DNA of 64,000 bases from Brachybacterium equifaecis. Its GTDB lineage: Bacteria > Actinomycetota > Actinomycetes > Actinomycetales > Dermabacteraceae. Of this stretch, positions 1 through 64,000 are shown piece by piece. Under the pieces are notes generated by a model. That model saw nothing but the letters and a program-made list of their open reading frames with translations. It was not told the origin of the DNA and did not search any database. The number at the start of each line of letters is the position of its first letter. Position 1 is the stretch's first letter. The translations under genes were made by a program, and so were the position numbers. The stretch covers positions 186,001-250,000 of the forward strand of contig NZ_JAKNCJ010000002.1 in NCBI RefSeq assembly GCF_023509525.1, read 5' to 3'.

Positions 1-1074
1 GGCCGTCATCGCGCTCGCGTTGAAGGTCTCGCCGCTCGCGGTGGGGCCGCCGTCGGTGCCGTCGCCGCTGCCGTAGTTGGAGGCCTGGCAGGTCTCCACT
101 GCGCCGCTGGCCGTCCCGCCCTGGTCGGTGGCCGCAGCCGAGCCGCCCGAGGAGCTGGACGAGCTGGACGAGCCCGATCCCGACGAGCCCGAAGAGCCGG
201 AGCTCGCGGCGGTGCTGGGAGCGGCGGCGACGGTCGCGGCCGGCTTCGGCTTCGTGCCCTCGAGGATCACGCGGCCGACGGGCTCGGCGGTCACGGTCTC
301 GGAGACGACCTCGGTGCCGGTCACCTGCCCGTCCACGACCGTGTCCTTGACGACCTTCTCCTTGGTGCCGACCTTGCCCTCGCTCTTGACCTCGGTGGAG
401 CCGACGGTGAGGGTGTCGGTCTTCTCCGTGGTGGTCGTGAAGGGCAGCTCCTCGACCTCCTTGCGCTCGTTCTCGCGCAGGCGGTGCACGGTGATCGTCA
501 TGCCGTCGGTGAGGACGGTGTCGCGGCCCGGATCGGCGACGTCGCCGTCCTGGATGTCCTGCAGCACGCTGGTCATCGCCTCGCCCACGGTGCGGGAGTG
601 GACGTCGAAGGTGGCCTGGCCGTACTGCCCGATGAAGGTGACGGTCTTGAGCGTGGAGACCTCGACCGTGGTGCCCTCGGAGGAGAGCTCCGTGGACGGA
701 TCCGGGGTGATGATGGCCTGGTCGGCGCGGTAGTCGACCTGCTCGAGCGCGTCGGCAACGGTGCCGCCGGGGGTGAGCACAGTCTGCTCGACGCCGTCCA
801 CCAGCACGGTCACGAGGTTCTGCTGGACCACGGAGATGTCGATCCCGTCGGTCACCGGGGTGTCGAGGGCGGGGGTGACGAGATCGGTCGCGCGGACCTT
901 CACACCCTGCGCGTCCAGCAGATCGCCGACGGTGGGGCTGAAGGTGCGCACCGTGGAGGTCGCGCCGTAGACGCTGACGTCGGCCTCGTTGGAGACCGCC
1001 CAGGCCGTCCCGCCGCCGCCCACGGCGAGCACTCCTGCCGCTGCCGCCGAGATGATCCACGGGGTCTTCTTCAT
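1..1074 (-). CDS. DUF348/G5/RlpA-like cell-wall protein (3' partial)
   Basis: Secreted or anchored cell-wall protein; 358 residues are visible and the C-terminus lies off the left edge. A short basic N-terminus (MKKTPW) is followed by a hydrophobic segment at about residues 6-24, then repeated DUF348-like modules to about 195, a G5 module at about 200-270 (starting near NERKEVEELPF), a Ser/Gly-rich linker, and at about 330 the start of a double-psi beta-barrel of RlpA type (ASNYGSGDGT, TASGETFNASAMTA). DUF348-G5 proteins bind or remodel peptidoglycan and are often resuscitation-promoting factors. Here the catalytic end looks RlpA/3D-like rather than Rpf lysozyme-like, but it is truncated. The start is the ATG at 1074; no strong ribosome binding site is seen. 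It lies downstream of the rpoBC terminator, so it probably has its own promoter. Confidence 0.8.
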   Translation of the reverse strand, partial: MKKTPWIISAAAAGVLAVGGGGTAWAVSNEADVSVYGATSTVRTFSPTVGDLLDAQGVKVRATDLVTPALDTPVTDGIDISVVQQNLVTVLVDGVEQTVLTPGGTVADALEQVDYRADQAIITPDPSTELSSEGTTVEVSTLKTVTFIGQYGQATFDVHSRTVGEAMTSVLQDIQDGDVADPGRDTVLTDGMTITVHRLRENERKEVEELPFTTTTEKTDTLTVGSTEVKSEGKVGTKEKVVKDTVVDGQVTGTEVVSETVTAEPVGRVILEGTKPKPAATVAAAPSTAASSGSSGSSGSGSSSSSSSSGGSAAATDQGGTASGAVETCQASNYGSGDGTDGGPTASGETFNASAMTA

Positions 1075-1342
1075 CGCACGCACCTGTTCTGCTCCGGATT
1101 CTGGTCGTTCACGCGCCCCGCTCCCCCGCCTCCCGGGAAGGCCGCGCCGTTCGCGGCGGGGAGGAGGCGTGCGCTCGAGGACCTCGAGCGCGCAGCAGGG
1201 CTGATCCCATCCTCTCCGGCCGCCGCGCAGGGGTGAAGGGGTCCCGCGCAGGCTTGAGCGGGCCTGGTGGGATTTTTTGCCCTCCCGTGACCATCCCCGT
1301 TGCGGGGGTCACTCCCCCGCCCCGGGCCGGTGCGGATCGGCC

Positions 1343-1434
1343 CGGGAACGCCGGACGGGCCGGTCCCGGAACACCGGACGGGCCGGGTCGGGAACGTCCG
1401 ACCGACCGAGCCGGGAACGCCGGACGGGCCGGCC
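1343..1434. repeat. Tandem repeat, 4 x 23 bp
   Basis: Four head-to-tail 23-bp units begin at 1343, 1366, 1389 and 1412. Each starts CGGGAAC or CCGGAAC; units 1, 2 and 4 share the core CCGGACGGGCCGG, and unit 3 is diverged. The last unit also supplies the left arm of the rpoC terminator hairpin, so the array may have grown by duplication of a terminator half. Confidence 0.85.
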
Positions 1435-1458
1435 CTCCGCGAGGAGGACCGGCCCGTC
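1423..1458 (-). terminator. rpoC terminator hairpin
   Basis: Two 16-nt arms (GACGGGCCGG... and ...CCGGCCCGTC) pair with one mismatch around a GCGA loop, 18 nt beyond the rpoC stop codon. There is no long U tract, as is usual for stem-only terminators in high-GC actinobacteria. It probably ends the rpoB-rpoC transcript. Confidence 0.75.
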
Positions 1459-1476
1459 AGCGCCGCAGGGGCGAGG

Positions 1477-5364
<3,888 letters not shown>

Positions 5365-5420
5365 AGATGTCCTTCTCTCGAAACGTGGAATCAGGGGTCT
5401 GATGGATCAGGGGCTGAGGC

Positions 5421-5455
5421 GGGGGCGGGCTCGCGCGCGGGGGCGGCCCGCCCCC
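5421..5455. other. Hairpin in the rpoB-rpoC spacer
   Basis: Perfect 10-bp arms (GGGGGCGGGC and GCCCGCCCCC) flank a 15-nt loop in the 98-nt gap between rpoB and rpoC. It could be a partial attenuator, an RNase processing site, or simply a stable structure protecting the upstream message. There is no U tract, so full termination is unlikely. Confidence 0.6.
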
Positions 5456-5462
5456 GGATCCG

Positions 5463-8951
<3,489 letters not shown>

Positions 8952-9361
8952 GGGTGGTCCTTCCACAGGCCGGTGACAGTGGACCGCGAAGCACATCATC
9001 GCCAGCATCCGGGGTGGTCCCGAGCGCTCCCCCGGCGCCGGCCGTGCGCACCGGGAAGCGGCGAGCGGACGGGCGGCGGAGGCTGAACTGCGATGACGGC
9101 ACAGCGCAAAGAATGAGCATACGCGAAATCGCGGATGGACGCAACGGCGCAGGCGAGCGCCGGGGGTCCATCCGCGTCGGCCACCATATGCCTGGCGCGG
9201 AAGGCGGAGCCTCCTGCCTCGTTGTCGGGCCGCCGCAGGGGCGTGCCGGCCGCGCCGGGGCGGGCCGGGCTCCGGCCGACGGTCCCGCACGGGGCGGGAT
9301 CTGCGCAGCGCCCGGAGGCGGCGGCGTCGGCGGAGCGGTCGACAGGAACAGCTCACGTTCG
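8952..9361 (-). promoter_or_regulatory. Long 5' leader of rpoB
   Basis: If the promoter at 9368-9396 is used, rpoB has an untranslated leader of about 410 nt. It is very GC-rich with many short inverted repeats, and no known riboswitch was recognised. The 607-nt gap between rpoB and rplL contains no credible gene. Confidence 0.45.
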
Positions 9362-9367
9362 AGGACC

Positions 9368-9396
9368 AATATGGCCGGTGCTCCCCCCGGAGTCAA
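9368..9396 (-). promoter_or_regulatory. rpoB promoter (sigma70-type)
   Basis: On the minus strand TTGACT (9396-9391) is followed after 17 nt by CATATT (9373-9368). This is a near-consensus housekeeping promoter, placed between the rplL terminator and rpoB. Initiation is expected near 9361. It would uncouple rpoBC from rplJL. Confidence 0.7.
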
Positions 9397-9488
9397 GCAG
9401 GCGCGCTCAGCGGCACCCGGGTCTGCGTGCGCAGCGCCGCCCGGCGTGGCGCCAGTACTGGCATGATCCCGAGCCGCCCGAAATGCAG

Positions 9489-9521
9489 AAGGGCCGCCCC
9501 GCGCGATGCGGGACGGCCCTT
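9489..9521 (-). terminator. rplL terminator
   Basis: Fourteen-nt arms (AAGGGCCGCCCCGC against its complement, one mismatch) around a GCGAT loop, 38 nt beyond the rplL stop, with a short T-containing stretch after the stem on the minus strand. It should end the rplJ-rplL transcript. Confidence 0.75.
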
Positions 9522-9558
9522 CGAGGCGATCAGTGCGCCGCCGGGGGCGGCGCGAGGA

Positions 9559-9945
9559 TCACTTGACGGAGACGGTGGCGCCAGCGCCCTCGAGCTGCTC
9601 CTTGGCCTTGTCGGCGGAAGCCTTGTCGGTCTTCTCCACGACAGCCTTGGGAGCGCCGTCGACCAGGTCCTTGGCCTCCTTCAGGCCGAGACCGGTCAGA
9701 GCGCGCACCTCCTTGATGACGGCGATCTTGGCGGAGCCGACCGACTCGAGGATGACGTCGAACTCCGACTGCTCCTCCTCAGCGGCAGCCTCGCCGCCCG
9801 CAGCGCCACCGGCAGCGGCGACAGCGACGGGAGCAGCAGCGGTGACGTCGAAGACCTCTTCGAACTCCTTCACGAAGTCCGAGAGCTCGATGAGCGTCAT
9901 CTCCTTGAAAGCCTCGATGAGCTCGTCCTTGGTGAGCTTAGCCAT
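9559..9945 (-). CDS. rplL: 50S ribosomal protein bL12 (L7/L12)
   Basis: Stalk protein of the large ribosomal subunit that recruits translation factors; 128 residues. The N-terminal dimerisation helix ([13 protein letters not shown]) is joined by an Ala/Gly-rich flexible hinge at about residues 36-55 to the C-terminal factor-binding domain, with the signature [17 protein letters not shown]. The start is ATG at 9945 with GAAGGGA upstream; the frame is open further but the family begins here. It forms the rplJL pair with the next gene, 156 nt apart. Confidence 0.98.
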
Positions 9946-10101
9946 GATGGCAGTCCCTTCTGTTGTCGGGGCCCAGAGCCCCGTCCGTGTGTGTGCGGCG
10001 CTCTCGCGCCTGGTCAAGCCCCGTTCCGCACTGGGCGGCGGTCCGGGAGATCAGCGCTGACGCGCTGGATGCGCTCCTGCAGAACGCGCGAGCCCGAAGG
10101 C

Positions 10102-10617
10102 TCAGGCGTCCTGCTTCGCGCGCAGCGCGTCCACGGTGCGCGCTGCCTTCGACAGCGGCGCCTGGAGCACAGCGGCGGCCTTGGAGAGGGAGCCCTTCAT
10201 GGCACCCGCTGCCTTGGCCAGCAGGACCTCGCGGGACTCGAGGTCCGCGAGCTTCTTGACGTCGTCCTCCGTGAGGGCCTTGCCCTCGAAGAAGCCGGAC
10301 TTGACGACGAGCTTGTCGTTCGCCTTGGCGAAGTCACGCAGAGCCTTGGCCGGTCCGACCGGCTCGCCCTTGATGAAGGCGATGGCGGTGGGACCCGCCA
10401 GCTTGCCCTCGAACGCATCGATGCCGGCCTCACGGGCGGCGATCTCGGTCAGCGTGTTCTTCACCACGGCGTAGGTGGTGTCGGTTCCCAGTGCGCGGCG
10501 CAGCTCCTTGAGCTGCTGCACGGAGAGACCGCGGTACTCGGTGAGAACGGCGGCGTCGGACTCGCGGAACAGGTCCGTGAGCTCGGCGACGGCGGTCACC
10601 TTCTCGGAGTTCGCCAT
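10102..10617 (-). CDS. rplJ: 50S ribosomal protein uL10
   Basis: Base of the ribosomal stalk, binding 23S rRNA and the bL12 dimers; 171 residues from ATG at 10617, which has a strong GGAAGGAGG site. The conserved N-terminal part ([19 protein letters not shown], then YAVVKNTL) and the C-terminal helix that carries bL12 are present. It is first in the rplJ-rplL operon, behind a promoter and a leader containing an intrinsic terminator, which suggests control of stalk protein synthesis at the mRNA level. Confidence 0.98.
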
Positions 10618-10863
10618 GGCCCTCCTTCCAGAGGTCTCGCGCCGTCGGCGTGAAGCATGCCCTCGCGGCATGGCCCCTCCGCAGGAGGGCAAAGGAAAAG
10701 CCTCGACACGCAGGGTGTCGAGGCTTCAGGCCGCAGTCCTCCGCGCCCGGCGCGAGCCGGCGGGGATCATGCAGCGATCTGTTCGTCACCTGCGCAGGCC
10801 ATCCCGTGAGGGAGTGCTTCGGTCGCACCCGGTGGCGGGCACAACGACCGGCGGTCTTCGGTA
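10618..10863 (-). promoter_or_regulatory. rplJ leader (L10-leader type)
   Basis: The roughly 246-nt leader runs from the predicted start near 10863 to the rplJ ATG. It contains a strong hairpin with a U-rich tail (10691-10726) and then, nearer the gene, further small inverted repeats (CCTCCTGCGGAGG; GCATGCC...GGCATGC). Position and architecture fit the ribosomal protein L10 autoregulatory leader class. I infer the class from location, not from a model match. Confidence 0.55.
10691..10726 (-). terminator. Attenuator hairpin in the rplJ leader
   Basis: On the minus strand 12-nt perfect arms (AAGCCTCGACAC and GTGTCGAGGCTT) around a 5-nt loop are followed directly by TTCCTTT. This is the only textbook U-tailed intrinsic terminator in the window, and it lies inside the transcribed leader, about 80 nt before rplJ. 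Read-through rather than stop must therefore be the regulated outcome. Confidence 0.75.
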
Positions 10864-10869
10864 CCAGCG

Positions 10870-10898
10870 ACTCTAACGGGCCCCTCCCCTGGAGGCAA
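10870..10898 (-). promoter_or_regulatory. rplJ promoter
   Basis: TTGCCT (10898-10893), 17 nt, TAGAGT (10875-10870) on the minus strand; the predicted start is near 10863. It is well placed for the rplJL leader transcript. Confidence 0.65.
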
Positions 10899-10986
10899 TC
10901 CGAACCGGTGATGCCTGGCTCACAGCGCTCGTCATCGTCCCGCGTCGTGAGGCGGCGCGAGGGTCGGCGCCGGAGCGCGGCGCGCG

Positions 10987-11022
10987 GGCCAGGGCCAGGG
11001 CCAGGGCCAGGGCCAGGGCCAG
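10987..11022. repeat. Hexamer repeat (GGCCAG)6
   Basis: Six perfect tandem copies of GGCCAG lie in the divergent region between rplJ and adhE, about 90 nt upstream of the rplJ promoter and 480 nt upstream of adhE. Such runs slip easily, so copy number may vary between strains. No coding frame depends on it. The rest of 10899-11332 shows nothing I can name. Confidence 0.9.
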
Positions 11023-11332
11023 GGGAGCCTGTCAGGCAGGAGGGCTCCGCGGGGACCTTGGTCCGCGCTCAGCGCGGCGCGGCCGCCGCCGACCCTTCTC
11101 GCCCTCGCGCCGGGGACGATCGTCCTGCCGCTCCCCGAGGCCGGCTCCCTCCGGCTGCGGAGGGCCCGCGCGCCGACACGGCCGCTCGCCCCCGGCCCGC
11201 CTCTCTCCCAGTGTCCATCCCACCATCGAATGCGCTGGCCAGGAGCGTCGGAGGTCCCGCGAACAGTCGGAGCGGCGGCACCGATCGCCTCTCGCAGCCG
11301 CCCCGGCACCCCGTGCAAGGGGCTTCTCGTAT

Positions 11333-11377
11333 GTACTGCCCTTTCGTGTCACATACCGATGCGTACTGCACGGCAGT
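11333..11377 (+). promoter_or_regulatory. Candidate adhE operator motifs
   Basis: GTACTGC occurs twice exactly 30 bp apart (11333 and 11363), and the second copy is part of an inverted repeat ACTGC-N3-GCAGT (11365-11377). The site is about 130-170 nt before the adhE start. No known Rex, CRP or FNR consensus fits well. Assignment to a regulator is not possible from sequence alone. Confidence 0.3.
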
Positions 11378-11505
11378 CGATTGGAGGCCCGGCGTGCACG
11401 CGCGGCCCGAGGATGCCTACGGTCGATGCGACGGGCAGCGAAGACCCGTCGGACGCGACAGGGCCCGACCCCGGACCCGCCGTCCTGATCGAGGAGATCG
11501 CCTCC

Positions 11506-14232
11506 ATGGCATCCGACGCCACCACCCCATCACCCATCGAGCAGAACGTCGCCGCTATCGACGTCCTGGCGCAGCGCGCCGCCGCCGCCCTGAAGGCGTT
11601 CGACGCCTTCGAGCAGGAGCCCATCACCGCCATCGTCCATGCAATGGCGCTCGCAGGCACCGATCAGCACATGCCGCTCGCGCGCCTCGCCGTGGAGGAG
11701 ACCGGCCGCGGGCTCTTCGAGGACAAGTGCGTCAAGAACCTGTTCTCCACCGAGTACATCTGGAACTCCATCAAGTACGACCGCACGGTGGGCGTCATCT
11801 CCGAAGACACCCAGCGCGGAATCGTCGAGATCGCCGAGCCCGTAGGCGTGGTCGCCGGCGTCACCCCGGTCACGAACCCCACCTCCACGGTCATGTTCAA
11901 GTGCCTGATCGCGATCATGACCCGCAACCCGATCATCTTCGCCTTCCACCCGAGCGCCCAGCGGTGCTCTGCGGCAGCGGCGCAGGTCATGTACGACGCG
12001 GCCGTCGGCGCGGGGGCGCCCGAGCACTGCATCCAGTGGATCTCGGAGCCGTCCGTGGAGAAGACCGACGCGCTGCTGAATCACCCTTCGATCGCCCTCA
12101 CGCTCGCGACCGGCGGCTCGGGAATGGTGCGAGCGGCCTACTCGACGGGCAAGCCGGCCCTGGGCGTCGGTCCCGGCAATGTGCCGGTGTACATCCATCG
12201 CTCGGCGAAGATCGCGCGCACCGTCAACGACCTCCTGCTGTCCAAGACCTTCGACAACGGGATGATCTGCGCCTCCGAGCAGACCCTGCTCATCGACGAG
12301 GAGATCGCCGATGCGGTCCTCGCGGAATTCGTCCGCATGGGCGCCCACCTCCTCGACGAGGCCGAGCGCGCGCAGCTCGAGGCGTTCATGGTCTCCGAGA
12401 CCGGCGGAATCTCCGCCGCCGTCGTCGGCCAGAGCGCCGCGGCGATCGCCGCGGGCGCGGGCCTGTCGGTCCCCGAGGGGACCAAGCTGCTGCTGGTCCC
12501 GATGGACGGGGTCGGCGAGGAGCACCCGTTCTCCCGCGAGAAGCTGTGCCCGGTGCTCGGCGTGAAGCGGGTCTCCGGCCAAGAGGAGGGGTTCGCCCTG
12601 TCCGAGGCGATGCTCGAGTTCGGCGGACTCGGCCACACCGCCGTCGTCCACGCTGAGGATTCCCAGGTGGAGCGCGAGTTCGGGCTGCGGATGAAGGCCT
12701 GCCGCATCATCGCCAACTCCCCCAGCTCCCTCGGCGGCATCGGCGACGTCTACAACGGCCTCATGCCCTCCCTCACGCTGGGCTGCGGCTCCTACGGCCA
12801 CAACTCCGTCTCCCGCAACGTCAGCGCGGTGGACCTCATCAACGTCAAGCGGATCGCGGAGAGGCGTTCGAACATGCAGTGGTTCAAGGTTCCGGAGAAG
12901 ACCTACTTCGAGCGCTACTCGGTGCAGTACCTGCAGAAGATGCCGGCGGTGGAGCGGGTCTTCATCGTCACCGACCCCGGCATGGTGCAGTTCGGCTACG
13001 CCGACATCCTCATCCAGCACCTCAAGCAGCGGCGGAATGAGGTGGCCTGGACGCTCTTCTCCGATGTGGAGCCGAACCCCACCTCCACCACCGTGTTCAA
13101 GGGCGCCGCCCTGATGCGCGAGTTCCGGCCCGACTGCATCATCGCGCTGGGCGGCGGATCGGCGATGGACGCCGCGAAGGGCATGTGGCTGTTCTACGAG
13201 GAGCCCGAGGCGAGCTACTTCGGCATGAAGCAGAAGTTCATGGACATCCGCAAGCGCACCTACCGCTTCCCCAAGCTCGGGAAGAAGGCGCAGTTCGTCG
13301 CGATCCCGACCACCTCGGGCACCGGGTCGGAGTGCACGCCCTTCGCCGTCATCACCGATGCGGAGACCCACGTGAAGTACCCGCTCGCGGACTACGCGCT
13401 CACCCCGAGCGTCGCGATCGTGGACGCGCAGTTCGTCGACACGGTGCCGCGGCGCACCGCGGCCGACTCGGGGATGGATGCGCTGACCCACTGCATCGAG
13501 TCCTACGTCTCGGTGATGGCCAGCGACTACACCCGCGGCCTCTCGCTGCGGGCCGGCCAGCTCATCCTGGAGAACCTGCGCGCCGCCGTCCTGGAGGACG
13601 ATATGGAGGCGAAGGAGAAGATGCACAACGCCTCCGCGATGGCCGGCATGGCGTTCGCCAATGCGTTCCTGGGGATCGTGCACTCGCTCTCGCACAAGTG
13701 CGGGGCCGAGTTCGGCCTGGCGCACGGGCGCGCCAACGCGATCTTCCTGCCGAAGGTCATCCGCTACAACGCGACCCGTCCGTTCAAGCACGCGATCTTC
13801 CCGAAGTACGAGTCCTTCCGGGCCGACGAGGACCTCGCCGAGTTCGCGCGCTTCGTGGGGCTGCCTGCCGGCAGCACCGAGGAGGGCGTGCAGTCCCTGA
13901 TCGACGCGGTCACCTCGCTCGCCGAGGACCTCGGCATCGAGATGAGCCTGAAGGCCAACGGGGCGACCCGCGAGCACCTGGACCGCGTGATCGACGACCT
14001 CGCCTACCGGGCGTTCGAGGATCAGTGCACCCCGGCCAATCCGCGCCAGCCTCTCGTGGCGGACCTGAAGCGCCTGATCCTGGACGCCTTCGAGGGCGAG
14101 GTCGGCTTCACCGGGGCGCACGGGGAGGATCCGTCGCCCGCGACCGAGACCGACACCGAGGAGAGCGGCGACACCGCCGAGCTCGTCGATCCCGTGGACC
14201 CGGAAGCCGAGCGCGAGGAGGGCAAAGCCTGA
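11506..14232 (+). CDS. adhE: Bifunctional aldehyde/alcohol dehydrogenase
   Basis: Converts acetyl-CoA through acetaldehyde to ethanol with NADH, a fermentative redox outlet; 908 residues. The N-terminal half (about 15-450) is a CoA-acylating aldehyde dehydrogenase with the catalytic cysteine near 255 in NGMICASEQ. The C-terminal half (about 455-870) is an iron-dependent alcohol dehydrogenase with GGGSAMDAAKG near 550 and metal histidines around 725-740 (HSLSHKCG and GLAHGRANA). An acidic tail of about 40 residues follows the last domain. The start ATG at 11506 has GAGGAG nine nt upstream; the frame is open to 11230 but that part looks non-coding. It is transcribed against its ribosomal neighbours, splitting rplKA from rplJL. 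Confidence 0.95.
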   Translation: MASDATTPSPIEQNVAAIDVLAQRAAAALKAFDAFEQEPITAIVHAMALAGTDQHMPLARLAVEETGRGLFEDKCVKNLFSTEYIWNSIKYDRTVGVISEDTQRGIVEIAEPVGVVAGVTPVTNPTSTVMFKCLIAIMTRNPIIFAFHPSAQRCSAAAAQVMYDAAVGAGAPEHCIQWISEPSVEKTDALLNHPSIALTLATGGSGMVRAAYSTGKPALGVGPGNVPVYIHRSAKIARTVNDLLLSKTFDNGMICASEQTLLIDEEIADAVLAEFVRMGAHLLDEAERAQLEAFMVSETGGISAAVVGQSAAAIAAGAGLSVPEGTKLLLVPMDGVGEEHPFSREKLCPVLGVKRVSGQEEGFALSEAMLEFGGLGHTAVVHAEDSQVEREFGLRMKACRIIANSPSSLGGIGDVYNGLMPSLTLGCGSYGHNSVSRNVSAVDLINVKRIAERRSNMQWFKVPEKTYFERYSVQYLQKMPAVERVFIVTDPGMVQFGYADILIQHLKQRRNEVAWTLFSDVEPNPTSTTVFKGAALMREFRPDCIIALGGGSAMDAAKGMWLFYEEPEASYFGMKQKFMDIRKRTYRFPKLGKKAQFVAIPTTSGTGSECTPFAVITDAETHVKYPLADYALTPSVAIVDAQFVDTVPRRTAADSGMDALTHCIESYVSVMASDYTRGLSLRAGQLILENLRAAVLEDDMEAKEKMHNASAMAGMAFANAFLGIVHSLSHKCGAEFGLAHGRANAIFLPKVIRYNATRPFKHAIFPKYESFRADEDLAEFARFVGLPAGSTEEGVQSLIDAVTSLAEDLGIEMSLKANGATREHLDRVIDDLAYRAFEDQCTPANPRQPLVADLKRLILDAFEGEVGFTGAHGEDPSPATETDTEESGDTAELVDPVDPEAEREEGKA

Positions 14233-14254
14233 GCGGCCCGCCCGTCGGCACAGC

Positions 14255-14292
14255 GCAGCGCCCCGCCCACCGCGAGGTGGACGGGGCGCTGC
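14255..14292. terminator. Bidirectional terminator adhE / rplA
   Basis: Seventeen-nt arms (GCAGCGCCCCGCCCACC against its complement, one mismatch) around GCGA, placed between the convergent stops of adhE and rplA. It probably serves both strands. Confidence 0.75.
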
Positions 14293-14320
14293 GTGCTTCT
14301 CAGCGGGGATCGCGCGAGGC

Positions 14321-15040
14321 TCAGGCCTCGTCGGTGTCCTCGGTGAGGTTGCGGGTGCGGTTCACATCGACCGGGATGCCGGGGCCCATGGTGGTGGACA
14401 CGGTGATCTTAGTGATGTAGCGGCCCTTGGAGGAGGACGGCTTCAGTCGCAGGATCTCCTCGAGAGCGGCGACGTAGTTCTCCGCGAGCTGCTTGTCGTC
14501 GAAGGAGACCTTGCCGATCATGAAGTGCAGGTTCGCCGCACGATCGACGCGGAACTCGATCTTTCCGCCCTTGATGTCGGAGACGGCCTTGGCCGTGTCC
14601 ATCGTGACCGTGCCGGTCTTCGGGTTCGGCATGAGGCCGCGGGGGCCGAGCACGCGGCCCAGACGGCCGACCTTGCCCATGAGGTTCGGCGTGGCGACAG
14701 CCGCGTCGAAGTCGGTCCAGCCGCCCTCGACCTTGGCGATGAGGTCGTCGTCGCCGACCTCGTCGGCGCCGGCCGCGAGAGCGGCCTCAGCCTGCGCGCC
14801 CGTCGCGAAGACGATCACGCGAGCGGTCTTGCCGGTGCCGTGGGGCAGGTTGACGGTGCCGCGCACCATCTGGTCGGCCTGACGGGGATCCACGCCCAGG
14901 CGCATCGCGACCTCGACGGAGGCGTCGAACTTCGCGGGGCTGGTCTTCTGCGCGAGACGGACCGCGTCGAGGGGCGCGTAGAAGCGGCCCTCCTCGATCT
15001 TCGCTGCTGCGTCCTTGTAGGACTTGCTCTTGAATGCCAT
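14321..15040 (-). CDS. rplA: 50S ribosomal protein uL1
   Basis: Ribosomal L1-stalk protein that helps release deacylated tRNA; 239 residues, normal length. The signature region ([18 protein letters not shown]) is intact, as is the N-terminal [20 protein letters not shown]. It follows rplK with a 5-nt gap and shares its transcript. The start is ATG at 15040 with a GGAGGG stretch upstream. Transcription should end at the hairpin shared with adhE. Confidence 0.98.
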
Positions 15041-15045
15041 GGTGA

Positions 15046-15477
15046 TCAGCCCTCCACCGTGATGCCCATGGACCGTGCGGTCCCGGCCACGATCTTCGCG
15101 GCGGCATCGATATCGTTTGCGTTCAGGTCGGGCATCTTGGTCTCCGCGATCTCGCGGACCTGTGCCATCGTCACCTTGCCCACCTTGTCTGTGTGCGGGG
15201 TCGCGGAGCCCTTCTGGAGGCCTGCGGCCTTCTTGATGAGCTCAGCGGCCGGCGGCGTCTTGGTGACGAACGTGAACGAGCGATCCTCGTACACGGTGAT
15301 CTCGACCGGGATGATGTTGCCGCGCTGATCGGCGGTGCGATCGTTGTACGCCTTGACGAACTCCATCATGTTCACGCCGGCGGCGCCGAGCGCGGGACCC
15401 ACGGGCGGGGCGGGGGTGGCCGCGCCGGCCTGGATCTGGAGCTTGATGATGCTCGCGATCTTCTTCTTGGGAGCCAT
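15046..15477 (-). CDS. rplK: 50S ribosomal protein uL11
   Basis: Ribosomal protein of the GTPase-associated centre, also required for the RelA stringent response; 143 residues. N-terminal [20 protein letters not shown] and C-terminal [14 protein letters not shown] with the GTARSMGI end are typical. GAGGAGGAG precedes ATG at 15477. It lies 99 nt downstream of nusG, in the conserved secE-nusG-rplK-rplA order. Confidence 0.98.
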
Positions 15478-15576
15478 TGCTCCTCCTCTACTGTCGTGTG
15501 GTCCGGGCGGGACTCATCATGTCCCTCCCACCTGTCGCATCGCGGCGCGGGGCCGCTGTGCGCTCGAGCTGGTCGA

Positions 15577-16461
15577 TCAGATCTTGGTGACCTGGTCGAA
15601 GGCCAGCTCGACCGGGGTCTCGCGTCCGAAGATGGACACGAGCACCCGGAGCTTGTGATGCTCCGCGTCGATCTCGTTGATCGTGGCGGGCATGGTCTCG
15701 AAGGGGCCGTCCATGACGGTCACGGACTCGCCGATCTGGAAGTCCGGCACCTTCTGCGCGATCGCAGCCTTCTGCGCGGCGGGCGAGCGCTTCTTGTCGG
15801 GCAGGCCGACGCTGGGCGCGAGGAGCGAGTAGATCTCGTCCACGGTCAGCGGCGTGGGCGAGGTCGCGTTGCCCACGAAGCCGGTGACGCCGGGGGTGTC
15901 GCGCACGACTCGCCAGGACTCGTCGGTCAGCTCCATGCGCACGTAGACATAGCCGGGCACGCGCACGCGGCGCACGACCTTCTTCTGCCCGTTCTTGACC
16001 TCGGTCGCATCCTCCATCGGGACCTCGATCTGGAAGATGTGCTCTTCCATGTTCTGGGTCTCGATGCGGGTGGTGAGCTGCGTCTTCACGCGGTTCTCGT
16101 GGCCCGAGTAGGAGTGGACGACGTACCACTCGCCGATGGCGGAGCGGAGCTGGCGCTTGAGCGCGGCGAGCTGCTCCTCCTCGGTGGGCTCGGCATCCTC
16201 GTCAGCATCCGCGGCGGCGTCCTCGAGGGCCGCTGCGACCGCATCGGACTCCTCGGCGGGAGCGGGGGCATCCTCCACCGGGGTGCCGGCGGCGGCGCCG
16301 AGGTCGCCCTCGGTCTCGTCCAGTTGCTCCTGCACCTCGAGCTCAGAGGCGAGGTCGAGATCCTCGCCCGCGGCGGGCCGGGGCTCCGAGGAGGAGAACG
16401 CAAGGGAGGAGTCGACGCCCTCGTAGGTGTCCTCGAACGTCTCGGACTGCTCGTCCGCCAT
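15577..16461 (-). CDS. nusG: Transcription termination/antitermination factor NusG
   Basis: Binds RNA polymerase through its NGN domain and couples it to Rho or ribosomal S10 through its KOW domain; 294 residues. The first 105 or so residues are acidic and low in complexity (E, D, A rich), an extension common in actinobacterial NusG. The NGN domain begins at [16 protein letters not shown], and the KOW motif near the C-terminus reads [19 protein letters not shown]. It lies downstream of secE with a 69-nt gap. Confidence 0.96.
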
Positions 16462-16530
16462 CGTGAACCTGCTTCCTTCGGCTGGGAGATCTGATCAGGC
16501 CTGATCGGCCCGCACGCGCTCGGCGCGGAT

Positions 16531-16800
16531 CTACAGACCGGCGTCAGGAACCACGAAGATGGTCCGCGACAGCCATCCGAAGGCGACGTCGAGGCCGAAC
16601 ACGAAGAGGATCATCGCGAACACGAACGCGAGGACGGTGATCGAATAGCCGATCAGCTCGCGCCGCGTGGGGACGACGACCTTCTTGAGCTCTGCGATGA
16701 CCTGCCGGAGGAACAGACCGATGGCCACGAAGGGGTTCCGGGACCCGGGCTCCGCGCGACGCTCCGAGGAGGTCGCCGGGGTGGTGTGGCTTGTGCTCAC
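16531..16800 (-). CDS. secE: Preprotein translocase subunit SecE
   Basis: Small essential subunit of the SecYEG channel; 89 residues from GTG at 16800. The cytoplasmic amphipathic segment ([20 protein letters not shown]) precedes a single membrane helix at about residues 55-75 ([20 protein letters not shown]), the normal single-span Gram-positive form. The ribosome binding site is weak. The frame stays open through the tRNA gene upstream, but that part cannot be coding; the GTG lies 64 nt after the tRNA 3' end. Confidence 0.93.
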
Positions 16801-16864
16801 GCTGGTCTGTCCGATCTGGTCGGGGCCATCCGCATCCGGACGGGCGAGTGCCCGGCCGGACGAG

Positions 16865-16937
16865 CAGGGTAGACAGGGCTCGAACCTGCAACCTGCGGTT
16901 TTGGAGACCGCTGCGCTACCAATTGCGCCACTACCCT
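16865..16937 (-). tRNA. tRNA-Trp (CCA)
   Basis: A 73-nt cloverleaf on the minus strand. The acceptor stem AGGGTAG pairs with CTACCCT and the discriminator base is G. The D arm is GCGC...GCGC, the anticodon stem GCGGT/ACCGC carries loop CTCCAAA (anticodon CCA), and the T arm has GCAGG-TTCGAGC-CCTGT. CCA is not encoded at the 3' end. It is the usual leader gene of secE-nusG in actinobacteria. Confidence 0.97.
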
Positions 16938-17020
16938 TCGCGGAGTCGCCTCCGCGGGCCCCTCTTCCGCAGCGCGAGCGCCGAGGGCGATCGCGCCCCG
17001 GTGCTCCAGGGCCGGGGTTC

Positions 17021-17050
17021 AGCATACCCATGCCTCAGGTCGCGGGCGAA
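17021..17050 (-). promoter_or_regulatory. Candidate tRNA-Trp/secE/nusG promoter
   Basis: TTCGCC (17050-17045), 18-nt spacer, TATGCT (17026-17021) on the minus strand, about 85 nt upstream of the tRNA 5' end. The -10 is good and the -35 moderate. Confidence 0.45.
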
Positions 17051-17189
17051 TCCGCTCCGGCCTAGATCACATCGGCGCCGCCCCGCTGCACACCAGCGCC
17101 GCCGCGCCGGGCGGCGCGGCGGCCGGACAGGGGCGCCGCGGATCCGGGATCCGGTGGCACGGCGGTGCCCGCTCTGCCACGATGGGGGC

Positions 17190-18443
17190 GTGAGCGAGAA
17201 CCAGAACCCGTCAGCAGCTGTTCCCTCCCCTGCGGTGCCCGCCGGCCCCGCGCGCCGCGTCTCCCAGCGCGTCGGCGCGATCGCGGAGTCCGCGACCCTC
17301 GCCGTGGATGCGAAGGCGAAGGCCCTGAAGGCCGCCGGCCGCCCCGTGATCGGCTTCGGCGCGGGCGAGCCCGACTTCCCCACGCCCGCCCACATCGTGG
17401 AGGCCGCGCAGGCGGCCGCCGCGGATCCGAAGAACCACCGCTACAGCCCCGCAGCTGGGCTCCCCGAGCTGCGCGAGGCGATCGCCCGCGCCACCGCGCG
17501 CACGGACCGCATCGCGGTCGAGCCCTCGCAGGTGCTCGTCACAAACGGCGGGAAGCAGGCCGTCTACCAGACGTTCGCCGCCCTCATCGATCCCGGCGAC
17601 GAGGTCATCCTCCCCGCTCCGTACTGGACCACCTACCCCGAGGCGATCCGCCTCGCGGGCGGGCGCGAGGTCGAAGTGCTCGCGGGCGCCGACCAGGACT
17701 ACCTGCCCACCATCGCGCAGCTCGAGGCGGCGCGCACGCCCCGCACCAAGGCGATCCTGCTCTGTTCCCCCTCGAACCCGACCGGCTCGGTGATGTCGCG
17801 GGCGCAGATCGAGGAGCTCGGCAGCTGGGCGCTCGAGCACGGGCTGTGGGTCATCAGCGACGAGATCTACCAGCACCTGGTCTACGACGGCGCCGAGTTC
17901 ACCTCGATCCTGGACGCGGTGCCCGCGCTCGCGGATCAGACCGTGCTGCTCAACGGCGTCGCGAAGACCTTCGCCATGACCGGCTGGCGCGTGGGCTGGA
18001 TGATCGGTCCGAAGGACGTCATCGCCGCGGCCGCGAACCTCCAGTCGCACCTGACGAGCAACGTCAACAACATCGCCCAGTGCGCGACGATCGCCGCGCT
18101 CGACGGGCCGATGGACGAGGTCGACTCGATGCGGGAGGCCTTCGACCGCCGCCGCCGCACGATCCTGGAGCGCCTGAGCGCGCTCGAGGGCTTCCGTGTG
18201 CCGACCCCCCGCGGCGCCTTCTACGCCTTCCCCGACGTCACGGCCGTGCTCGGCCGCGAGATCCGCGGCACGCGCGTCACCACCAGCGCGGAGCTCGCCG
18301 AGGTCATCCTCGAGCACGCCGAGGTCGCGGCGGTGCCCGGCGAGGCGTTCGGCGCTCCCGGCCACCTGCGCTTCTCCTATGCGCTGGCCGATGCCGACCT
18401 GGCCGAAGGCATGGACCGCCTGGCCGCGCTGCTCGCCGAATGA
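17190..18443 (+). CDS. aspC: Pyridoxal-phosphate aspartate aminotransferase (class I)
   Basis: Transfers the amino group of aspartate to 2-oxoglutarate; 417 residues, fold type I. The substrate and cofactor segments [24 protein letters not shown] and [11 protein letters not shown] are present, and the Schiff-base lysine is near residue 258 in [16 protein letters not shown]. The start is GTG at 17190. It has no leader: a -10-like CACGAT (17178-17183) ends 6 nt before the GTG, which predicts a leaderless mRNA. The frame is open far upstream across the tRNA gene and must not be used. The stop overlaps the start of the next gene (ATGA). Confidence 0.93.
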
Positions 18444-19498
18444 CGGCTGGCACGGCCCCTGTTCCGCACGGCATTCCGCACGGCGACCGGGAGGGCAGGC
18501 GCGATCTGCGCACCCTGCCGAAGGCGCATCTGCACCTGCACTTCACCGGCTCCATGCGCCGCGCGACGCTCATGGAGATGGCCCGGGAGCGCAGCATGCG
18601 CCTGCCGCGGATCCTCCACGAGTCCGAGGCGCTGCAGGTCGAAGCCACCCATCGCGGGTGGTTCCGCTTCCAGCGGCAGTACGACGCCGCGCGCGCGGTC
18701 GTGGACGGCGAGCGCGCGATGCGCCGCATCGTGCGCGAGGCCGCCGAGGACGACGCCGCCGAGGGATCGGGCCGGCTCGAGCTGCAGGTCGACCCCACGA
18801 GCTACGCCCCGCACGTCGGCGGGCTGAGCCCCGCGCTCGAGATCGTGCTGGACGAGGCGCGCGCGAGCGAGGAGGCGACCGGGGTCAGCATCGGCATCAT
18901 CGTCGCCGCCTCCCGCATGCGCCATCCGCTGGATGCCCGCATCCTCGCGCGCCTCGCCGCGCGCAATGCCGACCGGGTGGTGGGCTTCGGGCTCTCCAAC
19001 GACGAACGGCGCGGCATCACCGCCGACTTCGCCCCCGCCTTCCGCATCGCGCGGGACGCCGGGCTCGCGTCCGTCCCCCACGGCGGGGAGCTGCTGGGCC
19101 CCGATCACCTCTCGGAGGTGGTGGAGCACCTGCGCCCCGATCGCATCGGGCACGGCGTGCGCGCGGCCGACGATCCCGCGCTGCTCGCCCGCATCGCGGA
19201 CGCCGGGATCGGGCTCGAGGTCTGCCCCGGCTCGAACGCCTCTCTCGGGGTCTACCCCTCCGCGCGGGACGTGCCTCTGCGGCGCCTGCTCGACGCAGGA
19301 GCGCAGGTCGCCCTGGGGGCCGACGACCCACTGCTGTTCGACTCGCGGCTGCTCGCGCAGTACGAGACCGCGCGCCAGCAGGGGTTCAGCGACGCCGAGC
19401 TCGCGCGTCTCGCGGCCGACTCGATCCGGCTCTCCCGCGCCCCCGAGGACGTGACGGCGCGCCTGCTCGCGGGTGTGGAGGACTGGCTCGCGGCCTAG
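18440..19498 (+). CDS. add: Adenosine deaminase family protein
   Basis: Zinc-dependent hydrolytic deaminase of adenosine or a related purine; 352 residues. The metal-binding motif is [13 protein letters not shown] near residue 30, the central histidine lies in [16 protein letters not shown] follows, and the catalytic aspartates are in GADDPLLF. The HFTGSM variant of the usual HLDGS motif marks an actinobacterial subgroup, so the exact substrate (adenosine or adenine-like) is uncertain. It is translationally coupled to the aminotransferase gene through ATGA. Transcription ends at the hairpin 60 nt beyond. Confidence 0.88.
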
Positions 19499-19558
19499 CC
19501 ACGACCGACCCGCCGGGGGCCGACGCACGCCGAGGGTTGCCCGACGGGGGCTCGCGCA

Positions 19559-19584
19559 GGCCGGCAGCAGGAGCGCTGCCGGCC
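19559..19584. terminator. Bidirectional terminator add / galK
   Basis: Perfect 10-bp arms GGCCGGCAGC and GCTGCCGGCC around AGGAGC, between the convergent stops of the deaminase and galactokinase genes. Confidence 0.7.
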
Positions 19585-19591
19585 GACGGCC

Positions 19592-20815
19592 TCAGAGGTC
19601 TCGGCCCGCCCCGGCCTCCGGCTGGGCGAGGAACAGCACGGGCGCGGTGAGGCCCGCGCGTGCGAAGGCGCCCGTGATGGCGCCGGCCACGGCGCCGGCC
19701 GCGTCGGCCTCCACGAGCGCGATGGTCGAGCCGCCGAACCCGCCGCCCGTCATGCGGGCGCCGTGCGCGCCGGCCTCCCGTGCTGCGTCGACCGCGAGGT
19801 CGAGCGCGGGGACGGTCACCTCGTAGTCGTCCCGCAGGGAGTCGTGGGAGGCGTTGAGCAGCGCGCCCACCTCCTCCACGTGCTCGCGGACGCTGCCGGA
19901 CGCCAGCAGGGCCTCGAGGTCGCGCACGCGCTGGATCTCGGTGATGACGTGCCGCGCGCGGCGGCGCACGGTGGGGTCCTCGATCGCGCCGAGCGCGGCG
20001 TCCAGATCCGCCGGATCCACGTCGCGCAGCGTGGGGACTGCGATGGCCTCTGCGGCCGCTTCGCTGTCGCGTCGGCGCGCCGCGTACTCGCCGTCCACAT
20101 GGGAGTGCTGTGCGCGCGTATCGGTGATGAGCAGGGCGAGGCCCTGCCCCGCGAGGTCCCAGGGCACCGGCGTGGTGGAGAAGTCCCGGCAGTCCAGCAG
20201 CAGCGCGTGGCCCTGCTGGGAGAGCACGGAGGCGGCCTGGTCGAGGCCGCCGGTCGAGGCGCCCGCGAAGTCCGTCTCGGCCCTGATCGCGGCCTGCACC
20301 CGCTCGAGCGGCGTCGTGCCGAGGCCCAGGAGGGACTCGAACGCCTCGGCGGCGGCGCACTCGAGCGCGGCGCTCGAGCTCAGACCCGCGCCGAGCGGGA
20401 CGTAGCCGTCGATCAGCAGGTCTGCCCCGAAGTCCTGCATCTCGCTCTCATCCAGGCGCTCCGTGAACGGCGCGAGCGCCCACAGCACTCCTGCGACGTA
20501 TGCAGCCCAGCCGCCGGGCTCCCCCGGCGCGAGGGTCCGGGCAACGACCTCGAAGGTCTCCTCCGCTTGGGCCGAGCGCAGGCGCAGCATGCCCGTGGAC
20601 GTGCGCGCGGCCGCCACGAAGCAGCGGTGGCTGATCGCCATCGGCAGGCACAGACCGTCCTGGTAGTCGACGTGCTCGCCGATGATGTTCACGCGGCCGG
20701 GAGCCGAGAAGACGCCCGTCGGCGCATACCCGAAGGCCTCCTCGAAGCGGCGCTCGGCGAGCGCGGCGGCCTCTTCGCGGGGCGGGGCCTCGGACAGTGC
20801 GGCACCAGCGGTCAT
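19592..20815 (-). CDS. galK: Galactokinase
   Basis: GHMP-family kinase phosphorylating galactose to galactose 1-phosphate with ATP, the entry step of the Leloir pathway; 407 residues. The galactokinase signature GRVNIIGEHVDYQDG is near residue 40, the ATP loop PLGAGLSSSAALE near 140 and the C-terminal GHMP motif MTGGGFGGSTIAL near 360. ATG at 20815 is preceded by GGAAGGA, which lies in the end of the upstream lactonase gene. Only one nucleotide separates the two genes. galT and galE are not in the window. Confidence 0.93.
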   Translation of the reverse strand: MTAGAALSEAPPREEAAALAERRFEEAFGYAPTGVFSAPGRVNIIGEHVDYQDGLCLPMAISHRCFVAAARTSTGMLRLRSAQAEETFEVVARTLAPGEPGGWAAYVAGVLWALAPFTERLDESEMQDFGADLLIDGYVPLGAGLSSSAALECAAAEAFESLLGLGTTPLERVQAAIRAETDFAGASTGGLDQAASVLSQQGHALLLDCRDFSTTPVPWDLAGQGLALLITDTRAQHSHVDGEYAARRRDSEAAAEAIAVPTLRDVDPADLDAALGAIEDPTVRRRARHVITEIQRVRDLEALLASGSVREHVEEVGALLNASHDSLRDDYEVTVPALDLAVDAAREAGAHGARMTGGGFGGSTIALVEADAAGAVAGAITGAFARAGLTAPVLFLAQPEAGAGRDL

Positions 20816-20816
20816 C

Positions 20817-21950
20817 TCAGTTCCTTCCGGGAGCGGCGGCCGGCACCGGGCGGGCGGTGGGGCGCGGGGCGATGCAGGAGACGGAGGCGGAGGGGATCGG
20901 CGCCCCGGCGACGGCGAGCTCGCGGCCCGTCCAGCGGATCTGGTCGATGCGGCCCGCCTCCTGCGCGGCCACCAGGATGTCATCCCCGAGGATCGCGAGG
21001 TGCCGCGGGTGCGCGCCGACCTCGATCTCGGAGACCCGCTGCGGCGTCTGCCCGCCGCGGTCGAACGCGGCGAGGGTGGAGGGGCCGCGGTTCGCGAGCA
21101 GGACCAGGTGCTCGTCCTCGGACAGGGCGATGTGCGAGACGGGGTTGGGCATCTCCCCCTGCTCGGAGCCCGCGACGGCGGAGGCGGCGGACCAGGCGGG
21201 CGTCTCCTGCACGGACGGCGCCCACTGGCCCGCGCCGGAATCCTCCTCGGCGCGGCGGCGCAGCGCCGTGACGATCTCCCCGCTGCGCTCGGCGGCGATG
21301 TGCAGCTCGTAGCTCTCGTGGTCGGCGGCGAGGTGGCGCGGTCCGGTGCCCGAGCGGAAGGCGATCTCCCCCTCCATGTCGAGGTGCCCGCCGGTCCCCT
21401 GGCGGTAGACGACCACGCGGTCCAGGCCCAGATCGGGGACCGCGATCAGCGCGGTGCCGGGCAGGAGCACGATCTGATGCGGATGCGCCTCGCGGCCCTC
21501 GGCGAAGTCGTGGTGGTCGATCACGTCGACCACCTCCACCGGGATGCCCTCGGCGTCCAGGCGGACCGATTCCACGTGCCCCGAGCCGTACTCGGCCACG
21601 AGGAGCGTGTCGGCGTCGGGACCGAAGGCGAGATGGCAGCCGCCGGAGCCCTTCAGCTCGAGCTCCCCCACCGCTTCCAGGGAGCGCGCCTCGGCCCCGA
21701 GGCGCAGCGCGACCACGCGCGTGGGAGAGGTCTCGGTGACCGCGTAGAGCAGCGCGCCCGAGGGATGCCACAGCACGAACGAGGGATCCGCGAGCTCCGC
21801 GCGGGCGAGGACCTCGGCGGAGCCGGCCTCGCCGGAGGGCTGCCCGGGCTGCGGGGGCGTCCAGGAGAGGATCTCCACCCCCTGCCCGTCGCCGCTGCCG
21901 GAGACGGAGTAGCAGCCGGTGGCGAGGATGCGGGCGGGAGCGGCGGTCAT
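20817..21950 (-). CDS. Lactonase family beta-propeller protein
   Basis: Seven-bladed beta-propeller of the lactonase/YbhE (6-phosphogluconolactonase-like) family; 377 residues, no signal peptide, so cytoplasmic. Repeated blade motifs such as SFVLWHPSGALLYAVTE, CHLAFGPDADTLLVAEYGSG, HPHQIVLLPG and HPRHLAILGDDILVA are visible. GAGGAGA precedes ATG at 21950. It is coupled to galK with a 1-nt gap, so a sugar lactone derived from galactose is a plausible substrate, but the true substrate cannot be read from sequence. Confidence 0.82.
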   Translation of the reverse strand: MTAAPARILATGCYSVSGSGDGQGVEILSWTPPQPGQPSGEAGSAEVLARAELADPSFVLWHPSGALLYAVTETSPTRVVALRLGAEARSLEAVGELELKGSGGCHLAFGPDADTLLVAEYGSGHVESVRLDAEGIPVEVVDVIDHHDFAEGREAHPHQIVLLPGTALIAVPDLGLDRVVVYRQGTGGHLDMEGEIAFRSGTGPRHLAADHESYELHIAAERSGEIVTALRRRAEEDSGAGQWAPSVQETPAWSAASAVAGSEQGEMPNPVSHIALSEDEHLVLLANRGPSTLAAFDRGGQTPQRVSEIEVGAHPRHLAILGDDILVAAQEAGRIDQIRWTGRELAVAGAPIPSASVSCIAPRPTARPVPAAAPGRN

Positions 21951-21967
21951 CGGTTCTCCTCGAGGAG

Positions 21968-23449
21968 TCAGTCGCGCCGGGATGAGCCGACGTGGAGATC
22001 CGCTGAGGGCCCCTGCGCGCTGGAGGCGTCCAGCTCGTCCTGGGCCTCCTGCAGGAGCGACGGCGGCAGTGCCGTCATCTCACCCGTCATGGTAGAGGGT
22101 TCCGTGCGGCCTGCGTCGCGCTTCCGCCTCTTGGGCAGGGTGAGGCGCCGACGGCGCACGGTCGAGAAGGGTGCCGAGACGACCGGGGTGTACGCCCAGC
22201 CGCTGATGCCCAGTCGCGTGAGGATCCGCGAGGCGAGGAGCTGGCCGAGCACCGCCCCCGCGGCGATGGCGATGGCGATCTCGGCGGCGCCGAACAGCTC
22301 GGCCGCGCCCTGGTCCATCTGATCGGGCAGGGCGAGGAGTCCGCGATAGATCCGGCTGCCGGGCACCAGGGGGATGATTCCGCCGGTCACGAACAGCAGC
22401 GCAGGCGCGCGCATCCATCGCGCGAGCACCACGGCGATCATCCCCACCAGGAACGAGGCCACCGCCACGGCCCAGACCCGGTCCAGCAGGAGCCGCGCGA
22501 GGATGTGGGCGACGACCGCCGAGGTCCCCGCCGCCATCGACATGGGGATCAGGAGCCGGGCAGGGGTGTAGGTGCCCACCCCGTAGCCGATGCCGATCAC
22601 CACTCCCGAGACGGCGAGCACGAGCACCGACGCCAGGCTGAGCGGGAGGGCGGCGGAGACCGCGATGCTCTGGCCCGTCAGGTGCGCGAGGAGCAGACCT
22701 CCGCGAACCCCGGCGACGATGCCGATCGTGAGCATGAGGGTCTCGAGGATGCGGGCGGAGGCCGTCACGTACCACCCGGTGATCGCATCCTGCATCGCGC
22801 CGATCGAGGTGAGACCGGCGAGGAGCACGATGATGCACGCCACCACCACGATCGAGGAGTTCTCGACCGGGTTGATCAGGCTCACGACCACGGCGGCGAG
22901 GACGCCGACGAACCCGCCGACCGCCTGGCCGAAGAACAGCGGGACCTGCGCGGCGGCCATCAGGCCCGTCAGCCAGATCAGCACCCCGGCGGCGATCGTC
23001 GCGGCGAGCACCACCATGGTCGAGCCGCCCAGGCTGAACGCCGAGGCGCCTCCCATGAGGGCGAAGCCCGCGATCATCATGCCGCGCGAGTAGTGGGGCT
23101 TCTCCTGCGGGATCGCGACCACGCGCGCCCCGGCCTCCTCGCGCGAGAGGTCGCCGCCGATGTAGCGGTCCGTGACCTCCTCGAACGCCGCCAGGCGCGC
23201 GAAGTCGGGGGCGCGCACGCCCGCGGAGCGGATGCGGGTGAAGGGGGTGGAGCGATCATCGGGGAGGTAGGAGAGGGAGACCTGGTTGAAGGTGACCTCC
23301 ACGACCACGTTGCGCAGTCCCGATGAGCTCAGCACGCGCAGCACCGTCGCGGTCACCTCCGAGGCGGCGGCCCCGTTGGTGAGCATGCCTTCGCCAATGC
23401 GCATCGCGAGGTCGAAGATGGCGTGGAGGCGGGCGATGTCGGTCGGCAC
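21968..23449 (-). CDS. thrE: Threonine/serine exporter, ThrE family
   Basis: Inner-membrane amino-acid exporter; 493 residues from GTG at 23449. It has an N-terminal cytoplasmic ThrE domain (IGEGMLTNGAAASEVTATV near residue 20, then a LSYLPDDRSTPFTRIRS segment) followed by roughly ten membrane helices in two five-helix units. The C-terminal tail of about 60 residues is charged and hydrophilic. The start is set by a -10-like CACGAT on the minus strand ending 7 nt before the GTG, predicting a leaderless mRNA; a GTG six nt earlier is the alternative. It is divergent from the carbonic anhydrase gene and 17 nt upstream of the lactonase gene. Confidence 0.88.
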   Translation of the reverse strand: MPTDIARLHAIFDLAMRIGEGMLTNGAAASEVTATVLRVLSSSGLRNVVVEVTFNQVSLSYLPDDRSTPFTRIRSAGVRAPDFARLAAFEEVTDRYIGGDLSREEAGARVVAIPQEKPHYSRGMMIAGFALMGGASAFSLGGSTMVVLAATIAAGVLIWLTGLMAAAQVPLFFGQAVGGFVGVLAAVVVSLINPVENSSIVVVACIIVLLAGLTSIGAMQDAITGWYVTASARILETLMLTIGIVAGVRGGLLLAHLTGQSIAVSAALPLSLASVLVLAVSGVVIGIGYGVGTYTPARLLIPMSMAAGTSAVVAHILARLLLDRVWAVAVASFLVGMIAVVLARWMRAPALLFVTGGIIPLVPGSRIYRGLLALPDQMDQGAAELFGAAEIAIAIAAGAVLGQLLASRILTRLGISGWAYTPVVSAPFSTVRRRRLTLPKRRKRDAGRTEPSTMTGEMTALPPSLLQEAQDELDASSAQGPSADLHVGSSRRD

Positions 23450-23555
23450 ACGCACGATCGTGTCACACTGGCCGCGGCCGTGCGAACCCTCGCGCGCGCC
23501 CCTCCCGCCGGTTCCCGACCCGCCCGGCCGCTGCCCGCCAGAAAGGCTCCCACTC

Positions 23556-24164
23556 ATGACCGACGCACCGCACTCCGCACCCGAGCACACCCCGTCCGAG
23601 GCGCTCGCGATGCTCCTGGAGGGCAACGAGCGCTTCGCCTCGGGCGAGCCGGCCCACCCCCGCCAGGACGTCGACCGCCGCACGATGCTGAGCACCGGCC
23701 AGGCCCCGTTCGCGGTGATCCTCGGATGCTCCGACTCCCGCGTCCCCGTCGAGCTGCTGTTCGACCAGGGGTTCGGGGACATCTTCGTGGTCCGCAACGC
23801 CGGGCACGTGCTCGGTCTGAGCACGCAGGCCTCGGTCGAGTTCGCGGTCGCGCAGCTCGGGGTGCAGGTCGTGCTGGTGATGGGGCACGAGTCCTGCGGA
23901 GCGGTCGCTGCGACCGTCAGCTACATCGAGACCGGCGCGGAGCTCCCGGGGCAGATGCCCGTGCTCGTGCGCGAGGTGCGCCCGCACCTCGACGAGGCGC
24001 ATCCCGCGGGGGATGCGGTCGAGGCGCATGTGCTGGGGACGCTCTCGGATCTGCTGGAGCGCTCGGACCTGGTGCGCGATGCGCGCGCGAGCGGGGACGT
24101 CGTGGTCGCGGGCGGCGTGTACGCGCTGGCCGATGGGCGGGTGCGGCTGGTCACCCAGCACTGA
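23556..24164 (+). CDS. Beta-class carbonic anhydrase
   Basis: Zinc enzyme interconverting CO2 and bicarbonate; 202 residues, cytoplasmic. Zinc ligands and the Asp-Arg dyad are in GCSDSRVPVE near residue 58 and in MGHESCGAV near 109-113. The preceding VRNAGHVL segment is typical of beta-class enzymes. ATG at 23556 has AAAGG upstream. It is divergent from the ThrE gene. Confidence 0.93.
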   Translation: MTDAPHSAPEHTPSEALAMLLEGNERFASGEPAHPRQDVDRRTMLSTGQAPFAVILGCSDSRVPVELLFDQGFGDIFVVRNAGHVLGLSTQASVEFAVAQLGVQVVLVMGHESCGAVAATVSYIETGAELPGQMPVLVREVRPHLDEAHPAGDAVEAHVLGTLSDLLERSDLVRDARASGDVVVAGGVYALADGRVRLVTQH

Positions 24165-24199
24165 GGGCGGGGCGTCCGGGCCCGACGGGGCGCTCGTCG

Positions 24200-24260
24200 G
24201 ACCGACGGTCGCGGCGGATCCGTCGACCTGTCGGCCCGTCGACAGGCCGGCCCGTCGGTC
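24200..24260. terminator. Nested hairpins between carbonic anhydrase and DUF3017 genes
   Basis: Outer 9-bp arms GACCGACGG and CCGTCGGTC enclose an inner CTGTCG...CGACAG stem. The structure lies between convergent stops and probably terminates both transcripts. Confidence 0.55.
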
Positions 24261-24569
24261 TCAGAGGTTCGGGGCGGCCGAGAGCGCGATCAGTCCGGCC
24301 CCCAGGGCGAGGAGCACCGCGGCGTCCAGCAGGCGGGTGCGCACCACGAGGGCGCCGAGGCGCTGCGCGGGCACCGCGAGCCGCACGCCCGCCAGCACGA
24401 GCATGAGGATCCCCATCGCGCGCCCTGCGAGCGGCACGTTCCCCGCAGCGCCGATCAGCACGATCGCCAGCGCGACCAGCAGTGCGACCAGGAGCGGCCG
24501 CTGGCGCCGCAGCGCCGCACGCAGCGTGTACGGCGAGCGTGCACGGGGATCGCGGGCGGGGCGGGGCAT
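24261..24569 (-). CDS. DUF3017-type small membrane protein
   Basis: Predicted three-helix membrane protein of 102 residues. A basic N-terminus (MPRPARDPRARS) is followed by helices around residues 26-42 (RPLLVALLVALAIVLIGAAG), 48-65 and 76-95. It resembles the actinobacterial DUF3017 family, whose function is unknown. The ATG at 24569 is chosen because a -10-like TACGAT (24582-24577) ends 7 nt before it; an ATG three codons earlier overlaps that box and would not be transcribed. The gene stands alone between two plus-strand genes. Confidence 0.65.
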   Translation of the reverse strand: MPRPARDPRARSPYTLRAALRRQRPLLVALLVALAIVLIGAAGNVPLAGRAMGILMLVLAGVRLAVPAQRLGALVVRTRLLDAAVLLALGAGLIALSAAPNL

Positions 24570-24757
24570 GCCCGCCATCGTACGGGGCGCCCGCGAGCGC
24601 TCGCGGGACCTGCGCCCGCACGAGGGCAGTCCGTCGGCTCGGACCCGGCGGTGCGCGCGGGCGCGCGGACCGCCCGGATGCGCGAAGCACGGCTAGGCTG
24701 GTCGACGGACCGGCAGAGCCGCCGGTCGGACGAGCGAACCGAGGAGCGAGAGCGTCG

Positions 24758-26305
<1,548 letters not shown>

Positions 26306-26555
26306 GAACCCTCTCTCGTCGCCGGCCCGGCGCCGCCTGAGCCCCGGCGTCGCCTCAGCTCTGCGATCGCCTCGGATTCGTCCCGGACCAGGGACGCTTC
26401 CGGGTTCCGTCGGCGCGTCGCGCGCTTGGACGGCGCCCGACGGAGGCGTACCGTCGGAGGGTGGCGCTCACCCGCCGTCCGATCGCGCAGCGCGAGCGGC
26501 GGTGCCCCGCGCCGGGACCAGGGGGAGCGATGGGGAGCTGAGACGAGGAGATCCT

Positions 26556-28409
26556 GTGTCGCACGACGAGTACGAGGGCGCGCACCTGCCCGGGAACCGC
26601 GGGGCCGACGGCTTCGACCGCGGGGCTGAGGATGCGGGGCGGGACCTGGATGCCGAGGTCTTCGGCTCCGAGGCGCAGGGATCGGCGGGCGCCTCGACCG
26701 GGCGCACCGAGCGGGGTCCGGATCGCACGGGACGCCGCGCGGTCATCGCCGGCGGAGCGGTCGCGCTCGCCGCGCTCGGCGGCGGGGCCGCCGCGCTGAT
26801 GGTCGTGAACCGCGACCGCCTCCCCGTGATCGGCGGCGGATCCGACGGCGGCGGCCGGGCGCCCTCGCGCACCGACGCGACCACCGCCCCGCCCCCGCCT
26901 CCGCCCGCGGAGGTCGCGCGGGCGGCTGTCGCGGCACTGCCGGACCAGTCGGCCCTCGTCCCCGAGCTCGCGACCACCGACCTCTCGCGCACCGGGATGC
27001 TGGTCTCCTTCCCCCGGATCCCGGGGGCGCGCGGCCTCAGCGAGGCCATCGACATCGCCGCCGGCAAGATGCTGCGGGAGCGGCTGTTCCGGGGGCAGAG
27101 CGCGACGCTCACGGCGGCGGGGCGCGTCATCGCCTCCGGTTCCGGCGTGCTCGGCGTGCTCCTGGACGCGACCGACGAGCAGGGCCCCAGCGCGAGCCTG
27201 CTGTGGTATCGCGCCGAGGGGGACCGCCCCTTCACCTCCCCCGCCCTCGTGCGCGCCGAGAGCTGGGGCGCCCTGCGCGACGCCGTCCTCTCCGCGGCGG
27301 CCGGCGTCGAGGGCACCGATCCGGAGGAGCTGCGCTCCCTCCTGCAGGAGCAGCCGCGGCCCTTCGGCAACGGACCTGCGCTCCTCCCCCAGGCCGACGG
27401 CGCACTCCAGGTGCTCTTCCCCTCGGCCAGCGCCGGCGGCTCCCGCGGCGAGCTCGTGCTGACCGTCCCCGCCGCGACCGCCGCCTCCCTCCTCTCGGAG
27501 GACGGCGCGGCGGTGCAGCAGGCCCTCGCCGCCCCGGCGCCCTTCGATCCCTCGCTGCGCACGGCGCCCGGGGACTCCCATGACGGCGACGCGCTCTACG
27601 TGCTGCCCGCCGAGGTGGACGCCCCCGCTCCCGCCCGCGTCTCGGAGGCCCCCGGTCCCCGCACGCAGCTCGCGCCCCTCGTCGGCGACGGAGTGCGCCC
27701 CGCGAGCGTGGTCGCGCCGGACGCCTCGCGCCTGCGGTCGGTCTCCCTCACGCTGGACGACGGCCCCAGCCCGGATCTGAACGCCCGGGTCCGCGGGGAC
27801 TTCGCCGCGGCTCAGGCCGCCGCCACGTTCTTCATGATCGGCCAGTCGGTCGCCGAATGGCCCGATGCCGTCGCGAAGACCTGCGCCGACGGCCATGAGA
27901 TCTCCAGCCACTCCTGGTCGCACCCGCAGCTCACGAAGCTGAGCGCCGACTCCCTCGCGAGCCAGCTCCAGCGCACCACCGACGCGATCATCGAGGCGTG
28001 CGGCCGCGTCCCGTTCTCGATGCGCCCGCCGTACGGCGCCCGCAACGGGAACGTCGACGACGCCGCCGCGGCCCTCGGCCAGAGCGTGCAGATCTGGGAC
28101 GTGGACACCCTGGACTGGCAGAGCAAGAGCCCCCAGAAGATCATGGGCCACGTGGACAGCGAGACCCGGCGCGGGTCCCTGATGCTGATCCACGAGATCC
28201 ACCCGACCTCCGCGGAGGCGATCCCGATGATCCTGGACTGGTTCGCGAGCAACGGCTACACGACGTTCACCTGCGCCGAGCTCGGCCAGAACCAGATGTA
28301 CGCCGGCTGCCACTACACGCGCGGCCTCGTGCACGGCCACGTCGTCACGGGGCCCACCGGCTCCGCGAGCGAGGGCGGGGGTGCGAGCGACGGCGGCGGC
28401 CAGGGCTGA
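26556..28409 (+). CDS. Membrane-anchored polysaccharide deacetylase (NodB domain)
   Basis: Predicted extracytoplasmic de-N-acetylase of a cell-wall or surface polysaccharide; 617 residues. It has an acidic cytoplasmic stretch, an uncleaved membrane helix at about residues 61-86 preceded by arginines, a proline-rich linker, an unassigned region at about 100-385, and a C-terminal NodB domain at about 395-590. NodB motifs are complete: TLDDGPSPD, HSWSHPQ (the metal His-x3-His) and RPPYGARNGN, then DVDTLDWQ and LIHEIHPT. The start is GTG at 26556 with GAGGAG five nt upstream. The 250-nt gap after aspA has a 7-bp hairpin at 26437-26457 and no gene. Substrate unknown; the middle region matches nothing I recognise. 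Confidence 0.88.
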   Translation: MSHDEYEGAHLPGNRGADGFDRGAEDAGRDLDAEVFGSEAQGSAGASTGRTERGPDRTGRRAVIAGGAVALAALGGGAAALMVVNRDRLPVIGGGSDGGGRAPSRTDATTAPPPPPPAEVARAAVAALPDQSALVPELATTDLSRTGMLVSFPRIPGARGLSEAIDIAAGKMLRERLFRGQSATLTAAGRVIASGSGVLGVLLDATDEQGPSASLLWYRAEGDRPFTSPALVRAESWGALRDAVLSAAAGVEGTDPEELRSLLQEQPRPFGNGPALLPQADGALQVLFPSASAGGSRGELVLTVPAATAASLLSEDGAAVQQALAAPAPFDPSLRTAPGDSHDGDALYVLPAEVDAPAPARVSEAPGPRTQLAPLVGDGVRPASVVAPDASRLRSVSLTLDDGPSPDLNARVRGDFAAAQAAATFFMIGQSVAEWPDAVAKTCADGHEISSHSWSHPQLTKLSADSLASQLQRTTDAIIEACGRVPFSMRPPYGARNGNVDDAAAALGQSVQIWDVDTLDWQSKSPQKIMGHVDSETRRGSLMLIHEIHPTSAEAIPMILDWFASNGYTTFTCAELGQNQMYAGCHYTRGLVHGHVVTGPTGSASEGGGASDGGGQG

Positions 28410-28422
28410 GAGCCCCGGATGC

Positions 28423-28463
28423 GCAGACGGCGCCTGCCCCCAGCGGGGGCGGGCGCCGTCTGC
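28423..28463. terminator. Bidirectional terminator deacetylase / ppk2
   Basis: Nineteen-nt arms (GCAGACGGCGCC... and ...GGCGCCGTCTGC) with a single G-U wobble and a 3-nt loop, between convergent stops. It is one of the longest stems in the window. Confidence 0.8.
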
Positions 28464-28506
28464 GCTTCACGACCGGCGCGCGCGCCGGGTCAGGGCCGCG
28501 AGCGCA

Positions 28507-29412
28507 TCACTCGTCGGCCTCCTCCTTCTTGCCGCGCATGACGAGCTTCGGATCCGGGGTGCCGACAACCTCGTGGTTCTTGTCCTCGTACTCGAACTGC
28601 GAGAGGAAGTAGCGCATCGCGTTCACGCGGGCGCGCTTCTTGTCGTTCGAGCGGATGATCGTCCACGGCGCGTACTTCTTGTCGGTGCGCCGGAACATCT
28701 CCTCCTTCGCCTCCGTGTAGGCCTCCCAGCGGTCGAGGGACTCGAGGTCCATCGGGGAGAGCTTCCAGCGGCGCACCGGATCGAGCTGGCGGATCGCGAA
28801 GCGGGTGCGCTGCTCCTTCTGGGAGACGGAGAACCACAGCTTCGTGACGTGGATGCCGGACTCCACCAGCATCCGCTCGTACTGGGGCGCCTGGTTCATG
28901 AACGCCTCGTACTCCTCGTCGGTGCAGAAGCCCATCACGCGCTCCACGCCCGCGCGGTTGTACCAGGAGCGGTCGAACAGCACCATCTCGCCCTCGGTGG
29001 GGAGGTGCTGGGTGTAGCGCTGGAAGTACCACTGGCCGCGCTCGCGGTCGCTGGGCTTGTTCAGGGCCACGGTGCGCGCGGTGCGAGGGTTCAGGTGCTC
29101 GGTGAAGCGCTTGATGGTGCCGCCCTTGCCGGCGGCGTCCCGGCCCTCGAAGATGATGATGGCCTTCTTGTCGTTGTCCTCGAGCCAGTACTGGAACTTC
29201 AGCAGCTCCACCTGCAGCTTGTACTTCTCGAGCTCGTACTCCTCGCGATCCATGCGCGTGTCGTACGGGTAGCCCTCCTGCCAGGTGTACACGGGGTTGC
29301 CCTGGGGATCGATGAGATCCGGATCCGGGGTGTGGCCGTCCTGGACGGTGTACCCCTCGTCGCGCAGGTGCTCGATGTACTCGCGCAGGCTCTGGTTGTC
29401 CGGGATCCTCAC
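28507..29412 (-). CDS. ppk2: Polyphosphate kinase 2 family protein
   Basis: Uses polyphosphate to phosphorylate nucleoside diphosphates, or the reverse; 301 residues, single-domain class I type. Walker A GRDAAGKGG is at about residues 90-98 and the lid/Walker B segment FDRSWYNRAGVERVMGF at about 140-158. The conserved C-terminal WTIIRSNDKKRARVNAMRY is also present. The start is GTG at 29412 with GAGGAGG upstream. It stands alone between purH and the deacetylase gene, bounded by terminators on both sides. Confidence 0.93.
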   Translation of the reverse strand: MRIPDNQSLREYIEHLRDEGYTVQDGHTPDPDLIDPQGNPVYTWQEGYPYDTRMDREEYELEKYKLQVELLKFQYWLEDNDKKAIIIFEGRDAAGKGGTIKRFTEHLNPRTARTVALNKPSDRERGQWYFQRYTQHLPTEGEMVLFDRSWYNRAGVERVMGFCTDEEYEAFMNQAPQYERMLVESGIHVTKLWFSVSQKEQRTRFAIRQLDPVRRWKLSPMDLESLDRWEAYTEAKEEMFRRTDKKYAPWTIIRSNDKKRARVNAMRYFLSQFEYEDKNHEVVGTPDPKLVMRGKKEEADE

Positions 29413-29502
29413 GGGGGCCTCCTCTAGGGGGAACGGCGTGCGGCCTCATCCCTGAGCCCGCACGCGCACGGTGTCATGCGCCCCACGATAGGCGGTGAAG
29501 AT

Positions 29503-29533
29503 GGCGCCCGGGTGAACACAGGTCCCGGGCGCC
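29503..29533 (-). terminator. purH terminator
   Basis: Perfect 10-bp arms GGCGCCCGGG and CCCGGGCGCC around an 11-nt loop, 20 nt beyond the purH stop. Confidence 0.65.
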
Positions 29534-29552
29534 TCCTCGACCCCCGCGCGGC

Positions 29553-31199
29553 TCAGTGCGCGAAGTGCCGCGTGCCCGTCAGGTAGAGGCTCACGCCGGC
29601 GTCGGCGCAGGCCTGGATGACCTCGTCGTCGCGGATCGATCCGCCCGGCTGCACGATGGCGCTGACGCCGGCCTCGATGAGGATCTGCACGCCGTCGGCG
29701 AAGGGGAAGAACGCGTCCGACGCCGCGACCGCGCCCCGGGCCCGCTCCGGAGCCTGCTCGCCGTCGGCGTGCTCGCCGAGGCTGTTGGCGCGGGCGACCG
29801 CGAGGCGGCAGGAGTCCAGGCGGTTGACCTGGCCCATTCCGATGCCGACGGCCGCGCCGTCCTTCGCCAGCAGGATGGCGTTGGACTTCACCGCGCGGAT
29901 CGCGCTCCACGCGAAGGCGAGGTCCGCGAGGGTCGCCTCGTCGGCGACCGGGCCGGCGGCGAGGGTCCAGGACTCGGGGGCATCGCCCGGCCCCTGGTAG
30001 GTGTCGGCGTCCTGCAGCAGCCATCCGCCGCTGATGCGGCGCTGCTCGACGCCGGGGCGCTGGTTCTCGCCGATCTGCAGGATGCGCAGGTTCTTCTTCG
30101 TGCGCAGCACCTCGAGCGCATCGTCCTCGAAGCCGGGCGCGGCGATGACCTCGGTGAACACGGGCTTCACCTGCTGGGCCATCGCGAGGGTGACGGGGCG
30201 GTTCGCGGCGATGACGCCGCCGTAGGCCGAGACGGGGTCGGTGCCGTGGGCGCGCGCGTGGGCGAGCGCGATGTCCTCGCCGTCGGCGCAGACCGCCGCA
30301 CCGCAAGGGTTGTTGTGCTTGGTGACGACGACCGCCGGGCGCTCGTGGTCGAAGGCGGCGCGGATCGCGGCGTCGGCGTCCACGAAGTTGTTGAAGCTCA
30401 TCTCCTTGCCGCCGAGCTGCTCGGCGGAGGCCAGGGAGCCGGGGACGTCCAGCGGCAGCAGGCGCGCGCGCTGATGGGGGTTCTCGCCGTAGCGCAGGGT
30501 CTTCACCCCGAGCTCCGCGGCCTCCGCCTCGTCGAGCTCGAGGAGCTCCGCGATCGCGTCGCCGCCCGGAGCGCCCGCCGCGTTCGAGTCCTCCTCGTCA
30601 GGGGCGTCGACCTGGGCGAGGGTCCAGTCGGCGATGGCCTGGTCGTAGTCCGCGATGCGGCCGAACGCGACGGCCGCGAGCTCCTGGCGCTCGGCGCGCG
30701 TGAACCCGCCCTGACCGGCGGCGCGGCCGGCGAGCGCGTAGTCGCCGGCGTCGACGACCACGGCCACCGAGGCGAAGTTCTTCGCGGCGCTGCGCACCAT
30801 GGCGGGCCCGCCGATATCGATCTTCTCGATGATCTCCTCGAAGGTGCCGCCCGCGGCGAGCGTCTCCTCGAACGGGTAGAGGTTCACGACCACGAGGTCG
30901 AAGGCGGCGATGCCGTGCTGCTCGAGCTGGGAGCGGTGGCTCTCCAGGTTCCGGTCGGCGAGGATCCCGCCGTGGATCACGGGGTGGAGGGTCTTCACGC
31001 GGCCGTCGAGCATCTCGGGGCTGCCGGTGACCTCGGCGACGTCGACGACGGCGAAGCCTGCGTCGCGGATGGTCTGCGCGGTCGAGCCGGTGGAGACGAT
31101 CTCGACCCCGGCCTCGGAGAGGGCGCGGGCGAGGTCCACGAGCCCGGTCTTGTCGAAGACGGAGACGAGGGCTCGGCGGATGGGCTGGCGATCGGACAC
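29553..31199 (-). CDS. purH: Bifunctional AICAR formyltransferase/IMP cyclohydrolase
   Basis: Last two steps of IMP synthesis; 548 residues. The N-terminal MGS-like IMP cyclohydrolase domain ([37 protein letters not shown]) occupies about 1-150. The AICAR transformylase domain follows, with [23 protein letters not shown] and ISGGWLLQD. The start is GTG at 31199 with AAGGAG upstream. The stop of purN is 41 nt upstream, so purN and purH form an operon as is usual in actinobacteria. The extended reading frame upstream overlaps purN and is not coding. Confidence 0.96.
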
Positions 31200-31240
31200 G
31201 GTGCTCCTTGGGAGTGGGGGGCGGTGCGGTGCGGGCAGGT

Positions 31241-31840
31241 TCAGGCGGGCTGGGGGGCGGGGGCGGCGGCGAGGCTGCTCACGACGTCGACCAGCATCTC
31301 GCGCTCGACGACCTTGATGCGCTCGTGCAGGGTCTCCTCGGTGTCGCCCTCGTGCACCTCGACGGCGCGCTGGGCGAGGATGCGGCCCGTGTCGATCCCG
31401 GCATCGACCTCGATGACCGTGGCGCCGGTGATCTTCACGCCGTGCGCGAGAGCGTCGCGCACGCCGTGGGCGCCGGGGAACGAGGGCAGGAGCGCGGGGT
31501 GGGTGTTGATGATGCGGCCGGGGTGCGCGGAGAGCACGGCGGGGCCGACCAGCTTCATGAATCCGGCGAGGACCACGAGATCCGGGAGCGCCCGGCCGGA
31601 GAGCTCGGCGATGGCCGCCGCGAGGGCCCGGTCCCAGTCGGCCCGGGTGGGGTGGTCGCGCAGCGGCACGACGGCGGTGGGGATCGCGGCCTGCCGGGCG
31701 TGCGCGAGGCCGGGGGCGTCGCCGTCGGCCAGGACGCCGACGATCTCGAACGCGGAATCCGGGGCCTGGGCCGCCCGGATCAGGGCAGCGAGGGTGCTGC
31801 CGGTGCCGGAGATCAGGACGATGATGCGCGCTGGAGCCAC
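31241..31840 (-). CDS. purN: Phosphoribosylglycinamide formyltransferase
   Basis: Transfers formyl from N10-formyl-tetrahydrofolate to GAR in purine synthesis; 199 residues. Substrate loop [14 protein letters not shown] begins near residue 8; catalytic Asn/His are in [14 protein letters not shown] and catalytic Asp in [11 protein letters not shown]. The GTG start at 31840 is immediately preceded by a -10-like TACCCT with a 6-nt spacer, so the transcript is predicted leaderless. It is divergent from a small membrane-protein gene only 54 bp away and is followed by purH. Confidence 0.95.
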
Positions 31841-31846
31841 TCCCCC

Positions 31847-31888
31847 AGGGTAGTCCAGGGGCGGACGCCCAGGCGGGACCGGCACAAT
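31847..31888. promoter_or_regulatory. Interleaved divergent promoters purN / small membrane protein
   Basis: TACCCT (31852-31847, minus) and CACAAT (31883-31888, plus) each end 6 nt from a GTG start. With normal 17-nt spacing each -35 would fall inside the other promoter, so the two genes may compete for polymerase. Confidence 0.55.
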
Positions 31889-31894
31889 GGCGGC

Positions 31895-32326
31895 GTGAGC
31901 AGCCCAGCACCCGAGTCCCCCCGGCCCGCCGCGAGCGAGGAGCCCTCCGATTCCGCGCGGCGGTATCGGCGCGCGCTCTATGCGCTGCTCCTCGCGCTGA
32001 TCACCGCGTGGCTGCTGATGCTCGCTCCCCTGCCGCTGTCCCTCGGCGCCGGCATCGCGGGCCTCGTCGCAGCGGTGCTGCTGGTGCGCATGGTCATCGC
32101 CGCTTGGCGCGACGGGCGACGCCCGATGGCGATCGTCTCGGCTGCCATCGGCTTCCCCGCCATCGCCTCGATCGTGCTGGGCGCGGTGCTCGGAGCCCTG
32201 TTCTACGGCCCCATGTCCGAGCTCGAGCGCTGCCAGTCGCGCGCGCTCACCCATGAGGCGCAGCGCGCCTGCCAGGAGGATGTGCAGAGCTCCGTGGTCA
32301 GCTGGCTCGAGGGCATCGGCGGCTGA
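31895..32326 (+). CDS. Small membrane protein of unknown function
   Basis: 143 residues, not recognised. The N-terminus is hydrophilic and proline-rich. Predicted membrane helices lie at about 36-54 ([20 protein letters not shown]), 60-78 and 88-110, and a C-terminal extracytoplasmic segment has two cysteines ([19 protein letters not shown]) that could pair. The start is GTG at 31895, leaderless by the CACAAT box. It is divergent from purN and convergent with the DUF6350-type gene, and may be linked to membrane or purine physiology by position only. Confidence 0.7.
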
Positions 32327-32363
32327 GTCCTGCCGACGGCCCGCGCGCTGCGGGCCGCAGGCG

Positions 32364-34064
32364 TCAGCGCAGCCCCTGGCGCGGGCTGCGCGGACCGCGC
32401 GGAGCTCGACGAGTCACCGGCTCCTCGGGATCATCGGCGAGGGCCTCGCTTCCCGTGCCATCGTGCGCGGCATCCGGGCCGACAGCTTCCGTGCCGACGG
32501 CGCCCGCGCCCTCGGACTCGAGCGCTTCAGCGCCTTGCGCAGTGTCGTCTGGCGCAGTTCCGTCTGGCGCAGTGTCGTCGGCCCCCGCAACATCTGCACC
32601 ATGTCCGGGCCTCTCCGACGCGGCGCTGCTCTCCTCCCCGTCCGTCCCCTCCGAAGCCGGGTCGGCCTCGGCGTGCGCTGTGAGGGCGGCGGCCTCGGCG
32701 GCCATCGCGGCGCGGCGCTCTCGGCCGGCGGCCGTCATCGGCACCGCGGGATCCTGCGCTGCGGGGCGCTCCGCGCGCTCGACGGCCTCCGCCTGCTCCA
32801 CCCGCGCGCGCAGCCCGGTCAGCTGCCCCCGGATCCACGGCAGGGCAGGGCTCATGCAGATCGCGCAGGTGAGAGCGCTCGTCACCGCCACGATGATCGT
32901 CAGCGGGAGCAGGAGGGTCCCCACCTGCGGGCCGAGCTCGGCGAGCGCCTCCTGGCCGATGCGCCCTGCGCACAGGGACGCGAGGACCAGGATGACGGCG
33001 ATGAGCAGGATCGGATAGGCCAGGAGCAGGATCCAGCGCTCGCGCGGCGCCGCCGCGGCGGCGCCGTCGGCCAGTCGCACCGCCCCGGCGGCGATCGCCG
33101 CGACCGGCAGGAGGGCGAGCAGCCAGAACCACCAGGGCGAGGCGCCCGGGGAGGGCACGATCGCGAGCAGCGGCAGCGCGGGCAGCACCCCTGTGGTGGT
33201 GCCGCCGAGGGAGATCGCGGTGCCCGTGCCGATCGCGACCGTCCCCCCGAGGAGCACGACCACGGCCCACACCGCCGCGAGCGGGAGCAGGGCGAGCTGC
33301 AGGAGCGTCAGCACCGCCCCGCCGACGGCGCCGGGGGCGAGCTGCCCGAACAGCGCCGAGATGGCGGACAGGCGCACTGCGATCATCACCGTGCACGCGA
33401 GCATCCCGCTCGCGAGCAGCCCCAGCAGCGCGATCCCGAGCGCGCGCACGAGCGCTCCCCACGGCGAGGGGATCAGGTCCAGGAGCCGCACGGCGGGGAT
33501 GCTGCCGTGCGCGGGACGGCGCAGCGCCGCGAGGCAGCCGGCCGCCCCGCCGAGCAGCGCGAGCAGCAGCGCGGAGACGACGGCGGAGGCGATCACGGGC
33601 TGGACCAGGGGCGTGCGCGCCATCGCGGCGAGCAGCCCGATGCCCGCGGCGTAGACCGCGACGAACAGGGCCAGACTGGTCGCAGCGTCGCGCAGGGCGT
33701 GCGGCCGCAGCCTGCCGTCGTCCTGGACGAGGAGCAGGGAGCGCGCGGCGCGGCGCATGGCGAGGCCCGCGACGATGGCGAGCAGCGCCGTCAGCCCCAA
33801 CGGCAGCAGCGTGATCGAGCCGGTGATGGTGCCTGCCGGGAGCACGAGGCTGCCGCCGTGGGCGAGCACCAGTGCGCTCAGCCCGAGCAGGATCGCGTCC
33901 AGCAGGCCCATCCCGCCGCCGCTGCCCGCCTGCGCGGCGATCGCGGGGATCACGGCGAGACCGAGGGCGCTGAGCAGGCAGACCATCGCCGCGATCAGCC
34001 CGCTGAGCACGGGGGCGGCGAGACGTTCCGGGCTGCTCGCGAGGGGCATGGGCGTGCGCTCCAT
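32364..34064 (-). CDS. DUF6350-type polytopic membrane protein
   Basis: 566 residues. About ten or eleven hydrophobic helices span residues 15-420, followed by a long acidic, Ala/Thr-rich disordered tail with short repeats (DDTAPDGTAPDDTAQ). The family is the actinobacterial DUF6350 group usually found beside purN/purH, sometimes linked to cell division; the function is not established. ATG at 34064. It is divergent from menF, 107 bp away. The assignment rests on topology and neighbourhood. Confidence 0.7.
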   Translation of the reverse strand: MERTPMPLASSPERLAAPVLSGLIAAMVCLLSALGLAVIPAIAAQAGSGGGMGLLDAILLGLSALVLAHGGSLVLPAGTITGSITLLPLGLTALLAIVAGLAMRRAARSLLLVQDDGRLRPHALRDAATSLALFVAVYAAGIGLLAAMARTPLVQPVIASAVVSALLLALLGGAAGCLAALRRPAHGSIPAVRLLDLIPSPWGALVRALGIALLGLLASGMLACTVMIAVRLSAISALFGQLAPGAVGGAVLTLLQLALLPLAAVWAVVVLLGGTVAIGTGTAISLGGTTTGVLPALPLLAIVPSPGASPWWFWLLALLPVAAIAAGAVRLADGAAAAAPRERWILLLAYPILLIAVILVLASLCAGRIGQEALAELGPQVGTLLLPLTIIVAVTSALTCAICMSPALPWIRGQLTGLRARVEQAEAVERAERPAAQDPAVPMTAAGRERRAAMAAEAAALTAHAEADPASEGTDGEESSAASERPGHGADVAGADDTAPDGTAPDDTAQGAEALESEGAGAVGTEAVGPDAAHDGTGSEALADDPEEPVTRRAPRGPRSPRQGLR

Positions 34065-34158
34065 CCGTCAGAAGTCCGGCCTCGCGGGGAAGGGTCGAGG
34101 CCGCGGTCCACTCTCCCCTCCCCGGCGGCGGCAAGTCCAGCGCGCAGGTGCCGTGTCG

Positions 34159-34164
34159 CATAAT
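34159..34164 (+). promoter_or_regulatory. -10 box of leaderless menF
   Basis: CATAAT ends 7 nt before the ATG at 34172, so the transcript should begin at or one base before the start codon. No Shine-Dalgarno sequence is present. The -35 is weak. Confidence 0.55.
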
Positions 34165-34171
34165 CGTGCTG

Positions 34172-35488
34172 ATGTCCATCTCACCCCCGCCCCTGGATCC
34201 TGCGCGCGCGACGGCGAGCGCCCCTCCCGGCGCGGCCGATGCGCTGCCGGTGCTCCACGTGCGCACCCTGCGGATCGAGGAGAGCGCGGACGTCCTGGGC
34301 CACCTCCCCGCGGGCCTGACCGCCGCGTGGCTGCGCCACGGCCAGGGGCTCGTGGGCGTCGGCGCCGCATGGGCGCTGGAGACCGCAGGCCCTGACCGGT
34401 TCCGCACCGCCTCCGTGCGCTTCCAGGCGCTGTGCGCGCAGGCGAGGATCGATGACGAGGTGCGCGAGCGCGGCACGGCGCTGATCGCCTTCGGCTCCTT
34501 CTCGTATGCCGCGGACTCCGCCCGGCCCTCGCGACTGCTGGTGCCGCGGGCGGTGCTGGGATCAGCCGAGGGCTCGGCATTCCTGACCCTCGTCGGCGTC
34601 GATGAGGAGCCGGAGGTGCCGGGCGACTGGCGGGACCTGTTCCCGACCACCCCGTCCGCTCCCCCGGCGGCGCAGGTCGAGGTGGAGACCGAGCACACGA
34701 GCGTGCACTACCAGGCCCTGGTGGGCGAGGCGATCGAGCGCATCCGCGCCGGCGAGGCCGACAAGGTCGTGCTCTCGGAGAGCACGCACCTGCGGGTGGA
34801 TCCGGCTCCGCCCGTCGCGGCGATGGTGCGTCGGCTCGCCGCCGCCTACCCGAGCACGTGGACCTACCACCTGGGCGACGTCCTGGGCGCCTCCCCCGAG
34901 ATGCTGGCCGACACCGATCGCGGCCGCGTGTTCTCCCGCGTGCTCGCGGGCTCGCGGCCCGTGGCCGACGGGGCGGAGCTCGCGGAGTCGGATCGCCGCG
35001 CCTTCCGCGCCGATCCGAAGGAGCGCTCCGAGCACGCCTATGCGATCGACTCGGTGACCTCGCGGCTCGCAGATCTCACGGTCGACCTCGCGTCCTCCCC
35101 GGAGCCGTTCGTGCTGCGCCTGCCCGGCATCGAGCATCTCGCCTCCGACGTCTCCGGGCACCTCCGCCAGGGCGTCAGCAGCCTCGACGTCGCCGGGGCC
35201 CTGCACCCCTCGGCGGCGGTGAGCGGGAGCCCCCGCGAGGCGGCCGACGCGATCATCGCCCGCCTCGAGGACCGCGATCGCGGCGGCTATGCGGCGCCCG
35301 TGGGATGGATGGACGCGCGCGGCGATGGCCAGTGGGCGATCGCCCTGCGCATGGCGCACCTCGAGGGACCGGGCGCGCTGCGGGCCCAGGCGGGCGGCGG
35401 CATCGTCGAGGGCTCCGACCCCGTGCTGGAGCACGCCGAGGCGATCGCGAAGACCCGCCCGATCCTGCGAGCGGTCCGCGGGGACTGA
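34172..35488 (+). CDS. menF: Isochorismate synthase
   Basis: Converts chorismate to isochorismate, the first committed step to menaquinone; 438 residues. The C-terminal chorismate-binding domain has ERIRAGEADKVVLSE, LGASPEMLADTDRGRVFSRV, LAGSRPVADG, GHLRQGVSSLDVAGALHPSA and the active-site AGGGIVEGSDP near the end. The N-terminal 160 residues are variable, as in the family. It faces away from menD; the genes for the following steps are on both strands within 10 kb, so menF belongs to this menaquinone cluster rather than to a siderophore pathway. Confidence 0.9.
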   Translation: MSISPPPLDPARATASAPPGAADALPVLHVRTLRIEESADVLGHLPAGLTAAWLRHGQGLVGVGAAWALETAGPDRFRTASVRFQALCAQARIDDEVRERGTALIAFGSFSYAADSARPSRLLVPRAVLGSAEGSAFLTLVGVDEEPEVPGDWRDLFPTTPSAPPAAQVEVETEHTSVHYQALVGEAIERIRAGEADKVVLSESTHLRVDPAPPVAAMVRRLAAAYPSTWTYHLGDVLGASPEMLADTDRGRVFSRVLAGSRPVADGAELAESDRRAFRADPKERSEHAYAIDSVTSRLADLTVDLASSPEPFVLRLPGIEHLASDVSGHLRQGVSSLDVAGALHPSAAVSGSPREAADAIIARLEDRDRGGYAAPVGWMDARGDGQWAIALRMAHLEGPGALRAQAGGGIVEGSDPVLEHAEAIAKTRPILRAVRGD

Positions 35489-35549
35489 GCCCCAGCCCTC
35501 GGAGCAGCGGCCGCAGGGCCGGGCGCGCCCGGGCACGGGGCGGCGCCGG

Positions 35550-36842
35550 TCAGCTGGACTGCGCGAAGGTGACCTGGAGGGAGAGGGTCTGGCCCTCGCG
35601 CACCACCGTGAGGGTGTGGGTCGAGCCGATCCCGAGGCTGCGCACCACGCCGGTGAGCGCCGAGGCCCCGCTGATCGGCACCCCGTCCAGGTCCGTGATC
35701 AGATCGCCGGCCTGCAGCCCCGCGGCCTCCGCCGCGGAGCCTGCGGTCACCTCTCGGATCTCGGCGCCCTGGAACGTGGCGGCGTTGGCCTGGGCGGTGC
35801 CGTTCTGCGCGTCCACACCGAGAAGAGCGTGGTCGGCCTCCCCCTTCTCCACGAGCTGGTCCACGATCAGCCTCACGGTGTTGGAGGGGATCGCGAAGCC
35901 CAGCCCGATGCTCCCGGCCTGCTGCGTGGTCGAGGAGGCGAAGCTCGCGATCGAGGAGTTGATGCCGATCACTGCGCCGCTCGCGTCCACCAGCGGCCCG
36001 CCGGAGTTGCCCGGGTTGATCGCCGCGTCGGTCTGGAGGGCCGACGTGTAGGCGGCGTCGGATCCGTCGGACTCCTCGCCCTGCGTGGCCACGGGCCTGT
36101 GGACGGCCGAGATGATGCCGGTGGTGACGGTGTTCTCGAGCCCCAGCGGAGTGCCCACGGCCATCACGCTCTGCCCCACGGTGACCTCGTCCGAGTCCCC
36201 GAGCGTCGCCGCGACGAGATCCGCGGGCGGGCTCTGCAGGCGCACGACCGCGAGGTCGGTGGTGGGATCGGTGCCGACGACATCGGCTTCGTACATGCGG
36301 CCGTCGGCCAGGGAGACGGTCACGCTCTGCGCTCCCGCGACGACGTGGTTGTTGGTGATGATCGTGCCGTCCTCGCGGTAGATCACCCCCGTCCCCTCGC
36401 CGGTGCGGCCGGCGGTGGTCACCTGGATCGCGACCGTGCTCGGGGAGATCTCGGCGGCGACCTGCTCCCATCCGGAGCTGGCCGCGTCGAGAGCGGCGGG
36501 GCTCGCGCTCGTCGCGGCGTCGACCTCGTCGGCGCCCGGCGAGGCGGTGCTCGATGGCGCCTGCGGGCCGGGTCCCGTCAGCTGGTCGTAGGCGACGACG
36601 CCGCCGAGCGTGAGGCCGCTGGACAGCAGCATCCCGCCGAGCACGAGCGCGCTCACTCCCGCCCAGCCCGGGCCGCGGCTCTCGCGCGGCGCGACCGGCG
36701 CCGGGCCGAGGCCGATCGGGGACGGGGCCTCGGCGGCTGGCGACTGGTGGGCAGTCGCCTGGTGGGGCGCGCCCCACCACTGCGGATCCTCGTGCGCGGG
36801 GCGCGCAGCGGCCTCGTCATCATGCTGATTCATGGGGGTCAT
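35550..36842 (-). CDS. HtrA-like membrane-anchored serine protease with PDZ domain
   Basis: Envelope protease of the DegP/HtrA family; 430 residues. A Pro/Ala-rich cytoplasmic stretch is followed by a membrane helix at about 62-85 (VSALVLGGMLLSSGLTLGGV), a linker, a trypsin-like domain at about 120-320 and one PDZ domain at about 335-425. The catalytic triad is His in NNHVVAG (about 165), Asp in DPTTDLAVV (about 197) and Ser in GNSGGPLV (about 280). ATG at 36842 overlaps the menD stop (ATGA) and has AAGGAG five nt upstream inside menD, so it is co-translated with menD. Confidence 0.93.
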   Translation of the reverse strand: MTPMNQHDDEAAARPAHEDPQWWGAPHQATAHQSPAAEAPSPIGLGPAPVAPRESRGPGWAGVSALVLGGMLLSSGLTLGGVVAYDQLTGPGPQAPSSTASPGADEVDAATSASPAALDAASSGWEQVAAEISPSTVAIQVTTAGRTGEGTGVIYREDGTIITNNHVVAGAQSVTVSLADGRMYEADVVGTDPTTDLAVVRLQSPPADLVAATLGDSDEVTVGQSVMAVGTPLGLENTVTTGIISAVHRPVATQGEESDGSDAAYTSALQTDAAINPGNSGGPLVDASGAVIGINSSIASFASSTTQQAGSIGLGFAIPSNTVRLIVDQLVEKGEADHALLGVDAQNGTAQANAATFQGAEIREVTAGSAAEAAGLQAGDLITDLDGVPISGASALTGVVRSLGIGSTHTLTVVREGQTLSLQVTFAQSS

Positions 36843-38617
36843 TGCATCTCCTTCGCCCGCGAGGAGCGTTCGGGTGCGCTGGAGGAATCCTGGACGACCA
36901 GCAGGCGTCGGCCTCCGGTGCCGTCCGCCAGCGCGCGCGAGAGCGCGTCGGCGCCCTCGACTCGCAGGGCCTCCACGCCGAGCCCGCGAGCGACGGCGAC
37001 GAGATCCGCCCCGTGCGGGGTCGTGAAGCAGCGCTCGAGCAGGGCCGGATCGGCCTGGCGGTGCTCGAGGGAGCTGAAGATCCGGCCGCCGCCGTCATCG
37101 ACGACGACGATGTCGAGCGCCGGCTCCTGCTCGAGCGGCCCGACGACGAGGCCCGTGAGGTCGTGCAGGGCGGTGACGTCGCCGATCAGCAGGCGCACGC
37201 GGCCGGCAGCGGCAGCGCCGGGACGGCCCGGATCCGACATGCCCGCGGGCGTCGCAGCCTCTGCACCCGCGCGTGCGAGGGCGAGACCGCTGGCGGTGGA
37301 GATCAGGCCGTCGATCCCGGCGAGGCCGCGCGAGGCGAGGATCTCGCCGCGGGCGTCGCCCGCATGCTGCTCGAGGTCCCGGATCAGCGAGCTCGATCCC
37401 AGCACGAGGGCGTCGGCCTCCCCGGTCGCATCCCAGACGGCGAGCGCGGCGCGGGTCTGCCAGGGCAGAGCCTCCGTCTCGCGCGGCTGCTGCGCCGCGC
37501 GGGCGGCGCGGTGCCACTGCTCGAGGTACGCGGCGCGATCCTCGCGGTCGGCCTCGGTCGCCGCGGTGATCGCGGGGACGATGAGGTGAGCACGACGGGA
37601 GGGATCGGCCCAGGCGGCGCCGGGCGCGGGATCGACGATCACGATCTCGGTGCTCTCGGCTCCGAGCAGCGATCCGAGCACGGCGCGCGAGAGCGTCGGA
37701 TGGCCGAAGACGATCGCCAGCTCCGGGCGCAGCGCCGCGAGGTCGCCGTCGGCCGCGGCGCTCATCACCGCGGAGAGCAGCGCCGGATAGCCGGGGATCG
37801 CGCAGTCGCCGCCGCGCGCGCCCGAGCTGGGCTCCGCGAACAGGGGCAGGCGATGGGCCTCGGCGAAGTCACGGGCGGCGCGGCCCGCCTGGTCCCCGGC
37901 GACGACGACCGTGCGGGAGCGCAGCGCGAGGGGGACGGCGGGAAGCGCCGGCGGCAGCGGGCGGTGCGCGAGCGGGATCCGGGGGGCGTCGGCGGGCTCC
38001 GAACCGCCTCCCGGCACCGCGCCGCCGGCGGGGACGAGGGGGTCGCGGAAGCCGAGGTTCACGTGCACCGGCCCGGGCAGCTCCGCGGCCGCGGCCGCGA
38101 ACGCGCGCGCGAGGGTGCTGACGGCCGTGCGCAGCTCGACCTCGCTCGCCTGCGTGCGCGCGGGCGCCGGGAGGTCGGCGCTGAACCCCACCGCCGACCC
38201 GTACAGCCCCACCTGGTCGGCGGCCTGGTTCGCGCCGACGCCGCGCAGCTCGGCAGGGCGGTCCGCGGTGAGCACGAGCAGCGGGATCCGGCCGTGGTGC
38301 GCCTCGAGCACGGCCGCGTGCAGGTGCGCGGCGGCCGTGCCGGAGGTCGTGATGACGACGCCCGGCCGCGAGGGATCCGCGCGGGAGATGCCGAGGGCGG
38401 TGAAGGCCGCGGCGCGCTCGTCGATGCGCACGTGCACGCGCAGCACGCCGGCCACCTGCGGATCCTGCAGCGCGTAGACCAGCGGGGCGGAGCGCGAGCC
38501 GGGGCTCAGCACCACGTCGCGCACGCCGAGAGCGGCGAGCGCCCGCCAGATCGCGACGGCCTCGTCGACGGCGCCGGAGCCGGTGGGTTCGGGGGCCGGG
38601 ATGCTGGAGGGCTGCAT
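36839..38617 (-). CDS. menD: SEPHCHC synthase
   Basis: Thiamine-diphosphate enzyme joining isochorismate and 2-oxoglutarate in menaquinone synthesis; 592 residues. Motifs: VVLSPGSRSAPLVYAL near residue 35, ITTSGTAAAHLHAAVLEAHH, LLVLTADRPAELRGVGANQ, and the C-terminal ThDP region DVTALHDLTGL with VVVDDGGGRIFSSLEH. The ATG at 38617 is set by a -10-like TAGCCT ending 7 nt before it (leaderless); the frame is open 48 codons further but without signals. The 3' end overlaps the HtrA gene. Confidence 0.94.
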   Translation of the reverse strand: MQPSSIPAPEPTGSGAVDEAVAIWRALAALGVRDVVLSPGSRSAPLVYALQDPQVAGVLRVHVRIDERAAAFTALGISRADPSRPGVVITTSGTAAAHLHAAVLEAHHGRIPLLVLTADRPAELRGVGANQAADQVGLYGSAVGFSADLPAPARTQASEVELRTAVSTLARAFAAAAAELPGPVHVNLGFRDPLVPAGGAVPGGGSEPADAPRIPLAHRPLPPALPAVPLALRSRTVVVAGDQAGRAARDFAEAHRLPLFAEPSSGARGGDCAIPGYPALLSAVMSAAADGDLAALRPELAIVFGHPTLSRAVLGSLLGAESTEIVIVDPAPGAAWADPSRRAHLIVPAITAATEADREDRAAYLEQWHRAARAAQQPRETEALPWQTRAALAVWDATGEADALVLGSSSLIRDLEQHAGDARGEILASRGLAGIDGLISTASGLALARAGAEAATPAGMSDPGRPGAAAAGRVRLLIGDVTALHDLTGLVVGPLEQEPALDIVVVDDGGGRIFSSLEHRQADPALLERCFTTPHGADLVAVARGLGVEALRVEGADALSRALADGTGGRRLLVVQDSSSAPERSSRAKEMQ

Positions 38618-38690
38618 GGAGCCAAGGCTAGCTTCGGTCACGGAGATGGCCTCGGTTCTGGCCTGGATCGAGCCGATCCGTCGCAGGCTC

Positions 38691-39710
38691 TCAGCCGAGC
38701 AGGGCGGCGCACTCCTCGAGCCGCACCTGCCAGCGACGGGCCAGGTCGGCTCCTGCCGCATGGCGCTGGAGCAGGTCGTCGTCGGGCTCGGGCCGCTGCG
38801 CGGGGATCTCGCCGTTCTTCGCGCGCAATGGGGCGGTCACGAGGTCGCCGGTCAGCAGCACCCCGGTGGCGAGTCCGCAGGCGTGCTCGAGATCCGGGAG
38901 CGCGGCGGCGAGGGCGAGGCCGGCGCTCAGCCCGATGCTCGTCTCCAGGGCGCTGGAGACGATGACCGGAAGTCCTGCCTGCTCTGCGAGCTCGAGGCAG
39001 CGCTGCACCCCGCCGAGAGGCTGGACCTTCATCACCAGCAGATCCGCCGCGCCGGCCCGGGCGACGCGCAGCGGGTCCTCGGCGCGGCGCACGGACTCAT
39101 CGGCGGCGAGGGGGACGGCGACCGCCCGGCGCACGGCGGCCATGTCCTCGAGCGAGGCGACGGGCTGCTCGACGTACTCGAGGCCCCCCGCTGCCGCATC
39201 GAGCAGCGGGATCGCGGCGATCGCCTCATCCCGGTCCCAAGCGCCGTTCGCATCGATCCGGATGCGGCCGCCCGGGCCCAGCGCGTCGCGCACCGCTTCC
39301 AGGCGCTCGGCGTCCTCGGCGAGAGTCGACCCGGGATCGGCGACCTTCACCTTCGCCGTGCTCGCCCCGCCCACGCGCGCGATGCGGTGGGCGAGTGCGG
39401 GCTGGATCACAGGGATGGTCGCGTTCACGGGCACCGTCTCGCGGACGGCGGCGGGGCGCGGGGCGGTGGCGTCGGCGAGCGCGGCGCGCAGCCAGGCGGA
39501 GGACTCCTGCGCGGCGTAGTCCCAGAACGGCGAGAACTCCGCCCAGCCCTCGGACCCGTGCAGGAGCACGCCGTCGCGCTCCTCGATGCCGCGGAAGCGC
39601 ATGGTCATCGGGATGGTGAACGCGCAGGCGCGGTCGATGCCGAGCTCGCGCAGGGAGCTCGGGACTTCGAGGGCTCCGGGAGCAGAGGGGGCGGAGGGGG
39701 CTGTGCTCAC
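38691..39710 (-). CDS. menC: o-Succinylbenzoate synthase
   Basis: Enolase-superfamily dehydratase giving o-succinylbenzoate in menaquinone synthesis; 339 residues. The catalytic lysine lies in AKVKVAD near 121, and the metal ligands are Asp in DANGAWDRDEA (about 151), Glu in EYVEQPV (about 178) and Asp in LAADESVRR (about 203). The second-lysine region is LLVMKVQPLGG. The GTG start overlaps the stop of the upstream peroxidase gene (GTGA). It lies 73 nt upstream of menD and on the same strand. Confidence 0.92.
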   Translation of the reverse strand: MSTAPSAPSAPGALEVPSSLRELGIDRACAFTIPMTMRFRGIEERDGVLLHGSEGWAEFSPFWDYAAQESSAWLRAALADATAPRPAAVRETVPVNATIPVIQPALAHRIARVGGASTAKVKVADPGSTLAEDAERLEAVRDALGPGGRIRIDANGAWDRDEAIAAIPLLDAAAGGLEYVEQPVASLEDMAAVRRAVAVPLAADESVRRAEDPLRVARAGAADLLVMKVQPLGGVQRCLELAEQAGLPVIVSSALETSIGLSAGLALAAALPDLEHACGLATGVLLTGDLVTAPLRAKNGEIPAQRPEPDDDLLQRHAAGADLARRWQVRLEECAALLG

Positions 39711-40186
39711 GCGAGCGCAGCCTCGACGGCTCCGCGCAGATCAGCGGGCTCGGTGCGGGGGCTGAAGCGCTCGATCACCTGACCGTCGGCATCGAGGAGG
39801 AACTTCGCGAAGTTCCATTCGACGTCGGGCCCGTCGGCCCCGGGCTTCTCCTGCTCCATCCATGCCCACAGCGGGTGCGCATTCTCGCCGTTGACCTCGA
39901 CCTTGGCGAGCACGGGGAAGGTCACGCCGTACTCGGTGCGGCAGAAGGTCACGGCCTCCTCGTCGGTGCCGGGCATCTGCCCGCCGAACTGGTCGCAGGG
40001 GAAGCCGATGATGCGCAGCCCGCGCTCCTCGTACTCCTCCTGGAGAGCCTGCAGCCCGTCGAGCTGCGGGGTGAGACCGCACTTGGAGGCCAGGTTCACC
40101 ACCAGCGTCGCCTTCCCGGCGAGATCTGCGAGCGAGACCTCCTCGCCCTCGGCGGTGCGTGCGGTGAAGTGCTGCAGGCGGGTCAT
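39707..40186 (-). CDS. Glutathione peroxidase-like thiol peroxidase
   Basis: Thioredoxin-fold peroxidase of the Gpx/BsaA family; 159 residues, cytoplasmic. The peroxidatic cysteine is C36 in NLASKCGLTPQ; the resolving-type segment IIGFPCDQFGGQMPG and the partner Trp/Asn in VEWNFAKFL are present. Cys replaces selenocysteine, as in bacterial enzymes that use thioredoxin. ATG at 40186 has AGAGGA upstream, and a TACCCT box about 35 nt further up may be its -10. It is the first gene of the coupled unit gpx-menC. Confidence 0.92.
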   Translation of the reverse strand: MTRLQHFTARTAEGEEVSLADLAGKATLVVNLASKCGLTPQLDGLQALQEEYEERGLRIIGFPCDQFGGQMPGTDEEAVTFCRTEYGVTFPVLAKVEVNGENAHPLWAWMEQEKPGADGPDVEWNFAKFLLDADGQVIERFSPRTEPADLRGAVEAALA

Positions 40187-40286
40187 GGCGGGTCCTCTCG
40201 GAGGGGTGCGGATGCGGACAGGGTAGTCAGCCCAGCTGGCGGAAATCTCCGTGACCTCGAGCGCCCGGCCTCGGACAATGGGTCCT

Positions 40287-40877
40287 ATGGCTCCTCCCCG
40301 CGGCACCGCCGATACCTTCTGGCAGCTGCGCCCAGTGCGCGACGATGCGGCTGAGGCCGCCGCGATCCTGGACGCCTTCGCGTCCGCCCCGGACATGGCG
40401 CGGCAGGGCGATGTCACCGATGCAGAGTCTGCCCGGACCTATCTGGCCTGGCTCACCGGCAAGGGGCAGGTCTCGACCGCTCTCGTCGATGGCGAGGACC
40501 GCATGGTCGGGCTCGTCGGCCTCGTCGTGGACGAGCAGAACCGCACGGGATGGATGCACTACTGGCTCCGCGCGGAGCATCGGGGAGCGGGGCTCATGGC
40601 CCGGGCTGCGGCGACCGTCGCGAACCGGGCGCTGCGTCCTGGCGAGGAGGGCGGCTTCGGGCTCGAGCGGCTCGAGCTCGGCCACCGGGTGAACAACCCC
40701 GCCTCCGGCGCGGTCGCCCGGGCGGCGGGTTTCGTCCACGAGGGCACGGAGCGGGCGAAGTTCCTCATCGACGGCGAGCGCATCGACGTGCTCACCTACG
40801 GGCGGCTGCGCGAGGATCCGGTGCCGGAGACTGCGGAGCTGCCGTGGCAGACGGGCAGTGGCGCTCCGCTCCCGTGA
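40287..40877 (+). CDS. GNAT-family N-acetyltransferase
   Basis: 196 residues, resembling RimL-type acetyltransferases that modify protein N-termini or small amines. Visible are the central strand GLVGLVVDEQNRTGWMHYWL, the acetyl-CoA loop region EHRGAGLMARAA, and the late VNNPASGAVARAAGFVHEG, typical of the family. The substrate is unknown. A -10-like GACAAT ends 7 nt before ATG at 40287, predicting a leaderless mRNA. It is divergent from the peroxidase gene and just upstream of menB. Confidence 0.85.
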   Translation: MAPPRGTADTFWQLRPVRDDAAEAAAILDAFASAPDMARQGDVTDAESARTYLAWLTGKGQVSTALVDGEDRMVGLVGLVVDEQNRTGWMHYWLRAEHRGAGLMARAAATVANRALRPGEEGGFGLERLELGHRVNNPASGAVARAAGFVHEGTERAKFLIDGERIDVLTYGRLREDPVPETAELPWQTGSGAPLP

Positions 40878-40929
40878 GCGGCCTCGGGCACCGGTCTCGT
40901 CTGTCGGCGCGGCCGCATACCCTGAACGC

Positions 40930-41913
40930 ATGGCTGATGCACCCGCGCACGATGCGCGTCTCCCCCGCCAGGTCTCCGACACCTTCGACCCCTCGCGCTG
41001 GCGCGAGATCGGCGAGGCCGAGCTCGGGGGCCCCGCCTTCACCGACATCACCTACCACCGCGCCGTGGACCGCAGTGATCCGTCGGCCCCCCGGGATCTG
41101 CCGTGCGTGCGCATCGCCTTCGACCGGCCCGAGGTGCGCAACGCCTTCCGCCCGCACACGGTCGACGAGCTCTACCGGGCGATGGACCACGCGCGACTGG
41201 ACACCGGTGTCGGCACGATTCTGCTGACGGGCAACGGCCCTGCGCCGAAGGACGGCGTGCACGCCTTCTGCTCGGGCGGCGATCAGCGCATCCGCGGCCG
41301 CTCCGGCTACCAGTACGCCGAGGGCGAGACAGCTTCCAGCGTGCAGCCCGGCCAGGCAGGGCGCCTGCACATCCTGGAGGTGCAGCGCCTGATCCGCACG
41401 ATGGGCAAGGTCGTCATCGCGGTCGTCAACGGCTGGGCGGCCGGCGGCGGGCACTCCCTGCACGTCGTCGCCGACCTCTCGATCGCCTCGCGCGAGCACG
41501 CGCGCTTCAAGCAGACCGACGCGAACGTCGGCTCCTTCGACGGCGGCTACGGCTCCGCCTATCTCGCCAAGCAGGTCGGCCAGAAGCGCGCCCGCGAGAT
41601 CTTCTTCCTCGCCGAGGAGTACTCCGCGCAGGACGCCTACGACTGGGGCGGGGTGAACCGGGTCGTCGATCACGCGGATCTCGAGGACGAGGCGCTCGCG
41701 ATGGCGGCGACGATCGCGACGAAGTCCCCGCAGGCGATCCGCATGCTGAAGTTCGCCTTCAACCTCACCGACGACGGCCTCATGGGCCAGCAGGTCTTCG
41801 CCGGGGAGGCGACGCGCCTGGCCTACATGACCGACGAGGCCGTCGAGGGCCGCGATGCCTTCCTCGGCAAGCGCGACCCCGACTGGTCCGCCTTCCCGCA
41901 CCCGCAGGGATGA
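40930..41913 (+). CDS. menB: 1,4-Dihydroxy-2-naphthoyl-CoA synthase
   Basis: Crotonase-fold ring-closing enzyme of menaquinone synthesis; 327 residues, slightly long through its N-terminus. Motifs: FDRPEVRNAFRPHTVDEL, FCSGGDQRIRG, VNGWAAGGGHSLHVVADL and FKQTDANVGSFDGGYGS, which together are specific for MenB among crotonases. A TACCCT box ends 6 nt before ATG at 40930 (leaderless). The stop overlaps the start of menE (ATGA). Confidence 0.95.
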   Translation: MADAPAHDARLPRQVSDTFDPSRWREIGEAELGGPAFTDITYHRAVDRSDPSAPRDLPCVRIAFDRPEVRNAFRPHTVDELYRAMDHARLDTGVGTILLTGNGPAPKDGVHAFCSGGDQRIRGRSGYQYAEGETASSVQPGQAGRLHILEVQRLIRTMGKVVIAVVNGWAAGGGHSLHVVADLSIASREHARFKQTDANVGSFDGGYGSAYLAKQVGQKRAREIFFLAEEYSAQDAYDWGGVNRVVDHADLEDEALAMAATIATKSPQAIRMLKFAFNLTDDGLMGQQVFAGEATRLAYMTDEAVEGRDAFLGKRDPDWSAFPHPQG

Positions 41914-43250
41914 GCGGCCCCGCCGAGATGGACGGGAACTGGCTGCGGCCGCAGCCCTGGGACGGCTCCCCCGCGTCTCTCGCCTCCCACATCGAGGCGA
42001 TCGGCCACATGATGGCGGGCCGCGGCCGCGTGTGGCTCGGGCCGTTCGACCCGCCGGCTGAGCTCCCGCACGGCTTCGAGGGGACTGCGCTGGTGGTGCC
42101 GACGTCCGGCTCCACCGGTCGCGCGAAGGCCGTCGCCCATCTGCTGCGCACGCTGCTCGCCTCGCAGGATGCGACCGCCGCGCTCTTCGCGGCCGACGGC
42201 ACCGCTCCGGATTCCGCAGGGCACGGCTTCTGGCTCCCCTTCCTGCCGCCGACGCACATCGCCGGCGTGCAGGTCATCGCTCGCGCGCACCGCGCGGCGC
42301 AGGTGCTCGGGCTGCCGCGCGCTCCCCTGCCGGAGCTGCTGCCGAACCTGTCCGCGCACTTCGACTCCGCCGCTTTCGTGCGCGTGGCGGTCCCCGCGCT
42401 CGAGGAGGCCTCGGCGCTGGGCCTGCCCGCTCTCACGTCGCTCGTGCCCACCCAGCTGCAGCGCATCGTCGCCGACGCCTCGGCCGACGGGCTGAGGGCC
42501 CGCCGCCTGCTCTCCCGCTTCGCCGCCGTGCTCGTCGGCGGCGCCGCGACCGCTCCGGACGTGCTGGGCCGTGCCCGCGCCGCTCGCGCGCGTGTGCGCA
42601 CCACCTACGGCTCTTCCGAGACCGCGGGCGGCTGCGTCTACGACGGGCAGGCGCTGACGGGCGTGGAGCTGTCGGTGATCGACGCGATGACCCGGCTCCC
42701 GATGCCCAGCGGCGAGGGCCGCCTGCAGATCAGCGCCCCGAGCCTCGCCACCGGGTACCTGCTGCCGGACGGGTCCGCGGCGCCGCTGGACTGCGAGAGC
42801 GGCAGTGCGGATGGAAGCGGGGGCAGTGCGGGCACCCTCCTCACCTCCGACCTCGCGGAGATCTCGGCCGACGGCACGCTGCGGGTGATCGGCCGGGCCG
42901 ATGACGTGATCGTCAGCGGCGGGAAGAAGATCGTCCCCCAGGACGTCGAGCGGGCGATCGAGCGCTCCCTCATGCTGCGCGGCGTCGTCACCGACGCGGT
43001 GGTCGTCGGCGTGCCGGACGCCGAGTGGGGCGAGCGCATCGAGGCGCTCGTCGTCGCGGACCCGTCGGCCCTCGCGGTGGAGGTCCCAGCGCTCGTGCGC
43101 GCGGCGCTGCGCACCACGCAGGTGCCCGCCCACGAGATCCCGCGCGCCGTGCACGTGGTCGAGGAGCTGCCGCGGCTGGGGATCGGTAAGGTGGATCGGT
43201 CCGCCGCCACCCGGATCGCCTCCGAGCGCTCCGGCCCTGCGCGAGACTGA
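41910..43250 (+). CDS. menE: o-Succinylbenzoate-CoA ligase
   Basis: AMP-forming acyl-CoA ligase; 446 residues, shorter than the usual 480-550. The phosphate loop VPTSGSTGRAKAVAH lies at about 63-77, the adenylation motif TTYGSSETAGGCVYDG near 232, and the hinge GRADDVIVSGGKKIVPQDVE near 332. The C-terminal lysine is in GIGKVDRSAA. The N-terminal subdomain is reduced, a trait shared by several actinobacterial MenE. It is translationally coupled to menB. Confidence 0.92.
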   Translation: MSGPAEMDGNWLRPQPWDGSPASLASHIEAIGHMMAGRGRVWLGPFDPPAELPHGFEGTALVVPTSGSTGRAKAVAHLLRTLLASQDATAALFAADGTAPDSAGHGFWLPFLPPTHIAGVQVIARAHRAAQVLGLPRAPLPELLPNLSAHFDSAAFVRVAVPALEEASALGLPALTSLVPTQLQRIVADASADGLRARRLLSRFAAVLVGGAATAPDVLGRARAARARVRTTYGSSETAGGCVYDGQALTGVELSVIDAMTRLPMPSGEGRLQISAPSLATGYLLPDGSAAPLDCESGSADGSGGSAGTLLTSDLAEISADGTLRVIGRADDVIVSGGKKIVPQDVERAIERSLMLRGVVTDAVVVGVPDAEWGERIEALVVADPSALAVEVPALVRAALRTTQVPAHEIPRAVHVVEELPRLGIGKVDRSAATRIASERSGPARD

Positions 43251-43335
43251 TCCTGCGAGCGGGATGCCCGCCTCCGGCTCCCGCGAGCCGATTCCGGCGG
43301 CGCCTGCCCGCTCCCTGCTGTCGAAAGGCTCCACC

Positions 43336-44217
43336 GTGGCCACGCTGTCCCAATGGGTCCAGGGCGCCCGTCCCCGCACCCTGCCCGCCGCCATCGCTCC
43401 CGTCGCCGCCGGCACGGGCGCCGCGATCTGGGACGCCGGGTTCGATGCCGGGATCGTGATCCCCCGGGCCCTGCTCGCCCTCGGCGTGTCCCTGGCCCTG
43501 CAGATCGGCGTCAACTTCGCCAACGACTACTCCGACGGCATCCGCGGCACGGACGACGACCGCGTCGGCCCCTTCCGCCTCACCGGGTCGAAAGCCGCAT
43601 CCCCTGCTGCGGTGAAGCGCGCCGCGATCGGCTCCCTCGCGGTCGGCGGGCTGCTCGGGCTGATCCTCATCGCGATCGCCGGGATCTGGTGGACCCTGAT
43701 CGTCGGCGCCGCGGCGATCGCCGCCGCCTGGTTCTACACCGGCGGGAAGAAGCCCTACGGCTACCTCGGCCTCGGTGAGCTGATGGTGCTGGTGTTCTTC
43801 GGCCTGGTCGCCGTGAACGGCACGGCCTACGCGATCACCGGGCGCATCACCTGGGTCTCGGTGCTCGCGTCGCTCGCGATCGGCCTGCTGGCGGTCGCGA
43901 TCATGCTGACGAACAACCTGCGCGACCTCCCCAAGGACGCTCTGGTCGGCAAGAACACCCTGCCCGTGCGTCTCGGGGATCGCGGCACGCGGCTGCTGTA
44001 TGCGGCGTGCGTGCTGGTGCCGTTCGTGCTCGCGCTCGTGATCGCGGTCGTCCAGTGGCCGGTGCTCATCGTGCTGCTCGCCCTGCCGCTCGCCATCATC
44101 CCGCTGCGGATCGTGCGGGGCGGCGCGCAGGGCCTCGAGCTGATCCCGGTGCTCGGCGCGACCGGGCGCCTCGAGCTGGTGTACTCGCTGCTCTTGCTGA
44201 TCGGCCTGACGGTCTGA
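43336..44217 (+). CDS. menA: 1,4-Dihydroxy-2-naphthoate polyprenyltransferase
   Basis: Integral membrane UbiA-family prenyltransferase attaching the isoprenoid chain to DHNA; 293 residues with about eight or nine helices. The first Asp-rich motif is NFANDYSDGIRGTDDDRVGP near residue 65 and the second is LTNNLRDLPKDALVGKNTLP near 195. GTG at 43336 with GAAAGG upstream is preferred; an ATG at 43264 in frame is the alternative. It follows menE by 85 nt. The last step, MenG/UbiE, is not in the window. Confidence 0.92.
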   Translation: MATLSQWVQGARPRTLPAAIAPVAAGTGAAIWDAGFDAGIVIPRALLALGVSLALQIGVNFANDYSDGIRGTDDDRVGPFRLTGSKAASPAAVKRAAIGSLAVGGLLGLILIAIAGIWWTLIVGAAAIAAAWFYTGGKKPYGYLGLGELMVLVFFGLVAVNGTAYAITGRITWVSVLASLAIGLLAVAIMLTNNLRDLPKDALVGKNTLPVRLGDRGTRLLYAACVLVPFVLALVIAVVQWPVLIVLLALPLAIIPLRIVRGGAQGLELIPVLGATGRLELVYSLLLLIGLTV

Positions 44218-44232
44218 GAGGTTCTTCCGGGC

Positions 44233-44505
44233 TCAGCCCCGGGGCTCGTCCAGGAGGGAATCCTCCTCGTCGGCGTCCTCATCGCGCACGGGGCCGCGGC
44301 GCGCGCGGCGGGCCTCGTCGGCCTCCTGCAGACGCAGCGCAGCGCGGCGGCGCGGGCGATCCAGCAGCAGGAACGAGAGCATCATCGCGATCAGCACCGC
44401 GAGCACCCCGCCCAGCAGCATCCCGAATCCCAGCTGCATCAGCACCCACCACAGTGCCAGCAGGATCACGACGCGCAGCAGGGAGTAGAGGAGGAGGTCT
44501 CGCAT
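44233..44505 (-). CDS. DUF4229-type small membrane protein
   Basis: 90 residues: two membrane helices at about 4-22 (LLLYSLLRVVILLALWWVLM) and 28-48, then a charged Arg/Glu-rich tail. It resembles the DUF4229 family that sits beside menA in many actinobacteria; the function is unknown. ATG at 44505 is leaderless by a TACGCT box 6 nt upstream. It is convergent with menA and divergent from the alarmone synthetase gene. Confidence 0.7.
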   Translation of the reverse strand: MRDLLLYSLLRVVILLALWWVLMQLGFGMLLGGVLAVLIAMMLSFLLLDRPRRRAALRLQEADEARRARRGPVRDEDADEEDSLLDEPRG

Positions 44506-44563
44506 CGCTCCAGCGTAGTGGGCGCGGCTGACGGTCCCAGGCGGGCGGGGAATACTGCCGGGC

Positions 44564-45307
44564 ATGTCAGCCCACCGTCTCCCCGCCACCCCGCCGCTGG
44601 ACCTCTCCGCCCTGGTGGAGCGGCGCCCGAGCGCCGAGGTGCAGGAGTTCCTGCGCGCGCTCGCCGGCCCCGGGGCCGAGGGTGAGAGCGCGGCCGACGT
44701 CATGCGGCGCCTGCAGCGCCAGGTGCGGGATTTCCTCCTGGAGTACAAGTTCGGCCTCGATGAGGTCGCCACGAAGGTCGGCATCCTGCGCGAGCAGTTC
44801 GACGCCACCGCCGCCATCTCCCCCATCGAGCACGTGAAGACCCGCGTGAAGTCCCCGGAGTCCCTGAGCCGCAAGGTGGCCGCCCGCGGGCTCCCCGGTG
44901 ATCTCGACCAGATCCGCGCGCAGGTGCGGGACATCGCCGGAGTGCGCATCACCTGCCCGTACGTCGCCGACGTGCGGCTGGTCGCCGCGGCCCTCGAGCG
45001 CCAGGGCGATCTCACTGTGCTCGAGGTCAAGGACTACATCGCCTCTCCCAAGCCCAACGGCTACCGCTCCCTGCACCTGATCGTCGAGGTGCCAGTGTTC
45101 CTCGCCGACCGCACCGTGCAGGTGCCGGTGGAGATCCAGATCCGCACGATCGCCATGGACTTCTGGGCGAGCGCCGAGCACGAGCTGCGCTACAAGTTCG
45201 ACGGCCGCGTGCCGGAGGAGCACTCCCGCATCATGGTCGAGATCGCCGAGACGGCCTGCGCGCTGGACGACCAGATGTCCGAGCTGCGGCGCGTGCTGCT
45301 GACCTGA
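44564..45307 (+). CDS. Small alarmone (p)ppGpp synthetase (GTP pyrophosphokinase family)
   Basis: Single-domain RelA/SpoT-type synthetase; 247 residues. Synthetase motifs are RVKSPESLSRKV, RDIAGVRITCPYVADV, IASPKPNGYRSLHLIVEVP and VPVEIQIRTIAMDFWASAEH. There is no HD hydrolase and no TGS/ACT region, so it should only make alarmone. AATACT ends 7 nt before ATG at 44564, predicting a leaderless mRNA. The gene is monocistronic by appearance. Confidence 0.92.
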   Translation: MSAHRLPATPPLDLSALVERRPSAEVQEFLRALAGPGAEGESAADVMRRLQRQVRDFLLEYKFGLDEVATKVGILREQFDATAAISPIEHVKTRVKSPESLSRKVAARGLPGDLDQIRAQVRDIAGVRITCPYVADVRLVAAALERQGDLTVLEVKDYIASPKPNGYRSLHLIVEVPVFLADRTVQVPVEIQIRTIAMDFWASAEHELRYKFDGRVPEEHSRIMVEIAETACALDDQMSELRRVLLT

Positions 45308-45408
45308 GCGGGGCGGCTCGTCCGCGCGCGGGGTGAGCATGCCGCACGGAGGGCCGACGGCCGCGCGCGCATCAGCGCGCTCCCACGCGCCGTCCGTAGA
45401 CTCCGGCC

Positions 45409-45957
45409 ATGCTGCGCGCCGTCCTCGCCATCGCCTCCATCGCCCTGACGATCTTCGCCCTGGCCGACTGCATCCAGAGCCGCGACGAGCAGGTGCGCGG
45501 GATCCCCAAGTGGGCCTGGATCATCCTCATCGTGCTCGTGCCCTGGATCGGGCCGATCACCTGGCTGCTGATCGGCAAGGATCGGGAGGCCGGCGCCGGG
45601 GGCTCGTACGACTCCCCCTACGGCGCGGCCGGGATGCGCCCCGGCCAGAGCGCTTCGGGAGGTCCGCTGCGCCGGGGCGGCCGCTCCGGCGGATCCGCCC
45701 GCTCGCGCCGACAGGGCCCGCTCGCGCCCGACGAGGACCCCGAGTTCCTGCGCAAGCTCGACGAGGACATCCGCCGCGAGCGCCGCGCGAAGGCAGCCCA
45801 GGAGGCAGCGGACTCGGCGGACACCGCCGACGGCGCGACCGGCGCCTCCGAGGATCCGGCCACGGGCGAGGACCTGCGGCCCGAGGTTCCGGGCGTCGGC
45901 GAGCACCCGCGGCCCGAGGACCCGGACGCCGCTCCCCCGTCGGCGCCCCGCGGCTGA
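45409..45957 (+). CDS. PLDc_N-type membrane protein with disordered tail
   Basis: 182 residues: two membrane helices at about 3-20 (RAVLAIASIALTIFALADC) and 36-56 (WAWIILIVLVPWIGPITWLL), the pattern of the phospholipase-D-nuclease N-terminal family without any nuclease domain. The remaining 120 residues are Gly/Arg then Glu/Asp/Pro rich and probably disordered. Function unknown. TAGACT ends 6 nt before ATG at 45409, so the message is predicted leaderless. Confidence 0.8.
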   Translation: MLRAVLAIASIALTIFALADCIQSRDEQVRGIPKWAWIILIVLVPWIGPITWLLIGKDREAGAGGSYDSPYGAAGMRPGQSASGGPLRRGGRSGGSARSRRQGPLAPDEDPEFLRKLDEDIRRERRAKAAQEAADSADTADGATGASEDPATGEDLRPEVPGVGEHPRPEDPDAAPPSAPRG

Positions 45958-46120
45958 ATCCCGCTCCCCCGGGGCCGCCCCGGCACTGACCAGCGGGCCA
46001 GCCGCTTCCCGGCGGGGCCTCGCGGCTGAGTCCCCGGCTCGGGCGCAGTCCCGGCCCACCTGATCCGAGCGCTCCGCCGGAACTCCGACTCCGCCAGACC
46101 TGCCCCGGTACGCTCCCCTC

Positions 46121-46927
46121 ATGACGGCCACCTCGCACACCATCCCCACCGATTCCGGCGACCTCCCGGGACTGCTCTGGCTGCCCGCGGATGCACCCGC
46201 GGCCCAGGAGAGCGGCGATCTGCCCGGGATCGTGGTCCTGCAGGAGATCTTCGGGCTGTCGGACTACGTGCAGCAGCGCTGCCAGGACCTCGCGGATCTC
46301 GGGTACGCCGTCCTCGCCCCGCAGCTCTTCGCGCGGCTGGAGCCTCCGGTCGTCGGAATCCTCGACCCGGAGACCAGCCCCGCTTCGGCCCCGGGAGACC
46401 TCACCGGGGAGGATGACGAGGCCTTCCAGGACTGGCTGCAGGACGGAATGGACCTCACCTCCCAGCTCCCCTGGGGCCGCGCGGAGGCCGATGCCCTCGC
46501 GGCCCTGGAGGCCCTGCGCGAGCTGGGGCAGGTCGATGCGGAGCGGGTCGCGCTGATGGGCTTCTGCTACGGCGGCGGTCTCGCCTTCTCAGCGGCCGTC
46601 CGCGCCGCGCGCGAGGGCCGGGCGCCCCGGGCGCTCGTCAGCTTCTACGGCTCGGCGCTGCCGGGGCTGCTGGAGCTCGCCCCCGAGGTCGAGGTGCCGA
46701 GCTTCCACGCCTTCGGCACCGCCGACGCATTCATCCCGCTGGAGCAGGTGGAGCAGATCCGCGAGGCCGTCACCGCCGGTGGGAAGCGCGAACAGGTGCG
46801 CTTCGAGCTCTACGAGGGAGCGGGTCACGCCTTCGACAACCCGCACCCCGGCCTCCACCACCCGGTCGCCTCGCGCGAGGCCTGGGCCGATGCGACCGCG
46901 TTCCTGCGGGAGACGCTCCGAGGCTGA
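46121..46927 (+). CDS. Dienelactone hydrolase family protein
   Basis: Alpha/beta hydrolase with a cysteine nucleophile; 268 residues. The nucleophile is near residue 148 in MGFCYGGGLAF, the acid is Asp in FGTADAFIP (about 203) and the base is His in EGAGHAFDNP (about 236). The N-terminal IVVLQEIFGLSDYVQQRCQD is typical of the family. There is an unusual acidic insertion at about 85-115. The substrate is uncertain; many such proteins are not true dienelactone hydrolases. A TACGCT box ends 6 nt before ATG at 46121 (leaderless). Downstream lies a repeat-rich convergent gap. Confidence 0.88.
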   Translation: MTATSHTIPTDSGDLPGLLWLPADAPAAQESGDLPGIVVLQEIFGLSDYVQQRCQDLADLGYAVLAPQLFARLEPPVVGILDPETSPASAPGDLTGEDDEAFQDWLQDGMDLTSQLPWGRAEADALAALEALRELGQVDAERVALMGFCYGGGLAFSAAVRAAREGRAPRALVSFYGSALPGLLELAPEVEVPSFHAFGTADAFIPLEQVEQIREAVTAGGKREQVRFELYEGAGHAFDNPHPGLHHPVASREAWADATAFLRETLRG

Positions 46928-46931
46928 GGCT

Positions 46932-47045
46932 GGCACCCGTCCCACGTGCCTCCCTCCCGCAGGGCACCCGTCCCACGTGCCTCGCGCGGCGGCGCCCGTC
47001 CCACGTGCCTCCCTCCCGCAGGGCGCCCGTCCCGCGTGCTGAACT
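46932..47045. repeat. Direct repeats, four units of 28-31 bp
   Basis: Units start at 46932, 46963, 46991 and 47022. Units 1-3 share GGCACCCGTCCCACGTGCCT or its GGCGCCC form; unit 4 has CCCGCGTG. Units 1 and 3 carry the same CCCTCCCGCAG tail. Each of the first three contains the palindrome CACGTG. Confidence 0.85.
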
Positions 47046-47070
47046 CTGGCGGCGGCTCCAGCAGAAAGCT

Positions 47071-47122
47071 CGGTGTGAGAGCCGGTGACGTGGACTGGTC
47101 CACGTGACCGGCCCTCACACCG
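47071..47122. repeat. 52-bp palindrome, TG centre
   Basis: Two 25-nt arms (outer end CGGTGTGAG, inner end ACGTGGAC) with two mismatches and a 2-nt TG spacer, in the convergent gap between the hydrolase and ccsB genes. It could act as a terminator, but the near-zero loop is unusual for one. Confidence 0.85.
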
Positions 47123-47249
47123 AGGACTTTGCCGGCCGGCTGGCCGGCGAGGCGCGCCTGGCCGACCGGGGCGCGCCGACCGGCCAGGCGCGTCTGGTTG
47201 GACCTGGCGCGCCAGGTTGGGCCAGGGGCGGAGGAGACTCGGCCTGAGA

Positions 47250-47295
47250 AGTCGGCGCACTCACGTTCCACTGGTGGAACGTGAGTGCGCCGACT
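47250..47295. repeat. 46-bp perfect palindrome, TG centre
   Basis: Two perfect 22-nt arms (outer AGTCGGCGCACTC, inner ACGTTCCAC) around TG. A third, more diffuse set of inverted GGCGCGCC/TGGCC motifs fills 47130-47225 between the two palindromes. No gene is credible anywhere in the 438-nt gap 46928-47365. Confidence 0.88.
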
Positions 47296-47365
47296 CAGTG
47301 GAAGGTGGGCAGCCGCGCCCGGGGTGCAGCCGGCGGGTGCCGACCAGCCGGACCTCCTCAGCGGC

Positions 47366-48499
47366 TCACAGCCCCGAGTAGGAGTGCAGCCCGTTGATCC
47401 AGAGGTTCACCACGGTGTAGTTGATGACCACGCACGCGAAGCCGGCGAGGGCGAACCAGGCGGCCTTGCTGCCGCGGAAGCCGCGGGTCGCGCGGGCGTG
47501 CAGGTAGCAGGCGTAGACGACCCAGATCACGAAGGTCCACACCTCTTTGGGGTCCCAGTTCCAGTAGCGGCCCCAGGCGTCGTTCGCCCAGACGGCGCCG
47601 AAGATCAGCGTGAACGTCCAGCACACGAAGGCGAGCGCGTGGATGCGGAAGCAGAGGGCCTCCAGCGCCGTGGCACCGGGGAGGCGGGAGAGCACCGCGC
47701 CCGCGCGGCCCCAGGCCTGGGGGCGGGTCTCGCCTGCAGCGTGCTGGGCGGCGAGGGTGCGCTCGTGGCGCGCCTGGACGAGCTGGAGCACGGCGATCAG
47801 CGCGCCGAGCCCCGAGAGGGCCGTGGCGATGATCGCGATGCCCACGTGGATCACGACCCAGTACGAGTTCTGAAGGCTGGGGGTGAGCTCGGCAGCCGGC
47901 AGGATCCAGGCCGTCTGCGCGATCAGCATCAGCACGAGCACCGGCAGGATCACGAACGTGCCGAGCAGGCGCAGGTCCTTCCGGCGGATCGCGAACAGCA
48001 GGAACACCACGACGATCATCGCGCTCGACGTCATCGAGAACTCGTACATGTTGCCCCACGGCACGCGCTGGGTCGCGATGCCGCGCAGCACCATCGCGCC
48101 TACGTGGAGCACCGCGCCGATCGCGGCCATCACGAAGCCGAAGCCGCGCGCGGTCAGAGCGCCCGCCGGGCGGGCATCTCCCTCGGCGCCGCGTCCGTCC
48201 GCGATCCCGTCGGCCGCAGGGCCGCTGTCGCGGCTCTCGAGCGCCGACGCGCGCTCGTCGTCGTCGGCCGCGAAGGAGCCGCCTCCCGCCCCGGCCTCCG
48301 CCCCGCCCCCGGCCCCGATCGCCGGAGCACCCGCGCCGACGGGCACGCGCGCTGCCTCGCGCGAGCGCAGGCGAGCGTCGCTGCGGCGCTGGGAGACCCC
48401 GGAGAGGTCGGCCCCGAAGCCGATCAGCGCGAGGACGTACAGCACGACCGTCAGGATGATCAGGAGGTTCGAGAACTCCGCGAGCTGCTGGTTGATCAC
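47366..48499 (-). CDS. ccsB: Cytochrome c biogenesis protein CcsB (heme handling)
   Basis: Membrane component of the system II cytochrome c synthase; 377 residues with about eight helices. The tryptophan-rich WWD heme motif is WGRYWNWDPKEVW near residue 310. Histidines flank it in VIHVGIAI and FRIHALAF, with VLHVGAM earlier. A Gly/Ala-rich cytoplasmic loop of about 70 residues lies after the first helix. The GTG start overlaps the resB stop (GTGA). It is last in a five-gene coupled operon. Confidence 0.95.
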   Translation of the reverse strand: MINQQLAEFSNLLIILTVVLYVLALIGFGADLSGVSQRRSDARLRSREAARVPVGAGAPAIGAGGGAEAGAGGGSFAADDDERASALESRDSGPAADGIADGRGAEGDARPAGALTARGFGFVMAAIGAVLHVGAMVLRGIATQRVPWGNMYEFSMTSSAMIVVVFLLFAIRRKDLRLLGTFVILPVLVLMLIAQTAWILPAAELTPSLQNSYWVVIHVGIAIIATALSGLGALIAVLQLVQARHERTLAAQHAAGETRPQAWGRAGAVLSRLPGATALEALCFRIHALAFVCWTFTLIFGAVWANDAWGRYWNWDPKEVWTFVIWVVYACYLHARATRGFRGSKAAWFALAGFACVVINYTVVNLWINGLHSYSGL

Positions 48500-50277
48500 T
48501 GGGTGGGTCCTTCACGAGTCGTGCCGGGAGCGGCGGGAGGAGCGGGATCTGCAGGGCGAGACGGCGTCGAGGGCACCTGCGCGGACGCCTCCGAGGGCGC
48601 TTCCGGCCGGGCGGTCGGCGGCGCGGCGGGCGGCGCGCCGAGCTTCTCGGCGAGAGCGCGCACATCGCCCTCGAGAGCATCATCGTCGCTGCGGGCGAGA
48701 CCTGCCACCTCCAGGACCGCGCCGCCGCCGGCCAGGGGCGTCGCGCGCACCCAGACCCGGCGCCGCGGGATGAACAGCGACAGGATGAGGCCGCCCGCGG
48801 CGGAGAGCGCCGAGATCAGCGTGAACACCTGGAACGGGTCGTGCTTGATGTCGAAGGCGGCGTAGCGGCGCACCCCGTCGAAGCTCACGGAGGAGCCGTC
48901 GGGCAGATCCGCCTGCTGGCCGGGGGCGAGGCGCAGCAGCGACTGCGTGCCGCTCGCGTCGGTGACGGGCGTCAGCGAGCTGACGTCGATCTGGTAGGCG
49001 TTCTGCGGGATCCCCTCGTCGAGTCCGAGGTCGCCGGTGTAGACGGTGAGCGCGAGCTGCGGGTCGATCAGGGCCGGGAACTGCGAGTGCGGGCCCTTCT
49101 CGTCGATCACGCCCGTCGGCAGGAAGAAGCCGACCACGGCCATCTGCTGCGGCTTCGCGTCGGGCGCCTTGAGGACGAGGGCGGAGGTGTAGCCCATGTC
49201 GCCCGAGGGGATCGTGATGATCGGGCCCTGCGCGACGACGTTCCCCTCGGGGTCGCGCACGGTGATCTCGGGGGCGTAGCCGTTGCCGAGCAGGAACATC
49301 GACTGGCCGCCGATGTGCAGGGGCTCGTTGACCCGGAGGGTCTGCGCGAAGGTGCCGGTCTCGGGGGAGGTGGCGGTGACGTCGGCCTCGAAGAGCAGGG
49401 GCTGGCCGAAGCGGTGCTCGTTGGGCGTCGTGTCGAACTCGGCGCGGAACTCGTCCAGGGTGAACTGGAACGGGGGCAGCTCCCCCGGCTTGTACCAGGC
49501 GCCCGACTCGAAGGAGTCGTACTGCGTCAGGGAGTTCGAGAACCCGGCGCCCTCGATGACCGTGATCTGCCCGCGGTACTGCGTGAGCCCGCCGCCGGCG
49601 ACGCCCACGAGCACCCCGAGCAGGGCGACGTGGAAGATCAGGTTGCCGGTCTCGCGCAGGTAGCCGCGCTCCGCCGTGACCGAGCGCGCGCCCGCCCCTT
49701 CCTCCAGGGCGTCGGTGCGGTACCTGCCGCGGCGCAGGGTGCGCCGGGCCTGCTCGGCGATCGCGTCGGCGTCGGCCGACGGCAGCTCGACGCGCGTGTA
49801 CCCGGTGAAGCGGGTGAGCCGCGCGGGGGTGCGCGGGGGGCGCGAGCGGATCTGGCGCAGGTGCACCAGCAGGCGCGGGATCACGCAGCCCACGAGCGAG
49901 ACGAACAGCAGCAGGTAGATCGCCGAGAACCACGGCGAGGAGAACACGTCGAACAGGCCGACGGCGTCCATGATCTCGGCGGTGCGGCCGTGCTCTGCGA
50001 TGTACGCCTCGGTGATCTGCGCGTTCACATTGCGCTGCGGGTACACCGAGCCGGGGATCGCGGCGATCGCGAGCAGCATCAGCAGCAGCAGGGCGGTCTG
50101 CATGCTCGTCAGCTGCCGCCACAGGAACAGCGCCATCCCCTTTGCGCCGAGCGCGGGCAGGGTCGCGGAGGAGCGCTGCGGGGCCTGGCGATCGTCGGCC
50201 GAGCTCAGGCTCTGAGAGCCGGTCTCGCCCCGCCCCTGCTCGCTGCGCCGGCTCTTGCGGGAGTCCTCTCGCGCCAT
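48496..50277 (-). CDS. resB: Cytochrome c biogenesis protein ResB
   Basis: Partner of CcsB in covalent heme attachment to apocytochromes; 593 residues. A basic cytoplasmic N-terminus precedes helices at about 60-80 (TALLLLMLLAIAAIPGSVYP), 118-138 and 213-233, then a large extracytoplasmic domain, a last helix near 525 and a Pro-rich tail. The PGSVYPQRNVN segment after helix 1 is a family hallmark. ATG at 50277 overlaps the ccdA stop (TGATG). Confidence 0.93.
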   Translation of the reverse strand: MAREDSRKSRRSEQGRGETGSQSLSSADDRQAPQRSSATLPALGAKGMALFLWRQLTSMQTALLLLMLLAIAAIPGSVYPQRNVNAQITEAYIAEHGRTAEIMDAVGLFDVFSSPWFSAIYLLLFVSLVGCVIPRLLVHLRQIRSRPPRTPARLTRFTGYTRVELPSADADAIAEQARRTLRRGRYRTDALEEGAGARSVTAERGYLRETGNLIFHVALLGVLVGVAGGGLTQYRGQITVIEGAGFSNSLTQYDSFESGAWYKPGELPPFQFTLDEFRAEFDTTPNEHRFGQPLLFEADVTATSPETGTFAQTLRVNEPLHIGGQSMFLLGNGYAPEITVRDPEGNVVAQGPIITIPSGDMGYTSALVLKAPDAKPQQMAVVGFFLPTGVIDEKGPHSQFPALIDPQLALTVYTGDLGLDEGIPQNAYQIDVSSLTPVTDASGTQSLLRLAPGQQADLPDGSSVSFDGVRRYAAFDIKHDPFQVFTLISALSAAGGLILSLFIPRRRVWVRATPLAGGGAVLEVAGLARSDDDALEGDVRALAEKLGAPPAAPPTARPEAPSEASAQVPSTPSRPADPAPPAAPGTTREGPTQ

Positions 50278-51137
50278 CACACCACCGTCTCGAACGTGCC
50301 GAGGCTCGACTGGATCTGCATCATCCAGGCGCTCCACTGGCCCGTCAGCAGCAGCACCCCGATCACGATCAGCAGGGCACCGCTGAGCACGGAGATCGTG
50401 CGGCGGTGCCGGGCGAGGAAGCGGCTCGCGCCCAGCGCCTTCTGGAACAGCAGCGCGAACAGGACGAACGGGATGCCCAGTCCGAGGGAGTAGGCGAGCG
50501 CGAGGATCGCGCCGCGCAGGGGCGAGGCGCCGTCGAGCGAGAGGGCGAGGACCGCGGCATACGTCGGCCCGATGCAGGGAGTCCAGGAGAACCCGAACAC
50601 CATGCCCATGAGCGGAGCGCCCCACAGTCCCGCGTCGGGGAGCGTGCGGATGCGCTTCTCGCCGCTGAGGCCCGGGATGACGCCGAGGAAGATCAGGCCC
50701 ATCGCGATCACGAGCGCCCCGGAGATGCGGTTCACCCACACGGCGTGGGCCTGCAGCAGATGGCCGAAGGCGCCGACGAACCCGCCGAGCACGACGAACA
50801 CCGCGGCGAGGCCCGCGACGAACAGCACCGCCCCGAGCGCCATGCGCCCGCTGCCGGCGACGCGGCGCGCGGTGGACAGCGCGGCCCGGTCGGCCTTCGC
50901 GCCGCCCTTGCCCTTCCCGCCGCCTCCGGCGAGGGGGCCGACGGCGCGCGTGGATGCGCCCTGCCCGTCCCCGCCCGCGAGGCCGGACACGTAGCCGAGG
51001 TATCCGGGCACGACGGGCAGCACGCAGGGCGAGACGAAGGCGACGATCCCCGCGGCGGCGGCCACGGCGATCGCGACCCACAGCGAGCCCGAGAGCACGG
51101 TGGCCGAGAAGATCTGCCCGATGTCCACGCCGTTCAC
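50277..51137 (-). CDS. ccdA: Thiol-disulfide transporter CcdA
   Basis: Moves reducing power across the membrane to the extracytoplasmic thioredoxin that reduces apocytochrome cysteines; 286 residues, six helices. The redox cysteines are in VSPCVLPVVPGYLGY near residue 38 and FSWTPCIGPTYAAVL near 178. A Gly/Lys-rich loop separates the halves. The GTG start at 51137 overlaps the tlpA stop (GTGA). Confidence 0.94.
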   Translation of the reverse strand: MNGVDIGQIFSATVLSGSLWVAIAVAAAAGIVAFVSPCVLPVVPGYLGYVSGLAGGDGQGASTRAVGPLAGGGGKGKGGAKADRAALSTARRVAGSGRMALGAVLFVAGLAAVFVVLGGFVGAFGHLLQAHAVWVNRISGALVIAMGLIFLGVIPGLSGEKRIRTLPDAGLWGAPLMGMVFGFSWTPCIGPTYAAVLALSLDGASPLRGAILALAYSLGLGIPFVLFALLFQKALGASRFLARHRRTISVLSGALLIVIGVLLLTGQWSAWMMQIQSSLGTFETVV

Positions 51138-51754
51138 TCCGCCAGGACCGTGTCGATCATGGCGCGCAGGATCGAGGGGTCGGCCGCGCCGGAGACGCGC
51201 GCCGCCACGCGGCCCTCGCGGTCGAGCACGAGGGTGGAGGGCACCGCGTTCGGCGCGACCTGCCCGCGCATCGCGTACATGATCTGCGCATCCGGATCCG
51301 GCAGCGACGGATAGGGGATGCCGTAGTTCTGCTCGAAGGCCTGGGCGGGGCCGGCCTCGTCGCGCACGTTGACGCCGATGAGCTGCACGCCCTCGTCGGC
51401 GTAGTCCTCGGCGATGGCCTTCAGGTCCGGAGCCTCCTTGCGGCAGGGCGCGCAGGCGGCGTACCAGACGTTCACCACGAGCACGTTCCCGCGGGCGTCC
51501 GCGGAGCTGAACTCGGTGCCGTCGTAGGTCGTGCCGGAGAAGTCGAGGGGCTCGGAGCGGTCGGCTGCGGGGATCTCGGTGGTGACGCCGTCGCCGGCCA
51601 CGAAGCCCGAGTCGTAGCGGTCCGAGGTGTCGGTGCCGCAGGCGGCGAGGGCGAGGGCCGCGGCGGTCGCGGCGCCGGCCCCGAGGAGCCCGCGGCGCGA
51701 GAAGGGGCTGTGCGAGAGAGGGCCGCGCGCGGCGGGCGGGAGCGCGGCCGTCAT
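51134..51754 (-). CDS. TlpA/ResA-type thiol-disulfide oxidoreductase lipoprotein
   Basis: Membrane-tethered thioredoxin-fold reductant for cytochrome c maturation; 206 residues. The N-terminus has SRRGLLGAG (Tat-like twin arginine) followed by a hydrophobic stretch and lipobox LAACG at about 36-40. The active site is CAPC in VWYAACAPCRKEAPD near 100. The cis-proline loop is NAVPSTLVLD. ATG at 51754 overlaps the stop of the upstream phosphatase gene (ATGA). It works with CcdA, ResB and CcsB encoded downstream. Confidence 0.93.
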   Translation of the reverse strand: MTAALPPAARGPLSHSPFSRRGLLGAGAATAAALALAACGTDTSDRYDSGFVAGDGVTTEIPAADRSEPLDFSGTTYDGTEFSSADARGNVLVVNVWYAACAPCRKEAPDLKAIAEDYADEGVQLIGVNVRDEAGPAQAFEQNYGIPYPSLPDPDAQIMYAMRGQVAPNAVPSTLVLDREGRVAARVSGAADPSILRAMIDTVLAE

Positions 51755-52398
51755 ACGAGCTTCCCGCCCGTCGCGTCGGTCGCCTCGGCATACAGGGCGG
51801 CGGCGGGCTCGGCATAGTCCAGGCCGACGATCCGGTCGCCGACGAACCGCAGGCTCGTCACCGAGCACAGCCGGCACTGGCGGCGGCGCGGGTCGTGCAC
51901 CAGCGGGCGGCCCTCGGCGGAGAGGCGCGTCAGCCAGATCGGGAGCTGGTGCAGCACGAGCACGGCCTCGCGGCCCTCGGCCTCGGCGCGCGCGTCGTGC
52001 ACGGCGCTGATCACGCGGGCGACCTGCTCGCGGTAGGGCTCGCCCCAGGAGGGGCGGAAGGGGTTCGCGAAGTAGCGCCAGTTGCGCGGATCGGTGAAGC
52101 GCGCGGAGCCGTGGCCCATGCGCTGGCCCTCGAAGTGGTTGCGGGACTCGATCAGGCGCTCGTCGGTGCTGATGGGGAGGTCATGGGCCGCGGCGATCGG
52201 GGCGGCGGTCTCCTCGGCGCGCAGCAGCGGCGAGCAGCGAACGAGCGCGATGTCGCGCGGGGCGAGGTGGTCTGCCGCGAGCTGCGCCATGGCGCGGCCG
52301 CGCTCGCTGAGGTGGTACCCCGGCAGGCGGCCGTAGAGGATCTTCTCGGGGTTCTGCACCTCGCCGTGGCGCACCAGGTGGACGATGGTGGAGCTCAT
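51751..52398 (-). CDS. Histidine phosphatase superfamily protein
   Basis: Phosphoglycerate-mutase-like phosphatase; 215 residues. The catalytic histidine is in HLVRHGEVQNP at residue 11, the second arginine is in VRCSPLLRAEETA, and the second histidine is in AVLVLHQLPIW. The substrate is not known; homologues open the actinobacterial cytochrome c maturation operon and are often called GpmB-like. ATG at 52398 has GGAGG upstream. It is the first gene of the coupled operon phosphatase-tlpA-ccdA-resB-ccsB. Confidence 0.88.
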   Translation of the reverse strand: MSSTIVHLVRHGEVQNPEKILYGRLPGYHLSERGRAMAQLAADHLAPRDIALVRCSPLLRAEETAAPIAAAHDLPISTDERLIESRNHFEGQRMGHGSARFTDPRNWRYFANPFRPSWGEPYREQVARVISAVHDARAEAEGREAVLVLHQLPIWLTRLSAEGRPLVHDPRRRQCRLCSVTSLRFVGDRIVGLDYAEPAAALYAEATDATGGKLV

Positions 52399-52463
52399 GG
52401 GTGCGAGACCTCCGCACGTCGAGGGCCGGTTCGAGGGCCGGATGAACCCCAGCAACCTACCAA

Positions 52464-53051
52464 TCAAACCTCCGAATGAGGCCCTGAGGTGCCGAGGGTC
52501 ACGGGGGCGTCCTCGGGCAGGGTCGCGCCGAGGATCCGGCCGAGCTCGAGGAGGTCCGCGGAGCCGATCACGTCCAGGAGCAGATCGCGCACGGACTGCA
52601 CGTGCACAGGTGCCGCGCGGCGCAGCAGATCGATGCCGGCCGCGGTGAGGACGGCCTCGCGCCCGCGGCCGTCGGCGCTGCAGCGCACGCGCTCGACGAT
52701 CCCTCGCTTCTCGAGGCGCGCGATCGTATGCGTGAGGCGGGAGCGGGAGTGGACGACCTGGTCGGCGAGCCCCGACATGCGGATGCGCCCGCCCTCGGAC
52801 TCCGACAGCCGCACGAGGATCTCGTACTCGTCGAGCGAGAGGTCGATCTCCGGGTCCTGCTCGAGCGCCGCGGAGACGTTCTCCATCAGGAAGTTCACGC
52901 CGAACAGGAAGCGGCGCCACGCCTGCTGCTCTGCGGGGGTGAGCCACTCGGTGGCGGGGGCGGCGGCCGGGGGCTCCGCGGCGACGGCGCCTGCCGTGGT
53001 CTCCGCCGCCTTCGGGGTGGCGGCGGCCTCCGCCTCGTCGGTCGTCTGCAT
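52464..53051 (-). CDS. MarR-family transcriptional regulator
   Basis: Winged-helix regulator, 195 residues. An Ala/Thr/Pro-rich N-terminal 35 residues precede the helical dimerisation part. The DNA-binding domain is at about 78-140: DEYEILVRLSESEGGRIRMS, then LADQVVHSRSRLTHTIARLEKRG and the wing VRCSADGRGREAVLT. ATG at 53051 is six nt after GAGGAG; a GTG three nt upstream is the alternative. It is divergent from yceI and may control it through the AT-rich site between them. Confidence 0.9.
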   Translation of the reverse strand: MQTTDEAEAAATPKAAETTAGAVAAEPPAAAPATEWLTPAEQQAWRRFLFGVNFLMENVSAALEQDPEIDLSLDEYEILVRLSESEGGRIRMSGLADQVVHSRSRLTHTIARLEKRGIVERVRCSADGRGREAVLTAAGIDLLRRAAPVHVQSVRDLLLDVIGSADLLELGRILGATLPEDAPVTLGTSGPHSEV

Positions 53052-53103
53052 CACATTCTCCTCTCGGGGCCGCAGGGGGCTTGCGACCAGCCTCCATCGT
53101 AGT

Positions 53104-53114
53104 TTAACTTTTAA
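53104..53114. promoter_or_regulatory. Candidate MarR operator between marR and yceI
   Basis: TTAACTTTTAA, two TTAA half-sites around a 3-nt centre, in an AT-rich patch that stands out sharply from its surroundings. It overlaps a likely -10 (TAAACT) of the regulator gene on the minus strand, so autoregulation is plausible. Confidence 0.45.
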
Positions 53115-53192
53115 TCACGAGGTTCGCACGACATGGTCCGCGACCCGAGGAACAGCCCCTGACCGGGCACGACGACACCTAGGAGACACATC

Positions 53193-53735
53193 ATGACAAA
53201 CCTTCCCGAGGGCCTCACCCCTGGCACCTGGAACCTGGACGCCGCGCACTCCAGCGCAGCCTTCACCGTCCGTCACGCCGGAATCTCCAAGGCGCGCGGC
53301 CACTTCTCCGAGCTCGAGGGCACGCTGAACGTCGGCCAGTCGCTCGAGGATCTCCGCTTCGACGCGACCCTGCAGACCGCCTCGATCACCACCGGCAACG
53401 AGGACCGCGACAACCACCTGCGCTCGGCCGACTTCTTCGACGCCGCGAACAACCCCGAGATCCGCTTCACCACCACCGCGGTGAGCAAGGACACCATCAC
53501 GGGCGACCTCACCCTGCACGGCGTGACCAAGCCCGTCGAGCTCGACTGGGAGTACGAGGGCGCGGCCACCGATCCCTTCGGCACCTACCGCGCGGGCTTC
53601 TCCGCGAGCACGAAGATCTCCCGCAAGGACTTCGGCCTCACCTGGAACGCCGCCCTCGAGGCCGGCGGCGTGCTCGTGGCCGACGCCGTGACCATCACCA
53701 TCGAGGCAGAGTTCGTGGCTCCGGCCGCGGCCTGA
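53193..53735 (+). CDS. YceI family protein
   Basis: Lipocalin-like fold that binds long polyisoprenoids in characterised homologues; 180 residues, no signal peptide, so apparently cytoplasmic. Family segments: GTWNLDAAHSSAAFTVRHAG near the N-terminus, NEDRDNHLRSADFFDAANNP centrally, GDLTLHGVTKPVELDWEYEG and FSASTKISRKDFGLTW. AGGAG precedes ATG at 53193. It is divergent from the MarR gene. A quinone or polyprenyl ligand would fit the menaquinone context, but this is inference. Confidence 0.93.
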   Translation: MTNLPEGLTPGTWNLDAAHSSAAFTVRHAGISKARGHFSELEGTLNVGQSLEDLRFDATLQTASITTGNEDRDNHLRSADFFDAANNPEIRFTTTAVSKDTITGDLTLHGVTKPVELDWEYEGAATDPFGTYRAGFSASTKISRKDFGLTWNAALEAGGVLVADAVTITIEAEFVAPAAA

Positions 53736-53804
53736 CACCTCCCCCGCGGCCACGTGCCGCACGAGCGCAGGAGCGCCCCGCGCGGCTGCCGCTCCTGCCG
53801 CACT

Positions 53805-53840
53805 GAACGGGCCGTCCACCTCCGGGTGGGCGGCCCGTTC
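53805..53840 (+). terminator. yceI terminator
   Basis: Sixteen-nt arms (GAACGGGCCG... and ...CGGCCCGTTC) with one G-U type mismatch around a 4-nt loop, 70 nt beyond the yceI stop. Confidence 0.75.
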
Positions 53841-53911
53841 CGCGCTCCCGAAGCCCCCGAGCGGGACGGCGCGGCCCGCCGCGTCCACACCGGCCGCATA
53901 CCCTGGTCGGC

Positions 53912-54259
53912 GTGACCACTCCCGCTGATCTCCCCGCTCCCCCGCAGCCCCGCGACCCCGATGCCCGCATCGTGTACCTCACGCGCGAGGGCTGCCACCT
54001 CTGCGACGTCGCCCTGCCGACGGTCCGCGCCGAGGCCGACCGCGCCGGCACCGTCGTGGAGGTGCGCGACATCGACGCCGAGCCCGCGCTGCGCGAGGAC
54101 TGGAACGACCACGTGCCCGTGATCGCCGTGGACGGCGCGGTTCTCTCCCGCTACGAGGTCGACGCCGACGAGCTCCGCCGTGCGCTCGCCCGAGGCGCGG
54201 TCCGCGGGCGCGGCGGCGCCCGGCCCGCCACGTGGCTCGGGCGGCTGCTGCGGCGCTAG
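53912..54259 (+). CDS. Glutaredoxin-like protein
   Basis: Small thioredoxin-fold protein, 115 residues, with the redox pair C28-C31 (CHLC) in YLTREGCHLCDVALP and the cis-proline in DHVPVIAVDG. It is close to the DUF836/glutaredoxin-like group. GTG at 53912 follows a TACCCT box by 7 nt, predicting a leaderless mRNA. The stop codon TAG lies inside the GCTAGC target of the adjacent transposon, which therefore inserted at the very end of the gene without changing the protein but displaced whatever terminator followed. Confidence 0.88.
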   Translation: MTTPADLPAPPQPRDPDARIVYLTREGCHLCDVALPTVRAEADRAGTVVEVRDIDAEPALREDWNDHVPVIAVDGAVLSRYEVDADELRRALARGAVRGRGGARPATWLGRLLRR

Positions 54260-55242
54260 CTGTACTGACCGGGGACGTTGGTCAATCGTGAGAAGGGCGG
54301 CTGGTCCCCGCAGGCCGTGTGGGGTCGGTGGTGGTTGTAGTAGTGCAGCCAGCCCTCCAGCTCGCCCCGGCGTTCGTCCTCGGAGGTGTAGCAGCGGGCG
54401 TAGGCCCAACCGTCGGCCAGAGTGCGGTGGAAGCGTTCGATCTTCCCGTTGGTCTGCGGCCGATACGGACGGGTGCGCTTGTGCTTGATCCCGAGCTCAA
54501 CGCAGGTGTCTCGCCACAGGTGCGACTTGTAGGCGCCGCCATTGTCTGAGAGGACCCGTTCGACGGTGACGCTGCGGGCGTTGAACCACTCGACAGCCCT
54601 CACCAGGACCGCGGTGGCGGTGATCGCGGTTTCGTCGTCGTGGATCTCGGCGTAGGCGACGCGGGAGTGGTCGTCGATGACGGTGTGGACGTAGGCCTTG
54701 CCCATTAACGGGTCCCGGTACTTGTTCCTAGGCTTGCCCGGCGTGGCTGCCCGGTTCTTCTCTCCTTGCCGGCGGCCGACATAGCGCCAGCCGCCGCCGT
54801 CGGGGATGTTGCCGAGCTTCTTCACGTCGACGTGGAGCATCGCGCCGGGATGGTCGTGCTCATAGCGTCGGACGGGCTCACCGGTAGCGCGGTCGACGTG
54901 GGAAAGCCGGTTCAGGTGGGCGTCGGTCAAGATCCGGTGGACCGTCGACGGGGCGATCCCCAGCCTGCACGCGAGCTGCACGGGTCCTTCCCGCAGTCGG
55001 AGACGGAGCTGGATGCAGCGTCTGGTGGTCTTCGCGCTGGTCTTGTTGGGCGAGTGGTGTGGTCGTGAGGAGCGGTCCTGCATCGGCTGGCCGGTCCGGT
55101 AGCGGTCGGCCCAACGCTTCACGGTCGGCCAGGAGACCTGGAAGCGGGCGGCGACTTCGCTGATCGGCCAGCCGTCGTCTACGACGAGACGACCGACGAG
55201 CAGGCGATGGCGGGGTGTGAGTGCTGCGTTGGGATGAGACAT
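54256..55242 (-). CDS. IS481-family transposase
   Basis: DDE/RNase-H-fold transposase, 328 residues, apparently intact. The N-terminal helix-turn-helix part (PRHRLLVGRLVVDDG, VSWPTVKRWADRYRTG) runs to about 70, with a second HTH to about 120 (GIAPSTVHRIL). The catalytic triad is Asp in LHVDVKKLGN (about 137), Asp in VLSDNGGAYKS and Glu in QTNGKIERFHRTL. The reading frame runs through the left terminal repeat and stops at TAG inside the flanking GCTAGC, so the stop codon is supplied by the target duplication. Confidence 0.95.
   Translation of the reverse strand: MSHPNAALTPRHRLLVGRLVVDDGWPISEVAARFQVSWPTVKRWADRYRTGQPMQDRSSRPHHSPNKTSAKTTRRCIQLRLRLREGPVQLACRLGIAPSTVHRILTDAHLNRLSHVDRATGEPVRRYEHDHPGAMLHVDVKKLGNIPDGGGWRYVGRRQGEKNRAATPGKPRNKYRDPLMGKAYVHTVIDDHSRVAYAEIHDDETAITATAVLVRAVEWFNARSVTVERVLSDNGGAYKSHLWRDTCVELGIKHKRTRPYRPQTNGKIERFHRTLADGWAYARCYTSEDERRGELEGWLHYYNHHRPHTACGDQPPFSRLTNVPGQYS
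54261..54283 (+). repeat. Left terminal inverted repeat
   Basis: Begins TGTACTGACCGG and pairs with 57729-57751 at 22 of 23 positions. On the minus strand it encodes the last transposase residues (TNVPGQYS). Confidence 0.9.
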
Positions 55243-55259
55243 CGTTCTCCGACATGGTG

Positions 55260-55290
55260 AGAGCCCGGCAGCTGGTAGCTGCCGGGCTCT
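55260..55290 (-). terminator. Hairpin after the SnoaL-like gene
   Basis: Perfect 14-bp arms (AGAGCCCGGCAGCT and complement) around GGT, between the SnoaL-like stop and the transposase start. It should insulate the transposase from passenger transcription. Confidence 0.75.
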
Positions 55291-55304
55291 GGGGGTCTTG
55301 GGGG

Positions 55305-55712
55305 TCAGTTGGTGGGGGTGAAAGCCTGATCGACCGCGTAAGTGTCCTCGTACATCTGGTACCCGGTGATCTGACCGTCCTGAACTGTGAAGTGGAGGGC
55401 GAAGTCGTTGGAGAATCTCTTGCCGGTGGCCAGGACGGGGAACTCGTTGTGGCCGAGTGCGACGGCATGGTCGCCGTCGACGACGATCTGGTGGATCGTG
55501 TATTCGGTGGCGGGTCCGAGGGCGGCGAATGCGGGGAAGAACGTGTCGAGTTCGTCGCGGGTGTGGCGAGTGCCGGCCCACGGGACGGCGGGGCTCCCGT
55601 GCACGGTGAAGTTGATGGTGGGTGCGAACAGGTTCTTGACCGTGTCGAGGTCGCCGGCACCGAAGGCCGAGAAGAAGTCTTCGACGGTCTGCTGGGTGGT
55701 GCGGGTGCTCAT
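55305..55712 (-). CDS. SnoaL/NTF2-like protein (transposon passenger)
   Basis: 135-residue cone-shaped fold protein of the SnoaL-like group: TVEDFFSAFGAGDLDTVKNL at the N-terminus, FAPTINFTVHG, then EYTIHQIVVDGDHAVALGHN and a C-terminal VQDGQITGYQMYEDTYAVD. The fold serves as isomerase, hydrolase or ligand-binding protein; the activity here is unknown. ATG overlaps the stop of the oxidoreductase gene (ATGA), so the two are co-translated and probably act on the same compound. Confidence 0.85.
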   Translation of the reverse strand: MSTRTTQQTVEDFFSAFGAGDLDTVKNLFAPTINFTVHGSPAVPWAGTRHTRDELDTFFPAFAALGPATEYTIHQIVVDGDHAVALGHNEFPVLATGKRFSNDFALHFTVQDGQITGYQMYEDTYAVDQAFTPTN

Positions 55713-56683
55713 GCGTTGTCTCCTTGGATGTGGATGATGGTCTTGCCTGGGGTCTTGTTGGTCTCGACGTGCAGTAGCGCGTCGCCGAGGTCACTCAGCG
55801 GGTAGCCAGCGCCGACCTGGACGGTGAGCCGCCCTCGCGCGGCCTGCTCGATGAGCAGTTCCAGGGCGTGATGGTCAGGCTCGACGAGCATCCGGCGAAG
55901 TCGTGGATCTCGTTGGGCCAAGTCGTCGTGGGCATAGGGGTGGAGTGCGACCACGACGCCATTAGGCGAGGCCATGGCCAAGGACCGTGGTGTCGTGTCA
56001 CCGCCGACTGTGTCGAGGACGACGTCGAAACAACCAGCGAACCTCTGCCAGTCCACGGTCGCGCGATCAACGACATGTCGCGTCCCGAGCACCTCGATCA
56101 ACGTCCTACCGCGATCACTGGTCACTGCCGTCACCTGCGCACCGAGGTTCACGGCGAGCTGACAGGCCAGGGACCCGACCCCGCCGGATGCAGCATGGAC
56201 GAGGACGGTTTGCCCCGACTGCAGGTGCGCCGTGTCCACCAGTGCTTGATAGGCGGTCAAGCCGGCGAGCGGGAGTCCGGCCCAGCGCCCCCAGGCGCCT
56301 GCAGACAGGTCTTCTGTGCCTGTTGGGATCCGTGCAAGGTGGCGGGCAGGGACAGCGGAGTACTGGGCGAACGCTGCGGCTGGTGCGGGGAAACGAGGCA
56401 TGCCGGTCACCGCATCACCGACGTCGAGCGCCGTGACTCCGCGTCCAAGCTTCACCACGATGCCCGACATGTCGTAGCCGCCCACGAACGGGACTGTCTG
56501 CCCTGTGACGAACACGCCCCTGCGCCAAGTCATGACGTCAGTGGGGTTGACCGAGGACGCCATGACTCGGACCAGAACCTCGCCCGGTCCGGGTTCTGGA
56601 ACCGGACATTGACGCAACTCAGGCCGCCCGCCGGGCGCAGGGATGATCGCGGCAAGCATGGTGCGCGGAAGTGACGGGTGCAT
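55709..56683 (-). CDS. Quinone-oxidoreductase-like NADPH-dependent reductase (passenger)
   Basis: Zinc-independent medium-chain reductase, 324 residues. The GroES-like N-terminal half contains ASSVNPTDVMTWRRG and VGGYDMSGIVVKLG. The Rossmann nucleotide loop is VLVHAASGGVGSLACQLAV near 165, and LDTVGGDTTPRSL follows. The typical zinc-binding cysteines are absent. Start ATG at 56683; an ATG eight codons later is possible. It is first in the operon with the SnoaL-like gene and divergent from the AraC-type regulator, a common arrangement for an inducible detoxification pair. Confidence 0.88.
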   Translation of the reverse strand: MHPSLPRTMLAAIIPAPGGRPELRQCPVPEPGPGEVLVRVMASSVNPTDVMTWRRGVFVTGQTVPFVGGYDMSGIVVKLGRGVTALDVGDAVTGMPRFPAPAAAFAQYSAVPARHLARIPTGTEDLSAGAWGRWAGLPLAGLTAYQALVDTAHLQSGQTVLVHAASGGVGSLACQLAVNLGAQVTAVTSDRGRTLIEVLGTRHVVDRATVDWQRFAGCFDVVLDTVGGDTTPRSLAMASPNGVVVALHPYAHDDLAQRDPRLRRMLVEPDHHALELLIEQAARGRLTVQVGAGYPLSDLGDALLHVETNKTPGKTIIHIQGDNA

Positions 56684-56754
56684 GACCACCAGCCTGTCGG
56701 TGGACGCCCCCACAGACGAGTGGCGTGAACGACACATTGTGCAAGGATCACGTC

Positions 56755-57756
56755 ATGCGTCATGTGGTCACGATCGCCTGCCCTGGCACCGCGCTGTTCG
56801 ACGTGGGGATCCCGTCACGAGTATTCGGCGCGGCCCGCACCGCAGACGATGAGCCGGCGTACGACGTCACGATCGCGTCACCGACTGGCGCCGGACCGCT
56901 CCTGACCAAGGACGGCGTGTCGGTCGACCTGCCAGGTGTGGACCAGATCAAGGAGACTGACACTGTCGTGGTCGCCTCGAGCGACGCACTGCTCGACCCG
57001 CTGGTCCGTCGCGACATGGCATCCGCGCTGGCCCCCTTCCTGCTACAGGGGCAAGCCGTGCGACCTGGCGTCCGTGTCGCTGCGGTCTGTTCGGGAGCGT
57101 TCCTTCTGGGGGAGCTGGGCCTGCTTGACCATCGCACGGCCACGACCCACTGGCGACTGGCTGACCAGCTCGCCAAGCTGTTCCCTTCCACCCATCTGCA
57201 AACGGAGTCGCTCTACATCGAGGACGACGGAGTTTTGACCTCGGGTGGAGTGGCTGCGGGCATAGACCTGTGCCTACACATGATCCGACAGGACTACGGA
57301 GTCCGGATCTCCAACAACGTCGCCCGCAGTTGTGTGGTGGCGCCCTTCAGAGAGGGCGGGCAGGCACAGTATGTCCAAACACCAGTGCCCCGCTCTGCGG
57401 ACCCCTCGATGAACGACTTGGTCCACTGGTTGCTGGAGACACTCGACCAGCGCCACACGCTGGAAGACATCGCCCACCGGGGGCACATGAGCACCCGCAC
57501 CTTTGAACGGCGCTTTCGCCGAGAGCACGGCACAAGCCCCGGACAGTGGCTGACAGCTGCACGTATCCAGCGAGCCAAAGAACTGCTCGAGTCCACAGAC
57601 CTGCCCGTCGAGCGCATCGCCGAGCTGGTGGGCCTCGGCACGGCCAGCAACCTACGAACCCACTTCACCCGCTGCGTCGGACGAACGCCCCAGGCTTATC
57701 GCCGCTCCTTCACCGCGGGCAGCAATTCGACCAACGTCTCCGGTCAGTACAGCTAG
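56755..57756 (+). CDS. GlxA/AraC-family transcriptional regulator (passenger)
   Basis: 333 residues. An N-terminal DJ-1/PfpI-like domain at about 1-190 (VTIACPGTALFDVGIPSRVF, VAAVCSGAFLLGELGLLD with the nucleophile-elbow cysteine) is followed by a C-terminal AraC double helix-turn-helix at about 230-325 (HTLEDIAHRGHMSTRTFERR, PVERIAELVGLGTASNLRTH). AAGGA precedes ATG at 56755; an ATG 10 codons earlier is less likely. It probably controls the divergent oxidoreductase operon. The last eight residues (TNVSGQYS) are read from the right terminal repeat, and TAG comes from the duplicated target, so its native C-terminus was replaced on capture. Confidence 0.9.
   Translation: MRHVVTIACPGTALFDVGIPSRVFGAARTADDEPAYDVTIASPTGAGPLLTKDGVSVDLPGVDQIKETDTVVVASSDALLDPLVRRDMASALAPFLLQGQAVRPGVRVAAVCSGAFLLGELGLLDHRTATTHWRLADQLAKLFPSTHLQTESLYIEDDGVLTSGGVAAGIDLCLHMIRQDYGVRISNNVARSCVVAPFREGGQAQYVQTPVPRSADPSMNDLVHWLLETLDQRHTLEDIAHRGHMSTRTFERRFRREHGTSPGQWLTAARIQRAKELLESTDLPVERIAELVGLGTASNLRTHFTRCVGRTPQAYRRSFTAGSNSTNVSGQYS
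57729..57751 (-). repeat. Right terminal inverted repeat
   Basis: Complement of the left end with one substitution. On the plus strand it encodes the last residues of the regulator (TNVSGQYS). Confidence 0.9.
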
Positions 57757-58228
57757 CGGCGCGGCCGCCGTCGGCCCGACGGGTGCTGCGGCGGCAGATC
57801 AGTCCGCCGGCCGACACTGCCGGCGGCGATGCGGCGATGCGTCGGGGCGTCGGGGCGTCGGGGCGTCGATCGAGGCGTACCTGACCGTCGGATAGATGCC
57901 GGATACCGACGGTCCCGTACGCGTCGATGCACGCGTGGGTCGAATACCGACGGCCACGTACGCCTCGATGCGTGCGGGGGGCCGATACCCACGCGCAGGT
58001 ACGCGTCGCTCCGTGCAGCATCCCTCGCGCACCGCCCTCGGGCTACCGCTGATCGAGGTGCGTGCAGACGTCGGATCGATGCCCCCATACCGGCGTCCAG
58101 ACGCGCCTCGATCCGGTGCGCAGCCGCATTCCGACACTTAAGCGCACCCCGATCGGTGCGCACGCTCTCCGGGCGGATCCCGCAGCCACCGTCAGATCGA
58201 GGTGTACGTGGCCGTCGGAAAGGACCCG
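57757..58228. other. Non-coding repeat region right of the IS481 element
   Basis: No credible gene in 472 nt. It starts with the displaced 3' flank of the glutaredoxin-like gene, has three perfect tandem GTCGGGGC octamers at 57841-57864, and is then filled by copies of a 28-bp repeat in both orientations. Short open frames here are repeat artefacts rich in Arg/Ser. Confidence 0.75.
57868..58222. repeat. 28-bp repeat array, left part (41-bp period)
   Basis: Forward copies (ATACCGACGG...GTACGCCTCGATGC) start at 57903, 57944, 57985, 58087 and 58128; adjacent ones are exactly 41 bp apart with 13-nt spacers. Inverted copies (GATCGAGG...CCGTCGGA) lie at 57868-57895, 58051-58078 and 58195-58222, each head to head with the next forward copy across a 7-8 nt gap. 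Copies 57985, 58051, 58087 and 58128 are diverged. The pattern resumes at 60710 beyond the IS30 elements. Confidence 0.8.
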
Positions 58229-58789
58229 GCGGATTCAAGGGGTCACTGCAACAGGTGCTCCGAGAGTACCTCGTAGGGAGTCCGGAACCCCAGGCGCTTC
58301 CGCGGCCGACGGTTCATCTGGTCAGCAACGAAATCTAGGTCCGCCTGCGCGAAGCCATCGAGACTCGTCCCTTTCGGGAAGTACTGCCGCAGCAAACCAT
58401 TGGTGTTTTCATTCGTGGCGCGCTGCCATGGAGAATGTGGATCGGCGAAGAACACATCGAGCCCCGTCGCAATACTCACCGCTCTATGTTGCGCCATCTC
58501 TGTCCCCCGATCCCATGTTAGCGTCTGCTCGAGCGTTTCCGGGAGCTCTGTCAGTTTGGCGATCAGTCCGTCACGGGTCGCTTCGACACGGCTCTTTTCG
58601 GGGTCCAGCCAGACGAGAACCAGATAGGTCGAGTGTCGCTCCACAACAGTCCCTATTGCTGAACCGCCATTCCTCCCTACGATCAGATCCCCTTCCCAGT
58701 GCCCCGGTATGCCGCGGTCCAGGGCTTCCACGGGCCGGTCCCAGATCGAGACCACGTCGCGAAGCCTCCCGCGGCGCTCATCTGGGCGG

Positions 58790-60024
58790 GCGGATTCAAT
58801 GAGTCATCGCAACAGATGCTCGGAGAGTACTTCATGGGGAGTGGCGAATTCCAGACGCTTGCGCGGACGGCGGTTCATCTGGTCGGCGACGAAGTCCAGA
58901 TCGGTCTGCGTGAAGCCCTTCAGATCAGTCCCTTTGGGGAAGTACTGCCGCAGAAGACCGTTGGTGTTCTCGTTGGTCGCGCGTTGCCAGGGTGAATGCG
59001 GATCGGCGAAGAACACGTCGATTCCCGTCGCCACGCTGACTGCCTTGTGCTGCGCCATTTCTCTTCCCTGGTCCCAGGTCAGTGTCCCCTTCAGTGTCTC
59101 CGGGAGGCCCGCGAGCTTGGTGATGAGGCCGTCGCGAGTGGCTTCGATTCTGTTCTTCTCCGGATCGGGCCAGACGAGGATCAAGTAGTTCGAGTGGCGC
59201 TCCACGATCGTCGCGATCGCGGATGCGCCGTCTTTCCCGACGATCAGATCTCCTTCCCAGTGCCCGGGAATGCTGCGGTCCAGGGCCTCTTCCGGGCGAT
59301 CCCAGATCGAGACCATGTCGCGGATCCGTCCGCGCCGCTCGTCAGGCCGGCGCTGGGACCAGCGGATCGTCCGGCCCGTGCGCGTCAGGGCCTGCAGGTC
59401 TCTCTTAAGGCCGCCTCGGGCCTGCAGATAGATCGTCTTGTAGATCGTCTCGTGGCTCACGTGCCAGGCCGGATCGTCAGGATGCTCACGACGCAAGCGT
59501 CCCACGATCTGCTCCGGAGAGAGCTTCTCGTCGATTCCGGCCTGCACCGCGGCGAGCAGTCCAGGATCGGACGAGATCTTCAACGGCTTCGGGCGCCGTC
59601 GCTTCTCTGCCGAGGCTCGCTGCCCTCTCAGGGGGCTATAGCGACTGCGAGTTCCACGCGCGGAACCTCGCGCGATTTCGCGGGAGACCGTCGACGGCGC
59701 CCGCCCGATTGCGCTGGCTATCGAACGCATAGAAGCGCCCTCGATCAGCATCTCCTTGATCTTGAATCGCTCCTCCAGTGTGAGGAGACGATCAGGGTCC
59801 TTCCACTTCCGAGGCTTCATGCCTCCGGTGTGTTCAAGGAACCTTCCGACCGAGACGTGACTCGTTCCGAACTGCTCCGCCAGTTGCCTGCTCGTCGCTC
59901 CCATCCCCCGAGCATCCCAGAACGCCTCGATCTGCGTCCTCGACCGATCACGAAGACCCACTCCACGAACACTTCCCACAACACCCTCCTCAGCTCAGGT
60001 GTTGCACCGACCCCTAGAACCCGC
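58790..60024 (-). mobile_element. Intact IS30-family insertion sequence nested in the older copy
   Basis: About 1.2 kb. The inward-facing ends begin GCGGATTCAATGAGTC (left) and GCGGGTTCTAGGGGTC (right), both followed by GCAACA. It lies inside the transposase gene of the older element; removing it and a short GGCG-like duplication rejoins the older frame. The two elements are diverged relatives rather than recent copies of each other. Confidence 0.85.
58804..59979 (-). CDS. IS30-family transposase
   Basis: 391 residues, intact. It has an N-terminal helix-turn-helix (GATSRQLAEQFGTSHVSVGR), then the IS30-type HTH (KIKEMLIEGASMRSIASAIG, RAPSTVSREIARGS) and a DDE domain: Asp in PGHWEGDLIVGKDG, Asp in LTWDQGREMAQH and Glu in RATNENTNGLLRQYF. 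The end RPRKRLEFATPHEVLSEHLL is typical. Start GTG at 59979 with GAGGAGG upstream. It could mobilise itself and perhaps act on the older element's ends. Confidence 0.95.
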   Translation of the reverse strand: MGSVRGVGLRDRSRTQIEAFWDARGMGATSRQLAEQFGTSHVSVGRFLEHTGGMKPRKWKDPDRLLTLEERFKIKEMLIEGASMRSIASAIGRAPSTVSREIARGSARGTRSRYSPLRGQRASAEKRRRPKPLKISSDPGLLAAVQAGIDEKLSPEQIVGRLRREHPDDPAWHVSHETIYKTIYLQARGGLKRDLQALTRTGRTIRWSQRRPDERRGRIRDMVSIWDRPEEALDRSIPGHWEGDLIVGKDGASAIATIVERHSNYLILVWPDPEKNRIEATRDGLITKLAGLPETLKGTLTWDQGREMAQHKAVSVATGIDVFFADPHSPWQRATNENTNGLLRQYFPKGTDLKGFTQTDLDFVADQMNRRPRKRLEFATPHEVLSEHLLR

Positions 60025-60709
60025 GGCGCCGCTTCGTATGGCGGATCGTGCGGCCCGTGCGTGTCAGTGCCTGCAGCTCACGCTTGAGACCGCCTCGGGC
60101 CTGCAGATAGATGGTCTTGTAGATAGTCTCGTGGCTCACGCGCCAGGCCGGATCATCAGGATGCTCATACCGCAAGCGTCCCACAATCTGCTCGGGAGAG
60201 AGCTTCTCATTGAGACCTTTCTGCACGGCGGCGAGAAGGGCGGGGTCCGAAGTGATCTTCAAAGGTTTGGGGCGCTCACGGTTCGCAACCGCAATCCGAT
60301 GACTCTTCAGAGCCTGATAACCGGCGCGATGCCCAAGAGGTGAGCCTCGCTTGATCTCACGAGATATCGTCGAGGGCGCGCGACCGATTGTTGCAGCGAT
60401 ACTTCGGATCGAAGCACCCTCGATTAGCATTTCCTTGATTTGGAACCGCTCTTCCAATGTAAGAAGTCGGTCGAGATTTTCCACTTTTCGGGTCTGATCC
60501 CGCCTGAACGCGCGAGAAACCGCCCGATTGTGGCGTGGTTGGTATCGAACTGGACCCCGAGTTGACTGGCCGATGCTCCCATGGCGCGAGCATCCCAGAA
60601 GGCTTCGATCTCTGCACGCGGCCGGTCACGGAATGCGGAGCTTCCAACACGTTCCACAACACTCTCCTCAGCTCAGGTGTTGCAACGACCCCTGGAACCC
60701 GCGCCCGCG

Positions 60710-60778
60710 ATTCCGACGGTCAGGTACACCTCGATCCCGGCACCGGCACCATTCCGACGGTCAGGTACACCTCGATCC
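60710..60778 (+). repeat. 28-bp repeat array, right part
   Basis: Two well-conserved forward copies (ATTCCGACGGTCAGGTACAC...) start at 60710 and 60751, again exactly 41 bp apart. Together with the inverted copy at 58195-58222 they form the third cluster, split by the IS30 insertion. The remaining 60779-60831 shows nothing further. Confidence 0.85.
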
Positions 60779-60831
60779 GCCACCGCGGGGCACGGGACAG
60801 CCGGCAAGGATGCTGCACGCACCCCCGCACG

Positions 60832-60870
60832 CAGCACGGCCCCCGTCGGAATCCGACGGGGGCCGTGCTG
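60832..60870 (-). terminator. bS22 terminator
   Basis: Perfect 18-bp arms (CAGCACGGCCCCCGTCGG and complement) around AAT, 34 nt beyond the small ribosomal gene. It is the strongest stem in the window. Confidence 0.85.
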
Positions 60871-60903
60871 GTGGAGCCGGGTGCGGGCTGGTGCCCGCGC
60901 GGC

Positions 60904-61002
60904 TCACTTCTTGTTGCGGCGCTGGTGGCGCGTCTTGCGAAGCTGCTTGCGGTGCTTCTTCTTCGACATGCGCTTGCGGCGCTTCTTGATCACGGAACCC
61001 AT
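60904..61002 (-). CDS. 30S ribosomal protein bS22 (AURKAIP1/COX24 domain)
   Basis: A 32-residue, extremely basic protein starting MGSVIKKRRKRMSKKKHRK and ending RHQRRNKK. It matches the mycobacterial ribosomal protein bS22 seen in cryo-EM structures near the decoding region. More than half the residues are Lys or Arg. Start ATG at 61002, with AGGGG a few nt upstream. It is followed by a strong terminator and so is probably monocistronic. Its promoter should lie in 61003-61190; no clear boxes are seen there. Confidence 0.93.
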   Translation of the reverse strand: MGSVIKKRRKRMSKKKHRKQLRKTRHQRRNKK

Positions 61003-61190
61003 GGGGACCCCTGTTCTGCAGACGCGAGGTCTGCGTATTCGCGGACGGTTTCCTGCACGCGGCCCGGTCCACCGGCGGTGCTCCCAAGCGGGAAGCCCTC
61101 CGTCACGGAGTGGAGCGCAGGGCTCCCGATGCTCGCACGCGCTGGTGCAGCACCACGAGTCCAGGCCCGTGCCACAGTCGACATGCGAGT

Positions 61191-62933
61191 CTACACGCGC
61201 CTGCTGGGCGCGGCCCCGGCGGCGGTTGCGAGATCCGTCGCAGCACGGTCGGCCCGATCGAGGGTCTCCTGCACGGGCTCGAGCACGTGCGTGCGCGCGA
61301 CCACGGCCACTCTGCTCCGCAGCAGGCGCAGCGCCCGGCGGCGATGCCAGCGGGAGGCGAACGCGCTGATCACCCCGCCGAGGACCGCGAGCAGGACCCC
61401 GGCACCGATGCCGATCGCGACCAGGGCTGTCGGCAGGGGCACGGGGATCCAGAGGTCGCGGATGATCGGCATCGGGGTGGGCGGGAGCTGGAAGTAGGCG
61501 AGGATCGCGTTCAGCGCGAGCCAGCCGAGCCCGACCACCCAGGTGGCGAGCGCGAGCCACTGGAGGACGTTCAGCACGGGCCACCACCACGAGCGGGTGC
61601 GCTCGGACAGCCCTGCCCGTGCGACGACCTGGTCGAGGGCGTCGGGCAGGTCGGCGTCGCGGGAGCGGGCCGCGCGGCGCACCTCGGCGCGCCAGGGGTC
61701 GGAGCCGCCCGCGGAGACCGCGTCGGCGAATCCGCGCAGCCCCTGCGAGCTGCGGGCGGCGGTCGCGGCGTCGGCCTCGGGGAGCGAGGTGCGGGCGCCC
61801 GGGAGCGCCGCCTCGTCCTCCCGTCCCTTCCGACCGCCGACAGGCCCGCCCAGGTGCAGGCGTGCGAGGGGATCGGGACGCATACGGCCGATCCAGCGCA
61901 GCAGCGGCCAGCCAACCTCGCCGCCCGCGCGGTGGCGGTAGGCGCGGCCGACGGCGTCGGCCACCGGCTCGATGCGCGCGGCGGCCGCGAGCGAGTCCTC
62001 GAGCCTCCGCTGCGCCTCCGGGCTGATGCTGCGGGGAAGGCCGGCGGGATCGGCGGCCTCACGCAGCGCGCCCGCGGCGACGCGGACGTCGGCCCGGTGG
62101 CGCTCGGCGACGGCCTCGTGGCCGCGCGCGATCTCCACCAGGCGGGTGCGGAGCACGTCGAGCCCCTCCCCCGTCATCGCGGAGACTCCGAACACCGGAG
62201 CGCTCTCCAGCCCGTCGCGGCGCAGGAGGCCCTGGAGGGAGTCGAGCACCCCCTGACGCTCGTGGGGGCGGATCAGGTCGATCTGGTTGAGGACCGCGAG
62301 GGTGACCGCGTCGTGCGAGGCGAACGGCACCACGAAGTCGTGGTGGAGCACGTCATCGGCGTACTTCTGCGGGTCGGTGACCCACACGATCACGTCCACG
62401 AGCGCGGTGAGGCGCTCGGCGACGCGGCGGTTCGACAGCTCGATCGAGTCGAGGTCGGGGAGGTCGAGGATCACGAGGCCCGGCATGGCGCCCGCCTCGG
62501 CGTCGCTCTCGCGGGCGCGTCGGCCGAGGACCCCCCGGCGCGGAGCGGGAGCGGCGGCCTGCTGGAGCGGGCCGTCCGCATCGAGCTCATGGCGCTCAGC
62601 GACCTCGAGCCAGTCCAGCAGGGCGTCGGCCCCGAGCGGCCCGGCGATCGCGGCGACGGGCTGGGAGGTCGTCGGGCGCTGCACGGCCGCTCGCGTCACA
62701 GCCTGGCCGACGAGCGCGTTGACCAGCGAGGACTTCCCCGATCCGGTCGCGCCGAAGAATCCGACGACGGTGTGCTCGGCGGAGAGCGCCTGGCGGGCGT
62801 CGATCCGCTCGAGGACGGCGTCGGCCTGCTCGAGCTGCTCGGCGGGGGCGACCTCGGCGAGCGCGTCCCGGGCCGCGTCCAGGGCCTCGATGCGCTCGGC
62901 GAGGGGGACGACGGCGCTGCGGCGCGGGCTCAC
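61191..62933 (-). CDS. Membrane-associated GTPase, second of a pair
   Basis: 580 residues. The GTPase domain occupies about 50-290: P-loop GATGSGKSSLVN at 61-72, switch II region LVILDLPDLDS, specificity motif LNQIDL near 219 and VFGVSAMTGEG. A helical region follows, and two membrane helices lie at about 458-485 (VLNVLQWLALATWVVGLGWL) and 500-527 (TALVAIGIGAGVLLAVLGGV), with a basic C-terminus. It resembles the actinobacterial dynamin-like/YfjP-type tandem GTPases. GTG start overlaps the stop of its partner (GTGA). Confidence 0.88.
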   Translation of the reverse strand: MSPRRSAVVPLAERIEALDAARDALAEVAPAEQLEQADAVLERIDARQALSAEHTVVGFFGATGSGKSSLVNALVGQAVTRAAVQRPTTSQPVAAIAGPLGADALLDWLEVAERHELDADGPLQQAAAPAPRRGVLGRRARESDAEAGAMPGLVILDLPDLDSIELSNRRVAERLTALVDVIVWVTDPQKYADDVLHHDFVVPFASHDAVTLAVLNQIDLIRPHERQGVLDSLQGLLRRDGLESAPVFGVSAMTGEGLDVLRTRLVEIARGHEAVAERHRADVRVAAGALREAADPAGLPRSISPEAQRRLEDSLAAAARIEPVADAVGRAYRHRAGGEVGWPLLRWIGRMRPDPLARLHLGGPVGGRKGREDEAALPGARTSLPEADAATAARSSQGLRGFADAVSAGGSDPWRAEVRRAARSRDADLPDALDQVVARAGLSERTRSWWWPVLNVLQWLALATWVVGLGWLALNAILAYFQLPPTPMPIIRDLWIPVPLPTALVAIGIGAGVLLAVLGGVISAFASRWHRRRALRLLRSRVAVVARTHVLEPVQETLDRADRAATDLATAAGAAPSRRV

Positions 62934-64000
62934 GCGCGCTCCCCTTCGACCGTGTCATCCGAGGCCACCGCTCGGGCCGCACCCTGCGCCTGCGCGCGGA
63001 TGTCGGCGGCGAGCGCGAGGAGCGCATCGGCGTCCTCGCGCAGCACCTCGGCGTCGGTCCCTGCAGGCAGGGCGTCCAGGCGCTCGCGGAAGGGAGCGGT
63101 GCGGCTGTCGACGAGCGCGGTGAGGCGCTGGGCGAGCTGCTCGCGGGCGATCCGGGTGAGGCGGCGCACGGCCTCCTCGCCGAAGACGGTCTCCAGCAGC
63201 TTCTGGCCGACGACCGCCGCAGCCGCGCCGGTGCCGACCTCGAGGCCGGTGGGGATGAAGGCGGTGGAGGCGAAGACCGCGATCATCAGCGCGACGCCCA
63301 CGGCGTTCACGCCGAGGGAGAGCACGCGCGCCTTCGTGCGGCGGTCGGCGCCCTCGACGCGCACGAGCTCGAGCACGTCGCCCTGCCAAGCGCGCACCGC
63401 GGAGGCGACCTCCTGGGCGTAGCCGTCGGGCATGCGGGCGAGGTCCTGGCCCTCGACGAGCACGCGGCCTGCGGGGTCGGCGCGCCAGGCCTGCTCGACG
63501 CGCTCGGCGCCGGAAGCGGTCTCGTCGACCACCACGTGCACGAGGCCCGTCTCGAGGGCGTCCTGCGCGGCGACGGCCGGGGCCGCCTGCCCGCTGAGGG
63601 CACGCCCGATGCGGTCGCGCACGCGGCCCACGAACGTCTCGACGCTGCGGAAGAACTCGCCGGTGCCGACGACGTCCTGCCAGCGCGCGAGCACCTCTCC
63701 GCGCAGCAGCGAGCCGTCGCCGAGGGCCTGCTCGATGCGCGCCTCGACCTCGGAGAAGGCCTCGGCGATCTCGCCCTCGAGGCGCTCGCGGATCTCCTCC
63801 TGCTCCTCGACGCTCGCGGCGATGGTCTCGACGCTGCCGCCGAGTCCCTCGATGGCGCCGGCGAGGGTGCGGCGGGCGATCGCGCCGCGCGCGGCGGCGT
63901 CGGCCGCGAGGGACTGGAAGTAGTCGCGGATCAGCGCAACGGCGCCGTCGGGCAGCATGCCGTCCTCGCTGAGCGGCGACTCCTCGATGAGGAACAGGTG
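62930..64000 (-). CDS. Dynamin-like GTPase family protein, first of the pair (5' partial)
   Basis: 357 C-terminal residues are visible; the N-terminus and any GTP-binding site lie beyond the right edge. The visible part starts HLFLIEESPLSEDG and continues with long amphipathic helices (about residues 15-130), a hydrophobic hairpin (about 255-290: VLSLGVNAVGVALMIAVFAS, then GTGAAAAVVGQKLLETVFGE) and a helical tail. This matches the membrane-interacting stalk of bacterial dynamin-like proteins. Translational coupling with the next gene suggests a heteromer. The assignment depends on the partner and would be confirmed by the missing N-terminus. Confidence 0.7.
   Translation of the reverse strand, partial: HLFLIEESPLSEDGMLPDGAVALIRDYFQSLAADAAARGAIARRTLAGAIEGLGGSVETIAASVEEQEEIRERLEGEIAEAFSEVEARIEQALGDGSLLRGEVLARWQDVVGTGEFFRSVETFVGRVRDRIGRALSGQAAPAVAAQDALETGLVHVVVDETASGAERVEQAWRADPAGRVLVEGQDLARMPDGYAQEVASAVRAWQGDVLELVRVEGADRRTKARVLSLGVNAVGVALMIAVFASTAFIPTGLEVGTGAAAAVVGQKLLETVFGEEAVRRLTRIAREQLAQRLTALVDSRTAPFRERLDALPAGTDAEVLREDADALLALAADIRAQAQGAARAVASDDTVEGERA

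Follow-up and report, generated by a model that had tools for sequence, protein, structure and literature searches.

The window (the whole 64,000-nucleotide stretch of Brachybacterium equifaecis DNA analysed here) contains a 3,491-bp element at positions 54261-57751, in which one IS481 transposase and an AraC/reductase/SnoaL cassette lie between inverted ends (Table 1). Judged from its sequence, this element is very probably a unit transposon of the IS481 family that is transferred as a whole. By domain match (rve, rve_3 and LZ_Tnp_IS481), the DDE transposase is a member of the IS481 family; its reading frame is open and it scores 345 bits against the IS481 model NF033577 (cut-off 224). Short inverted ends starting TGT...ACA are the rule in this family. 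The ends of the element fit this pattern, and the GCTAGC on both sides fits a duplication around CTAG. The transposase would act on the two 23-bp ends and insert the complete unit at NCTAGN with duplication of the hexamer, as expected from IS481-family chemistry.

Table 1. Features of the element and its insertion site (window coordinates)
Feature	Position	Strand	Remarks
Host Glrx-like gene	53912-54259		Stop codon in left GCTAGC copy
Target site GCTAGC, left copy	54255-54260	.	Contains the stop codon (TAG) of the host Glrx-like gene
IS481-family transposase, 328 aa	54256-55242	-	Stop codon from GCTAGC target copy
Terminal inverted repeat, transposase end	54261-54283	+	TGTACTGACCGGGGACGTTGGTC, 23 bp
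Perfect hairpin, 14-bp stem	55260-55290	.	Between cassette and transposase; 17 nt before transposase ATG; z -5.8
SnoaL_2 / NTF2-like protein, 135 aa	55305-55712	-	
Medium-chain reductase, quinone-oxidoreductase-like, 316 aa	55709-56659	-	ADH_N, ADH_zinc_N_2
Putative divergent promoter region, reductase-SnoaL operon / regulator	56660-56754	.	Inferred from layout
AraC-family regulator, N-terminal DJ-1/PfpI domain (FtrA/GlxA/AdpA-like), 333 aa	56755-57756	+	
Terminal inverted repeat, cassette end	57729-57751	-	Inverted copy of TGTACTGACCGGGGACGTTGGTC, one mismatch (22/23)
Target site GCTAGC, right copy	57752-57757	.	

The two ends are the only matches to the element end in the 64 kb at up to three mismatches (none in 100 shuffles). 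No third end was found in the window at up to six mismatches to the left end; thus, none lies between the transposase and the SnoaL gene, and no short IS481 copy ends there. An earlier note on this DNA had placed one IS481 transposase and three passengers within a single pair of 23-bp ends, with no internal end, and this description holds. GCTAGC is palindromic, and a single pair of copies is in itself weak evidence of duplication. The TAG in these copies is the stop codon of three genes, those of the host Glrx-like protein, the transposase and the AraC regulator. The final residues of both the transposase and the regulator are encoded by the element ends, the C-terminal tail and stop of the regulator coming from the inverted repeat and the target copy. 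The element, present in a single copy in the host genome, has one transposase and one end pair, not the full IS on each side of the cargo that marks a composite transposon. None of its four genes gave an integron integrase match among the families listed.

The reductase and SnoaL genes overlap by 4 bp; in-frame starts further upstream are possible for the reductase, as is an alternative GTG start at 56725 for the regulator. The layout is that proposed earlier, a reductase-SnoaL operon with a divergent GlxA-type regulator. The cargo would be a captured actinobacterial operon, with a layout that points to control of the reductase-SnoaL operon by the DJ-1/AraC regulator. A scan of 54200-57800 for sigma-70-type promoters found none, the two terminator-like sites in this interval are at the shuffled level (mean 1.3), and no operator was identified. 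The best PDB match of the reductase is 3tqh, Quinone oxidoreductase (E 2e-30), and its score against the PIG3 subfamily model is 133.5 bits, below the 296.8-bit cut-off. Sequence matches to solved chains are clear, and they would not settle the substrate. The cargo could serve to convert or detoxify, on induction, a small carbonyl or quinone-like compound that the regulator senses, a reading given somewhat less than an even chance; the small electrophile or quinone named earlier as the target is a guess from protein families.

The AraC/reductase/SnoaL trio as such is rare. A search of 394 genomes gave SnoaL relatives (E <= 1e-15) in 31 other genomes and reductase relatives (E <= 1e-60) in two; no reductase or regulator homologue lies within 1.5 kb of the SnoaL relatives at the 29 loci examined, and a search of IMG/VR viral contigs gave no reductase relatives. 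Partial sets consist of a SnoaL relative only (L171, Embleya), a reductase only (L173), or a regulator and a reductase (L174). The cargo DNA is absent from 97 other genomes searched, save weak homology and ends, the best other match covering 463 bp at 65% identity. A plasmid locus of Streptomyces sp. NBC_01591 has the same gene order and divergent AraC / reductase-SnoaL layout, with protein identities of 45.6, 44.3 and 54.0%, respectively, but is without window-type ends in the 7.4 kb examined (up to three mismatches).

The full 3,491-bp unit recurs in Kocuria subflava (L035) with 93.3% identity end to end and different flanks. At the insertion site itself, 23 of the 24 same-genus loci fetched are empty: the Glrx-like gene is followed by bS22 after 62-326 bp, versus 6,651 in the window, and no element end was found in these 23 loci at up to four mismatches. 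Because the Kocuria copy has different flanks and the site is empty in these relatives, the unit very probably moved whole. The predictions of the earlier note that the 3.49-kb unit moves together, that relatives have an empty site downstream of the Glrx-like gene and that the passengers are not ancestral there are thus borne out. Of the two copies, only that in the window has a clean duplication; the Kocuria flanks are unequal (CCTAGA/GCTAGG). Plain IS481 elements of 1.1 kb with similar ends do occur. The idea that one of them inserted next to an operon unrelated to it, the far end being coincidental or left over from a second IS, can nonetheless be set aside almost entirely, since no end separates transposase and cargo, the boundaries are identical in two genera (the Kocuria copy already refutes it) and the ends are 1.85-3.8 kb apart in 52 of 67 delimited named loci.

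All four genes are intact in both copies, with dN/dS values of 0.10-0.34. Purifying selection on the passengers, together with the single copy in the genome, would also suit a fossil transposon that is no longer mobile and is kept for host use of the operon. This is improbable, however, because the transposase is open with its family domains and has a dN/dS of 0.10 against L035, both ends are intact, the hexamers are identical, and the whole unit stands between other flanks in another genus.

Cargo-bearing IS481 elements are a kind already known: ISArsp12 of the Arthrobacter plasmid pA2H1, a 2,615-bp element with end TGTACTGACCGGACACGTTG and a CCTAGA duplication, has nearly the same ends (PMC6305408). 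This end has 18 and 19 of its 20 letters in common with the two ends of the window element, which has the ISArsp12-type end sequence TGTACTGACCGG..ACGTTG (PMC6305408), and the transposase proteins are 89.6% identical. In both elements an IS481 transposase stands behind a regulator-plus-effector cassette, ArsR and a permease in ISArsp12 but AraC/reductase/SnoaL in the window element, which is larger. ISPfr21, also of the IS481 family and grouped with ISArsp12, is known here from the text of PMC6305408. TnRErm46 / ISRe46 of Rhodococcus equi, for which many insertion sites are reported, likewise combines an IS481 transposase, an NCTAGN duplication, a target TAG as transposase stop and a regulator in the cargo, but differs in its end (TGTTGCGGGTCATGACGTTG), its size (6.9 kb) and its six cargo genes, including a resistance gene (PMC6794481). 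In Tn5564 / IS5564 of Corynebacterium striatum pTP10, an IS481 transposase also adjoins a cargo gene; however, this transposase is only 64.2% identical and has the exporter gene cmx immediately upstream of it.

The survey covered the best 80 of 304 transposase relatives, and the 67 that could be delimited were placed in a tree with four elements from the window's own genome. One clade of 57 members (SH-aLRT 98) holds the window element and L064, which matches the pA2H1 element at 99.9% identity across 2,615 bp; the window transposase thus shares its clade with the ISArsp12 transposase. Of the 57 members, 56 have cargo, located between distal end and transposase start; the 14 rows outside the clade are plain ISs of 1.1 kb. 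The earlier note took IS481 elements to be normally about 1 kb with only a transposase, but cargo is unexceptional in this lineage. Among the best 80 of the 304 relatives, the cargo is of 21 types, with a regulator in each type's representative (one examined per type). Regulators account for 22 of 51 cargo ORFs scanned versus 1 of 30 flank ORFs (Fisher p 8e-5), the latter drawn at random from 62 listed ORFs under a codon-bias filter stricter than that for cargo ORFs. Where both flanks are readable (65 elements), the hexamers are identical at 45 and not at 20, and NCTAGN occurs at 56 left and 56 right flanks.

Thirteen of the best 80 were left out of the boundary set: L045 lacks the distal end, L065, L092, L093 and L095 have no proximal end near the match, and L075, L076, L077, L078, L087, L088, L089 and L100 meet a contig edge or have ends that were not found. 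In L065, L092, L093 and L095 the distal end lies 1.1-1.6 kb upstream of the matching transposase sequence, and these elements may carry cargo too. L071 was kept but is doubtful, with 7 mismatches in its proximal end, and nested insertions add to the length of L066 and L084. A plasmid match in Kocuria rhizophila (CP124834) has TipAS and DUF2268 frames beside it, which correspond to cassette type 2; a plasmid match in Dermacoccus abyssi (CP043032) lies in a region cut by the record end, with no regulator named there.

A conserved leader upstream of the transposase was rejected, identity there being ~0.27-0.32 among elements with different cargo; the recurring feature is a hairpin of unrelated sequence. 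Perfect stems of at least 10 occur in 16 of 54 cargo elements (10 of 21 types), in 0 of 15 plain elements and in 2 of 1,231 control windows (L081 and L097, in which the transposase start was not located, were left out). The plain elements shown mostly fold strongly too, via imperfect stems; thus, the hairpin is not a cargo-specific mark. That in the window is a possible insulator.

In elements of the clade, one of many regulator-plus-effector cassettes would occupy the stretch from the distal end to the start codon of the transposase. The cargo is at least 94% identical in 34 same-type pairs; in 6 of these 34, transposase identity falls below cargo identity by 4 points or more (cassette/transposase examples: 98.7/89.8, 99.7/92.8 and 97.5/88.8%), and identity in mismatched pairs changes stepwise at the start of the transposase or 100-300 bp further into the gene. 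These observations suggest cassette exchange between elements of the clade. Between the window and L035, synonymous change affects 73 of 243 transposase sites versus 69 of 615 cargo sites (p 2e-10). As a general rule, a cargo more identical than the transposase was rejected: of the 124 same-type pairs in total, 19 have a cargo that is more identical by at least 4 points and 57 one that is less identical, with 48 within 4 points, and exchange is therefore visible only in younger pairs. Unequal flanks, considered as a crossover mark, are not significantly enriched (6 of 12 elements of the six pairs versus 12 of 40 others, p 0.30).

The identity steps in the six pairs suggest that cassettes would move between elements by recombination with an endpoint at the transposase gene or within it, because every cassette comes with a near-identical distal end of its own. 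Fresh capture from host operons, or gene conversion of the transposase only, is an unlikely but not negligible alternative to exchange by crossover. A similar operon without these ends does exist on the Streptomyces sp. NBC_01591 plasmid; conversion among transposases would likewise lower their identity relative to the cargo, and the L039/L061 transposases become identical again at the far end while L058/L080 looks mosaic. However, cassettes 97.5-99.7% identical share the distal boundary on transposases 89-93% identical, a pattern not expected of independent captures. The present data do not distinguish gene conversion from crossover.

Small IS elements tend to be regarded as parasites with few genes. 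The lineage described here may instead be a cassette-exchange platform without an integrase, a tentative reading with close to even chances. Its elements, from one transposase clade of Actinobacteria, would almost always carry a self-contained regulated cassette (one-component regulator and 1-3 effectors), diversify by homologous recombination in the transposase gene, which would put any cassette with its distal end onto any transposase, and then transpose across genera. Selection would require a regulator, which would silence the cargo in a new host until the ligand is present. An annotation made in the expectation of a 1-kb IS481 will not find the real boundary of the element. Judging from this lineage, a 1-kb IS core may serve as a permanent carrier of metabolic and export cassettes that arrive already regulated and cross genera of Actinobacteria, and these cassettes can be catalogued and tested singly. 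If the regulator rule is true, the cargo would amount to a catalogue of paired sensors and effectors, with ligands that could be found by reporter assays.

The earlier note located both ends, the duplicated hexamer and the four genes of this IS481-type element correctly in the window, and its view that the element has no internal end holds, since no third end occurs in the 64 kb at up to six mismatches. At up to three mismatches the end pattern matches just these two sites, against none in 100 shuffles. One equal GCTAGC pair is weak evidence alone because GCTAGC is palindromic and the family targets NCTAGN. Of the elements of this kind taken from the best 80 of 304 transposase relatives and from the window's genome, 65 have both flanks readable, and 45 of these carry equal flanking hexamers; the group thus does duplicate its target. 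The insertion target is the stop codon of a Glrx gene (CGC TAG C), and once the element is in place the TAG in the two GCTAGC copies terminates the Glrx, transposase and AraC genes. The end itself codes for the regulator's C-terminal residues, TNVSGQYS, a counterpart of TNVPGQYS in the transposase; in the same set, 9 of 56 cargo elements have an open frame, 140 codons or longer, that reads out across the distal end in this manner. In TnRErm46, according to PMC6794481, the target TAG serves the transposase and a host gene.

Positions of the element, its surroundings and related features
Feature	Sequence	Position	Strand	Length
Element proper	Window	54261-57751		3,491 bp
Hairpin	Window	55260-55290		
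Non-coding repeat segment	Window	57860-58220		
Transposase frames (taken for IS30-type)	Window	58243-60484		
Fifth, unpaired end	Window's genome	G000:C22:89761-89783	-	
Element L068	Propioniferax innocua	4728-7991		
Element L083	Arthrobacter sp. B1805	6813-7982		1,170 bp

The whole 3.49 kb had been proposed to move together, and a full-length copy with other flanks bears this out. The nearest named transposase locus among the best 80 of 304, L035 of Kocuria subflava (NZ_JAAVUN010000036), holds a unit that is just as long and 93.3% identical over its whole length, set in other DNA (60 bp compared per side). Both copies keep all four genes open, and dN/dS between them, from few counted changes, is 0.23 for the regulator, 0.34 for the reductase, 0.21 for SnoaL and 0.10 for the transposase.

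In relatives, the Glrx-like gene is directly followed by a small gene on the opposite strand, which we take to be bS22-like, and then by a large gene, whose place in the window is beyond 61 kb. The empty sites that the earlier note suggested seeking downstream of Glrx do exist: 26 same-genus genomes have a Glrx match, and one locus from each of 24 of them was compared. In 23 of these 24 loci, Glrx and bS22 lie 62-326 bp apart (median 161); in the window the distance is 6,651 bp. bS22 was not found in L129, a locus that ends early. The window's extra DNA consists of the element and IS30-type sequences, and the cargo DNA (between distal end and transposase start) is absent from 97 other genomes of the genus, family and order, save for weak homology and ends. 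The neighboring transposase frames, several in number, some apparently broken and presumably of IS30 type, together with the element fill the 6.6 kb missing in relatives; in the intervening non-coding segment, a unit of about 29-41 bp (CCGACGG..CGTACGC.TCGATGC) is repeated several times in direct and inverted orientation.

ISArsp12, according to PMC6305408, has a CTAG-centred duplication, a regulator and permease cassette, and ends nearly identical to those of the window element. TnRErm46 is described in PMC6794481 as an IS481 transposon with cargo and many insertion sites, and the same paper states that resistance genes and regulators may be carried by members of IS481. Given these two precedents, the window element belongs to an already known kind. 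Searches of open-access literature turned up no description of a clade-wide cargo habit, a regulator rule or cassette/transposase recombination. One locus of the window element's clade, L064, is 99.9% identical to ISArsp12 over 2,615 bp; its contig is labelled Vibrio cholerae strain 35D, a gammaproteobacterium, and ISArsp12 is from an Arthrobacter plasmid. The label likely reflects contamination.

The window's genome contains three other close copies, each with ends 2.5-2.6 kb apart. One carries a WYL regulator and an alpha/beta hydrolase, the next an HxlR regulator beside a TfoX-like and an unassigned protein, and the third a WYL regulator; the cargo of the third is 99.3% identical to that of a Brevibacterium aurantiacum WYL and RidA-type element. 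The genome also has a fifth end whose opposite end the end-pattern search did not list. Delimitation succeeded for 67 of the 80 best transposase matches (of 304): 52 carry cargo (1.85-3.8 kb) and 15 are plain, with ends and transposase only (1.09-1.17 kb). In a quick transposase tree of these and the four own-genome elements (71 rows, SH-aLRT only, rooted on plain rows), a branch with support 98 sets apart 57 rows, 56 of them with cargo; the remaining 14 are all plain. This tree does not tell cargo gain from cargo loss. The sole cargo-free element within the clade, L083, is possibly a secondary loss. Two elements, read by eye, have a nested second insertion in the cassette region (L066, IS3-like frames; L084, another IS481-type transposase). 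Ends were found in 27 of 297 genomes searched, with 26 opposite pairs at most 10 kb apart, 24 of them at 1.5-4 kb; the pairs of one same-genus genome (3,172/3,125 and 2,436 bp) have the lengths of Brachybacterium nesterenkovii loci.

The cargo DNA of the 56 elements falls into 21 types, and a Pfam scan of one representative per type (two for type 7) found a one-component regulator in all 21. The families are AraC with a DJ-1 domain, AraC, WYL or HTH_11, HxlR, MerR-TipAS, TetR, XRE-cupin, MarR, LysR and ArsR, plus a weak IclR-type match in L063 (E 4e-6). Partners include glyoxalase/VOC, SnoaL, Polyketide_cyc2, cupin, RidA, alpha/beta hydrolase, RibD_C and mycothiol-isomerase-like proteins, DUFs, and EamA, MFS, ABC and ArsP-type transporters. 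Regulators make up 22 of the 51 cargo ORFs scanned. Of the 62 ORFs in flanking segments, 30 were sampled: 18 have some Pfam match and one has an HTH match, in an antitoxin-like gene next to a HigB-like toxin (Fisher p 8e-5 for regulators in cargo against flanks). The regulator and partner layout also occurs in all five plasmid records of highest transposase identity (75.6-91.8%; best 5 of 42): pLMV7 (Rrf2, NAD(P)H-binding protein), pA2H1 (ArsR, permease), two Dietzia plasmids (WYL, RidA) and pA505 (WYL, VOC).

Between elements of different cargo, similarity is confined to the first 20-25 bp (the end, 0.90 identity) and the transposase frame; the stretch between these is at background identity. 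Among 124 same-type pairs in this set, cargo identity exceeds transposase identity by at least 4 points in 19, is lower in 57 and lies within 4 points in 48; a constrained transposase beside old, drifting cargo would lead to this majority. Exchange is better judged from the 34 young pairs (cargo at least 94% identical), in six of which the transposase is at least 4 points lower. Among the remaining 28, many are near-copies, for instance the four of Corynebacterium pilosum.

Young pairs with more divergent transposases
Pair	Cargo identity	Transposase identity	Identity step
L041/L056	99.7%	92.8%	near 300 bp into transposase
L039/L061	98.7%	89.8%	100-150 bp into transposase
L058/L080	98.7%	90.1%	near 200 bp into transposase, mosaic
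L048/L064	97.5%	88.8%	at transposase start; distal first 50 bp also differ (8 mismatches)
L059/L079	96.6%	89.5%	100-150 bp into transposase
Window/L035	94.6%	89.9%	100-150 bp into transposase

Between the window element and L035, synonymous differences affect 73 of 243 transposase sites versus 69 of 615 cargo sites (p 2e-10). On the 71-row tree, cassette labels need 28 changes versus a minimum of 20, with at least three for type 1 on starred branches alone. Recombination ending at or inside the transposase gene would produce both the identity steps and the excess label changes. Unequal flanks are not significantly commoner in the six pairs (6/12 versus 12/40 elements), and L039 and L061 are identical again at the far end of the transposase; gene conversion instead of crossover is therefore a possible source of the steps.

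The window hairpin, 17 nt before the transposase ATG, has a perfect 14-bp stem, a 3-nt loop and a z of -5.8, and no U-run. In the 70 nt that precede the transposase start, 16 of 54 cargo elements of this set have a perfect stem of at least 10, against 0 of 15 plain elements and 2 of 1,231 control windows; the stems are unrelated in sequence between elements and span 10 of the 21 types. The hairpin may protect the transposase against read-through from the cassette.

The reductase best matches QOR-type chains (3tqh, 3gaz) and aligns SSVNPTDVM with what we take to be the place of the catalytic cysteine of zinc alcohol dehydrogenases, and is read as putatively zinc-free. Solved relatives of the SnoaL_2 protein are NTF2-like; in the regulator, the DNA-binding half has AdpA as its closest match, and the other half has isonitrile hydratase/DJ-1 chains. 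L068, also in the clade, bears a second cassette built from similar parts (a DJ-1/AraC regulator 40% identical to the window's, a DJ-1 protein and a SnoaL-like DUF1348 protein). By their coordinates, regulator and reductase homologues are divergent in several Streptomyces-type plasmids, and the NBC_01591 plasmid has the full gene order, including SnoaL, without the ends. From these likenesses we infer that the cassette may be a captured operon of the NBC_01591-plasmid kind, which would convert a carbonyl or quinone-like compound when induced.
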